Source: Daucus carota subsp. sativus (Eukaryota; Streptophyta; Magnoliopsida; Apiales; Apiaceae). Taken from it: a stretch of DNA of 64,000 nt. Position numbers and translations under genes: made by a program. This document shows, piece by piece, positions 1-64,000 of the stretch (the stretch's first letter is position 1; every line of letters begins with the position of its first letter). The stretch is from assembly GCF_001625215.2 (NCBI RefSeq), contig NC_030383.2, positions 64,284,949 to 64,348,948 on the forward strand, given 5' to 3'. The notes under the pieces were generated by a model. The model was not told the DNA's origin. It saw nothing but the letters and a program-made list of their open reading frames with translations, and searched no databases.

Positions 1-39
1 CAGTTTTTGTTTAGTTTAATAACATGTTTATTGTCGCAG

Positions 40-2704
40 ATGAGTGTGCAGGTTAAGAGGCACAGGCCATTGTTGTGCAGCATCCTTCCAGCAGTAATTT
101 TACTTTCTGCAGGTTTCTTTTTTGGGAGGGCCATCACAATTACAGATTATAAACAGGCAAACGATAAACCAATTGCTTCTTTCTTTCTTGTTTTTTTTTT
201 TTTTTTTTTTTTGGGTTTCGTCGCAGATTTTTAATAAAAATTCTGAGCATGATTGCTAGTTCAACTTGGTTTATACGAACTAGGGAATCCATACCTGATA
301 GTAGACTGAGATCTTAATATATCATCTTTATACCTTACATGTGTTTCGAATTACTAAGTAAAATTTAGGGGTGTTGATGTGGTCTTTTTGGCAGAGAATT
401 CTAAAATCGCGAATAATTGATGATCAAATTGATCAGGATACAATATCAAACAAATGCGAGGTTACTCTTCTTCATCATCTCCTTTCTTCCCTGTTTTTCC
501 CTTTATTTATCTTTGTTAACAAGCATTTTTTTTGTATCTTGTTTAGGCTCGATGCAGATCCGATGGAAGTGAGTCATTACCTAAAGGAATTGTGACTAGA
601 ACATCTAACTTGGAAATGCGCCCATTATGGGGTCCCCCAAACAAAAGGGTTTGCACTTTCTTCTCTTATAAGAAAATTCATGTCAGTAGTTTTGAGACAC
701 CAGTCAAACAGAGTTTACAACGCTGATATTGTTTGTTTACTTGAAGAATCCAAAGGCACCTACGATCAGCTTGTTGGCAATGGCCGTAGGACAGAAGCAA
801 AAAACAAACGTAAATGAAATCGTGAAGAAGGTGCTTTCCAGTCACAACTCTCAACTTTCAGTCCATGTGTTTCTAGTCTAATTGTTTACTCCTTGGTATG
901 CAGTTCCCGGAAGAAAATTTTGTTGTTATGCTTTTTCACTATGATGGGGTTGTGGATGACTGGAATGATTTCGAATGGAGCAGCCGTGCTATACATGTTT
1001 CTGCATTCCATCAGACAAAGTGGTAAGTCAATAGTATGTTGTCTTTGTACATCTCCAAATGCATTTCGCGACTGAAACCTGGTTTTACGATAGGTGGTTT
1101 GCTAAAAGATTCCTACATCCAGATATTGTATCAGAGTATGCTTACATTTTTCTTTGGGATGAAGACCTTGGAGTCGCTAACTTCCATGTTGGGAGGTATA
1201 TTTTTCTCCGATGAGCTTCTATATATATTCCTCGGAAAGTAATAAACAAAAAGAAAGTAATTATTATTTCTGATATCAGTCGTCAAGAAAAGAGTTCTTG
1301 CAGAAGTATAAGAAAAGTTAAGATATTTCTGGATAAGTATGTTATTGAGATCTATAATGTAATCCAGTAAAAACAGGTAGTTGGTTTCTATGAGAAAGAT
1401 GTGAGGTGCATACTAATTTGAAACCTTAAAGTTAGCCGAGAAAAATATTATGCATTGTGTAATCTTCAATTTTGTTTTACGCAGATATATATCAATTATA
1501 AAAGAAGAGGGTCTTCAGATATCCCAGCCAGGGCTTGATCTTACAAAATCAGAGATTCATCATCGAATTACAGAACGACAGAATGGAACAAAAGTCCATA
1601 GGTATTATTCTGTCAAATTTTTTTTATACTTCCATAAAAAGCCAGAATTTGGCACTTTCTTAGAGTAATCTGCTTCTGATTTATCTATAATCATGCTAAC
1701 AGAAGAATATACAAAAGAAGTATCTCTGGGGTGATGTGTTATCCAAACAGTACAGATATTCCCTGCACTGGGTAAAATCTTTGATGCATACTTTTGGTCA
1801 TATTATTTGAAAGGATACTTTTCAGCTAAATCATTAGCTAAATTGCTAATAAGGAAACTGAAACACATGCTCTACAGTTGGGTAGAAATGATGGCTCCTG
1901 TCTTCTCGAGGGCATCTTGGCGTTGTGTATGGCATATGATTCAGGTATCGTCTATATAACATTTTTGTTCGGACAAAGGAAATCTACTACATTGTAAACT
2001 AGTTAGGCCTTAATTTAGTCAATAACAGCGTAATGTTTTTTGCTCTTTCAGAATGACTTAATTCATGCTTGGGGCTTGGATATGCAGCTTGGCTACTGTG
2101 CCCAGGCAAGTTACATACATTGGGGCTACTTTTTTATTTTCTGAGCACAATAATATCATGAAACCTCTTATGACAGGGTAATAGGACCCAAAATATCGGG
2201 GTAGTTGACTCTGAGTATGTTGTTCACGAAGGCCTTCCTACACTCGGAGGTACTGCTGGAGATAAGGTACGCAAGGGATTGATTACTTTTCTTGTTGATT
2301 TCTACATATTTCAGTAAGTGTTGAACAGCTCTTATTCAGGGTCTAATTTCCACTTCTAATATTCTCAATGGACTCTTTATATTATTTCAGGCAAAATCAG
2401 CACCTCGTCAACCTAATATTAGAGATGAAGTAAGATTTTCTGTGGATCTGCAGTATTTGCATTCAACCTTGACAAAGCCTCTGCAAGGGGCACTTGTTCT
2501 AAATAATTTTCACACCTTGTTTCTCTAGAAGATCTAGTAGTGTGTGCTTACTGCTTTATGGTTCCTTGGCAGGTGAGAAAACAGTCCGTTGTCGAATTAA
2601 ATATCTTCATGAATAGATGGAAAAATGCTATAAGGGAAGATGAATGTTGGGTTGATCCACTGCAGACAACGGAACATAATAGTACTGGAAGAGTAGACTC
2701 ATAG
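40..2704 (+). CDS. DUF707 family protein (putative Golgi/membrane-anchored glycosyltransferase-like), 13 exons
   Basis: Exons read as 40-156, 395-460, 547-648, 747-830, 904-1022, 1094-1195, 1485-1601, 1703-1771, 1878-1944, 2052-2105, 2177-2266, 2391-2429 and 2573-2704. They join in frame to 385 aa. A short basic N-terminus is followed by one hydrophobic anchor (about residues 9-27). The body carries DUF707-like blocks: FVVMLFHYDGVVDDW, a WWFAKRFLHP...YIFLWDEDL region, and NDLIHAWGLDMQLGYCAQ followed by NRTQNIGVVDSEYVVHEG. The family is known in plants as a single-pass protein of unproven activity. The DxD-like WDEDL patch and the HAWGLD block suggest a glycosyltransferase fold, which is inference. 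The ATG at 40 lies directly after a good acceptor (gcag), so an upstream exon outside the window may supply the true start. Introns 1 and 10 need GC donors (CAG|GCAAAC and CAG|GCAAGT) to keep frame. The 1703 acceptor could also be 1706, removing one Arg. Confidence 0.85.
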
Positions 2705-3147
2705 GAGCGGCTAGTCTCATACCACATTTTTCAACTGCTAACTCAAAATGATGCCACCAATACGATGTAATAGTACTGGATTGTAGTAAGTTTTGCTCTG
2801 AAACTGACCAAAAGTTGAAGCGGGGGAAACTGAGAAAGCAGCCCGTAGAAATATATACCAACATGGAGCCTAAACAACTCCTTTTTTTTGTTTGCTAAGC
2901 CACAGAAGTTGAATATAGAGGTTACAGACAACATTTCTTGTTTTCTTCTTTCCCATTACATAAGAATAAATCCACATTGTATTTTACCATTTATAAAATC
3001 CGTTGTAACAGTTTTTGCTAGTATATTGTGACGACTGAAACAGGAAGACAGATGCTTCCAGATTCAACACAGAGCCACTTTTGTTTATCAACTAGCAGCA
3101 AAAATTATAATAATGAAGCATTGTTTAATTAAAGTAGATTTTGATTT
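2705..3147. other. Convergent intergenic gap / 3'UTRs
   Basis: This gap lies between the stop of the DUF707 gene (+) and the stop of the hydrolase gene (-). It is probably filled by the two 3'UTRs. I see no separate gene or repeat. Confidence 0.6.
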
Positions 3148-6100
3148 TCAGGCAATGCCGAAACTCCTTTTGCGAATTATTCCAGCAATGAGTTGTCCTA
3201 CTTCTTCACCAGAATCCTCCTGTACATGATGCCCTGCCTGGAAAAACAAGAGAGCAAAAAGCAAATAGTGCATAAATGCTTGTAGATTTGCAGTTTAGTG
3301 AAGAAAACAAGCGGTTCTATCAAAAATTCAATGGAAGCTTCAACATTTTTTTTAACTTTGTTAAAAATGAGCTAGAGCTGAAACAACTGTTTCTCACCCT
3401 AGGAAGTTCCACCAACCGATGCTTTGAATCATTGCAGAAATCCACAACTCCATCATAGCTTAGCCACCGATCTCTCTGTCCCCAACATACTGTAGTTTGA
3501 ACTTTCCAAGTATCATCCATGAGTGTGGTTTTCATTTCCTCAATATAGTTCTATAAAGTTGAAAAAGATAATCACATGAGAAAGTATCGGGTAAAATTAG
3601 GTAGCAAAAAAAAAAAAGAACTCTGGTAAAAATAGTATTGTAAGCCTGAGGAACCATGTAAGAAAATAAAATCACCTTGAGTTCTTTCTTCATCGACCTA
3701 CTGATGGCGTTAAGTGCAAAACCTGAGGAACCAGATATTAGGTAAGGTCTTCTATAAACCATGGCATCAGCCTCTTTCATTTTGTAAGGACCAGCACTTT
3801 TCAAGGCTTTATCACTGGCCCTTAGAGGGTCCTGTTGAAAAATTAAAAAATATCAATCAACATAGAATACGCTAATCATTCCTGGAGATTAATCCAGACA
3901 GTAAGCAGGGGCGTAGCCAGAACATTCATGAACTGGGGTCAAAATATTATACTCCCTTCATCCCGCCAGATTATTTACGTACATTGTTTGCATGCATTTT
4001 GAGTCTTTTGTAAAGTATAACGTATTTTTAATTATTTTTTCTGATTAAAAATTAAAACGTCAAACTTTTTTATAGGAATTTTTTTAAAAAAAATGTATTA
4101 TGTAAGTATATTTTATAAAAGGCTCAAAATGTATGCAAAAAATAATGTAAAGAACTCGATGAGACTGTGGAGTAACATATAAGCGACAACAACCAACAAG
4201 AGTAAATGAGTAAAGTAACGGAGATGGAGGCTTGGAGCGACTGTGAGTACAAAATAGAAAGAGAGAGTTATATTTTAATAAAATGGGTTAGTGACTTGGT
4301 GCTTTAGAGGGGACTAGGATGAATATTATAAAGTACCAGGTGAAAGATAGGCTAGATTTGCAACTGGGTTTTACTACTTAGCTGCTTTTTTTTTGTTCAC
4401 AGTAAGAACCGGGGTCAAACCAATTTTTAATATGGGTTCAAAATTTATTATAATAATAATTATATAGATAAAATTGAAAATTTTATGGGTTCAATTGACC
4501 CCTCAAGGGTGGCTGTGGCTACGCCCCTGACAGTAAGTATAATAATTTTAATCCTTGTGTTTTCTCCTGCCTGTGAAAATATTTCTCCCAGCAAAAAGTT
4601 ACTGAATATGGACAGAGTTGAAGGGAGGTTGGCATGTTTCGCTGTTATCTACAATATACCATAATGAACAACATTTTATATGGGTTATGATTCAGTATAT
4701 ATTAAGATTGATCAGAAAAGCTCTTAGTAACGCGTACAGGGGGGTTCAGAAGTATGAGATCATTTATCTTTTCTTGATGACTGCTTGCATATTTAACAAC
4801 AACTGGTGCAAAATATCCCTGCAAAAGCACAGAAGGCACACTTTACTTTTTAAATTGTTCTGTCAAGGGTAACTTACCTCATATCGGGTATCTGTATTAC
4901 TGTTAGAAGAAAAATACCTGCACAACAAGTGACACCTTGCTAATGCCTAGCTGATCAATAAGAGACTCCAGAGACGAAACATATTCTGCAGAAGTTATGT
5001 CTTAAAATTTTTACATTGCCTACATCCAGCAACCATAAAGGCTAAATTGAAAATTACCATCCAGTGTGTAGTCAAAACCATTTTTGGCGAGGGGCTTATC
5101 GGAAAATCCAAAGCCTGTAGAAAAAAAGATGAATGGAACAAATGTATATACTTTGTACTAGCGCACCTCTTAAATGAGCTACAAGTTTACACAGGGAACT
5201 GAGTTGCATATAATCTTACCTATCCAATCAAAAGCAATGACAAAGTAATTCTTGGCTAGGACGGGAAGAACCTTACGATATGAATAAGCCTGTGTGTAGG
5301 AAAACAAGTGAACTTTATTATGAAGTCTTAAGGTATAGACCTATAAAATTCCATTTCTTTGTATTTCAAGAAACGAGGAAGGCAAGATTGTGCTTACCTG
5401 TGAAGGGAAGCCGTGGATTAAAATTATAGGAGGATTATCAGGACTTCCACTTTCGACGCAAAACCATCTAGTGTAGAAAATCACATACATATAGAGCACG
5501 TTTTAATTGGCGAGCCCTGCAAATGTACAATCCTCAATTTCTGTATAACAATGTACCCTATGTCCTTATAATGGTTTAATGATCTATGGATTCTTCTTAA
5601 AATACTTCATATTACCTGAAAAGATCAACAGAGGCTTGAGAACTGCCACCCATTGCTAGACCAAATATCGGATCCTTTGCCTTTTCACCAGTGCCAGAAA
5701 CAGGATGAGCTTTTACCTGAAATTTTTCGTATCATAGGTGAATATAAGATCATTTATATATAACACAGATTTGATGTGCAAAAAGAACCAAGTAAGATAC
5801 AATGCTCACATATTTTCCCTGTTTGAACCATTCATCAGCAGGACTGTCTCCATCTCCATCTGCATACTTTCCTGCTCATACAGAAAGGTATCGAACTAAA
5901 GTCTACTTTTACTAAATCTTGTAAATATTTTTGAAAAAATTACATTAGAGATGGTAAGGTATTCAACCTCCGCTGAAAGAGAAACCATCACCAATATCTT
6001 CAGGAGCATAGATATAATACTACAAAAGAAAAGTATTTATGAAAAGACAGAACATAAATTAATAAAAAAAAGTTGACAAGAGGTGCTTCACAAAATGATG

Positions 6101-6276
6101 CATACATCTTCATTGCTTGACCGGCAGCTAAAACCAAGCGGTTTCTTGATCCGGGGAATAGGAGTCCTTGATCTGAGAGAGCCTGGTGAAAGCGAAGATG
6201 GGGATGAAGTTGGTAATCGATGAGGAAAATTATGTGACTGAAAAGAAGGAGAAGGAGAAGAGATATGGAGTGCCAT
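3148..6276 (-). CDS. Alpha/beta-hydrolase superfamily protein, probably plastid-targeted, 13 exons
   Basis: Minus-strand exons in transcript order: 6276-6106, 6019-5968, 5871-5810, 5716-5616, 5467-5398, 5289-5220, 5114-5058, 4985-4918, 4818-4738, 4648-4571, 3831-3676, 3550-3398 and 3237-3148. They join in frame to 402 aa. The first 55 or so residues are Ser/Pro/Arg-rich with few acids, like a chloroplast transit peptide. The fold follows: IILIHGFPSQ (oxyanion strand), a FVIAFDWIGFGFSDKP stretch, VSLVVQGYFAP at the nucleophile elbow, VCWGQRDRW (acid region) and AGHHVQED (His region). The layout is that of haloalkane-dehalogenase/epoxide-hydrolase-like plant proteins. The elbow reads VQGYFAP and lacks an obvious Ser, Asp or Cys nucleophile, so catalysis is doubtful. 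The intron from 4570 to 3832 needs a GC donor (CAG|GCAGGA) and contains a hAT element. The gene converges on the DUF707 gene. Confidence 0.85.
3906..4529. mobile_element. Non-autonomous hAT-type element inside a hydrolase intron
   Basis: The 624-bp element starts CAGGGGCGTAGCCA and ends with the exact inverse complement of those 14 bp. It is flanked by a perfect 8-bp direct repeat, ACAGTAAG, at 3898-3905 and 4530-4537. An 8-bp target duplication with CAGGG-type termini is diagnostic of the hAT superfamily. There is no transposase ORF. The 14-bp ends and the TSD are intact, suggesting a fairly recent insertion. Confidence 0.93.
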
Positions 6277-7108
6277 TGAAGTTGATCAGGGTTTGGCGCC
6301 AAGGTACAGTCACAGGAGGAGGTTTATTATTATGTAAGGTAATGCAATGCAAATGTGTGTTTAACAAACAGAAAGTGACAGTTAAACTTGTTGTTCCATT
6401 TCTCTCCATATGATTGGGATATGAAGATCTTTCTTATGGATATGGTGTCTTTGGTTCTCATATTTCCCCCATTCTTTTTATCTTTATTTTAGTATCTCAT
6501 CAAATTCATCTCAATCATAATTTTTAATATAATTTTCAAATGACAGTGGACACCCCTTATGAGTTTTATCCGAAACTGGAGTATCCTTGTGAGTTTTAGC
6601 AGAATTTATATTACGAAAACAAGCTCCAGAAGGTCTGTGCACATTGTCTGTCTCCATTTTAAGCTCTATTTCAGAGCGGTGTCCATGTGATAACTCTCCT
6701 TCCATCCAGACTACTTCGTATAGTGGTAAATATCGAGTATGATTGGTTTGTTTACCCTTTGACGGAGCCTTATTAGGCATTTAATCAGGTATTTTTACGT
6801 ATACTTACTTTTGCCTTGTGTGTTCAGTTAGTAGCTACCCATCATGTGAAGTATTTCAATATTTCATGTAGTAATGATAGGACAAGGGCATAAAAGAACA
6901 ATGCCAATGAGTGGATTTTATTCATAAGCTGCTTCGTAATCAATGATGTCGTCTACTAGTTGAATCAACAAGAGAGGTCACAAGCAAGTTAAAAACATTC
7001 ATTAGAAAAATGTATAATACATTATCCTTCAAGTGATCACTACTTTTGAGTATACAACTTCATCATCAATTCAATTACAACAGCATAAGTGAAATGGAAT
7101 TTATTTTT
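6277..7108. other. Intergenic, hydrolase upstream region and psaL 3' region
   Basis: This stretch holds the promoter/leader of the hydrolase gene (near 6277-6500) and the psaL 3' flank (near 6850-7108). ORFs here are short and show no recognisable domain. No repeat with clear ends was seen. Confidence 0.5.
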
Positions 7109-8242
7109 CTATTTCACAAAGTAAGGAAGATCAAGAACGTAGAGAAGGAAATAAGCCCAGGTGACACCAGAGATTCCACCAAAGAAGAATCCTCCGGTGA
7201 ACTTGGCCCATCCATCAGCAGTTTGAAGTTGATCAGGCTTCTTCTTCCTCCCAGTTAAGGTCAATGCTGGTGCAATCGATGGCTCTCCCTCTTTGAATGA
7301 TGCAATCCCATACATAGTCAAACATATGCTAAGAATTGTTACCAGCCCGCCTGCTGCTAGAGATCCAGCTGCACCTGCAAATTCTGTGTTCCTCAATGGA
7401 CCAGCCTTTACAAATGGACCAACAAGAAGGAGCCCATGAGCTAGACCAACCTCGACCCCTCTGAGAAGTGGATTGACAGCTGTCCTGTAGGCTGGAAGGT
7501 TGGAAAGGTACCATGCGATCAATGGGCTTGATGTCACTGGAGTTTCCAGGCTACCAATGAATGGGTCACCATTGATTGGCTGAATTACTTGATATGTAGG
7601 CTGCATAGATAATAGAGAATTCACTTAATTATACCACTCCAGTCGAGTTTCTATCACAACCAAATTTCAGTTTATATAATCTTCTCAGATCCTTGCCATT
7701 ACAAAGTAATAACTAAACCATTTGCACAAGTAGAATGTATCAATATCAACTCAATGAATGATAGCTGAAAATTTTCTAGATATAAATCATGTCTTTTGAA
7801 GGCTTGAACACAATCATATTGCTTAGCCTAATGTGACATGTCGAATTGAAATAACATGAACAAAGCATTTCAGCTAGTTACTCTATATATAGGACTTAGA
7901 TCTACAACCATGATGTAATAGGCCTATGCAGGTCTGTTAAGTTGTCTTCAACAAAAAATTTGAAGTACCACCAAGTACTGAAATTCAATCATCACATGAG
8001 GAGCTAGCTAATAAAAGGTATTACTTGCATGGAAAGAAAGAGAACAAAGTTTACTTATAAAGTGAGCTCCTGACCTTTTCAGCCTGAACAGCCTTGACAG
8101 TGAAGGCAGAGTTTCTCCTCGAAGGTAAGACTCGAAGTGGAGCTCCACAGAGACCTTTGGGACTGACAAGCCCTCTTGTTACTGATGAAGTAAAACTGGT
8201 CTTGAGTTGGTTAGCCATTGTTGAGGCAGTTGCAGCAGCCAT
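7109..8242 (-). CDS. PSAL: Photosystem I reaction centre subunit XI (PsaL), chloroplast precursor
   Basis: There are two exons on the minus strand: 8242-8075 (56 codons) and 7600-7109 (stop at 7111-7109). Together they give 219 aa, the usual length of the plant precursor. The start at 8242 (MAAATAST...) is preferred over an in-frame ATG 39 nt upstream because it gives a classic Ala/Ser/Thr-rich stromal transit peptide. Mature PsaL follows, with [19 protein letters not shown] near its N-terminus, then [17 protein letters not shown] (chlorophyll-binding helix), a second hydrophobic segment [20 protein letters not shown], and a C-terminal helix ending [10 protein letters not shown]. PsaL joins PsaH/PsaI/PsaO at the LHCII docking side of PSI and is needed for PSI trimers in cyanobacteria. 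The upstream flank carries paired I-box motifs, consistent with light regulation. Confidence 0.97.
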
Positions 8243-8428
8243 TGCTGGACTTGTATTTTGACAAAATAATTGAAAATTCACTCTCTAGAGTAGAGACTTA
8301 AAATAAGAAGGAATGTGTATACAAGAGGAAGGGAGACAGAAAATGTGTGAAGAGAATCTGATGTTTAAGGGTCTTGTGGTTCACAGGGGAGATGTTTGAT
8401 GTACATGGACACCATTTCACTTCAAAGC

Positions 8429-8441
8429 CTTATCCCTTATC
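8429..8441 (-). promoter_or_regulatory. Paired I-box (GATAAG) motifs upstream of psaL
   Basis: The minus strand reads GATAAGGGATAAGG about 190 bp upstream of the psaL ATG. GATAAG I-boxes are known in promoters of light-regulated photosynthetic genes. The assignment rests on motif and position only. I saw no clear TATA box. Confidence 0.5.
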
Positions 8442-8442
8442 T

Positions 8443-9240
8443 GCTTTTTAGTTCAGGATGAGTGGATGGCAGTTTTTGAGGTGGCGAAAACATATATTAT
8501 TATTTGAGCACTATAATATTCCAAAAAAAAAAATATAGTAAAATATACAAGGATCTCTTCGCAAACTAAATTTCTACATCATTAATGCTGATATACGAGA
8601 ACAAACTACTTCTATCAATAGTATTAACATTTTAAGGTTTCTTAAAGACAAACATATAAAGTCTGAGGGTCATGCCATGTAGCATTATCAATAGGCTCAT
8701 CTGCATTGTCGTCACAGACTCACAATATATAGGTCTCCTCTCTACTCCTCTTACTAACTTCATCACAATCCTCCCATGCAGAGAAAGATAAATATCTGTA
8801 GTCGGCCGTAAGAAAGTAAAGCCTGCTGCAGAAAGTTCATTACTCTTAAGAATGTCAAGGTCGAACCTCACTGACTCTGAGAATTACGATATGCTGGAGA
8901 CATAGATGGTCTACCTTAAAGACAATGTACCGAAAACAAGAGACTAGAAGTTAATCATACGGAATGGTTCTTGAATAATGATCAGTAATCAGAAGGGTTG
9001 ATGAAAAATTCATCAAGATGTGTTCTTTAATGGAACCCATTGTCAGTTAAGTAAAAAAAAAGATTTTGAATCAAGAAACATGATCAGCTAAAGTTGCTGG
9101 TTTGTCCCGGTATGCAATGAACTAAATTAAAAGTCATTTTGGTCTGCTCGTTTATGGGCTTTTGTTGTGCTCTTTATTGCCTACCTTCCTTCTTATGTTT
9201 TGGTCCATATATCTTGGCTGGACCCGCTCAAGTAAGGGCC
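8443..9240. other. Intergenic, nothing recognised
   Basis: AT-rich sequence between the psaL promoter and the first MITE end. Small ORFs here show no domain. I see no RNA gene. Confidence 0.4.
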
Positions 9241-9243
9241 TAA

Positions 9244-10044
9244 AAGCAAGTCCAAGAGTGTCCTGGTTCAAGCTCCAAATATAATATAAAATATTATGTC
9301 CTAGTAATTTAGGACATATTTTACTAAATTTGAACTCCAACAATGTGCCTTATTCTCACACTAGGTTTAATATTTTATTATTAAAGACTCTCTTTCATCA
9401 TTAAAGCATAATATAAAAGTAGAGAGAGAAAGAGAGTGTTGATGAGAATTTAGAGCAAGTCCAACAGTGTCCTTGTTGGAGCCTCAAATGTAATATAAAA
9501 TATGATGTCCTAATGATTTAGGACATGTTTATCTAAGTTCAACTCCAACAATATGCCTTATTTTTAATATATGTTTAATATTTAATTATTAATGATTCTC
9601 TTTCATCACTAAAACACAATATAAAGTAGAGAGAGAAAGAGAGTGGATAGAAGATTTTATATTAAAATATTGAATAGGGCAAGGAGAGAGGTGCCCTATT
9701 AATAGGGCTTGAGGAGCTTGTCCTAGTGATATAAGGCATCACTAGGACACTGTTGGAGCAATATTCTTAATCAAATGCCTTAAATAATGACTTAGGACAT
9801 CATTTGAGGCATCCGTTGGACTTGCTCTTATAATAAACTTAGGACATCATTTGAGGCATCTGTTGGACTTGCTCTTATAATAAAATATTGAATAGGGCAA
9901 GGTGAGATGTGCTCCAAAAATAGGGCTTGAGGAAATTGTCCTAGTGATATAAGACATCACTAGATATTGTTGGATCAAGTTTTTTCATCGATTGCCCTAA
10001 ATTATAACTTAGGACATGATATAGGGCATCTCTTGGACTTGCTC
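9244..10044. mobile_element. Composite Tourist/Harbinger-like MITE block (outer pair of ends)
   Basis: The outer ends are inverse complements built on GCAAGTCCAAGAGTG (left at 9246, right ending at 10042). The flanking bases are TAA on the left and TTA on the right, so the 3-bp target site is imperfect. Inside sits a second complete element (9453-9827) plus a duplicated right end near 9856-9874. Internal sequence (GTCCTAGTGAT...GGACAT) recurs several times, so at least two related elements are nested or rearranged. Confidence 0.7.
9453..9827. mobile_element. Nested Tourist-like MITE (375 bp) with TTA target duplication
   Basis: It begins GAGCAAGTCCAACAGTGTCC and ends with the inverse of this motif with a few changes. 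TTA directly flanks both sides (9450-9452 and 9828-9830). A 3-bp TWA target and about 20-bp TIRs fit PIF/Harbinger. The same family recurs at 38493-38883. Confidence 0.8.
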
Positions 10045-10180
10045 TTAGGGCCCACTGTTTTTTTCCCTTCTTGAGTTCTACTATTCAACGAGGCCATGCA
10101 GTTGATATGTTTGTTTCTCAATATTCTTTTCAGTTAGCCAGAAGAAATGCATGACTTGTCCTTGTTTTGAGCTTGAGGTC

Positions 10181-10188
10181 TATAAATG
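10181..10188 (+). promoter_or_regulatory. Probable TATA box of the hairpin cluster
   Basis: TATAAATG lies about 70 bp upstream of the first inverted repeat. A Pol II start would be expected near 10210-10220, which would place all four hairpins within one transcript. This is inference from motif and spacing. Confidence 0.45.
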
Positions 10189-10249
10189 CAAGGCAAATGT
10201 TCAATCAAATAGCAACCAACATAGTGTTTGTAGCAGTGTAATTTCATAA

Positions 10250-10330
10250 GTGAGGATTGGTGGAAACTAAACATATATAAGCTTCACTTTTGAAACTTTA
10301 TGCTTAGTTTTCTCCAATACCTTATCTCTG
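10250..10330 (+). ncRNA. Hairpin 1 of the cluster
   Basis: The 5' arm TGAGGATTGGTGGAAACTAA pairs with the 3' arm TTAGTTTTCTCCAATACCTT across a loop of about 28 nt, with scattered mismatches. Confidence 0.55.
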
Positions 10331-10402
10331 ACTTTCACTTCTTGGCTGCTGCTATAGGTGTCGAAAACCTCAGTCTAAAACAGAACGGGAAGTGCAACGT
10401 CG

Positions 10403-10487
10403 AATGTGAGGATTGGAGAAAACTAAACAGATAATCAGGTGATTTTGTTTCATGCATCTGTTTAGTATCCTCCAATATCTCATCTCC
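10403..10487 (+). ncRNA. Hairpin 2 of the cluster
   Basis: The 5' arm GAGGATTGGAGAAAACTAAA pairs with TTTAGTATCCTCCAATATCT. The stem closes with CAG/CTG next to a loop of about 25 nt. Confidence 0.6.
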
Positions 10488-10530
10488 GGCCTTTACTGTC
10501 TAGCACAAAGTTGTTTATGTTTAGTACAAT

Positions 10531-10637
10531 GACGAATGTGAGAGTTGCATGAAACTAAACAGAAAGGTATCTGACTATAAAATACGTGTTCCCTTTCGTG
10601 CATTCTGTCTAGTTTTCTCCAACATCTTACCTCCGCC
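10531..10637 (+). ncRNA. Hairpin 3 of the cluster
   Basis: The 5' arm GTTGCATGAAACTAAACAGA pairs with TCTGTCTAGTTTTCTCCAAC. It has the longest loop (about 37 nt) and the most diverged arms. The outer stem is GTGAGA against TCTTAC. Confidence 0.5.
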
Positions 10638-10730
10638 CTGTACTCATATCTTACAAGGAAAAAGGGGGAAATAGTATAATTTCCCTGATATTACATCTAT
10701 TCCTACAAGGAAACGCATACATCGGCTAAT

Positions 10731-10824
10731 GTTGAACGTGAGGATTGGATGAAACTAAACAGAGTGGCATTTGATTTTTGTTTCGTGCTTTCTGTTTAGT
10801 TTTCTCCAATATCTCATCTTCAAC
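10731..10824 (+). ncRNA. Hairpin 4 of the cluster (most regular stem)
   Basis: The stem runs about 33 bp, from GTTGAACGTGAGGATTGGAT on the 5' side to its near-complement ending ATATCTCATCTTCAAC on the 3' side. There are only a few mismatches and one bulge, and the loop is about 26 nt. Confidence 0.65.
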
Positions 10825-11166
10825 CTTTACTCTTTTAGTACAGTAAATAGAATCTTGCACTAAGCAGCACATTTGCACCAATACTTGCATCCAACGACCA
10901 TGTTATCATTGGTTTAGTCACTAATATTTAAATACAGATACAATAAAGAATTAATAGACCAAAATATATACAAAACAGATCATATTCAGAAAGGTCACAA
11001 TATTAGCAGGCGCAACAAATTATTGAACGACGACTGGCTGAGTTCTATTCTAAAATCTTTATACAGAGTGATAAACATAAATTTATGGAGCAGCATCCAG
11101 TAAAATGCAAGGGTCAACACTAACCGTTAACAAGATTTTAATCAAAGTGTTACCATGCCTGATAAG

Positions 11167-11430
11167 CTAGTAAAGATAAGGAGCTGGGTACTGGTAGAGG
11201 TTCCCAGAGTAATTGCCACGAGCAGCAGTACCCAGAATTGAGGAAACATGGTTATCATACTCACATATATGTAGTATAACTATCACTATCAGTCTGAGAG
11301 AAGTTCTTCTCAGAAGAAACATAGCTGCTCGTAGCAAGTTTCCCATGCCATTGGCTCGGGGTCTTTTGGGTTGAGGTTTTGACACTTCTGACAGCCTTTT
11401 CTTGTCTGCTTTTGCCTTCTGTACAAAACT
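11167..11430 (-). pseudogene. FRIGIDA-like protein, C-terminal exon fragment (broken)
   Basis: Minus-strand reading gives QKAKADKKRLSEVSKPQPKR followed by PRANG, and at the end DNHVSSILGTAARGNYSGN then LYQYPAPYLY and a stop. This matches the shape of FRIGIDA-like protein C-termini as I recall them (KAKADKKR...KPQPKRPRANG, then DNH...LGTA...GNYxGNxYQYxAPYL). Between the two blocks the frame shifts: a Ser/Thr-rich stretch (LATSSYVSSEKNFSQ) is open in a different frame. No upstream coding part is present. A Stowaway-like MITE begins 3 bp beyond the fragment. It is best read as a decayed gene relic with no function. The family call is from memory and moderately sure. Confidence 0.65.
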
Positions 11431-11433
11431 ATA

Positions 11434-11692
11434 CTCCCTCCGTCTCTTAATACTTTTCCCATTTGTACTTTTCACGTTTGCCAACACACACTTTTAATCA
11501 TTAATATTTTTAGTTTTGTATTAGTATTAAATATAAAAATTTCACTGTATTAAAGTACTTATAAATACGAATCTAACAAGATCACTCATGACTATATTTG
11601 GTCATATGAATTATGCGTAAATTAGTAATTTGTCTCATGTCGTGCACAGTTCCAACATCCCAAATGGGAAAAGTAAAAAGAACCAGAGGGAG
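11434..11692. mobile_element. Stowaway-like MITE, family A copy 1
   Basis: The ends are CTCCCTCCGTC and its inverse (…AGAGGGAG), flanked by TA on both sides. The interior (ACACACTTTTAATCATTAAT, then GTATTAGTATTAAATATAAA and CACTGTATTAAAGTACT) recurs in copies at 34707-34965 and 43318-43580. Confidence 0.85.
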
Positions 11693-11694
11693 TA

Positions 11695-12611
11695 CTATAC
11701 AAAACTTGTTTATTTAATATTTCAGAAAAATTTCAAATATCTATTTTATTATTCATATGTAATCTTAACAATAAATATATATAATAAATAAAATATTTTT
11801 ACTTGTATAATAAGAAATAACAAATATCCCTTTGTTGTTAATAAAATTATATAGCAAATAAATGTCATATAGTTAATTAATGTCATCTTAAACATAAATA
11901 ATAACAAACACATATTAAAAAATTAGAACTATTTTTTGCCACTGACATTATTAATGGATGAACTAATGATAATGCGATTTTTTTAAAATATCATCTTCAA
12001 CAGTAAATTAAGAAAATATTGCATCTTATAGGAAATTTTAACTAAAATAAAATAATTCGAATCTGATAACTTTTATAAGAAAATAAAAAATAAAATAAAA
12101 GTTATAGGAAAAATTGATGGATATTAAAAATGATATGAGTAGATTAAATAATTAATGATAAAAAAGGTAGTAAAAATACAAGAAGAAATTATTTAAATGA
12201 ATGAGAAATAAAGAAATGAGGTTAGATAATTAATGAAGAAAAAGGAAATAAAAATGAAATAAGAGGAGAGATTAGAATGGACACAATGTGGACGCCATCT
12301 AGCCTTTTTTTTTTTACACAATTAACAATTCTTTTTTAGTTTAATTATTTATTTTCGGTTTTTGAACGAACTTAATATGATCATGGGTGGCAGGCAATTA
12401 ATTTAGGTTAGTGAGTACCAAATGGTAAATTGAGGAAAGGAAAATGTGTGGGAATATGCAGGCGTTCTTAAGGATGGAGTTTCAGATAAGAACGGTTTAT
12501 CACCAGAATCCAATGTCTTTTTTAGCTTGTCAATTTACCTTGTTTAAATGATCAATTTTTACAGCTACATTTTAGTGTAATATCATGGTGCTACAACTGA
12601 CATCCCTCACC
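11695..12611. other. AT-rich intergenic sequence and bZIP promoter
   Basis: Very AT-rich, low-complexity sequence with no coding signal. The last 100 bp or so form the core promoter of the bZIP gene. Confidence 0.5.
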
Positions 12612-12618
12612 TATAAAA
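12612..12618 (+). promoter_or_regulatory. TATA box of the bZIP gene
   Basis: TATAAAA sits about 64 bp upstream of the conserved uORF and 260 bp upstream of the main ATG. A start near 12643 would give a leader of about 230 nt that contains the uORF, typical of S1 bZIP genes. Confidence 0.6.
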
Positions 12619-12675
12619 TCTCCTGCTGAGATATTTATTTTCCTTCTTTCTTCTCACTTTTGTTGTGATGATCCG

Positions 12676-12780
12676 ATGATTTTCATCCGCGGCATAGGTA
12701 TTCTTCATTCATTCTCCGTTGTGTATCTCTACTTCCTCTATGCCTTTTCATCTCATGTTATCCTCCATCAAAACTTATAA
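12676..12780 (+). CDS. Sucrose-control (SC) uORF of the S1 bZIP gene, 34 codons
   Basis: This reading frame in the leader encodes a 34-residue peptide whose core is HSFSVVYLYFLYAFS. That matches the SC-peptide conserved upstream of S1 bZIP genes (bZIP11 type, core SFSVVFLYWFYVFS as I recall it). In that family, high sucrose makes the nascent peptide stall ribosomes at the uORF stop codon and represses the main ORF. Here the frame runs about nine residues (SHVILHQNL) past the usual end of the core. A four-codon ORF (ATG at 12668, stop TGA at 12677-12679) overlaps the SC start codon as ATGA. The main ORF begins 92 nt after the SC stop. Confidence 0.9.
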   Translation: MIFIRGIGILHSFSVVYLYFLYAFSSHVILHQNL

Positions 12781-12871
12781 TTCTTGAACTTTCTCAATAA
12801 CTGTACAACTAGCCTATAACTTTTTTATTTTATATTAACTTTCACCCCATATTGCAAAGATTAATCTAGAT

Positions 12872-13330
12872 ATGATGACTCCACAGCGACAGAATGGTTC
12901 AGGTTCTGACAAATTTGATGCGTGCAATAGAATGAGGCTGCTAATATCTGACGACGATGACTTTGATGAGAACAAGAGAAAGAGGATGCAGTCTAACAGG
13001 GAGGCTGCTAGGAGATCACGAATGAAAAAGCAGCAGCATGTCCATGAATTAATCACGGAAATAGGCCAGTTGCAGAACCAGTGCAAGGTTATTATGAGTA
13101 AGATTAATCAAGTTACGAATATGTTTCTTGGTGTTGTGTCTGAAAACAATGCTTCGCGAGCACAACTCTCGGATATGACAAAAAGGTTTCACTTGCTCAA
13201 ATCAGTTGTGCAGTTTGTGGAGGAGGCGGAAGATCTTGGTATAGATGTTTCTGATGTGTTGATGGAATCTCCCAAGTTTCCTTGTCCAAAACAGCAAGTC
13301 CCAACTTCTGCTAACATGTTCGACTGCTGA
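12872..13330 (+). CDS. S1-group bZIP transcription factor (bZIP53/bZIP11-like), intronless
   Basis: The 152-aa single-exon protein has a basic region KRKRMQSNREAARRSRMKKQ at about residues 36-55, with the invariant N and R of the bZIP DNA-binding helix. A long zipper of roughly seven to nine heptads follows (L/I/V/M in the d positions). The C-terminus ends SANMFDC, like the ADMFDC end of bZIP53. S1 proteins bind ACGT-core elements, heterodimerise with C-group bZIPs and reprogramme amino-acid and carbon metabolism under low energy. The neighbouring SC-uORF implies translational repression by sucrose. Residues in the zipper and basic region differ somewhat from canonical S1 sequences (REAARR instead of RESARR). 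The start at 12872 is the first of two adjacent ATGs. Confidence 0.93.
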   Translation: MMTPQRQNGSGSDKFDACNRMRLLISDDDDFDENKRKRMQSNREAARRSRMKKQQHVHELITEIGQLQNQCKVIMSKINQVTNMFLGVVSENNASRAQLSDMTKRFHLLKSVVQFVEEAEDLGIDVSDVLMESPKFPCPKQQVPTSANMFDC

Positions 13331-13692
13331 ATGTTTTGGTTGGTGCTGTTGTTTTGTCTATTTATAGGATTTATTGTTACTAAGTGGTTGGATTTTATGA
13401 TTTTTTATAGTAACCATGTATAGGGGTCCTGCAATTCTTAACCATAACTTATTCTTTTTCTTCTATAGGTTCTTTAATGTGATATTTTATGATGTGTACT
13501 GATATTAACTGAGTATATTGAAACTCAGTTTACAACTTTTGTGATATTCTACGATATTTGTAAATTAATTGAGTACTCCCTTTGTACCATTTAATTTTAT
13601 ACGTTTCTTTTTCATTGCTCGACACGCACTTCAATGCTCTTATAAAATATAGTTCAATAACTTATTTTTAAAATTTTCTTTTTCTGAAAAGT

Positions 13693-13938
13693 TAGCGGAT
13701 TAAAATATAGGTTTGGACCCAAAAAGCTAATTTTGAAAAAGCTACTTTGAGGAGTTTTTTGGGTTAGAGGTTTGGTTTGTGTCAGAAAAAGCTAATCACT
13801 CAGCTATTAACCAAACAGTTTTACGAGAAACAGCTAATTCAATCCGCGAGTTAAAACATCCGTTTCAATCCGCTAGTCAAAACATCTAATTCAATCCGGT
13901 AACAGCTAATCCCCAAACAGCTAATCCCCAAACAGGGC
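13693..13938. repeat. Dispersed repeat, family with 18552-18794
   Basis: It shares with 18552-18794 the order GTTAGCGG(A/G)TT…, AGTTTTTTGGGTTAGAG, GTTTGGTTTGTGT and AACGGTTAATTCAATCCG-like blocks. It ends in repeats of AGCTAATCCCCAAACAG. It is probably a degraded MITE. No clean TSD was found. Confidence 0.55.
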
Positions 13939-14212
13939 TAGAATTTATTTTCCATATTAAGCACGGACTTAGATAAAGCTCTTTCTCAGGAATTTGTACA
14001 TCTCCTTCCAAAATCCAGACAAAAAATAAAAATAAAAAGAGAGCAGTTATGAAGTCTGTAAATGAATCTCAAGCATCCTTGCTTTTCAGTTGCACTAAAT
14101 ATAAGAGCTGACAGAACACGGCAAATGTGTGAACCAATGGTCAACAATTTGTGGAATAAGTCATCCATTAATAATACCCCCCTAACTGTATCAAACCCAT
14201 TTCAGCGAGATT

Positions 14213-15396
14213 TCGAGAGAGAGAGAGACAGAGAGAGTCGTCTCTCTCCCTTGCAAGTCTAGTCGTCGCTGGGGCCTCTCCACACCCTCTCTCCCCCATT
14301 TTTCTTCCACCTCCCCCACAAAACCTCTCTCTCTCTCTCCATATTATTCCACTCTCCCCCTTCCTCCACTAAGCTGCTGCATCCCCAGTTTTACACACAC
14401 CAAAGTTATTTCTCTCTACACCAAGGTAATCTCTCTCTCTCGCGCACACACGTTCAAGTCGTTGAATTCCAGTCAAGATAGACTTTTTCCTCCATCTCTT
14501 GAGTCTTAGCTTGCTTTCTACTTCGATTTACCATCATATACATGTGCTTTTCTTGAATATTATCACCATCTCTACGGGTTTTTGAGTGTGCTAAGCTGCT
14601 TGAGATATGATTTCCGAGGCGGGCGCCTTCAAGATACTATCTTTTCTTTCTCTCTTCGTAAATTTGGAATTTTTTTTACAAGGTTTTTTGATTTTTTTTT
14701 TATTTTAGATAAAAGATCCAGTGATTTTATTGAAGCTTCTGTGATTTTTGGTTAACCTTTGTTCTTATATAGCTAGTAGGTTCTTGAGCTTGATTTTGGC
14801 TGATGAATTGTCTAATTAGTTGGTGATCTGATATCTTGTATGTGAAAGGAAAAACAAAATCTGGACTGTGACTGAATATTTCTTGAAATTTAGTTCCTTG
14901 CTTTGTATAAGCTTAGCTTAATAAGTTGATATAGATAAAGCTAAGGCGCTCTTGAGAAACAAAAGATGTTTTATGGTGGAATTTCACTTTCCCCCAATTT
15001 TGCCTGCCCAATTCAGATAAAAGTCTTTGCAGTTTAACATCACCTCTAAATTATACAATTTGTGTTTTTGACTCGTGGTAAATTAACACGTAGATGTATA
15101 ACTCTGTGATACCCGATGAACATCTTTTTCCGATGTCGACTTAATAGATTATATGAGTATCAATCAGTATATACGTGTATTAATGAGAACTGATAGTCTT
15201 TACTTTGAAGTTGGTACTTTACATGGCTCTTTATCATGTTTGTCAAATTTTCTTTTAATAGAGTTCATATAAGGAACATAACAGTTTAGAATATATTCTT
15301 TTCTCTTTTACAGATTACGATATGCAGCTATGGAATGTTGGAATCAACAATCTAAGGCATTAGATTTTTGAAGTAAAGTTTTTTCGCTTAATAAGG
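14213..15396 (+). other. 5' leader of the BIR1-like gene with pyrimidine tract and leader intron
   Basis: A GA-repeat and then CT-rich stretches (14213-14460) look like a plant 5'UTR. A donor CCAAG|GTAAT at 14426 and an acceptor TTTTACAG ending at 15313 suggest an 888-bp leader intron, common in receptor-kinase genes. Confidence 0.5.
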
Positions 15397-17422
15397 ATGG
15401 AACTGACTAGCAGAGCCCATGTGGTTCGTATTGGCATCTTTACCTGGGGGTTTTTAATTATGAATTTCAGCTATGGTGCTCAGAGCGACATTAACTGCTT
15501 AAGATCTATAAAAGACTCGCTGAAAGATCCTTTGAACAGCTTGTACAATTGGAATTTCAACAATAACACTAATGGCTTTATCTGTAAATTTAATGGGATT
15601 GAGTGTTGGCATGAAAATGATGATAGTGTCTTGAATATAAAGCTTTCAGACATGGGGCTTAAAGGTCAGTTTCCACGTGGTGTTGGTGATTGTAAAGCTG
15701 TGACTGGAGTAGATCTTTCAAGTAATGGGCTCAATGGAACTATTCCAACAGATATCTCTAAACTCCTTCCATATGTCACAAAACTTGATCTCTCTGCTAA
15801 CAGTTTATCCGGAACAATCCCGGTAAACCTTGCAAATTGTTCGTATCTAAATGTGCTTAAGCTAGACAAGAACCAGCTCTCAGGTCAGCTTCCTCTAGAA
15901 CTCGGTCTGCTTGATCGAATTAACACATTTAGTGTGACTAACAATCACTTGAGTGGGCAAGTTCCACAGTTCAAGGCTGGTGTCGTCTCAGCTGATAGCT
16001 ATTCAGGCAATCCAGGGCTCTGTGGGAAGCCTTTGCCCGATTGCAAAGGTTCTTCAAAGAAAAATAATTCTGCAGTCATTGCTGCAGCAGCTGTTGGAGG
16101 AGTGATTGTTGCAGCATTACTGGTAGGCGTAAGTTTGTTATTCTTTTGCCGTAGGGTGGTTAGAAAGAGGGATGATGACCCTGATGGAAATAAATGGGCA
16201 AAGAGTCTCAAAGGTGCAAAAAAAATCCAGGTGAGGCAATCACAATCTTTAATAAAATTACATTTTGATGATTTTTTTTGTCTGGACTCTGGAGTACAAG
16301 GGTTCCGATTTTTAATAATAATTATTATTATTATTTAGTTTTGGATTCTACTTTTCCGGAGCTCATTCAATTTTGAATTGATTATTATTACCTTTGCATT
16401 TTCAGCTTTCTATGTTTGAGAAATCTATTTCAAAAATGAGACTAAGTGATCTCATGAAGGCTACTAACAACTTCAACAAAGATAATATAATTAGTACTGG
16501 GAGAACAGGGACCGTATACAAAGCAGTGCTTGAAGACGGCTCTTCACTTATGGTGAAAAGGTTGCAGGATACTCAGCATTCAGAAAAGGAATTTGAGTCG
16601 GAAATGGCAACTTTAGGAAAGGTGAAACACCGTAATTTGGTCCCTCTTTTAGGTTTTTGTGTGGCTAAGAAGGAAAGACTACTCATTTATAAGTACATGC
16701 AAAATGGCACTCTCCATGATAAGTTGCATTTTGTTGGAGATGGTGAAAAAATTTTGGAGTGGCCTTTGAGGCTCAAAATCGGTATTCAGGCAGCCAAAGG
16801 TTTTGCCTGGCTACATCATAGTTGCAATCCTCGCATCATACACCGCAACATAAGTTCTAAATGCATCTTGCTAGATGTTGAATGCGAGCCCAAAATTACT
16901 GATTTTGGTCTTGCAAGGCTCATGAATCCAGTTGACACCCATTTAAGTACTTTTGTGAATGGTGAGTTCGGGGATTTGGGTTATGTTGCTCCCGAGTACG
17001 CACGAACTCTTGTGGCCACACCAAAAGGGGACGTTTACAGTTTTGGAGTAGTTCTTCTTGAGTTGGTCACCGGGGAGAGACCTACTCATATTGCTAAAGC
17101 CCCTGAAAGCTTTAAGGGAAGCTTAGCGGAATGGATTACAGAATTATCTAGAGACTCTAAGCTTCAAGATGCCATTGACAAACCATTGCTTGGGAAAGGT
17201 TATGATAGTGAGCTTTTCCAGTTTCTCAAGGTTGCATGTAATTGTGTGATTTCAGGTCCGAAAGAGAGGCCAAGTATGTTTGAAGTGTACCAGCTTCTTA
17301 GAGCTATTGGCGAAAGATACAATTTTACATCAGAAGATGATATTTTCCTGCTATCAGATTCAGGGGGTGATGCTGCTTTTGAGGAACTTATTGTTGCCCA
17401 AGATACTAAAGAAAAACACTAA
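15397..17422 (+). CDS. BIR1-like LRR receptor-like (pseudo)kinase
   Basis: Exons 15397-16230 and 16406-17422 join in frame (616 aa). In order: signal peptide (about 1-28), LRRNT with paired Cys (CxxNGIEC), about four to five LRRs (LxLSxNxLxGxIP), and a juxtamembrane Cys pair ([12 protein letters not shown]). A TM helix (about 229-252) follows, with a basic stop-transfer CRRVVRKR, and then a kinase fold. The closest family I recognise is BIR (BAK1-interacting receptor-like kinase, At5g48380 type), which restrains BAK1/SERK immune and growth signalling at the plasma membrane. The glycine loop reads [11 protein letters not shown] and the VAIK Lys is present (LMVKRL). The catalytic loop is HRN near residue 426, with the Asp replaced. 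DFG and APE are intact. The HRN change predicts weak or no phosphotransfer, as in BIR pseudokinases. A probable leader intron lies upstream. Confidence 0.93.
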
Positions 17423-18551
17423 AAAAGGTACGACCAATAGAAACATAGTAAAGACAAAAAAGTCTTCACCCAACCAATGTGTATGTGTTATTTTCATCTT
17501 TGTTCTTGAATGTTGAATCAATGTTTATATTCGTAAGTATATTTTAACAGATTTCTGTATATTATCACGTCTATTCCGTATATGCGAAGAACTTCCTTCG
17601 TTCTGTTAAGCAACTATTTTGGCTAACATTGTGTTTTTTATTGGATGCTGCTGCTTTTTGTAAGCTATTAAATAAAACAATAATAAATAGGTTACATGAA
17701 CAACATTTTGAAAAATGTATATATCAAGTATATATGTATGATTTATTACTCAATGTGCTGTTCATCATGTCTAGTATAGTCTTTATATATACAATTGTTG
17801 ATACAGTAGTTGATTTCAGCTTCACAGTTAATTGGGAATTTAAAATCGAGAAAGTGTGCTCTTCTGTTGACCGCTGCTCATGCCTCACAGTTAGGTTATC
17901 TCATGTTTAGTCCATAGATCATAACACAAATTATGTACTTGGACGCCTATTGCCTATAATTAAGTCCAACTAATTCTGGTCTCTTTATCTTCCAGCAAAT
18001 CCTTAGAACCAACGGAGTGTGTATGCGTTTTTATTAATGAATGACCTTGTTACTGGGTTTGAAAAGAGTGATTTAATTCTTGTTGCTTGTGGGTCTTGAA
18101 GCTTTTCATGTTTATGGAATCCCTGCTACCGGTTGATTAATTTCTCGTCTGCATATTGAATTCCAAATACTAGGCCTTTGCATCGGCTCATCGGTATCTT
18201 GATTTCTGAATCTTTTTCCATTTCAGATGGAAAATGGTCTATTTCGCTGTGCTGGGGGAGCTGTCAGTTCCTTTCTCCATTGCATGCGTTTGGCTCCATG
18301 TTTCTTTATCTTCACTCGTAGCAAGAGTTTGCTTTCCTGTGTATACGTCATTGATATGGGAATATATTTGAATAAAAGATGATTTATTTTCCATTTATAT
18401 TCTAGGTTTCTGAGTGTTAAACATTTCAAACACCAAATATGTTTGTGTTCAATTGAAAAATTATTAGTTTGAGTGCATATTGAAAAATTAAAACTAAAGT
18501 TACACATACATATTTTATTTGAGAAAAGAATACCACCTAATACAAGAATAC
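17423..18551. other. 3'UTR and intergenic sequence
   Basis: 3' flank of the receptor gene followed by AT-rich sequence. Short ORFs are present without domains. I see nothing further. Confidence 0.4.
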
Positions 18552-18794
18552 AAAAAAACTTTGGGCTTGTTTAGAAATTACAGGTTTTGGGTAAAATTAG
18601 AAATTTGAGGTGTTCTATAATTAGTGCTAGTTAGCGGGTTGAAATAAAAATTTGAATCCAAAAAATTAATTTAATTATTTTGAGAAGTTTTTTAAGTTAG
18701 AGATTTTGGTTTGTGTTACAATAAACTAATCGATTCAGTTATGTATCTAACAATTTTGCAAGAAACGGTTAATTCAATCCGTTAGTTGTTTAGA
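18552..18794. repeat. Dispersed repeat, second copy of the 13693-13938 family
   Basis: It is colinear with 13693-13938 over about 180 bp. The left end starts near GGGCTTGTTTAGAAATTACA. It is degraded, and no TSD was recognised. Confidence 0.55.
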
Positions 18795-19448
18795 AAATAT
18801 ATTATAAACTCTAAAAAATATGTGTGTGTGTGAATGAAGGAGTGAGGCCCTGTTATAATCACAAATATTCATCTCCAAAGATCATTGAATTAAGATAGAG
18901 CCTGATCTAACGAAGACACTTGTTATTTAAAATGATGTCATTTTTTGGGCTATAATAACAAGAATCTCTTGTCGTGAAAATGGTCAAAAATAGTGGTTTG
19001 ATATGCATTTTTGACAAGATAATGCGCACCGGGTATCCATCCTCTCCTTTTTTATTCTCCCTCCTGCCCAATGATGAGGTATGCGGTCAATGGATCTTAA
19101 ATGCGTGCACGAAATCAACGAGTTCGTCTAATTTAAGATGGAGAGAGCATTAATTTTTTTTAAATGTGATACTCATTTTTGCAAGTTGCGATTGATATCA
19201 TGCACATTCTAAAAATTTAATACATCTATCGTAAAGCCCAGCCCAGTCCACAGGTCAACCATAACCGTTAATATCTTGGGCCTCTCAAAGCCCTGCATAT
19301 AATTTACAAATTTTGTCATCAGAAAGATGACGGTGAACCAAATAACCAAATATCTTGTTCATCTTCTTCTTGTTAAAAATTCATGAATCTGTAAACCCCC
19401 AACTAAAAAAGGTTTGGTGTCCAACTACAAGGCCGCCCAGAAAGAAAG
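18795..19448. other. Intergenic / promoter of the thioesterase gene
   Basis: AT-rich upstream region with no repeat boundary or ORF of note. The leader of the next gene probably begins within the last 150 bp. Confidence 0.4.
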
Positions 19449-22400
19449 ATGGATTCAAGTAGTTGTCCTTCAAATGCAATTCCCGTAGTTTCAACCTTCA
19501 CTTCACCATTTGAGACTTGTGATGATCAGAAAAAGCCCCTCAGCTTGTGGCCTGGAATGTATCATTCTCCTGTTACTAATGCTTTGTGGGAAGCAAGGTC
19601 CAGTATTTTTGAAAGACTTCTTGATTTCTCAGTTGATGCTCCACCCCAGAGTCAACTGCTTACAAGAACTCCTTCTCAGAGCCGCACTGCAATTCTCTAC
19701 AATTTCTCTTCTGATTATATCTTGAGAGAACAGTACAGGGATCCGTGGAATGAGGTCAGAATTGGTAAATTGCTTGAAGACCTTGATGCTCTTGCTGGCA
19801 CCATCTCAGTCAAGGTGCCTTTTTTTATTTTCTTCTATTTTCTTTATTTGTGCTAGTTATGGACTTGTAGTGACCCAGATATTTGTTTTCGAAAAGGGGT
19901 TTCGCAATCTGCATTGATTTTGTACCATCTTGATTTTTGACTTGTGTTTCTTTTGTTTAACTAGCATTGTTCTGATGATGATCACATGACAAGGCCTCTG
20001 TTGTTGGTGACGGCTTCCGTCGACAAAATGGTTCTCAAGAAGTCGATCAGTGTCGACATTGATTTGAAAATTTCAGGAGCTGTTATTTGGGTCGGGAGAT
20101 CCTCGATTGAGATTCAACTGGAAGTCACTCAGCTCACAAATGGTATGCGACTCAGAATAATCTTAAAATCAACTTGTTTATATGGTCAAATTGTTTTTTA
20201 TATAGAAATGTGAGGACTTTGATGTGGATTGTGTAGTCGTTTCCGACCACCCTTTGACCAGGGACTATGTCAACTTTTAATATACAATTTTGGACTAAAG
20301 ATAGTGAAATAGTTGATGTAATTATGTATATAAAAGAACTATAATCTAGTAATGTTTTTGGTATCTGAGGCGTCTAAAAGGTAACAAAGTTGTTGACTCT
20401 TATTGGCTTCCAATTCCCCACTATTGTTGGATATCTGCTAGTAATTTATACCTAAGGGAACACAATATCTGGATATGTGGTTATTGAACAAATATTGTGA
20501 ACACACCTACCTGGACACAATATCTGGAAATATGGTTGATGGAAAACATTGTCGACATAGGATTCTTCAAGTTGAACTAAAACATTATCAGCTGAATCAT
20601 GAGTTGTTCTAGCTTCTTAGTTGTAGGCTGGTTGCATAAAATGATTATGAGCTTAATCATAAATTGTTCTCGCTTCTTATCTGCTTTTAGTTATTTCTCA
20701 GCCCAGTTTATGAAGATGCTAATAACCTCTCATATTTTACCTGAAATCTAAAAAATGTGGAAAATATTGTGGCAGGAAGCACTGATACTTTCAACTCGGT
20801 AGCTCTTATGGCCAATTTCATATTTGTGGCTCGTGACTCAAAGACGGGGAAAGCTGCTCCAGTAAATCGACTTTCCCCAGAAACTAAAGAAGAGACATTG
20901 CTCTATGAAGAAGCAGAAGCAAGAAATGAACTGCGTAAACAGAAGAGAGGAGGTGACAAAAGGGATATTGAAAATGGGAATAGACTTGAAGCATTATTGG
21001 GTGAAGGCCGGATCTTCTCTGACATGCCAGCCTTGGCAGATCGAGACAGTATTCTTCTCAGGGATACACGTTTGGAGAACTCTTTGATTTGCCAACCACA
21101 GCAAAGGAATATCCATGGCCGGATTTTTGGAGGATTTCTAATGCACCGAGCATTTGAATTGGCTTTTTCAACAGCATATGTTTTCGCTGGCATGATGCCG
21201 TGTTTTCTTGAAGTTGATCACGTCGATTTCTTAAGACCGGTTAGTATTACTAAGCCAAACTAAAATCTAGACATTATCTTTGTTTGTCAGCTTGAAAAGA
21301 GCAATGTCTCTTAAATGAAGAGTATAACTCTAAACTCCAACTCGCTTTCTTCCCTCCCTTTGTTGGCATCACTTCTCCTTTGCACATCAAGTCCACTACA
21401 TTAGCGAGAGAGATGGAGAGAGATGTTTTCCTATCACTAATCCAGAATATTGTCTTTTCAATTCGAATACCTCTAACTGGGAGGCAGACATGCTTCTCCT
21501 TTCACATGTCTTTCATAATAGTTGATGGACGTCCGGGATGGTATGAGGAATATGTCCACATATTCAGATCATAAAACCTCAGTCTAACCTCTTTAACTGT
21601 GGCATTTTCTCACCAGTTTATTTCATTGTTTGATGTTTGGCTTTTCCTTATTGTAAAATTATAGGACAGGCATCACCAAGTTATGTTAGACAGGAACTAG
21701 GTAGGGTTCAAAATGGGGTGGGGGAAATGGCGAACCCGCCCCGTTAATACGGGGAATGGGGTAGTGATGGGGAGTAATTTTCCGCCCTGCCAAAATCTGG
21801 GGCAAGTATGGTCTATGTCCCCCCCCCCCTCCCTGCCCCCACCCCCGCCCCCGCCCCCGCCCCGCGCAGACACACATATATTATTGTGTTATCCTAATTT
21901 GACATACATGTATTTATTTAGTTTTGGCTAAATGACATGTACGTATTTCTAGCATACATGTATTATATAATTTTATTAAATTCTCACGAAAAAAATCACT
22001 ATCCTTTTAAGCAACTTCTAAAATTATATATAGAAACGGGGTAAGATGGTTGGGGTGAAATATTTAAAATCCCCGGTGGGACGGAGATGGGAATTAAAAA
22101 TATATCCCGACGGGGAATGGGCCGGGGCCGCGGGGACGGGGCGAAAAAAATATATATTGGGGCGGGGTTGGGAAATGAAGTCCCCGCCCCAGTTTTAACC
22201 CTAGAATTAGGGAGTTACATAAACACTATCAAGAGGCCGTTTGGGTGAGTTTAAAAGAGTGGCTTATGCCTTATAGTGACTTATTGTGATAAGTGTGAAC
22301 CGTAAAATATCTGGTTGGGTAATTTTGTATTATAGGTGACTTGTGACTTGATAAAAATATAATAATAAAAAATAAATATGATAGGTTAGTTATTTGAGTG

Positions 22401-23158
22401 ATGAAATTAAATTTTTACTAAAAAAATTAGTAAAAATAAATAAGTTGTTCGAAAAAATACATTCTGTCAACTTCTGACTTTGAGTCAGTTTCTAGCTTAT
22501 TTTAAACTTTAAGTTAGCTTATGACTTACACAAACAGACATTTTTGAGCTTAAACTCGAAAATGGCTTAAAGTTCGGGACCATAAGTCTGCCAAACATGC
22601 TCTAAATCACCTAAATAGCTGTTGAACACATTTCCACATACATTCCTGTTCGAACTTCAATATTTAAATTGTTAAAATCAATGATCTCTCTGTTTTCTTT
22701 GGATCAGGTGGATGTTGGAGATTTCTTACGTTTCAAATCATGTGTTTTGTACACCGAATATGAGAATGCAGATAAACCTTTAATAAACATTGAAGTCGTC
22801 GCACATGTTACAAAGCCTGAGCTGAGGTCTAGTGAGGTATGCTGTTGCCCCAGTAAACTTATACCAGTAATCGGTAACCAAAAAATGATAATAATAATAA
22901 TAATGATAATTGGGCATTGCATGATCTGAATTTCATAGAACTTAATGGCATCTACTGTTTGCAACGGAGATCGTTATGTTTAACTTTGCATCTCTGCACC
23001 TGGAGCAGGTGTCAAACAAGTTCTACTTCACATTCACCGTGTGTACAGAAGCAAAGGCCAAGTCTAATGGATTTAAGATTCGCAAGGTGGTCCCTGCTAC
23101 AGAGGAGGAAGCACGAACGATTTTAGAACGCATGGATGCTGAAGTGATGGATAAATGA
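19449..23158 (+). CDS. Acyl-CoA thioesterase-like protein with two hotdog domains (ACOT9/10 type)
   Basis: Exons 19449-19814, 19965-20142, 20776-21239, 22708-22836 and 23009-23158 join in frame to 428 aa. The first hotdog unit spans about residues 100-215 (RTAILYNFSSDYILREQY, HMTRPLLLVTASVDKMVL). The second spans about 300-415, with the hotdog helix motif NIHGRIFGGFLMHRAFELAF and then VDHVDFLRPVDVGDFLRFKS. Double-hotdog proteins of this type hydrolyse acyl-CoAs to free acids and CoA. Animal ACOT9 is mitochondrial, and plant members are predicted to be mitochondrial or plastidial. The N-terminus here (MDSSSCPSNAIPV) is only weakly like a targeting peptide, so location is open. The third intron (1.47 kb) houses a GC-rich hAT element. 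Confidence 0.88.
21702..22203. mobile_element. GC-rich non-autonomous hAT-like element in a thioesterase intron
   Basis: The left end TAGGGTTCAAAATGGGGTGG and the inverse of the right end (TAGGGTTAAAACTGGGGCGG) form TIRs. The flanks GAACTAGG (21694-21701) and GAATTAGG (22204-22211) are 8-bp target duplications with one difference. The interior is full of GGGGCGGGG/CCCCGCCCC runs, in strong contrast to the AT-rich intron. No ORF of note. Confidence 0.82.
22230..22610. repeat. Possible second transposon remnant in the same intron
   Basis: It starts GAGGCCGTTTGGGTGAGTTT and ends TCTGCCAAACATGCTCTAAA. The ends are loosely inverse (CCGTTTGG against CCAAACATG). It is diverged, and no TSD was found. 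Confidence 0.35.
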
Positions 23159-23880
23159 CAAGATATATTAGATATATACATAAATATCTTTTATATAAGA
23201 ACACCCCTGAATAAACAAGGTTCAGCAGTTAGTTATGTACCTGAAAGAATAACCATTGGTGCAGGAGACTGATTGGGTTTTTTTCTTCCTTATTCATATA
23301 TGCATCCATTGTACAAGGCTGCAGTACATTTCTATGTTTAACCTTAACATTACTGGGTGGCATATGTTTGCTTATATAAAACAGCTGTAGTTACTAGCTA
23401 ACTATTACAGATATACAGGTTCAAGTAAAAGACTTGGCTAGAGTTGACTCAGTTTCCACATGTTTAACGTTATTATGTTTGAGGTGGTGTCTTGCGATGC
23501 TCTTTCCACTTTGCTTGATTTTCTGCAGCATATTAGCATTGTAAACAAATGAATACAAAACTGGAAGTCGTCGAAGACCTAACACTAGAACTTGTTTCCT
23601 AGTGAATTTTCTGATATCTCTGGAGACGCAATAATTTAATCACGGCTGTAACGTGCTCGAAGAACAGAAGCTGGAACTGAAGCTTCTCAACACAGTGTTT
23701 GCTAAGCAAGTGAAGTATTTTATATATGGTTTGGATCTAGCTTCTCAGTATAAAAAATTCGATGTCTTCAGGAACATGTGCTGATGGTGAGTTTAAAATT
23801 AGTAATTATGACAGCATATCCTTCTGCATTCTAATATTCCATCCTTCATTATTGGCATGGATCCAAAGATATATATATAT

Positions 23881-24400
23881 AGGGGTTTGTTCAAATACAA
23901 ACCAACTTTATCATAAAAACCTAAAAACCAATTTCAAAACTAAACAAATATCCCCCCAAACTCTTAAAAACTAACAATATCCCCCCCCCAGCTTTGCCAT
24001 CAACTTTCCCAAACTTACACTTTCCACCCCGCCACGTCACCACGCCACGTCAGCGCAGGGGTCCCCCACTGCTGACGTGGCACTGCCACGTCAGCACTGG
24101 GTCACACCCACTGCTGACGTGGCAGTGCCACGTCATCTGCCACGTCAGCACCTGCTGATGTGGCACTGCCACGTCATCTGCCACGTCAGCAGTGGACTGG
24201 CCCAGTGCTGACGTGGCAGCTGATGTGGCAGTGCCACGTCAGCAGGTGCTGACGTGGCAGATGATGTCATCAGTGGGCCCCCCTGAAAATTAAAAAAAAT
24301 AAAAAATAAAAAGATTGGAGTGCTCATAGCAAAAATGGGAGTGGAAATAGTGGTTTTTAGGTTTGTATGAGAGTGTGGTTTGTAGTGGAATAAGCCCCTA
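23881..24400. mobile_element. (TA)n-flanked element carrying an ACGT-motif palindrome array
   Basis: The element sits between (TA)n runs on both sides. The left end AGGGGTTTGTTCAAATACAA (then ACC) and the inverse of the right end (AGGGGCTTATTCCACTACAA, then ACC) form TIRs. The centre is a GC-rich palindromic array (24031-24258). No ORF is credible. Elements inserted into TA microsatellites with such ends are known in plants. A related design is seen at 47223-47477. Confidence 0.75.
24031..24258. repeat. Array of 12 TGACGTGGC sites in alternating orientation
   Basis: Perfect TGACGTGGC or its inverse starts at 24031, 24044, 24073, 24085, 24115, 24127, 24139, 24168, 24180, 24209, 24233 and 24250, plus TGATGTGGC variants at 24156 and 24221. 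About 60 bp near 24134-24195 is repeated inverted at about 24200-24265, so single strands could fold into a long hairpin. TGACGTGG is a G/C-hybrid ACGT box bound by plant bZIP factors. Whether it functions here is unknown. Confidence 0.9.
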
Positions 24401-25773
24401 TATATATATATATTCGCACATGCGTGGCTAGTGCAGCAATGGTAACTGATCCAACTCCATAGGGTCATCTCCCAACACCTAGAACAATGCCTTCTCTCAA
24501 CTTTAGCAAATGAAAATTCATTGTTATGTATGTTCAAACATCTGGTTCTGGATTTTTCAATCACTGCACAATGTTCCTTTCGAGCTCTGAAGAACCTAAG
24601 AAACTTTCAAGGGGGACTGAAGCTCTAATGGTATTGCTCATCAAGTGTCAACTTTGTTTACCAACTCTTTTTGTTTACTAAATTTGTTCTTAATCAGTAA
24701 ATGTTGATGCAATTTCTTTTCATAAAGGGAGTATCGAAACTGCTTCCACTAGATTGATCACTTTCGGCTTTTGTTTGCATCTTTTTTGCACCATAGTGAG
24801 AGAACATTTAACCCTTTTTATCTTGCAGTTTTTTATAATAAAAATTAAAAGGCAAAGGTCTACACTCGTAAAGTTAAAGGTGAAAATATTGGGACGTTAT
24901 GAGCTTTAGGGACACAGTAGATCTGCGCATCATTTTGATTGCACTCCACCACTTGGGATTCCCTTTACATGCACCAACCGATTCCATTTTTGAACCACAA
25001 CATTGTCACATTATGAATATGGTACCATTTGAGAAACGTCCCCAATGCCTTCATCATCATTGCATCTTTTCCTGTCAACACCCAAATTATGGCCTAGCAA
25101 ACATGTATCAACAAGAACCTCGGAATCAGGTCACTATACCAAACTCTGAATTGGAATTTAGGGGAAAAACTAAATTTATTTGATGACACAAGTGGATGTT
25201 ATACTCGTATTAAGCAAATAAAAATACATCATATACTTAAATTCAGATCGACTGGTGCCCAAGCGGACCTGGTCGTAGAAGAGGTCTAGAACTTGATTTT
25301 CTACTCCCCTCCTAATCTTTAAAAAAAAAATGTCAGCTACTACAAAAACACACTATACTTCTTGTTGTAAAAACTAAAAAACGTGGAATGCAAGTTCTCA
25401 AGCAGAAGATTTCAGCTAAAGCGGAGATAACAAGGAGTATTAAGTCCTGCATCATACCTACTACTCATTTCAACAGACTTGGGTAGGGCAACTGTGCAAA
25501 AGTAGTCCGATTAAATAATCATAACTGTGAAATAAAGAGCATTACACATCCAAATCTGATTTATCGTGACTTCAGAATAGATTTGGTGTTTGTCATCTCC
25601 ATAGCAACAAATTTCCTCTATATATATTGATGGTAACTACAATTTTCAAAATCTTTTATATGGATCTATATAAATACAAGGAGACAAACAACAAAGCAAT
25701 AAGATTACATTTACCTATATTTTGGCAGGAGACCATCCTAAAAAGGCTCCTCCTATCCTACGACTTGTAACCA
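24401..25773. other. Convergent intergenic region
   Basis: This is the gap between the 3' ends of the thioesterase gene and the formin gene. The 25250-25330 stretch ends in an A run and faintly resembles a SINE tail, but there is no firm boundary. Otherwise nothing is recognised. Confidence 0.4.
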
Positions 25774-28700
25774 CTAAGGAGATGAACTTTCGTCAGAAGA
25801 AGAATCGTACTGCCTCCTTTCTGAAAACCCGGCAAAACCCGGAGGCATGGTTGGATTCACGGGTACTGGGAATTTGTGGGCAGAACTGACTATTGTTCGC
25901 TCATTTATCAATCCTACTTCCTTGCAAACACGATCAAGAATCGTTAAAAAGTCCCTAACGACCAAGAATATTCTGAAAGGGTGAGCTTCTTCCTTGGCGG
26001 AGTTCCCATGGAAGTATTCTGTGATCTCTTTTACCAAAGAAAGTGCAACACTTTCTTGAGCTTGAGTTCTTATGATCTCCTCCTCTGCCATTTTTACAAA
26101 ATTGCCCATTGATTTAGAAAATCCTCGACTGTTCTCATCAGATTCTAAAGCCTGAATCATCCGGACGATTTCTGCTATTTTTCCAATTCCTCTAGAAAGC
26201 TTCAAGACATCTCCGCTAAGCACCTCAGAATCCATGGATGCAGCTTTCTTTACATTTGTAAGGTCCAAGCTGATACTTGAAACGACCTGCAGACCAAGCT
26301 TCCTCAACTTGGCATCATCAGCAGAAGTCGGTTGTACAGTTTGGTTGGCATTAGAAAGTCGAGCACCTTCAGTTCTTATTATTTCCTGGACCACAAAATG
26401 CAAAAGAGTTGTTTTTCCATCTGCACCCTTTATATCGACGAGCTTAAGGAGAGTATCAAGCTTAAAAGCCTGGGCATCACCACGATTTGTACCAACATTC
26501 ATGCGGTTTCCGGTTTTAAGAACAGCTTCCAAAAGCTTTAGAAACATCCTGCTGGTCCTAAGCTCTTCACATGCGGCCTGTTGTTTTTAAACTACTCAGC
26601 ATTGATAAAACTACTATATGATGATCAAGGAATTTTTACCAATAAACTACATAAAAGTGAGTACTTCTTGTCAATGAACTAGTAAACATCAGAACCCATT
26701 GACAGTGTGCGTGATTTTGTTTATAATTCTAATTCTATACATACGTACAAAATATTGTAAAATAATTAACTTGCTTGCACTGGGACCTAAATGTTGCAAG
26801 TTAATATATCTGACTTGCTCAATGAGAATCAGAAAAGATCTATGAGTTATTTGGCAATTAGATACTTATAACATATAATGTAGCAAAGGTGTTTGCTCTG
26901 TTTGAAATTCCTATTTAGCTCATGAAGTTGAATTTAAAAGTTCCAGTTACATAGTCAATACGAACAAGATAAACAATATAATGAATATACAAAACAAACA
27001 TGATAAGTCTTGTAAAATAATAGCTTACCTCCAGTGTTTCAAATGACTTTTTGAGGTACTCGACCTCAGAATCAAAATTGGACACGTAAAGCATAGCCTC
27101 AACCCTTCTAAATGCGAAAGGTATATCAAGCATTGACTTCAAAAATTTCTCAGCGGGACCAAGTTTGAAAGGCGAGTCGTCTTTATATTCTTTCAGCTTA
27201 CGTTCTTCCTCCTTGGTAGGAGCCATCTTCAATAGACTTTCAAGAAGCTCAGTTCCGAGGTTATCAGCATTGCCTGCATAAAAACATGTTTCTATCGTTT
27301 ACGAATAATAATACTTGAATTCTCTAATTACTAACAATTTTTCACTTTTTCAGCCAATTGATCAAAGCTTCTTGTCAAATATCATTACATTCATTCCTCT
27401 ATTCACCTTAAAAGCTTTGTAGACATTGACTAAAACTGACAGAATACACTAGATCATAATGAAGCAAAAGATGGTGTTAACCCAAACAGTAGGAAGCTGG
27501 AGTTACCTTCCAGAAGAGCTTCACACACTTCCTCTATTGTGACATTAAGGGCCCTTAGCAAAATGGCAACATTCTGGGACTTCTTCGGATCCAGTACACG
27601 ATTTTCTTGCCCTGATGAGGGAAGAACTGGACGCCAAGTTGTTTCATTGGGAGTTACAGTAGGAGTCGGTTTATTCACAACAAACAATGTCTCCATCATT
27701 TCCTCATTCAACCTGTAGCAATCATACGATTAAATAATACGGCTAAAGCAACTAACAACAACACGGTGAAAAGGGAATAAGTGGAGGACTGTACTTGAAA
27801 GAACTTGATCTAAGGTGATCCCACACAGTTTCACGATCAGAACTTGCTCTGACTTTATCCCAATGCAATGGCTTTAACTTCAATTTAGGAGTGTCTTCAT
27901 CCACATTGTCAGTGCTTTGAGGGGGCATTTCTATGGGAGATATCAGTGCTGGAGTGGCTAAAGTCACAGGCCGAGAAGGGGCAGCCAGGACCGGTGGCCT
28001 CAACACGGGCTGAGCCATTTTAGTACCAGGGGTTTTCGGACTTTCAGATTGTCTTGTCGGTGGTAGGGGTGGTGGTGGTGGTGGAGGCAATGATGGAGCA
28101 TCCGCAAAATTGTGAATTCTAGCAGGTGAGGAGGAAGGGCGATGAGAAGAAGCTGGTGAAGATACATGAGATGCTGTTGGTGATGAAGCCTGACTTTCAC
28201 TAATGTATCTTTCGGGTGACGAAGAAACTGGTGAAGATGCAGCCGTGAAACCAAGATGCTGTGGATGTAATGTACTGGTCACTCGATCTACGGATGATAA
28301 TTCAGAAGCTTGTGATGATACATCACTCAGATCCTTCATTTGAAGCGGAGTCAATTCAGGTGATTTGGTTGTTGAAAAGTGTTTAGGACTTAAACTTGCC
28401 GGAGGAGAAATGCTCAAAGAAACAGACCTCACCGGCGAACCACCCGAATCGGAAGGGGTATAAGAGGTTGAAGATGAAGTGGTGGATTCAATTTCTCTTC
28501 TCTCGTCTTGGAAACTCTTAGGCTCGTACAACGTCCTTCTTGATCCAGTACCGATTGAGCCTTTGGGAGAGTAAAATTCATCGTTTTCGTCTTCTTCATC
28601 TGCAATGAGAGGGCCTGAATAGTCCGCATTTTGGAAGTTCTGTTGCTGGGGTTGTTGGCCGCTGAGTTTGAGTGGCGGCAGTGGTTGCAAGTCCGGTGAT

Positions 28701-29347
28701 TCCATCTTTCTGGAACTAGTGTCATTGCTGTGTTGAGTGTTGGTGTTATTCGAGATGTTGGTGTTTGCGAGAGTGCCTAAGTAGAGGAACTCGGAGCTGG
28801 TTTGAGGTGATTTCCGGGGAGGTATTCTAGGGATTGGGTTCGTGGGTATGCTTGAAACTGAGCTGAGATTACTGGGTGTTTGTGGTTTTTGGTGGGTGTT
28901 TGGCAAGTTTTGATTTTGACGCTTACGGATGTGGAGGAGGATGACGACGGCCACCACGGAGATGGCGGCAATGACGGCGGCGACGGCGGTGAAGATGAGT
29001 TTTTTGGAGATGGGTTTTGGAGAGGAGGGTCTTGGGAGGGAGAGGGATGAGACGTTGGCCGGGACGGAGGAGGATGTGGTGGTGGTGGTTGGTGTCGGTG
29101 GGGGTGGGGGTGAAGGGTAGGTTGGGAAGAAGGGGAGCTGGTCAGCTGGAGGAGTGGTCGTCGTCGTCGTCGTAGAAGGGAGGTTAGGGGGTTGCGATGG
29201 TGGGATGGAGTCTTGTGGGAAGAATGGCTGGTGGAGAATACGGCGGTGTTGTTGAGGGTGGGCGGTGGTGGTGGAGGAGGAGAGGACAAGGAAGAGAAGG
29301 AGGAAGATGAGGTGGGTTTGCGTTTGCATTTGCATTTGCATTTGCAT
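25774..29347 (-). CDS. Type I formin (membrane-anchored FH1-FH2 actin nucleator)
   Basis: Minus-strand exons 29347-27795, 27712-27507, 27273-27029 and 26577-25774 join in frame to 935 aa. In order: signal peptide (about 1-28), a Pro/Ser/Thr-rich extracellular stretch, a TM helix (about 117-140) followed by RKRQ, and a long Ser-rich cytosolic spacer. Next come an FH1 run ([10 protein letters not shown]), an FH2 lasso start ([12 protein letters not shown]) and the FH2 core with [10 protein letters not shown] and [18 protein letters not shown]. The C-terminal FH2 helix bundle ends at SSSDESSSP. Plant type I formins nucleate and bundle actin and tie it to the plasma membrane and wall. The FH2 is complete. 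The start codon lies in an ATGCAA hexamer repeat giving MQMQMQMQ, so the exact initiating Met is ambiguous by a few codons. Confidence 0.95.
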
Positions 29348-30207
29348 TTTGAGAGAGACGAGAGAGAGATGATGTTGATGAGAGAGGTAGAGTAAATGCA
29401 GTGGTCTGAGCTGTGGGGACTGCCGCCCTCTAGAACCAAGAATGTGCCATTTTTCTTTAACTGCTGTGTTGGTGTAAACGGGGACTAGGATAGAGCTGCC
29501 TGCCTGTGACTAATTTGAATGATGAGATTAGAGAGAAAGAGTTGAAGAGGGTGTGAAATGGTGAAAACTTTCTTTGTGCTGCAACGACTACTACTGCTGG
29601 GCACTACAGTAGATCTTTCACCAGCAGATGATGATATAATGCTAGTGTGTTTTTACTTGGATACAGCTAAGATTCTTTCTACTCCTACCACTCATATCCG
29701 AGGTGTTTTCTTTATTTTTTCTCTCATTTCTCGCACAAGAAATTCAACTATTTTCTCACTTTATTTATCTATCATCTGTAATAAGAAGCCATCGGGTGTT
29801 CCGTAATTGCTGCATCAAATCAAGCTACGACCATTAGTCCGCCTTCAATTTTCCAAAGCCACCGTTTTCAAAGTAACTAACTTACGAGGTCAGGGCATCT
29901 CAAACATCGTCGATTATAATGGTTGACTAAATTACATTATGAGTACGGTAACAAGATCACACCAAAAAAGATTTAGATCTCGATTTTAATAAAATTATTA
30001 TTAAAGAAATTAAAAATTTAGAAATAAAAGAAACAGGATGAGACGGATGTGAATTTGATGAAAGAAGGGAGCGGTGACGGATGAATGATACTTATGATTG
30101 GCGGACGACTCTCATTAGGATTTTTTTTGTTTGTTAATGAGTTTTTAGATTAAGAGAGTTTTTAGTAAAATAAGACTATATATATAATTATATTAAATAT
30201 TAAATGA
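29348..30207. other. Formin upstream region
   Basis: Promoter and leader of the formin gene on the minus strand, then AT-rich DNA. No other gene seen. Confidence 0.4.
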
Positions 30208-30219
30208 TAAATACTAAAG

Positions 30220-30746
30220 TTTTTTTTTTGATAAAAAAGAATAATTCATTCATCAAAAGCCGTACGGCATCTACAGATATAATCAAAATTGGACAGACGC
30301 TGTATTATATCGCTGTTGAATCCTTCTTTCTTGGAGAGGCAACTAAGCGATTTGAAGATGATCTGAATATATGTACTCGTTTTCACCTGACTGGCTTTCA
30401 CCTACTTGGCTTTCACCTGACTGTTCTGAACAATCGACCATAGATGCGATTCCATAATAACCTTCGAATCTGAATCAAACTCATGAAAATCATGTCGATC
30501 TATAACCTCAGTCATGAAGAACATCAAAACACACCAAAACAAAAACCAAAACCAACTCTCACAAGAAGGAGAGACTAACAAAACCCAAATAAATTGGGAA
30601 TTTATTGAAAGAAAAACAAGATTAAATAAGAAAACAAAAACAAGAAATCGGGGTTTTCCACCGGTGAAAACCGATGGAAGCCCCCTCGAAAACTTTTGAT
30701 GGAAACTAGGGTTTGAGAGGGAGAGAGCGTTTGGGTTTAGAAAGAT
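30220..30746 (-). mobile_element. Poly(A)-tailed retroposon, copy 1 (non-LTR type)
   Basis: Read on the minus strand, the element ends TGCCGTACGGCTTTTGATGA… and then an A run (T run at 30220 on the + strand). It is flanked by the 12-bp direct repeat TAAATACTAAAG at 30208-30219 and 30747-30758. Poly(A) plus TSD indicates reverse transcription by a LINE-type mechanism. It is colinear with the copy at 33795-34355 (CACCGGTG, TTTGGTGTGTTTTGATGT and GCCGTA(C/T)GGCTTTT blocks). Confidence 0.82.
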
Positions 30747-30812
30747 TAAATACTAAAGTTGAAATACGAATAATTTGACGTGAGTACTTTCAAGTTTCAT
30801 CAAAAGACATTA

Positions 30813-31116
30813 CTCCCTATGTCCCTCTCATTTCTTTACTGTTACTATTTTGGGATGTCCCTCTCATTTCTTTACATTACTATAAATAATAAGTTTTTTT
30901 CATCATTACACCCACTATCTTCTCCCACTATCTCATATTTAACAATAAAAACTACTATTACACCCACTACTTTCCTCCACTATCTTAAATCTATTATTAA
31001 ATATTGATAGATCTCATCACTTTACCCACTTTTCATCTAACTTTACTCATTTTTCATACATTGTCTTGGTCTCCGTGTCCCCCTCCAAAGTAAACAATTG
31101 AGGGGGACGGAGGGAG
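30813..31116. mobile_element. Stowaway-like MITE, family D copy 1
   Basis: The ends CTCCCTATGTCCCTCTCATT and …GGGGGACGGAGGGAG are flanked by TA on both sides. The interior shares ATGTCCCTCTCATTTCTTTA and CTCCAAAGTAAACAATTGAG with the copy at 32393-32656. Confidence 0.8.
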
Positions 31117-31808
31117 TATGATATATGAGTTTGCTTCATACTTTATTAATTTTAGCTATAGTAGAAATATGTGGGCAACTGTCCCGAGTATTGAAAAACA
31201 GTAGAAGAAAAAAACAAGAAATGATGGACTGAATTATAGAGCACCTTTACAACAAACTTTAGTTAATATTTTGTCATTATACAAATATAGGGTCAATTCA
31301 AATATAATTGTCCACTACACACGAAATGATTAGAAAATTATAAAGTAGTAAAATTATTGCTTTTCCATAATAGAAAGTGTAAAACAAAGTATGCTTTCAG
31401 CTGCTAACATCAATCGGCGACTCGATAAATTGGTAATCACACGCCTTGAACTTCGAGCATGGACAAACGGACATGTACAAATCGGGAAAAAAATTATGCT
31501 GCCTGCTGTCCGAGATTTGAGATTTAATACTTGTGTAAAGGTATAATAATTTTATAGTATTTTGTTCGAAACAAAAGATAGAGGAAGATATTATGACTTT
31601 CGAGTTTCACCCCAAAAATAGCAACAGTGATAAGTTAGAATTTGTATTTAAAAGTGTGGCGCATTTGAAAACCGGTTAAAAATCATTTTTCAGTATTAAA
31701 TTATAATAATTTCATTTATTTGAGCACAATTATTGAACTTGCTGTAAATCGGCAAGAATGTCTCTTATAAGTTGGATTTTCCCTTCTTTCTTTTTCCATT
31801 TAAAGTAT

Positions 31809-31989
31809 GGGTAATGCTAGGGACCCCAAAATCAGTCTCCAAATTCATTTTTCTCAAATGATGTGGCAGACATGTGAGGATTTTAGTTGGGTGATTTATG
31901 TTCATACATAGATTCTTATTATTTATTATCACACATTGCCACATAGATTTGAGAAAAAATTTGAAATTTTGGGATACTTAGCATTTTCC
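31809..31989. mobile_element. Small TIR element (181 bp) with 8-bp TSD
   Basis: The left end GGGTAATGCTAGGGACCCCA and the inverse right end (GGAAAATGCTAAGTATCCCA) are TIRs. The perfect direct repeat TAAAGTAT flanks at 31801-31808 and 31990-31997. An 8-bp TSD points to hAT. A 9-bp reading (MULE) is not supported by the flanks. Confidence 0.78.
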
Positions 31990-32392
31990 TAAAGTATGAG
32001 CAAAACTGACATAGATCGACTCGGAAATATTCAATTTTACTTTTTAATCATATTTATTTTTATATATTAAATATAAATCAATGACAAAATGAGTCAAAAA
32101 AATTGGATGAATAATTTCTAAGAAAATCCCTACTTTTATATTTCTGTTTTTCTTGTTTCTTGTTAAAATTTGTGTTTTATATGTTGAACAAATTGATTTT
32201 TTTTGTGAAATTGATTAATATATTATCATATTAAGTTAAAGTAGAGAAATTAAAAATTAAAAAAATGAGAAATAAAAAAGCGATGAAGTTAATATACAAG
32301 GGAGGACAGGGCAAATAGTAGGCACCGACAGACACCTCCAAAAGAGCACAGCACGGAAGAGTTGATACCAGTTGATAGTGTGGTAAGATGTA

Positions 32393-32656
32393 CTCCCTCT
32401 GTCCCTCTCATATTATTTTGGGATGTCCCTCTCATTTCTTTACGTTGCTATATATAGTAAGTTTTTTTCATCATTACACACATTATCTTCCCCTACTATC
32501 TCATATTTAACAATAAAAATTACTATTAGCTATCTCAAATCTATTATTAAATATTGATAGGTCCCACCACTTTTCATCTAATTTTATCCATTTTTCATAA
32601 AGTGTTTTGGTTTCCGTGTCCCCCTCCAATGTAAACAATTGAGGGGACGGAGGTAG
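32393..32656. mobile_element. Stowaway-like MITE, family D copy 2
   Basis: Same family as 30813-31116. TA flanks are present. The longer repeat GTAAGATG also occurs immediately outside the left end (32383-32390) and at the right edge (32656-32663). The extent of the target duplication is therefore uncertain. Confidence 0.75.
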
Positions 32657-32659
32657 TAA

Positions 32660-33775
32660 GATGCAAGAATAGATGATGAGTAGAATCTTTGTACGTAAAC
32701 GAGTATGGATTGTGTAATCGGTAGACGCGGCAGGCATGCAACCCTGCTGAATATATATATACGTTAACAAATCACTCGGCGCTCCTCCCTCTCTCATCTC
32801 ACTCGCCATCTTTATTATTAGTATTATACTACTATTATTATGATTAATTGATTATTATTGTGTAATGCGCGAGTAGAAGAACAGGTGTGTTGGACTGCTA
32901 CACATTCATGCATATGTAGTATAGTAGTAGTAGTTGTTGTTTAAACAAAAACAACACCGTCGACACTCGACCGACCCATATGTAGGTATTTTAGTCATTT
33001 ATTATCAATCTCTTGTTTCTTTTCCCATTCCTTGCTCCTTCCATCTACATTCTACGTACTTGTTTATCCTCCTCGCCCAAAATTACCTACATCTTTTTAC
33101 ATCCACACTTCAAACTACCATGTACTGCATCTTCCCAAATCATCTTGGTATTCAATTTTTATATCATTTTTCCTATGGTGTGCCCGTGTGCACAAAATAA
33201 GCACAAAATTTGATAATTTTTCTATATTTTGATTGGCTTACACTTCTTTAATAATAATGGCACTCCTGCATTCACACCAATGAAAACATGTTAATTTTAT
33301 GAGTTTCCGTGCTTTGCATGTGCTCATTGACACACACCAGACAAACCCTTTTTATATTATACATTTCAGTTCCATTTTAAAGCCGAATTTAAAAAAAAAA
33401 TCATCCATGAAATTTACATATATTTAATTACGATTCTTTTTTTGAGTAAAATTTAATTACGATTCTTAAAAATATATTAGGATATTGAGATAATTAACTA
33501 GGTTAAGTTATCTTAAAAATTATCAAGGATATGATTTTAAGTCATGTTTAAAATTTTGATTGTATTTACTTGAGGTTACTTAAAATTTATCAAAATTTGA
33601 TGATACATAAAAATCGATAAACTTTTGTGAAATATGTGGCATGATAATTTTATTACATCCTTTAAAATTTAAATATCTCTCCACATTTCACGAGATTTTG
33701 AATGATGGTGCTTAATCATGATTTAACATATATTTTAAAATGTTATAGATGCAATTCATTAACTCATAAATTATT
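32660..33775. other. AT-rich intergenic DNA
   Basis: No credible gene. Several short overlapping ORFs around 32934-33232 are low-complexity and unrelated to known domains. Confidence 0.4.
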
Positions 33776-33794
33776 AACAATAGCTTAAATTTAC

Positions 33795-34355
33795 ATTTGC
33801 AGCCTCTCCTCAAAACTCTAAAAAAAAAAAAATCCTCTCAAGCTTTTTTTTTTTAGCCGTCGTGAGGGGCTTCCATCAGTTTTCACCGGTGAAAAGCCCC
33901 AAATCAGTTATTTTCTTTGCTTTGCTCTTGTTTTTCAATAATACTCCTCCCCAGGTAAGGATTACTATCTTTCAAGATTGTATCTTTATTTGATAAAATC
34001 TTTTTTGGTTGAGTTTTGTTCTCAATTTATTTGAGTTTTGTTTATTCTCTCCTTGTGAGAGCTTGGTGTGTTTTTTGGTGTGTTTTGATGTGATTCAATG
34101 TCCAAGACGTTGGATCCGTCAGATTTTCAAGGGATTGATTCAGTGATAAAGATTCATATGGGATTACAGTTACGATCGATAGTTTTGATGAAAGCTATAT
34201 GTGTATATATCAATTTCAACAAATCGCTTGATTGTGTCTTTACAAAGACCATATTAATCAGCGATATGATTTGTTTTATATTTGTTTGACTCGATTGTTC
34301 TTGTAAATGCCGTATGGCTTTTCATTATTGAATTAATTTATTTATTTTTTCAAAA
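33795..34355 (+). mobile_element. Poly(A)-tailed retroposon, copy 2, with perfect 19-bp TSD
   Basis: The direct repeat AACAATAGCTTAAATTTAC flanks the insertion at 33776-33794 and 34356-34374 without a mismatch. The insert ends in a T/A-rich tail with an A run. Its body is colinear with the inverse of 30220-30746. A 63-codon ORF inside (ATG at 34098) has no recognised domain. It is a non-autonomous non-LTR retroposon and looks recent because the TSD is perfect. Confidence 0.88.
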
Positions 34356-34706
34356 AACAATAGCTTAAATTTACTTTAGACACATATCTTAAATTATAAA
34401 ATTTATAACTAGTTAGGAAAATTCGATTTCTATTTCCCCTCAAATGACAATAGCTGCCAACTGCTGCCTTGGGTCTATATTTATACGTGCACATTACTAG
34501 CAAGTCGTGCGAAACTAATGAACCCCCCGCTTTGATTGACTATTGAACGCTTTCTCGCATTTAACACTATAAACAAATCGGCCTTTCACATTATCCGACA
34601 GTAGAAGCTCAAATGATAATGAACTTTGAATAATAGAGTAATAAACAGAGCTCCAAGACTCTAAAACATATTCTACATGTTTGTAGAGGAATATTACTGC
34701 TAAATA

Positions 34707-34965
34707 CTCCCTCCGTCCCTAAATACTTTTCCCGTTTGCCTTTGTCACGTTTGCCAACACACACTTTTGATCATTAATATCTTTAATTTTGTATTAGTAT
34801 TAAATATAAAAGTTTCACTGTATTAAAGTACTCGTAAATATGAATCCAACGAGATCACTCATGACTATATTTAGTCTTATAAATTAGACGTAAACAAGTA
34901 ATTTGTCTCGTGTCATGAACAGTGCCGACATTTGAAATGGGCAAAGTATAAAGAATCAGAGGGAG
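34707..34965. mobile_element. Stowaway-like MITE, family A copy 2
   Basis: The ends are CTCCCTCCGTCCCTAAATAC and …ATCAGAGGGAG, with TA on both flanks. The interior matches 11434-11692 over almost its full length. Confidence 0.85.
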
Positions 34966-34969
34966 TAAT

Positions 34970-36435
34970 TGTTAATTTGTAAACATTTCATTGAAAGAAA
35001 CCCTTTTTAGAGTGTGTTGCGAAGACTGTGCTTGAATATAAATTTATCCCCACGACAAGACAAATTGGTGGGTGCATACTTTTGCACCTTGTTTTCTTGT
35101 GAAACTAATGCATTTAACAATTTTGTATTGCCATGAATCCCTGCTGCCAGTAGCCCCACTCTCATATGGCCGACAAAAATTGCATGTAATCACACCATCA
35201 TCTATTAATTTATGATTATTAACTCATTTCCTGAGAAAATCAATTGTTAAAAACATGGAAAACAGAGAACAAATATCATACGTGGTTCAAACAAAATGAT
35301 GTATTGTTCCATTTCTAAAAACAATTTTCAAGATATATAGAGTTTAAAAACTCTTTTAAAAATTAAAAAAATTGAAAACATAAAATGTTATTTTAAAAAA
35401 TAAAAAATAATACCAAATAACACATTATATGTCCCAACCATCTTTACTCCCACGTTATACCACCACCACAAAATTTTTACCGTTTGTTCAAGAGTACGTA
35501 CTACGTAGTGATTTCTTACACATAGCTAATCAAGCCATGTTCTATGTATCATCATTCGCCCTTGCAGAGGATAGCTACAACGGTTTTTCAGCTTTATCTC
35601 TTACAAATCGCTAATCTTGCTCTCGACTTGACACAAGAAATATATAAAAACCTATTTTAAGATTGAAAAGATTAACATTCTCAATTTAACTTATTAACAT
35701 CAGGCTTAAATTCAACTCTGGGTTTTAATAAGACAGAACAAAACTATCATAAAATTATAGAACAATATGCTTCAGTTGAATGTAAATAATTCCTAAATTT
35801 GTTTATGGGTCAAAAGACTCAAAAACAGGCAAGGAAAAAAAAAAGCCAAGCTAAAAAACACCTAAAAGAGCAAGGGGTACTGATTTTCTAAATGATCACA
35901 TGCAACCGCATGTTACCAGCAGTAAGCAGTCCTATTGACATAAATCATAGTGTTGCTACTGTATTAGATATTCATCGCAACCACAAATTCATTTTCAACT
36001 GAAAAACTTGCAACATTGCCAAAGCTTAGACGGGCTTTCCCGCTCATGATGTTAGGCTATAAAGAACCATCTACTTTCTACTGAATGCATATACATATAC
36101 ACAATCTTCTTAAACAAAACACAGATAATATTACACAATTTTCTTAATTAACCTTCAATTCTTTCTACCACCCAGAACCTATGAATTAAAATCACTCTAT
36201 CTAAAAAATACTGGCAACATTTCTAAAAGACAAGACCAGGAAAACAGTCCATGGCAATATGATCATACATCAAAAGCACGGTATATTAAATAGGCAAATG
36301 TCTATATGCCGCTACAAAATATATTGGAGCCGTCATAATGACACAAAAAAGTTCATCCATCTCAGCAACTTGCATCAATCTAAATTTTTACAGGTGAGTT
36401 CACCTCCATAGAACTTGATTAGTCCACAACTGGTT
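34970..36435. other. Intergenic, possibly the distal MED19 3'UTR
   Basis: AT-rich sequence. If the 3'UTR intron of MED19 is real, the terminal MED19 exon runs left from 36435. Otherwise nothing is recognised. Confidence 0.35.
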
Positions 36436-37267
36436 CTGCATATATGGAAAAAGGCAAGCATTATGTACAAGTCATAAATCATTGCAATGTAATGCAGGCA
36501 CTATTGTGATGTCTTAAGATCTGCATTTCCTAATATTGTATTAATTCTAAGGATTAAAACATGCTTCGGTAAAAATTGCTACACTATGCTTGTAAACTAT
36601 CTTTTAAATCATGTTTAATGACCTTTTAGCCCTTAAGGTCCATGACCATGTACCCATCAAGCCCTAAAGTTTAAACGTGTACCATTTAGCCCTCAAGGTA
36701 TAAAATATATACCTATTGACCCTTATACCTGGACACAGGTGTGTTACTGTGTAATGGTATATATTGGCAGGACAAAAAAGACAATTCAACCTCCGATATA
36801 TACCGTAATAAACCTCTGTCGCAGTCCAAGGGCCAGGGTCATAAATTTTAAGAACCAAAAGGTCATTAAGCCTTTAAATTATTTAATAATTTGATTAACA
36901 TTCTAATCTACGATTATTAATCCTGTTCTAGCATTACTTTTAGCAACCAAAATGTTTTTAAGCAAATTGTGTTTAATACAGATGCAACTCGTGAACATAG
37001 AAGGTAGGAAAACTACAAAACATATGGTCTCCTCAAACCTACATCCCCCCACCCCAACACGGAGACACACACACACACACACACAGTACTAAATATCAAG
37101 GCAGCGTCTTTTCTCTGGACCACTAGCTAAGGGAAAGTACAAAATCATGACAAACTTCATGAACCTGTGACAATCACTGATCCCAACAGCTAGCACTTCA
37201 CAAAAAAAAAGGGGAAGAAAAAAAAAAAAGGGACGGCAAAAGCCATTCCAGGACATATCCCACATAC
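36436..37267 (-). other. Possible 3'UTR intron of MED19
   Basis: On the minus strand, ATATGAG|GTATGTG at 37267 is a strong donor 89 nt after the MED19 stop, and TATATGCAG|AACCAG at 36436 is a good acceptor. The segment between contains a loose inverted repeat (TAATGACCTTTT near 36616 and its inverse near 36868) that may be a transposon remnant. This is based on splice motifs only. Confidence 0.4.
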
Positions 37268-37356
37268 CTCATATCATCTGTTAAGTAAACAATGGCTCCT
37301 CCAAATTCTAAACAGCAACATTTTGAGGACAAAAAATTAATAACAACGCAAAAACC

Positions 37357-39900
37357 TCAGCCCGCTACCCTTATCGCACCCATCTCATTAATCTTTGAGC
37401 TCTTATTCTGCAACATTTTACAGATACAGTAGATTACTTGGAGAAAAACAGAAGATAAGACCTAGAGTATTATAATAAAGATTGAAGTGAATACTTGTTT
37501 ATGGCATCCATTCAACAAGCTAAGCTAGGTTGAATTTAGGCTGTCTCCATTCTTTACATTAACTAAATTGACTGAAATGAATTGGTAAATTAAATTACCT
37601 TACTTTTCTTGTGCCTGTGAATATCATTAATATCTTCATCTCCGTCATGCTTCCTTTTCTGTATTAGAAAAAGGAACTTGTATTAATTTACCGTCCAGGA
37701 TGCTGGAAAGATGTTTAAGGCCAGTTCAAGAATTTTGAACAAAAGTTATGCTAGTTCTGAAGCTAAATGCAGAATGATAACAGTCCAATCTCCTAGCAAT
37801 AATATTGAGTTAAATTAAACCAGGGCTTTGAAATTAAAGTATACTCCCACTTCGCAAGTAGGCAGAAGTTTGTGAGTCAAAAAAGTAGCGATTCTGTGCA
37901 GAGAGCGCTTAAAACAAAAAAAACTTACAGAAAAACTCCCAAGTTATGCAGAAGGACTAATATGCTTTTAATAGAAGATCACAATTAAATTAAAATCCCT
38001 AACTACGTTCATCTTTCTTCCAAATTCTACTCTCTTCCTCCTCGTTTTCTCTCAGCTGTCACCTACATTTAGACAATGTATGTATTTCTTTCAGATTTGA
38101 AAGAAATTAGAAGACACTTGACACATAACACATCCACCTCAATCGCAACTCATGAAGCTTTTTCAACTCTTGTAGAAAAAGATAAATGAGGTGAGGAGAG
38201 AATTTGAAGACCAAGAGACTGACCCATGCTATGTTGTTTAACTTGGTTAACATCAGTTGATTGATGTCTAGTGACATATTCCTACCAGTTTTAAGAATAT
38301 CCCACATACTACATAGTTACTACAAAGTACTTAAAAAAGCTACAAATTTATTTCTTCTAGTAGATTGTTGTGCTCCATGTGGTGCTCTTTAAAATCGCCT
38401 CTCGGACCCCCCCCCCCCCCCCCCCCCCCCCCTCCTTGTTAAATAGATTATATAAACTTATTCAATTAGTTCATCCAAGAATTCACTTATAAGAGCAAGT
38501 CCAACAATGTCCCACTAGATGCCTTACAAAATATAATAAAATATAGTGTCCTAGTGATTTAAGGCATGACTTTTAAATATTCACTCCAACAATATGCCTT
38601 ATAAATGTGTCTTATGATTAAAGTAGTATCATATTCATATTTGAATTATAATTGGAGGGAAGGGAAAAGATGAGAGAGAAGAGATGTGTAAAAAGTGAGG
38701 TAAATAATTTTTTTATTGATAGAAGTGAAATATGGCATGCTTAGTGATGCCTTAAAGATGAGGCACTTGGTGGATGTCCTAGTTATTTAAGGCACCACTA
38801 GGACATTGTTGGAGTGCTTACATATACAAAATGCCTTAAATTCTAGTTTAAGACACTAGTTTAGGACACTCTTGGACTTGCTCTAAGAACTTAAATGGTA
38901 GAAAATCTAGCATTTGTTACACACTAGTAAGTTAATTACAAGCTAAATGCATCATAAGCAGCTTTCAATGTATTTTGCCACAATATATTTGCAAGGGAGA
39001 AAATCATAAAACCTTCTCATGGTGCTGACTGCTTTTATCCTTTTTCTTCTCCTTATCCTTATCCTTACTTCGATCTTTATGACGATGTTTGTGTTTCTTA
39101 TGCTCCTTGTCCTTCTCCCTGTCCTTATCCTTGTGCTTTTTATGTTTTTTCTCTTTGTCTTTTGACTCGCTTCTGGACTTTCCAGCTATGGTGGGAGTTC
39201 CCTTTTCAGACTATTAATAAAAAAAATTATACTGAGTTAATACCTCAGAGAAAAGGGAAAATACAACAGAAGGTAAAGTATACAGGTTACAATTTACATG
39301 ATTCGGCAAGAACTTGACGATTAAAATATAAAGGTAAAATAATCCAGAAATAAAAGACCAAATCATCAAATTAATATATTAAACTTCCAGAAAGTAGATT
39401 TCTTACAGTAGGCAGATCAACTGGACCAGTTTCCCTTAATTGAAATGCTTCTCTAAGGACGTCAATGTCAAAAGGCTGGATGCGTACATTTGACTCTCTT
39501 GGATATGATGTACTTTGAATGAGCTGATCCAATTGCATTCCCTCTCCCTTCCTGATTTCTGTGTCCCCCACAACATTGTGAAGATAGTGTGTGTCTGAAA
39601 TTGATAAAGGAAGTGACCTCTTGCAGAAGAACTCGTGATGAGGAAGTAATTTGTAATGATATATAAGATCCACGGCCCCTGTAAGTTCTCTTGGCCCTGG
39701 TTCATTACAAAGAAGAGTTGACCACAATTAAAAACAAAATAGACCTATTGGCCAGGGAATCTTACAACAAAGAAGTAAACTTTAGATACTAGTAATTTGC
39801 TTCATAGCATCAACAATATATAAGGTGACATTTTCCAATTTCTGCCTAATGCTACTTAAATGACCATACCTCTTCCAAAGTTCTTGCTCTCCTGATCCAT
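37357..39900 (-). CDS. MED19: Mediator complex subunit 19 (MED19)
   Basis: Minus-strand exons 39900-39870, 39696-39407, 39210-39013, 37658-37599 and 37407-37357 join in frame to 209 aa. The N-terminus MDQESKNFGRGPRELTG leads into the conserved MED19 core (LLPHHEFFCKRSLPLSISD, then THYLHNVVGDTEIRKGEGMQ). A long Lys/Asp/His-rich basic tail (about 108-185) follows, and then the plant-specific end KSSKINEMGAIRVAG. MED19 sits in the Mediator head/middle and links activators to RNA polymerase II. In plants it is also an immune-signalling node. The donor at 37598 (AAG|GTAATT) was chosen over the one 5 nt upstream because only it keeps the C-terminus in frame. The large intron 37659-39012 contains a MITE and a C run. 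A long leader intron lies upstream. Confidence 0.95.
38407..38432 (+). repeat. 26-bp C homopolymer
   Basis: An uninterrupted C run inside a MED19 intron. Such runs are rare in AT-rich plant DNA and their length is unreliable in any read technology. Confidence 0.95.
38493..38883. mobile_element. Tourist-like MITE (391 bp) in a MED19 intron
   Basis: The ends are GAGCAAGTCCAACAATGTCC and the inverse GAGCAAGTCCAAGAGTGTCC. TAA flanks both sides (38490-38492, 38884-38886). Same family as 9453-9827. The 3-bp TWA target and the TIRs fit PIF/Harbinger. Confidence 0.87.
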
Positions 39901-42900
39901 CAGTCAGTTAATCATACAAGGGCAGACCATTATCGCCTGACTATGGCCATAAGAAAGCAGAATATTCAATACATGATAAATTCCGATACAACAAAATTAT
40001 TGCTATATACTTTCTCACACATTGTTAATTAGAAAATGCAACCATACGAACGTGTATGCACAATCACAAGAAGGCACGTTATCGTCCTCAAAAGTGAGAT
40101 ACCCATGGGGAGATTATTAGAACACATCTCGGTTGCTTTACTTAAAATCCTTACAAAAAATAGGACATGTGCATGAAGATGATACATTTGAATATTTGAT
40201 GATGTGGGTTAAATATCAACAATATGCTTTGTAGGACAAAGCATCACATAAATAAATAATATTAAAATTGTTATTAAACATTACAATTAAATATGCCAGT
40301 GCCACAATACATAGGGTTCATTACCTACTATGAAGTTTTCTGCGAGTAAATCTATATATACTTCATCCTTCCAAAAGCAAAAACTCAATAGATAATTGCA
40401 CTAAAAATTCAGTTTCCATGCATTAAAAAAAGGTTCATATATCCAAGATATCCAGCAAATTCCTGTGAGATTACAATGCAGGCAAATTATAAATTTAGTT
40501 CATTGTTCTGCACTAGGTCTCCCTTGTGGTGTCCACCTCCAGGGCCATAATCCACTACTTCTATATTGAAATTGTGAGTTAACCACTGTTCTAGTCCATT
40601 CTAACTCATGCACATCATTTTAAAACAAAATCCTTAATCAACACCTTTTTATTTTTTTCTTATTATACTTGCTCTCAGTTTGTCTACAAAAACATATGAA
40701 TCACTCCCCATTATACCAGCTCCTGACTATAATAGTTGAGCATCCAAATATCTGATACTAAGTTATGATATAAACTTGTCCAACTGAAGCTACAAACAAA
40801 CTTATACTTGGTGCAGTAAATGTGATTACCTAGGTCGGTAAAGAACATTAAGAAACATATATGGCAACAATTTACAGGTGGCAACCACTGATAATGGTGC
40901 TATGGAGCTTTGGCTGGTAACTTGATGTAAAGCTGTCATGCAATGGTACTATCGCAGTGATAGAACTTCAATGCAATAGCATGGCTTCTTGACGGAGGCT
41001 AGACATCTACTTATATATTCATATTCATGTTCCCCGACAACAGTAGGTGAGGGCATTGTTATTAAAAACGCACCTAAAGAGCTGCTTAAGCGCACCTATT
41101 GGACCCTGCTTTTCTGAAGCACAGAGCAATTACAAAAATCTTGATTTATGCGCGCTGAAGGCCAAAGGGCATTTTTGTGTAAATGGTGTTTTTCTGGATA
41201 TAATATTAAAGGGGGGGTCAATATATTATTTTATTGGGCTTGTTCTAAAGCCGAGCACATTATTCATACAAGACTTTTAGTCATATATACACTCCAAAAT
41301 AACTAGTCGCCTCAATCATCCTCCAAAAATCCTCAACAAAGCACCAGCAAGAGACTTCTCAATGCTTACAAATCCTCAATGCACACAATCAAGAGTGGCC
41401 AATGTACACAAAAGTGAATCATCCAAAAGGCAGCTAATCAATGACATTGAGGATGAGGATGCTCAGTAATAAGAATGAGGAGGCGATTGAATTTGCGTAG
41501 AATAAGTGTCTTGAAGGTTTTGATTATTATGGAAGCAGAGAATATATTGATGCACAAATATTAAACTTATCCACTTAATATATTTTATTACTATGCAACA
41601 CGGACCTAGTTTTTTCTTTTGAGTTTATAGATAGTAATTAGCATGTTTAATTATCTTGATATATAAAAATATACATAATTTAATAAGGCACTTTGTTTGC
41701 AGAATCCCACGCTTCGCGCTTAAGCTACAAGAAACCCCTCTTCGCTCACTTTTGCCTCCAATAACATCGGGTGAAGGAAATACAAGTGAAAATAGCTACA
41801 CAAGAAGTTTGCTATATTTTTGTATTTTGTTTGCTAAATAAAAAAAAATTGTATTTATAAGAAAGCGGTTCAACTACATGCATCGGGTAGTGTAGAAAAA
41901 AAGTTTGAGGCGTTTATTCTAAACATGCCGAGTCCCGACAGTGTAGTATATATATACTTGCTTAGATCATTTGGCCATAAGTGCTTGTGAGCCTCTATCT
42001 TACTCGGACTTAGGTACGGAGTGTCGGACACGACAAATATCCGAGTGTCAGAATTGGGAACTTTGAAAATTGGGGCCACAGGGATACTGTCCTATTTTTG
42101 GACATGGGTATGGGGACCCATTATAGCATACTGATAAACAAGTATAGCAACAAAAAAACTTAAATTAGACGTGATTTTGTACATGATTTTTCAAATCAGG
42201 CGTCTTGTGTACTTTTAATCCCATTCTTGTTTCTTTCTTTTTTCTCACATATTTCTTCTGAATTGTAAGTTTGACTCATATTTGATTTTTAAATTGGTCA
42301 AAGTGTCCCCATTTTAGTAAAAGGATCCGACACGTGTCCGAGTGTCCAAATGTCTGACTTGGGTACGACAACCTAAACAGAAGAGTCGGGGTGACATAGG
42401 TCAGCCTTGGTCCATTATGTTATCTTATTAGGACATAGGTCAGCCTTGGTCCATTATGTTATCTTATTAGGTTTCTAGTTCGATATAAGGTCATGTAATC
42501 CTCACATTAACATACAATTGATTCTCATGATGACAAAATTGAAATTATTGTCTTTGTCGTTGAGATTACTGATTATCCAAAGAAATATAAATTTCCTGTC
42601 TTTATTTAATTATAGCAGGGGTTTAAACATTAGTGTAGGGGAACATCAAAAAACCTATATATGACCCAGGTCAGCCCGAGAAATTGTGATGTACTTGATC
42701 AGTGGTCATATATACATATTAAGAAATCATATAACAATGTCCGATAATTTCGAATACTATCATTAGTCCCATCTGCCTTATTGAATTAGCATATAACCAG
42801 AATTTGAAGAATTCAATGAAAAAATTAATTTCCAATTGATAGAAACTCAAGAACGAACAAGTGATAATAATAAATAATAAATATATATAAGAGAACATGA

Positions 42901-43100
42901 AGTGTAATTAGTTACCAGATCGGAGAGAGATTGATATAATTGTAGCCCTAGATTAAAAATTGCAGCGGCGAGTAGTGACTAGAGTGGAGATGTGATTTGG
43001 GGTTTTATAAATTTGGAGAAGAAACGTCGTCGTTCGTAAACCCTAATTCTCGTCGGAGAGTTGGAGGTTTGGAAGTTGAAGCGAAAAGCGAAGCTCGTAC
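39901..43100 (-). other. MED19 leader: probable 3-kb 5'UTR intron and first exon
   Basis: On the minus strand, the segment right of 42916 reads as a leader exon ending CCGATCTG|GTAACT. An acceptor GCCATAG near 39944 would join it to the ATG exon. The intron holds degraded repeats: about 41990-42370 contains TCGGACACG-type blocks in both orientations, and 41050-41250 has GCGC-rich repeat-like text. It also holds the 39-bp tandem duplication. Inferred from motifs. There is no other coding signal in the stretch. Confidence 0.45.
42393..42470. repeat. 39-bp perfect tandem duplication
   Basis: A unit starting GACATAGGTCAGCCTTGGTC is present twice (42393-42431, 42432-42470) with no difference, implying a recent event. 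Confidence 0.92.
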
Positions 43101-43317
43101 AATCAATTCGCTTCCGTCCCTTTTCTTATAGCCCGCCTCCTTTTTTTCCCCTTAATAATTACTGTGCAATTTTTTTATGCAAAAAATTGGTTATTTTTTC
43201 CGGCCGGAGAATGTTCTCCTCGATCAAATTTTTTTGATTCACGGAAAATATTTTCTGATATATTTTATCTGAACAGCGTTAAGATCTTAGCGGATGTTAC
43301 CGTACAAGTCAATGATA

Positions 43318-43580
43318 CTCCCTCCGTTTCTTATTTCTTATTTCTTTTCTCGTTTCATATGTCGGGACTGTTCATAACATGAGACGAATTATTAATTTAT
43401 GTTTAATTTATAAGAAATATAATCATGAGTGATCTTGTTGGATTCGTATCCATAAATACTTTAATACGGTGAAGTTTTTATATTTAATACTAATACGAAA
43501 ATAAAGATATTAACGATCAAAAGTGTGCATTGGCAAACGTGCTAAAGACAAACCTGAAAAGTATTAAGAGACGGAGGGAG
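43318..43580. mobile_element. Stowaway-like MITE, family A copy 3 (opposite orientation)
   Basis: The ends are CTCCCTCCGTTTCTTATTTC and …AGAGACGGAGGGAG, with TA on both flanks. The interior is the inverse of the other family A copies (ATGAGTGATCTTGTTGGATT). Confidence 0.85.
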
Positions 43581-43582
43581 TA

Positions 43583-45028
43583 CAAAACATGCAACACATA
43601 AAAATAAAAAATATTCTGGCAAAAAAATATTAATATCAACGGAATAATTTGATAAATAATAATTCGAAAGTTTTTGGAGTAATTGAAATATGAAAATAAT
43701 AAATTTTGTATTTTTCATTATTCAAGACTGGATTTGAAAATTGTATAAAACTTGCATGAAATAAAAAGAGTACGGGAAAAAATTATTTTGACGACTATTA
43801 AAATGAAAAACAAAGAATGTATCAGATCTTTTCCAAATATATGTGTGTTTTTATACAAGGACGACACTAATACAATTGTGTTACGATTATTTAGAGATAT
43901 ATTTTGAATTAGTTGAGTTTTTTAATCATATTTGTCTAGGGACACCATCTGGATTTGAGGGGACATTTGTCTATAATCTATAATTAATTATTTCATTAAG
44001 AGAAAATAGTTAATTTAAGACTAAGATTAATCATTAACAAAAAATTTGAAAGAATTTGAGTTTGAGTTGACCGAGGGAGAAGGACTAAAGTGATACGAGT
44101 CTTGAATTGACTGCTTACAAATTGTGCAAGCAATACGGAAGTCCCTTGTCTGCTTTTCTTATTTAGGGAGAATAATAAGTGAGTGTTGTAATTTACTCGT
44201 AAGTTTGAATAATAAGTGAGTGTCGTAATTTATTTGTAAGTTTGAGTAACAAAAATGTGAAGTTTGGATTTGTTAAACGTGCAGCGAACAATGTAGCTCT
44301 ATCTAGCGAGGTACAATAGTTCCATTGCTGATCATAGTTGGAGGGTAGAAGATGTCTATTCCGAATTTCAGTATATACTTGTCAATGATTTTCGAAAGTA
44401 ATGAAATATATCCCTTGTGTCAAAAAAAAAAAAATAATATTATTAAGTTCGCACAAAATACCGATAATCTTTCTTCAATATATTGTGAGAAATTCTTAAT
44501 ATTAGAAATGGTTGTTTAGGAAAACTATATTATTACCTTTTAAATGTAGAATCTCGTCTATTTGATATTAAATTATGAAAATATTAACAAAGTTTTTTTT
44601 TGTAAAAACGTTAAAAGTTACGGACCTCCATTTGACAAAAATAATTTTATTTCGCTAAATGATAGTAATATACAAGTATATAAACTTATAAAAGTTAAAA
44701 AAAACCGTCGATGTCATTATTATAATCAAAGCAGTTTATCCAGATTTGTTTAACATCCATATTGTGTTCGAAATTTGAATTGAAATTTTAATTTCATACA
44801 AGAATAATGACAATAGTTAAAATAATTTTATTTATATTCAATTAATATGTTAATATAGATTTATCGAGATTTTTACAAATACCACGTTCATAAGTCAAAA
44901 TCAATCTTTCATTTATCAAGAAGATATTATAATTTGTAAGAAGGTTTATACTATAAATACTTGAAATATATTAATGAGTAGCTAAAACACAGGTGAAATT
45001 TTCTATACTAAATTTTTATGGTTGAAGT
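43583..45028. other. AT-rich intergenic DNA
   Basis: Contains a near-perfect tandem repeat of about 43 bp at 44169-44250 (AATAATAAGTGAGTGT…). I see no gene. Confidence 0.45.
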
Positions 45029-45563
45029 TAGGGCTGAGCATTCGGTCGGTTCGGTTCATAACCGAATCGAACCGAAATAACCGAAAACCGAAATTCAAAA
45101 TTTTTACTAAACCGAACCGAACCGAACCGAATTATCTATTAAACCGAACCGAAACCGAACCGAAATAATTCGGTTAATTCGGTTTCGGTTATGAAAAAAC
45201 CGAATTTTTAGCAATTAGCAAATCATCAAGAATTTAGGTACACAAATGACAAACATTCAGTTCAATTTCAACATCACATGATAGTGCGTGGGTACTAGTT
45301 CTTAATAAAAAATAGTAGAATTTAAATGGAGGTGCTGAAGTTGTGATCTGTTCTGCCAGATTTTCAATGCAACTTGATACATAATCAACTTGATACGGAT
45401 TAGCGTGGATACCTCTGAAAAAATCTTTGATTCTTGAATTCGGTGGATGCAGGGATGAGGGAGAGGCGGAGTCGCGGCGGCTGCGTGTAATAAGATTAGG
45501 TATACGAGAAACTGGGTGTGGGCAAGCCGCAGGTCTAATCTGTTTCTATTTTGTATTTTCTAT

Positions 45564-45608
<45 letters not shown>

Positions 45609-45815
45609 TATTTAAAAAATAATAAATCTATAATTCTGTTATTTCGGTTATAACCGTATTTATAATTCTAATAACCGAACCGAACCGAATAACAATTCGG
45701 TCAATAACCGAAAACCGAATCAACCGAAATTTTCAGAAAAATGAAAACCGAACCTAACCAGAATTGCATGGTTCGGTTCGGTTATTCGGTTTCGGTTCGG
45801 TTTTGCTCAGTCCTA
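45029..45815. mobile_element. Non-autonomous hAT element with CCGAA-rich subterminal repeats
   Basis: The left end TAGGGCTGAGCATTCGGTCG and the inverse right end (TAGGACTGAGCAAAACCGAA) share TAGGRCTGAGCA. A perfect 8-bp direct repeat GTTGAAGT flanks (45021-45028, 45816-45823). Dozens of CCGAA/TTCGG repeats crowd both ends, as in hAT subterminal transposase-binding regions. A (TA)n run sits at about 45571-45604. The 787-bp element encodes nothing convincing. Confidence 0.92.
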
Positions 45816-45823
45816 GTTGAAGT

Positions 45824-47222
45824 GCATATGAAAAATGATGGAAGTAAAAAATAAAGATCACGTTAAGTAAGTTTTGTTATGTGACTTCTAGTTATAAGCG
45901 ATTGTTATCCATTACATCAACATTAGGCTTCTTTATCAAAAAAATATGTGAAAAACTGTTTGATAAATATGAAAATTATTTTTCTGAATAGCGATTTTGA
46001 ATCTGGGAAGTATTTTTGGAAAAAGCAGATATTTCAGTTTTTAATATTTTTCAGTTTTTGTGGCAGGCATACATAAATTTCATTATCAAATCTCATCAAA
46101 ACATTTTTTGTTATATTTTATATCAAAATATGTAAATAAATAAAAAAAATTGTCAGACAAGTATCTAATTTCTATAACAACACTTTCCTATCAACATTTT
46201 ATATTACGGAATAACAATTTCTAACAACACTCACAAACAGATAGTTCAAAATTTGTTTTTCATCATATTATTTGTATAATGAAACCAATAAATTTATGAA
46301 TTATAATATGATAAATTAAAACTCTCAAACTTTTCCGATAACTTATTTTCATTTATAAAATTTTAAATTTACAAATATACCCACGCACCTAATACCAATG
46401 TTAAAGAAGCAGTTTTTACTTTTTACGAGATAAGACATGGACATAGTTACATACATATAATGTATGCATAATTTCCATTTTTCAACATACATTGCGAGTG
46501 GTGCGGAGTGAGGGGCCAAAGTCATACACAGTACTGGAAAGTCTCTGATCACTTTTTTTTCATCTGTAAGAATCCCTCTCTATCTCTATGATTTTATGAG
46601 TTTCGTCTTTGTGATTTGCCTTGCTTGTAGCTCAGCTCTTGCTTCTTCTTCTTTTTACCTTTTAATTAATACCAGCGCTCAAGAATTTAGTCTAATTTTA
46701 ATCATACCATGTTATATTCTATCAAAATTATGCCTTGCCAAGAATTAAAATAACATCTCGATTTTTCAGTGAATTAATCTTGTAACATTAATTTCAATAA
46801 TACAGTGCTTTTAGGCCCGGTATGATGATGTTAATTATTCTAAGTAAATATGTAAAATTTTAGAATTTGGCGAGGCGATTAAATAGTAGCTTCAATTTTC
46901 TCTGTTTTGCCGACAAGGGAGTTTGAGGTGGTATTGTTATGCTGTTGGTTTCTTGCTGCTGCTTTTGATGGCTTATTCTGTACTGAGTTTGCTGATTGCT
47001 GCTGCTGTCTGGTGCGCTGCTTATACCTTGGTTGCTATTATTGGGGTCTTTCAATTATTTAGTTGCTTTTGTAGTCCTGTTGTGTATTGAGAAGGTCAAG
47101 TGTCAAGGGAATTAGCTACAACGGGTTACGACTTACGCGCAGCTAGTTAATTGCTCCTGCTGGAAGCAGAAAGGTACTGCGTATTATTTCTTCTATTGCT
47201 ATAATATGCTATCTATATATAT
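45824..47222. other. Intergenic, nothing coding recognised
   Basis: AT-rich DNA. A Gln/Asn-rich minus-strand ORF near 46860-47054 is low complexity and not supported as a gene. Confidence 0.4.
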
Positions 47223-47477
47223 GGGTCATGTTCCACATAGAACCCTTAGAACCATTAGCTTATTTCCAGTATTAATTAGGGTTCTGCAGCAGAACGTTAC
47301 ATGAAAAAAATGTCTTATTTATGTATTATTCAATGAAATTACTTTGAACACACACACCGATTGAAAAAAAACATGTATTTAGATTCAGATCCTGAAAATC
47401 TATGTAAAAAACAGGGTTCTGCAGCAGAACCTTTGTGGTTCTATTTTAAGCATTGGTCCTCTCTTGAGCGTGACCCC
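47223..47477. mobile_element. Second (TA)n-flanked small element
   Basis: It lies between TATATAT runs. The left end GGGTCATGTTCCACATAGAA and the inverse right end (GGGTCACGCTCAAGAGAGGA) form short TIRs. Internally GGGTTCTGCAGCAGAAC occurs twice, itself a palindrome around CTGCAG. It resembles 23881-24400 in target choice. Confidence 0.6.
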
Positions 47478-48718
47478 TATATATATCATGTCTTGCTTTC
47501 AAATGCTATCTCTACAGAACATCCTGCTCTCACATTCTTATCACATCAGCTTCCTTAGATTAACATTTATTTTCAATTGGTCAGCTTCAGTAGGAGGCAT
47601 GTGTGAGCATCCTAGTATGGTCTTGGTCAGAATCCTCTCCCCCTCAACAAAACATGTCTTTTTTCCATGTTCATATAACACCATTTGTTTGAAATTGCCA
47701 CCATATGATGACAGTCCCAATCAATTCTATTGCTGAATGGATACAAGTACTTGCTTGAATATAGTCTTTTCACATCACTTTCCGAGTAACGTGAACACTA
47801 CAATTCTAGCTTGATCAGCAAAATAGCAAACCTCATTGAAGCTCTTTCTTACCATCGCTACTTCAAGCTGAAAGCAGTTACTTTAAATTAAAGTAATCAA
47901 GTACAACACGTTGATAGTGTTGCAACAAGAACTTTCTTACAAGTCAAAATTTGATGTTAGTTCAAAAGTTGGTATTAGATTGGATAACAGTTACCGCAAT
48001 GCAATTGTCTTCAACACATAAACTCTTTGTCGCAACTAATGCTTGTTGTAATAGCTTTAAATCATGATATTATCCAGTGACAAAATCCTATGAGGAACTT
48101 GTATATTTAGTTTTTCGATATTATACTCTCACTTTTCCTACTTTGAAATGCAGTCTACTTATTGTGCAAGTTTGTATCAACATTGTGAAACTAGAGGACG
48201 AGCAGTTCATATAGTAAATTTAGATCCCGAAGCTGAAAATTTTGACTATCAAGTGGCTATGGGTAATTCAAACTCATCAATTGCTTTTTCTTTCTACTGT
48301 AAGAAATGTGTAAGAGTTTTAAATGTATGCAGATATTAAGGAAATTATATCTCTGGATGAAGTTATGGAAGAACGTAAACTGGGTCCTAATGGGGCTCTT
48401 ATTTACTGCATGGAGTATCCCTCTTACTCAAAATATTTCCTTTTGTCTCCTTTAGTTGTGTACTTGATTGTTGTATGTCTTGTATTATATGTTACCACTT
48501 ACCAGTATAAAGAAGAACCCAAAAAATATTGTTTTTATGTAATTGGACAAATGTATATCCTTGACTCTTTATGATCAGACACCTCAAAGAAAGTTTGGAT
48601 GACAGGTTAAAAGAAGAGTTGGATAACTTTACAGATGATGACTACATCGTTTTTGATTGTCCAGGTATTATATTTGTACTTGGAACTGTATTTTTTTTGT
48701 TAATTGCACAACTGTTAC

Positions 48719-49004
48719 CAGGGACGGAGGCAGGGGGTGGCTGGCAGGTGCGAACTGTATAATATTAGTTATAAAATTTATGATTTTTATTAAAATTTCA
48801 GTGACATAAGGATAAATCTAATTGAATACTTTAACTTCGTCCCCTAAAATATACGTAATTTTTTTTTTTTTACAGTTTTTAAGTTTTTGAACTAATAAAT
48901 TTATATAAAAAATATTCATGATATTTATACTAAATCTTTACTACGTAAGTAGCCAAAAAAAATTAATTCGCCCCCTATGTACTTAAGCGCCGGCTCCATC
49001 CCTG
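48719..49004. mobile_element. Small hAT-like element in the GPN3 pseudogene
   Basis: The left end CAGGGACGGAGGC and the inverse right end (CAGGGATGGAGCC) are TIRs. The flanks ACTGTTAC (48711-48718) and ACTGGTAC (49005-49012) are an 8-bp duplication with one mismatch. 286 bp, no ORF. Confidence 0.82.
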
Positions 49005-49097
49005 ACTGGTACCACTACTTACTATTGAGATAGTATGTCACTAGTTTACTTTCTTCTACTCAAATGTTTCCTGTTTTCTGATGGTTCGAAAATTTAA

Positions 49098-49460
49098 ATG
49101 TTTAATTGAATAAGGGAAGCAAGCATGCACATATGTTGGAATTTGGACACTCATGCCCACATACTTGAACAACTCTCAGTAGTAATTACTAAAGATTTCA
49201 CACTTCTGAACGAGCTTGCCTGTTTTTTGGTTACTTTTCTTCATTAAAATTATTAAAACAATCCTTCACATTCACTTACATGTTTAATTGAGTAAGGGAA
49301 GCAAGCATGCACATATGTTGGAGTTTGGACACTCATGCCCACATACTTGAACAACTCAGTAGTAATTACTAAAAATTTCACACTTCTGAATGAGCTTGCC
49401 TGTTTTTTGGTTACTTTTCTTCATTAAAATTATTAAAACAATCCTTCACATTCACTTACA
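49098..49460. repeat. Tandem duplication of about 182 bp
   Basis: The segment from ATGTTTAATTGAATAAGGG to TTCACTTACA occurs at 49098-49279 and again at 49280-49460. There are only a few substitutions and one 2-bp deletion. Confidence 0.92.
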
Positions 49461-49504
49461 TTCTTAACACGTAGATTGGCCTTGTGACCGATTATTATCC
49501 GCGC

Positions 49505-49531
49505 GGGGGGGGGGGGGGGGGGGGGGGGGGG
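49505..49531 (+). repeat. 27-bp G homopolymer
   Basis: An uninterrupted G run about 45 bp after the tandem duplication, within an intron of the GPN3 pseudogene. It could be real or an assembly/gap artefact. Confidence 0.95.
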
Positions 49532-51239
49532 TCAGCTAATACTGCTGGACAAAAAACTCAGAATAAGCTCTACTAACTTCTTTATCCAAACACACTCAAT
49601 AAGTGCTGAGTGGCTTCTGGTCCAAAAAAACTGGGTTCCAGCACCCTAAACACCCACATTGCTTTCTTATACTTGTTAAACAACTGCACAAGTAAAGCGT
49701 GCATGTACTTTAAAAAGAAAAGGTCACTTAATTGTAGCTTTATGTTTCATGGGATCTATTAAGCGGTGATGGCATTTTAAATATCTTACTAGTAGTTTGC
49801 TGATGGTCCTGACATCACATACTTCATTCTATGTAGAATCCAAACAAAAGGTTAGCTGATAAGTCATACTGATGGAATTTTTGCTTTAGTGGGTTTGATC
49901 AATTGTGTGTTATGACAATTGAATACTGCAGGTCAAATTGAACTTTTTACTTATGTCCCCGTGTTCAAGAACTTTGTGGAACAGTTAAAGCGCAAGAATA
50001 TCAATGTTTATGTGGTTTGTTTGCTTGATTCTCAGGTCGGTTGAAGTTTCTCTGTCTGATCAAATATTTATCTTTTTATTTTACCATTTAAGCTGAAAAA
50101 GTTACTTTGGCTATTAGTTCATGACAGATGTTGCTAAGTTCATGAGTGGCTGCATGGCTTCGCTGTCTGCAATGGTTCAGCTTGAACTGCCTCATGTTAA
50201 CATCCTCTCCAAGATGGACCTTGTGAGAAATTAAAAGGATTAAAAGGACACTGAAGAGTATGTCTTTGCACAGCTTCTGTAGTATGTTGTTGAGATTTGC
50301 TCTTTCGCTTTGCAATTTGAATGCTTGATTAGTTTTTTAGAAGCCAAATCAACTAAGCATTAGATTTGAAATGTTCATGAGTTTTTAAACCAGTACTTAG
50401 ATTTTTCAGAAGTCAGAACTAGGTTAGGCACCAGAGACTATTGGAAACTAATTTAGTTGAATGTGAAAATGAAGAGAGAATTTAACCGTTATTTGTTCTT
50501 AGACCACATGAAAATTGAAGAAGATTCGTGTTTAAAGTTTTTGATCCACGTATATATATGCATTCTAGTATGAAATAGTAAGATTTATATATTGATCTTC
50601 CTGTACCATTGTGAAGCTTGTCGGTGGTTCCTTAACTTGTATGGTGCCCAAGACTGCATGAAGACCCAACCAAGGCCCAAAATAAAGAAGAAAGAAACAA
50701 AAGACTCTGCAGATAGAACATGCTTAATAGTTAATACCATTCACACAATCTTAAGATCTGCATACAAATGTATGTCTGTGTGTATAGATTTAAACAAAGT
50801 TTACTTCTACTTTGTTCTTCGTGAAGTGTAGTTCATGATAGTTAATATTGGACGTATTTCACTTGCAAGTTGTTTGAGCAAATTTTCTTACGCGGTTTAG
50901 CTTGCCTGCCTCTTTTCAATGTTCTTGGGAGACCTTTAGCTTTTGTTTCTTAAGCAATGAAGTCCCCGCAGTGTAAGAACTGATTTCCTAATTGTATGTT
51001 GGAAGAGCTGTGCAGGTGTCCATCTGCACACATAAGAAACCTAGGAACACGTTACAGGGCTGGTATGGTGTCACCACTCACCAACACTAATAAATTTTTG
51101 TCTTCTTTAAAACAGGTGGATCAGTACAGCATGGTGAGTTTGTGCCTCTAGATTTGAGGAAAAAGTGGAGGTAAATATAGGTAGGTTTAGCAGACCAATC
51201 AATCTCTAGATTGATAGTTAGTCGCATAGTTGATATAAA

Positions 51240-51552
51240 TTCTTTAGGATTTAGATTTTGGTGAGATTTCAAAAAACTTAAAATCCACTAAAATCCTATA
51301 AAATCCATCATTTTATAAAATCCAAAAAGAATCCATAATCATTTGAATATCATCAGATTTTAATGGGATTTAAATAAATCTCAATTGAATACCATCAGAT
51401 TTAATCTTGATATAATATCACCATATTTTCTAGCATAATTTAGAATGTCAATCGAATACCATAAGATTTTAAACAATCCCAATTGAATACCCTCACAATT
51501 TCATAAATGAAAAAAAAAAAAATCTTTAAACTCACAATCGAATATACCCAAT
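51240..51552. repeat. Degraded repeat rich in AAAATCC units
   Basis: Many ATAAAATCCA-like and AATACCATCAGATTTTAA-like units occur, and it ends near CACAATCGAATATACCC. It is probably a transposon remnant. No TSD was found. Confidence 0.4.
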
Positions 51553-52061
51553 AAAAGACCTTTTGGCTGGGGGTAACTAGCAAAGTGAAAGAGGATCAAC
51601 ATGATTCATTCTTTTTGTAAGTGTTTGTTTTGTTAGAAATATCATTCTCTTTTCCTTTTTTTAGTAATGGATTTACCCAATATTGCTCATAATCCTTTCC
51701 CATCCTAAACTAGGTATTTGGTTTCCCTGTCCTTACTTCTTTTTTCTATTTTGGATTATAATAAATATCTTAAACAATTGAAATAAAAGATTATCATATT
51801 AATTATTTTAAATATTAAAAATAATTTTAATTTAGTTTTTAGAATAAAATATAATTGTGATATAATTCGCATGTTAATTTAGTTTAAAAAATTAATAGCA
51901 TTGTTAAATAATAAACTATTAATTTATTAGAATGTAAACAAATTATCTTGTTATAGATTTAAATATATTTGGCTCTTTTAAAATTATATATGTTAAAAGA
52001 AATTGAATATAAAATTAATCACAAATTTCCATTCCTTTCTCGATCAAAATCAAACGGGTAA

Positions 52062-52189
52062 GAGCACGGTTAGATAGCTCAGTATCCTTCGTCGTTCCCA
52101 GGTCCTGGATTTGACCTGGTTCATCTCAAGAATATTTTAGAACAGATACTCATTTGTACGGTTATAAGCCATATTTGTCAAAAAAAATA
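52062..52189 (+). mobile_element. tRNA-derived SINE with target-site duplication
   Basis: The head resembles a tRNA gene: a box A-like TAGATAGCTCAGTATCC and a box B-like GGTCCTGGATTTGACC about 25 nt later. The tail is an A-rich run. The flanks AAAATCAAACGGGTAA (52046-52061) and AAATCAAATGGGTAA (ending 52206) are a direct repeat of about 15 bp with one difference. Size (about 128 bp) and layout fit a plant SINE. Confidence 0.72.
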
Positions 52190-52774
52190 AAAAATCAAAT
52201 GGGTAAAACAATTTAGCATTAATGACTGTTTGGCTAATTTAATTTTCCAAATTTTTTTTTAGAAAATTACATTAAACTTTATTTTTTGTAAAATAGACTC
52301 CTAATTTTTATCAAATAACGAATGTAAGATAACTCTTTAACATTTAGCTTTCAAAAACATTTATATCTGAAAAGTTATAAAAACACATAGAGTAATTTAA
52401 AAAAGGATTTTTTATGGTGTGCCCAAATGCACACAATAGTCTTTATTGAGAAGTGCGGCAAATAAGCCGTCGGTAAAATGAGTAGTCGTAAGCAGGTTAA
52501 TGTAAGTAAAAAAGACAAGCAGCGCATTTTCCATTTTTTTAAAAAACAATGAGGGACAGATAAAGAGTGAATATGTGAAAAGCGAGACGCAAAATAAGGA
52601 AAGAAAGACATAGCGGAAATCAGCTTAAATTATGCGGCGGGTGAGCTGAATAAAATAATACAACCGCCTTTCCCCCTGCTCTTTGGTTTTGCATACTAGC
52701 AGTCGTAGAGATCAGAACACATACTAACATAATCTATACATACAGAGCAGGAGGGCTTTTGGTTTGCCGAGTTT

Positions 52775-55700
52775 ATGGCGGCGAGTGCAGACCCATGCGG
52801 GGATGGCAGTCATAATAATAATAACGGTGGCAATCAAGGTGGTGGAGGTGCTGGTGGGAGCAACGGAAATGGTAACAACTCTGGAATTCCGGTAGCCTCC
52901 GGTGGCTACTACAACTATGTCTTTGGTCCTACAGTTGCTGCTCTTAAGCACGATCCTGGTCTTTCTTTGAATTGGTCCCCCGAAGAGATTGCCCTCATCC
53001 ATCAGTTGTCTAACAGGTACCCTCTCTCTCTCCCCCTCCCTCTTCATATATTTGTTGTATGCATAATTCAAGTTTTTTTACTTTCAATCTGTGATTTCTT
53101 GTTTTCATTCTTCCATTCTACTCTGCTTCTTTCTTTGGGGGTTTTGATTATGTAGTGTTCTAGATTTATGAGGGTTGTACTGTATATGTTCTTCTTTCAG
53201 GCAATTCTTCAATCTTCTTATATGTTACTGTTTTATAGACCCTACTGCACCATTATTCCCAACAAACTTCAATTCAAAATCAAATGCTTAAACAACATTC
53301 ATGTTTATTTCAAACGGTTATTTAAATCAAAGATCTCATCTTTAATTCAGCTTGTATACATTGTGTGCATGTGCTCTTTGTTTTACTGATTCAACACTTT
53401 TAAAACCTTATTATTTGGCCTTCTGTGCCCAAAAATGTTTTAAGAAGATTCACTTTGTCAACTTGTTAACATTTTGTTTCCTCTTTTTTAACGTTTTTAT
53501 TGTGGCTTATTTATCTCTTGTAAGCGTTAAATTCTTCTTCTTCTCCTCCGAAATGATGTGTGTCTGATGTTTAATTCATTTTCTGCTTTTTCAGATATGA
53601 TTCGGAATCAACTATCACTAAATATGCCAAAATTGCACAGCAGTTAAATGATAAGACAATTAGGGATGTTATCCTTTACCATAAAAAGATGAATGAAAGT
53701 GTAAGTGTTGAATCTTCTTTCAATTCTTTTATCAGCTCATATGAGTAGATTATTCTTAATTATCATCATCTTAAATTAATACTAACCTGCATTTAGTTTT
53801 AATTCAACCAAGTTTATACGGCTATGCTGCACAGATACAATCATACAAGTGCCAAGGTAACTACCAGTTCAACACACACATAGCTAATGCAAGTAACCCA
53901 GACCAATGTTTCAAACTTGCTGTTTAGTCTGGATTGGTATGACACAATACTTAGTTCTATTGCCTAGTGGACCAATAGTTTGTGTCGTTTTTGGGCAGCC
54001 TGTGGGGGCTGAGACCCAATCTTTTTGCATTTCGGACATTGTATCGACCATTCTTTGTTTGGACGTGTTTATCCTTGTCCTTGCATTACTTTGCAGTTGG
54101 CCTGTGCTAATTGTTATGTGCAAGGTACTTATGAGTTGGTCTATTACAAGTTCTGAACAGTAGTAACCAAATTGTTTTATAGGTTCCTGTAGCACTGTTA
54201 TACTCCATGCTGTGTTATAGTACTAATTTCCCTGGGGTCTCCTTTACTTTGACGGGGGTTTCACGGCTTTAATAATCTCTTTCATACCACAATTAATGTA
54301 AAATAGAGAAACACATCGTAAGTGCGTAAACACGTCACGGGGCTCAGTAATATGTCAACTTTGTGATGTGAGAAGTGATGCTTAAGCAATTAAGCATAAC
54401 ATACCTGTTGCCATGGTGTCAGTTTGATTATATATATTTTAAGTATAGCACTAACTATAAATTTGTTTTCCAGAAAAAGGAGAACAAAAAACGGAGGAGA
54501 GATAATGATACTTCATCAAGGAAAGACAAAGATAAGAAGGTATGGTCTTTCCATATGGCATTTCAACTATCTCGATATAAAAACAGCTTTTGCTGGTTTA
54601 GGGCATATGTTATTTGATGCTTTGGACCTGTTAACGATGGTCTACAATGCTTGGCAGGATGTCCTTCAAATTTTAGAAGGACATTACACCTGGGTTGGCC
54701 ATCACGAGGACTATAATCCACACATTGTGATCTCTTGATCCCAAAAGAAAAAATGAAGTCCACTCAGTCCTCCAAGTCCAACCTCTGTCTAATGCACGCG
54801 CATGGACACACACACAAATGTTTTTATGTGCATGATATGTCCACAGTCATATGTAAAGGCCAACATGAAAGGCTGTTGTCTAGTTATATACCACCTTCTC
54901 GTAGGACCTGCGAGTATCTCATTTGCGACCTGGTTGAAATTAGACGCCAAAGAGGTAGTTAAAACATCTTTCTTAACACTGACATTCTGATGATTACATT
55001 TTGTTCACGCCAGGAAGAAGTAGTCGATCCTTCAGCTAAATCATCGTCTTATCTTACCAATCGTTCCAATGGTCAGCCTTATGCTCAAACAGCGGTCTCT
55101 ATGGACAGTGATGATGGCATCTCATACAAAGGTTACTGCACCCTTTTTCTGGTTTTGACATATTAAAGTCATAGTTTGGTGCAAATTTTTGTAGTCATCA
55201 TTACCATAAGGAAGTAGCTTATTAGTCTTAAGAGTACATGAAAGAAAATAAATTAAATGAGGAGAGGGCAATCTCATTCACGGGGATCTGATCTTCACAC
55301 ATGGCTGATTCTACTTATCTCTAAGAATTGCCAAAATATCATTCAGTATTGGTCTTTTTTTCAAGAATGCCATCAGAATGATTAATGTTGCTTTCTATAG
55401 TCGTAGGCTCGTAGCTGGATGGTCATGCTTCAAGAGGTGGAATCAGCAGCCAATGATTCTGTTTTCCGTCTTCTGTTATAAATGTCTGGGTCATCATGTT
55501 TACTCAATTCTTATGTTGTAACATAATGGTTATGTTCTTTATTACAGCCATTGGTGGTGTAACGGGTCGACTTCTTGAACAAAATGCTCAAGCTATGGAT
55601 CAAATTTCTGCAAACTTTAGATCATTCAAGGTTAACTTGGCTTACCATTTGGTCTCATGCATCTCTTTTACATCCATTTTGTATATATTAATTATATACT

Positions 55701-57242
55701 TTGGTTATTTGTTTGCTGTTTTCTCTTGATTTTGATAAATAAATTTTATAATATGTTCCATGCTTATACAAATAAGGAGCTCTTTCTTAGACATGGATCT
55801 GTACTTAGCTAGCACCGTGAAAGTGAATGCGTCTATCTGTTATATCTGCATCCTTCCGCCTCTTAAGTGCTAACTGTCAGTTTGTGATATGCTAAATTGG
55901 CCTCTGGTATTGGCCCTGTAATATTTTAATAAATACTGTTATTCGGTTAGACCTGTCTGCTATACAAAATAATCAACGTGATCGTATGAATTTAACTAAG
56001 CATTGTGTGGATCAGTTAAGTGAAGTACTACTCTCCTGGCGACGATAGCAATTAATTTCTATGAAAGGGTTAATAGATTCACTCTGTAGAGGACTTGCTA
56101 TTAAGCTAATCCAGTCAACATGTGCCTCGCGAGATATACATTCAAATTCATTTGCTCTTTTCTACATCATTTGTGCATTTTTAGTCATTATTGGGAATGG
56201 ACTTGCATTTACATTTTCCTAATTTTCGTTCTCTCTCTCTTTTTTTTTTTTTTGCAGATTCATGATAACATTAACCTCTTTTGCCAAGCTCGGAACAACA
56301 TTATCTCAATTATAAAAGAGTAAGTTTATATGATTTTGTTTTCTGTCCTGAAGCAATAATATCCCCCATCTTACATTCTATTCCCCCTTTTATGTTCAAA
56401 TTTTCTCAAACCACTGCGCCAGTTTCTTTGTTTTAATATTGTAGTTTAATTCTAACTAAATACTGTTAGGTACTTAGTCAACCTTATGTGTATTGATGGA
56501 GTTCGGCTAACAAGGAAAAGCACACAATTTTTGGTAGAGAACTAATGTGGACCAATATGCCTTAAACAGTACATTTAATGATCTAAAAATTAAACTGAAT
56601 TTCAACTTCTTGTCAGCACACTTTCAAGTGTTGCCCTTGTATATAATTTTAAACCCAGTGGATGAGAAGTAGATGACCATTGTATCAATATGATCTTTTT
56701 TCTGTATATTGATCATAAACTTATCAGATATAGTTCTAATTTTCACGTGGTCCAGTATATATATGTTTTAGTGTTTTTGTCCAATCATTTGATGCTCGGT
56801 TTAGTATACAATTTGGAAAACTTTATATCACCAAGGCTGGACTCTTTGAATTACATGCTTTAAAATAGATAATCCATTTAAGTTGAGGTTGTAACTTGGT
56901 GAGAATTAAAATTTAAAAGCTTTGCTTTATGTAAGACTATCCACTGCCTTGACTACTGTGTCCACGAATTCTTTGGGCTAATCATACTAGTATTCCGTTA
57001 AGGTATTCATAGTCATTATACTACTCTTTCATGCTACTATATGAAGTTAGTTATTATTCTTAGCATATTGATGTAATGACCAACAATTAGTGAACGGACG
57101 AGTTTCTGGCTGAAAGAGATTATTTGTATATTGCAGCTTAAATGACGTACCAGAGGTGATGAAGCAGATGCCACCCCTGCCTGTGAAGCTTAATGAAGAG
57201 CTTTCAAGCAAACTTCTTCCTCCTCCATCCTTGCATAAGTAA
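52775..57242 (+). CDS. SANT/Myb-like nuclear protein of the plant DUF3755 type
   Basis: Exons 52775-53016, 53595-53700, 54474-54539, 55014-55131, 55548-55630, 56258-56319 and 57137-57242 join in frame to 260 aa. A Gly/Asn/Ser-rich N-terminus precedes a SANT-like fold (LNWSPEEIALIHQLSNRYDS to TIRDVILYHKKM, about 68-115). Then come a strongly basic stretch (KKENKKRRRDNDTSSRKDKD, about 117-138, likely nuclear localisation), a Ser-rich linker and a conserved C-terminal helical pair. That pair runs AIGGVTGRLLEQNAQAMDQI, then IHDNINLFCQARNNIISIIK, ending DVPEVMKQMPPLPVKLNEEL. I place it with plant DUF3755 proteins (At3g07565 type) from memory. The family has no firmly known function here, but a chromatin- or DNA-associated role is a reasonable inference. 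Confidence 0.8.
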
Positions 57243-57565
57243 TCATGGGTGAACTGGCTCCCTAAAGATGCCATGGATACATCACTTCTCAAGTTCTGAT
57301 CCGGATACAAATATACTTGGCTAGTCAGTCCAGTTTGTTTTAGATTTTAAATTAAATAGTTATTACTTTTAGTTTCTACATCTAAAATTATAGCTACCTT
57401 GGACGATGTAAAGTAGTCTGATATGGGATTTTCTTTTTCCTTTTTCAAGAAAGTCAATATAGGATTTTGTTAACTGTAATGTTGACAGTTTCTTGTGCAT
57501 AGTTTTGTGACAGTTCTGTTGTAAGCTGAACTACCTTGATTACTTCACATCAACCAAGTTGAGCT

Positions 57566-57838
57566 TCACCGTAGTTGAAAGGGAGGTTGTAATATTACAA
57601 GGAAATCACCTTCCCATGTCTGTCTTGGCGCTGTTAGATGATGATGATTAATTGGTGAATGGAGTTGTATAATGAGTGAAATAGATATAACTATACAGAG
57701 AAATATAAAAAGGCAAGTATAAGTAAAGCAGGAATTGCAGACGCTCAGCTCAGGTGAGGCGAGTGTAGAACTGGCATCCGGATTTTCTTTGATTTCGCAG
57801 CTTTCATCATTTAAATTTCGTGATTCATTCGAGGCCAT
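57566..57838 (-). CDS. Possible small single-pass membrane protein (uncertain)
   Basis: A 90-codon ORF starting MASNESRNLNDESCEIKENP. It has an acidic N-terminal half, one strong hydrophobic helix (CLFIFLCIVISISLIIQL) and a short basic tail. It is not recognised. No intron or promoter support was found. It lies just downstream of the DUF3755-type gene on the other strand and may be chance. Confidence 0.25.
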   Translation of the reverse strand: MASNESRNLNDESCEIKENPDASSTLASPELSVCNSCFTYTCLFIFLCIVISISLIIQLHSPINHHHLTAPRQTWEGDFLVILQPPFQLR

Positions 57839-57842
57839 CGCT

Positions 57843-59125
57843 GTGTATACCGCAGGTGATAGCATTACGAGAAAAGCTAGTTATTTAAGATTGAGGTGCA
57901 ATGAGAAAATTAAGTGATATCATTAGGAGAAAAGTTAAGTTGTTTAAGATTGAGGTGTGATGATAAAATTACTTTTTTAGCATTGAGATGTAATGTAACA
58001 TATGAATAAGTTTGATTAAGATTGAGGTGCGATGTGAACGATACAAGTTCGGGAAAGATATATAAATTCGATGCTGTAGTATTGTTTGAAATGGGAATGT
58101 AATTTTGAATTATGACTTGAGAAGTATCATTGTTTTTTCATAAAAAAAAATCAGAATCTATATTAAATATATTTTACTCATTAAATTTTTTTAACGTTCA
58201 AATTTAGTAAATATATATTACTTATTGAATTTTTTAAGTTTCAAATGTTGCTAAACATATCTAATATAACAAAATTACTTATAATATCAATTAATGATAT
58301 TCAATAATTCTAAAACTTCAAAACCATTCCATTTAGTTTTCAGCTCATTCTTTCTCTTGTTAATCATCTATTGAAGTTGAAGATGAAATTATATAAATGG
58401 CAATTTTTGGAAAAAAATAGAATAGAGATATTTTACTTATTAAGCGTTTCATATGATAAAAAGTTTCGTTAGCATACGAAGCAAATGCACATTATATCAA
58501 GGTTTCTGTCTAGACGAACATGTTTTTTTAATGTCTTCTACTCATTTAAGTGTGTTTTTTGATTATTTTTTTTGATTTTAGTCATAATGAATCATTAATA
58601 TTTGAATAACATATGTTACGTCTTTAATAATAATATAATACGTGATTATGACGGTATGTCATTTTAACTGGTTACATTTTTTAAATATAACGGTTTATTT
58701 TATCTGATGATGTTATTATTATTATTAATTAAGCGTGCTTTTTAAAAGATAATCATTCCCGCTCTTTTGTGACAAATTATGATAAGATTCCAAGCAATTT
58801 TTTTTTAAAAAAAGGGCAGACATTACAGAAATTGGAATTATCACACCTATTTTCGACATGATTGTTCTTCGGATGTCAAAATTCTAAACTTTAAATAACA
58901 ACACCTTAATATAATAGAAATAGAGTGGAAATAGAAAAAGCAGCAGCAGCAGCAGCGTTGTCGGAATCGATGTGAGGCAAATTAAGCACAATTGCATAAA
59001 CATTAGTGTGTAGAAAAACATAAATTGGGCCTGAAAACGACCCGTTTTACAGTGGCCCAGAGATATATAGCTTGCATACCCAGGTAGAGTGATCATTGAC
59101 AGCAGCAGCAGCAAATACAGAGACA
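57843..59125. other. Intergenic, UBP promoter at the right end
   Basis: Near 57880-58040 the phrase AAGATTGAGGTGYRATG recurs three times, a degraded short repeat. The rest is AT-rich with no gene. A (CAG)n stretch near 58935 and a GCAGCAGCAG leader precede the UBP start. Confidence 0.45.

Positions 59126-64000
<4,875 letters not shown>

Follow-up and report, generated by a model that had tools for sequence, protein, structure and literature searches.

The block at 10241-10826 on the forward strand of the window (the whole 64-kb stretch of DNA that was analysed) is best read as a polycistronic MIR2275 locus of four hairpins, belonging to a known miRNA family, with a probability of about 0.94. 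The assignment to MIR2275 rests on a covariance-model match, on predicted structure and on clustering. That this is a clustered, probably polycistronic miRNA locus is well supported by the structure, by the Rfam match and by arms that are more conserved than the spacers between them. An earlier note on this DNA had proposed a polycistronic MIR locus, and the fold energies, the Rfam match and the conservation of arms relative to spacers bear it out. The same note could not place the arms in any miRNA family, and here it has to be corrected, as the arms are those of miR2275 and its star. The claim of an unknown miRNA family is now replaced by a testable MIR2275 assignment, and the case illustrates that a genuine miRNA cluster can be found by reading the raw sequence without a database. 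The locus is an ordinary one, because both the MIR2275 family and its polycistronic arrangement have already been published.

The Rfam match and the four folds

The whole window was scanned with Rfam 15 at gathering thresholds, which for RF03896 (MIR2275) is 60.5 bits. This family accounted for both of the two matches above gathering, both of them inside the block, and no other Rfam family exceeded its own gathering score anywhere in the 64 kb. A search of 9600-11400 at an E-value threshold gave four hairpins, all of which cover the full model (1-95):

10241..10334, + strand: MIR2275 hairpin 1; RF03896 at 50.3 bits, below gathering; E 3.2e-8 in 1.8 kb, 1.1e-6 in 64 kb; model 1-95
10397..10492, + strand: MIR2275 hairpin 2; RF03896 at 62.8 bits, above gathering; E 7.5e-10 in 64 kb
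10529..10639, + strand: MIR2275 hairpin 3; RF03896 at 42.4 bits, the lowest, below gathering; E 3.3e-6 in 1.8 kb, 1.2e-4 in 64 kb
10729..10826, + strand: MIR2275 hairpin 4; RF03896 at 70.8 bits, the best match and the best fold; E 6.7e-12 in 64 kb

The gathering score is thus reached by hairpins 2 and 4 and missed by hairpins 1 and 3. Because the latter two fall below the curated score, and an E-value by itself says little about a hairpin, their assignment to MIR2275 depends mainly on their likeness to hairpins 2 and 4 and on their place in the array. On the antisense strand, hairpins 4 and 2 score 42.9 and 40.2 bits with MIR2275, and hairpin 3 does not exceed the former. An E-value alone is unsafe for hairpins because an unrelated palindromic repeat at 24130-24267 obtains E 2.6e-13 with MIR6140, yet scores 77.7 of 140 bits, about half of that cut-off. 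At 23866-24414 the window holds a MITE-like element whose outer inverted repeats measure 39 nt (87% complementary) and 31 nt (81%), and the core of which, at 24044-24267, is made up of nested TGACGTGGCA palindromes and drew many sub-threshold Rfam miRNA matches. In the MIR2275 block itself, eight weak matches to other families (MIR5020, MIR1888, MIR1507 and others), at 21.8-27.5 bits and far below the cut-offs, were taken as chance matches on hairpins.

The fold energies of hairpins 1-4 are -27.4, -30.7, -22.7 and -38.9 kcal/mol, with MFE z-scores of -5.75, -4.08, -2.83 and -8.62 (200 dinucleotide shuffles each; hairpin 1 taken as 10245-10330). All four keep their own stems when 10205-10900 is folded whole. 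The MFEI is 1.23 for hairpin 4 and 0.52 for hairpin 3, which is the weakest fold, has a 46-nt loop and carries the weakest duplex (-10.0 kcal/mol); it may be decaying or poorly processed. Between the predicted duplexes the loops measure 29, 31, 46 and 33 nt, so that the 25-37 nt given previously holds for three of them and fails for hairpin 3. Four inverted repeats in one orientation with common arms had been described, and four copies of each arm were indeed found, all on the + strand. By the ends of the Rfam matches the hairpins lie 62, 36 and 89 nt apart, with start-to-start spacings of 156, 132 and 200 for the 5' arms and 158, 147 and 187 for the 3' arms. Four hairpins on one strand within 10241-10826 form the kind of cluster expected of MIR2275 stem-loops, presumably carried on a single transcript.

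Predicted mature and star arms

The predicted 22-nt mature arms have the folds and a comparison with printed 22-mers as their evidence, and the stars were placed by imposing 2-nt overhangs, which gave 21 nt in all four cases:

10253..10273, + strand: predicted miR2275* of hairpin 1, 21 nt; 2-nt overhang rule imposed on the fold
10303..10324, + strand: predicted miR2275 of hairpin 1, 22 nt; fold and comparison with printed 22-mers
10409..10429, + strand: predicted miR2275* of hairpin 2; 2-nt overhang rule imposed
10461..10482, + strand: predicted miR2275 of hairpin 2; fold and comparison with printed 22-mers
10541..10561, + strand: predicted miR2275* of hairpin 3; 2-nt overhang rule imposed
10608..10629, + strand: predicted miR2275 of hairpin 3; fold and comparison with printed 22-mers
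10741..10761, + strand: predicted miR2275* of hairpin 4; 2-nt overhang rule imposed
10795..10816, + strand: predicted miR2275 of hairpin 4; fold and comparison with printed 22-mers

For hairpins 1-4 in turn the predicted 22-mers are CTTAGTTTTCTCCAATACCTTA, TTTAGTATCCTCCAATATCTCA, TCTAGTTTTCTCCAACATCTTA and TTTAGTTTTCTCCAATATCTCA, and CTCCAA is present in every one. The 20-nt 3' arm of the earlier note is the predicted mature 22-mer of hairpin 4 minus its first two bases. With up to three mismatches, this 22-mer occurs four times in the 64-kb window, each time in the block, as against a mean of 0.00 in 100 dinucleotide shuffles.

Five printed 22-mers were used for comparison, namely zma-miR2275a-3p, osa-miR2275d and ata-miR2275a-3p (PMC6852985), mes-miR2275 (PMC4848955) and Pto-F50 (PMC3646847), the last a poplar floral 22-mer listed there as novel and also printed in PMC4189724, which by its sequence looks like miR2275. 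Alignment to the printed mature and star sequences needs no gap over the 22 and 21 nt. The predicted 22-mers differ from the five at 2-6 of 22 positions (4-6 for hairpin 1, 2-5 for hairpin 2, 4-6 for hairpin 3 and 2-3 for hairpin 4), so the 3' arms resemble known miR2275, those of hairpins 2 and 4 most closely. The 22-mers of hairpins 1 and 3 are 6 of 22 positions away from maize miR2275a-3p, a distance that shuffled windows also attain when cassava is the query (their best values were 5-7 over 10 shuffles), and 4 away from cassava miR2275, which none of the 10 shuffles reached. The predicted stars share the 21-nt length of the printed ata-miR2275b-5p (PMC6852985) and differ from it at 4-5 positions. 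Elsewhere in the window, a miR2275-like 22-mer at 30966-30987 (+) lies 5 of 22 positions from cassava miR2275; two of ten shuffled windows also reach 5, and it is probably a chance match.

Position 17 of the miRNA, an A, is unpaired in all four folds, with further unpaired positions at 1 and 11 in hairpin 1, 7-9 in hairpin 2, 2 and 10-12 in hairpin 3, and 10 in hairpin 4. Bulges are marked in miR2275/miR2275* duplexes according to the legends of Figures 1 and 3 of PMC6367383, and the likeness of the unpaired A to that bulge is one by legend, not by base position.

Conservation and the competing readings

Compared pairwise among the four hairpins, the 3'-arm 22-mer has a mean identity of 0.83 and the 5'-arm 21-mer one of 0.85; the value falls to 0.68 and 0.64 in the 12-nt lower-stem flanks, and is 0.29-0.42, by gapped alignment, among the three stretches taken as spacers. 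The loops range from 0.48 to 0.70 in gapped identity over six pairs, with a shuffled mean of 0.51. The conserved arms of the earlier note are therefore confirmed, while its unrelated loops are not all unrelated, those of hairpins 2 and 4 standing at 0.70. Its conserved spacer tails exist as conserved flanks, but these are the precursor's lower stem, inside the Rfam model, and not spacer. The consensus fold of the four hairpins contains 32 pairs. In 5 of these, one hairpin has replaced both bases and still pairs; two such pairs belong to the lower stem, one to the duplex, one to the loop-side end of the duplex and one to the loop. For 8 of the 32, pairing is lost in one hairpin. Since four paralogues are few, these pair-keeping double changes are supportive rather than strong. 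Together with the greater conservation of arms than of spacers, they suggest past selection on the stems.

The same figures bear on the possibility of a degenerate cluster, in which the family would be right and processing would have ceased at some or all of the hairpins. The sub-gathering scores of hairpins 1 and 3 and the low MFEI, z-score and duplex energy of hairpin 3 point that way. Against this, hairpins 2 and 4 retain full model matches and strong stems, five of 32 pairs have been kept through double-sided change and the arms have outlasted the spacers in similarity, and we consider such decay unlikely. That the hairpins derive from a MITE or another transposon-derived family of inverted repeats is very improbable: duplicated MITE-like DNA does lie closely upstream, at 9657-10047, but no further copy of the mature arm (with up to three mismatches) exists in the 64-kb window, the hairpins are unevenly spaced (156, 132, 200) with dissimilar spacers, and two of them exceed the cut-off of a curated miRNA family. 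A previously unknown miRNA family, for which it could be said that the arm sequences were not found in a literature search of the main texts of open papers, has next to no probability, given that two of the four hairpins score above gathering with RF03896 and that the arms can be aligned gap-free to printed miR2275 mature and star sequences.

Putative transcript, function and published relatives

The cluster read as MIR2275 is preceded by a motif in the place where a TATA box about 70 bp upstream had been noted:

10181..10187, + strand: TATAAAT, TATA-box-like, putative core promoter of the cluster; found by pattern match

It lies 66 bp ahead of the first predicted star (10253). The block had also been described as free of any crossing ORF, which agrees with the 13 ORFs of 25 aa or longer (ATG, GTG or TTG start) that touch 10100-10900, the longest being only 54 aa.

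The literature on relatives is the source for what can be proposed on transcription as one unit, processing, stage of expression, targets and phasiRNA output, and by that analogy a single anther-expressed transcript likely gives rise to several variants of miR2275, by which 24-PHAS transcripts are cleaved. Judged from the TATA box, a single Pol II transcript would start near 10210 and fold into the four stem-loops. Processing of the DCL1 type, which is general for plant miRNAs, would then cut 22-nt miR2275 variants out of the 3' arms, each in a duplex with a 21-nt star and with the A at position 17 unpaired; asymmetric duplexes favour the triggering of phasiRNAs. In meiotic anthers, the targets of these 22-nt variants would be non-coding 24-PHAS transcripts, whose cleavage would start the production of 24-nt phased siRNAs, by DCL3 in eudicots if the hypothesis of Xia et al. 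(PMC6367383) holds. The triggering of phasiRNAs by 22-nt miRNAs is documented in PMC5902766. The variants of hairpins 1 and 3 have diverged, with changes in base 1 or 2 and close to the 3' end; it is quite improbable that they have gained a target set of their own, with one anther transcript feeding two partly separate phasiRNA programmes.

Target prediction, which the earlier note had suggested for the transcriptome, was run on the 64-kb window only and gave no miR2275 site in cis outside the cluster, a result that is uninformative, as targets are expected in trans. Of its 13 hits, which score 5 or less, 12 correspond to the antisense of the mature arms themselves and one to the star region of hairpin 2 (+).

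In eudicots, 24-nt reproductive phasiRNAs are triggered by miR2275, cleavage by which initiates their phase, and the miRNA has been reported in litchi, citrus, grape, strawberry and cotton, while it was listed as not detected in Brassicaceae, Solanaceae, Cucurbitaceae and Fabaceae (Xia et al. 2019, PMC6367383). In litchi, as described there, cleavage of 24-PHAS transcripts is confirmed by PARE, and both miR2275 and 24-nt phasiRNAs are enriched in meiotic anthers; in peach buds, ppe-miR2275 rises with pollen development (PMC8098804). Through 24-nt reproductive phasiRNAs, a MIR2275 locus is relevant to the development of anthers. That MIR2275 stem-loops sit in clusters on one precursor is reported as a conserved feature from grasses to eudicots (PMC6367383), and the present locus adds a four-hairpin example to this architecture. 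It shares with the eudicot precursors of that paper several same-strand stem-loops within about 0.6 kb and variant mature sequences, and differs in number, with four stem-loops here, two to three in litchi and up to six within about 1 kb in Fragaria vesca. With the Rfam family it has in common four hairpins matching model 1-95, the 3'-arm 22-mer and a conserved lower stem; unlike it, two hairpins lie under the curated threshold and the 22-mers are 2-6 of 22 positions off the printed ones. The strawberry miRFBX clusters (Xia et al. 2015, via PMC5902766) are similar in being a cluster of 22-nt miRNAs that trigger phasiRNAs, although their targets are F-box genes. An identity with miRFBX was set aside once Rfam named MIR2275, the two being separated by the Rfam match and by description, not by sequence.

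As for the surroundings, the MITE-like tandem copies at 9657-10047 comprise an 89-nt segment, 89% identical between copies 218 bp apart, together with related 85-nt segments, and end about 130 bp ahead of the TATA box. For the stretch at 20745-21260 a Pfam scan at 0.001 gave no hit. By the genes it encodes the window is plant DNA, from a flowering plant and, to judge by its A+T-rich composition, probably a eudicot. PsaL, which has matches to 86 distinct photosystem I chain sequences, is encoded at 7112-7624 (-) and a bZIP protein at 12839-13327 (+), on either side of the cluster. An LRR receptor-like kinase at about 15364-17422 (+) comes in two open stretches, 15364-16338 with a run of isoleucines at its end and 16382-17422, a split that may reflect an intron, a frameshift or a pseudogene; a formin FH2 stretch is found at 25777-26586 (-).
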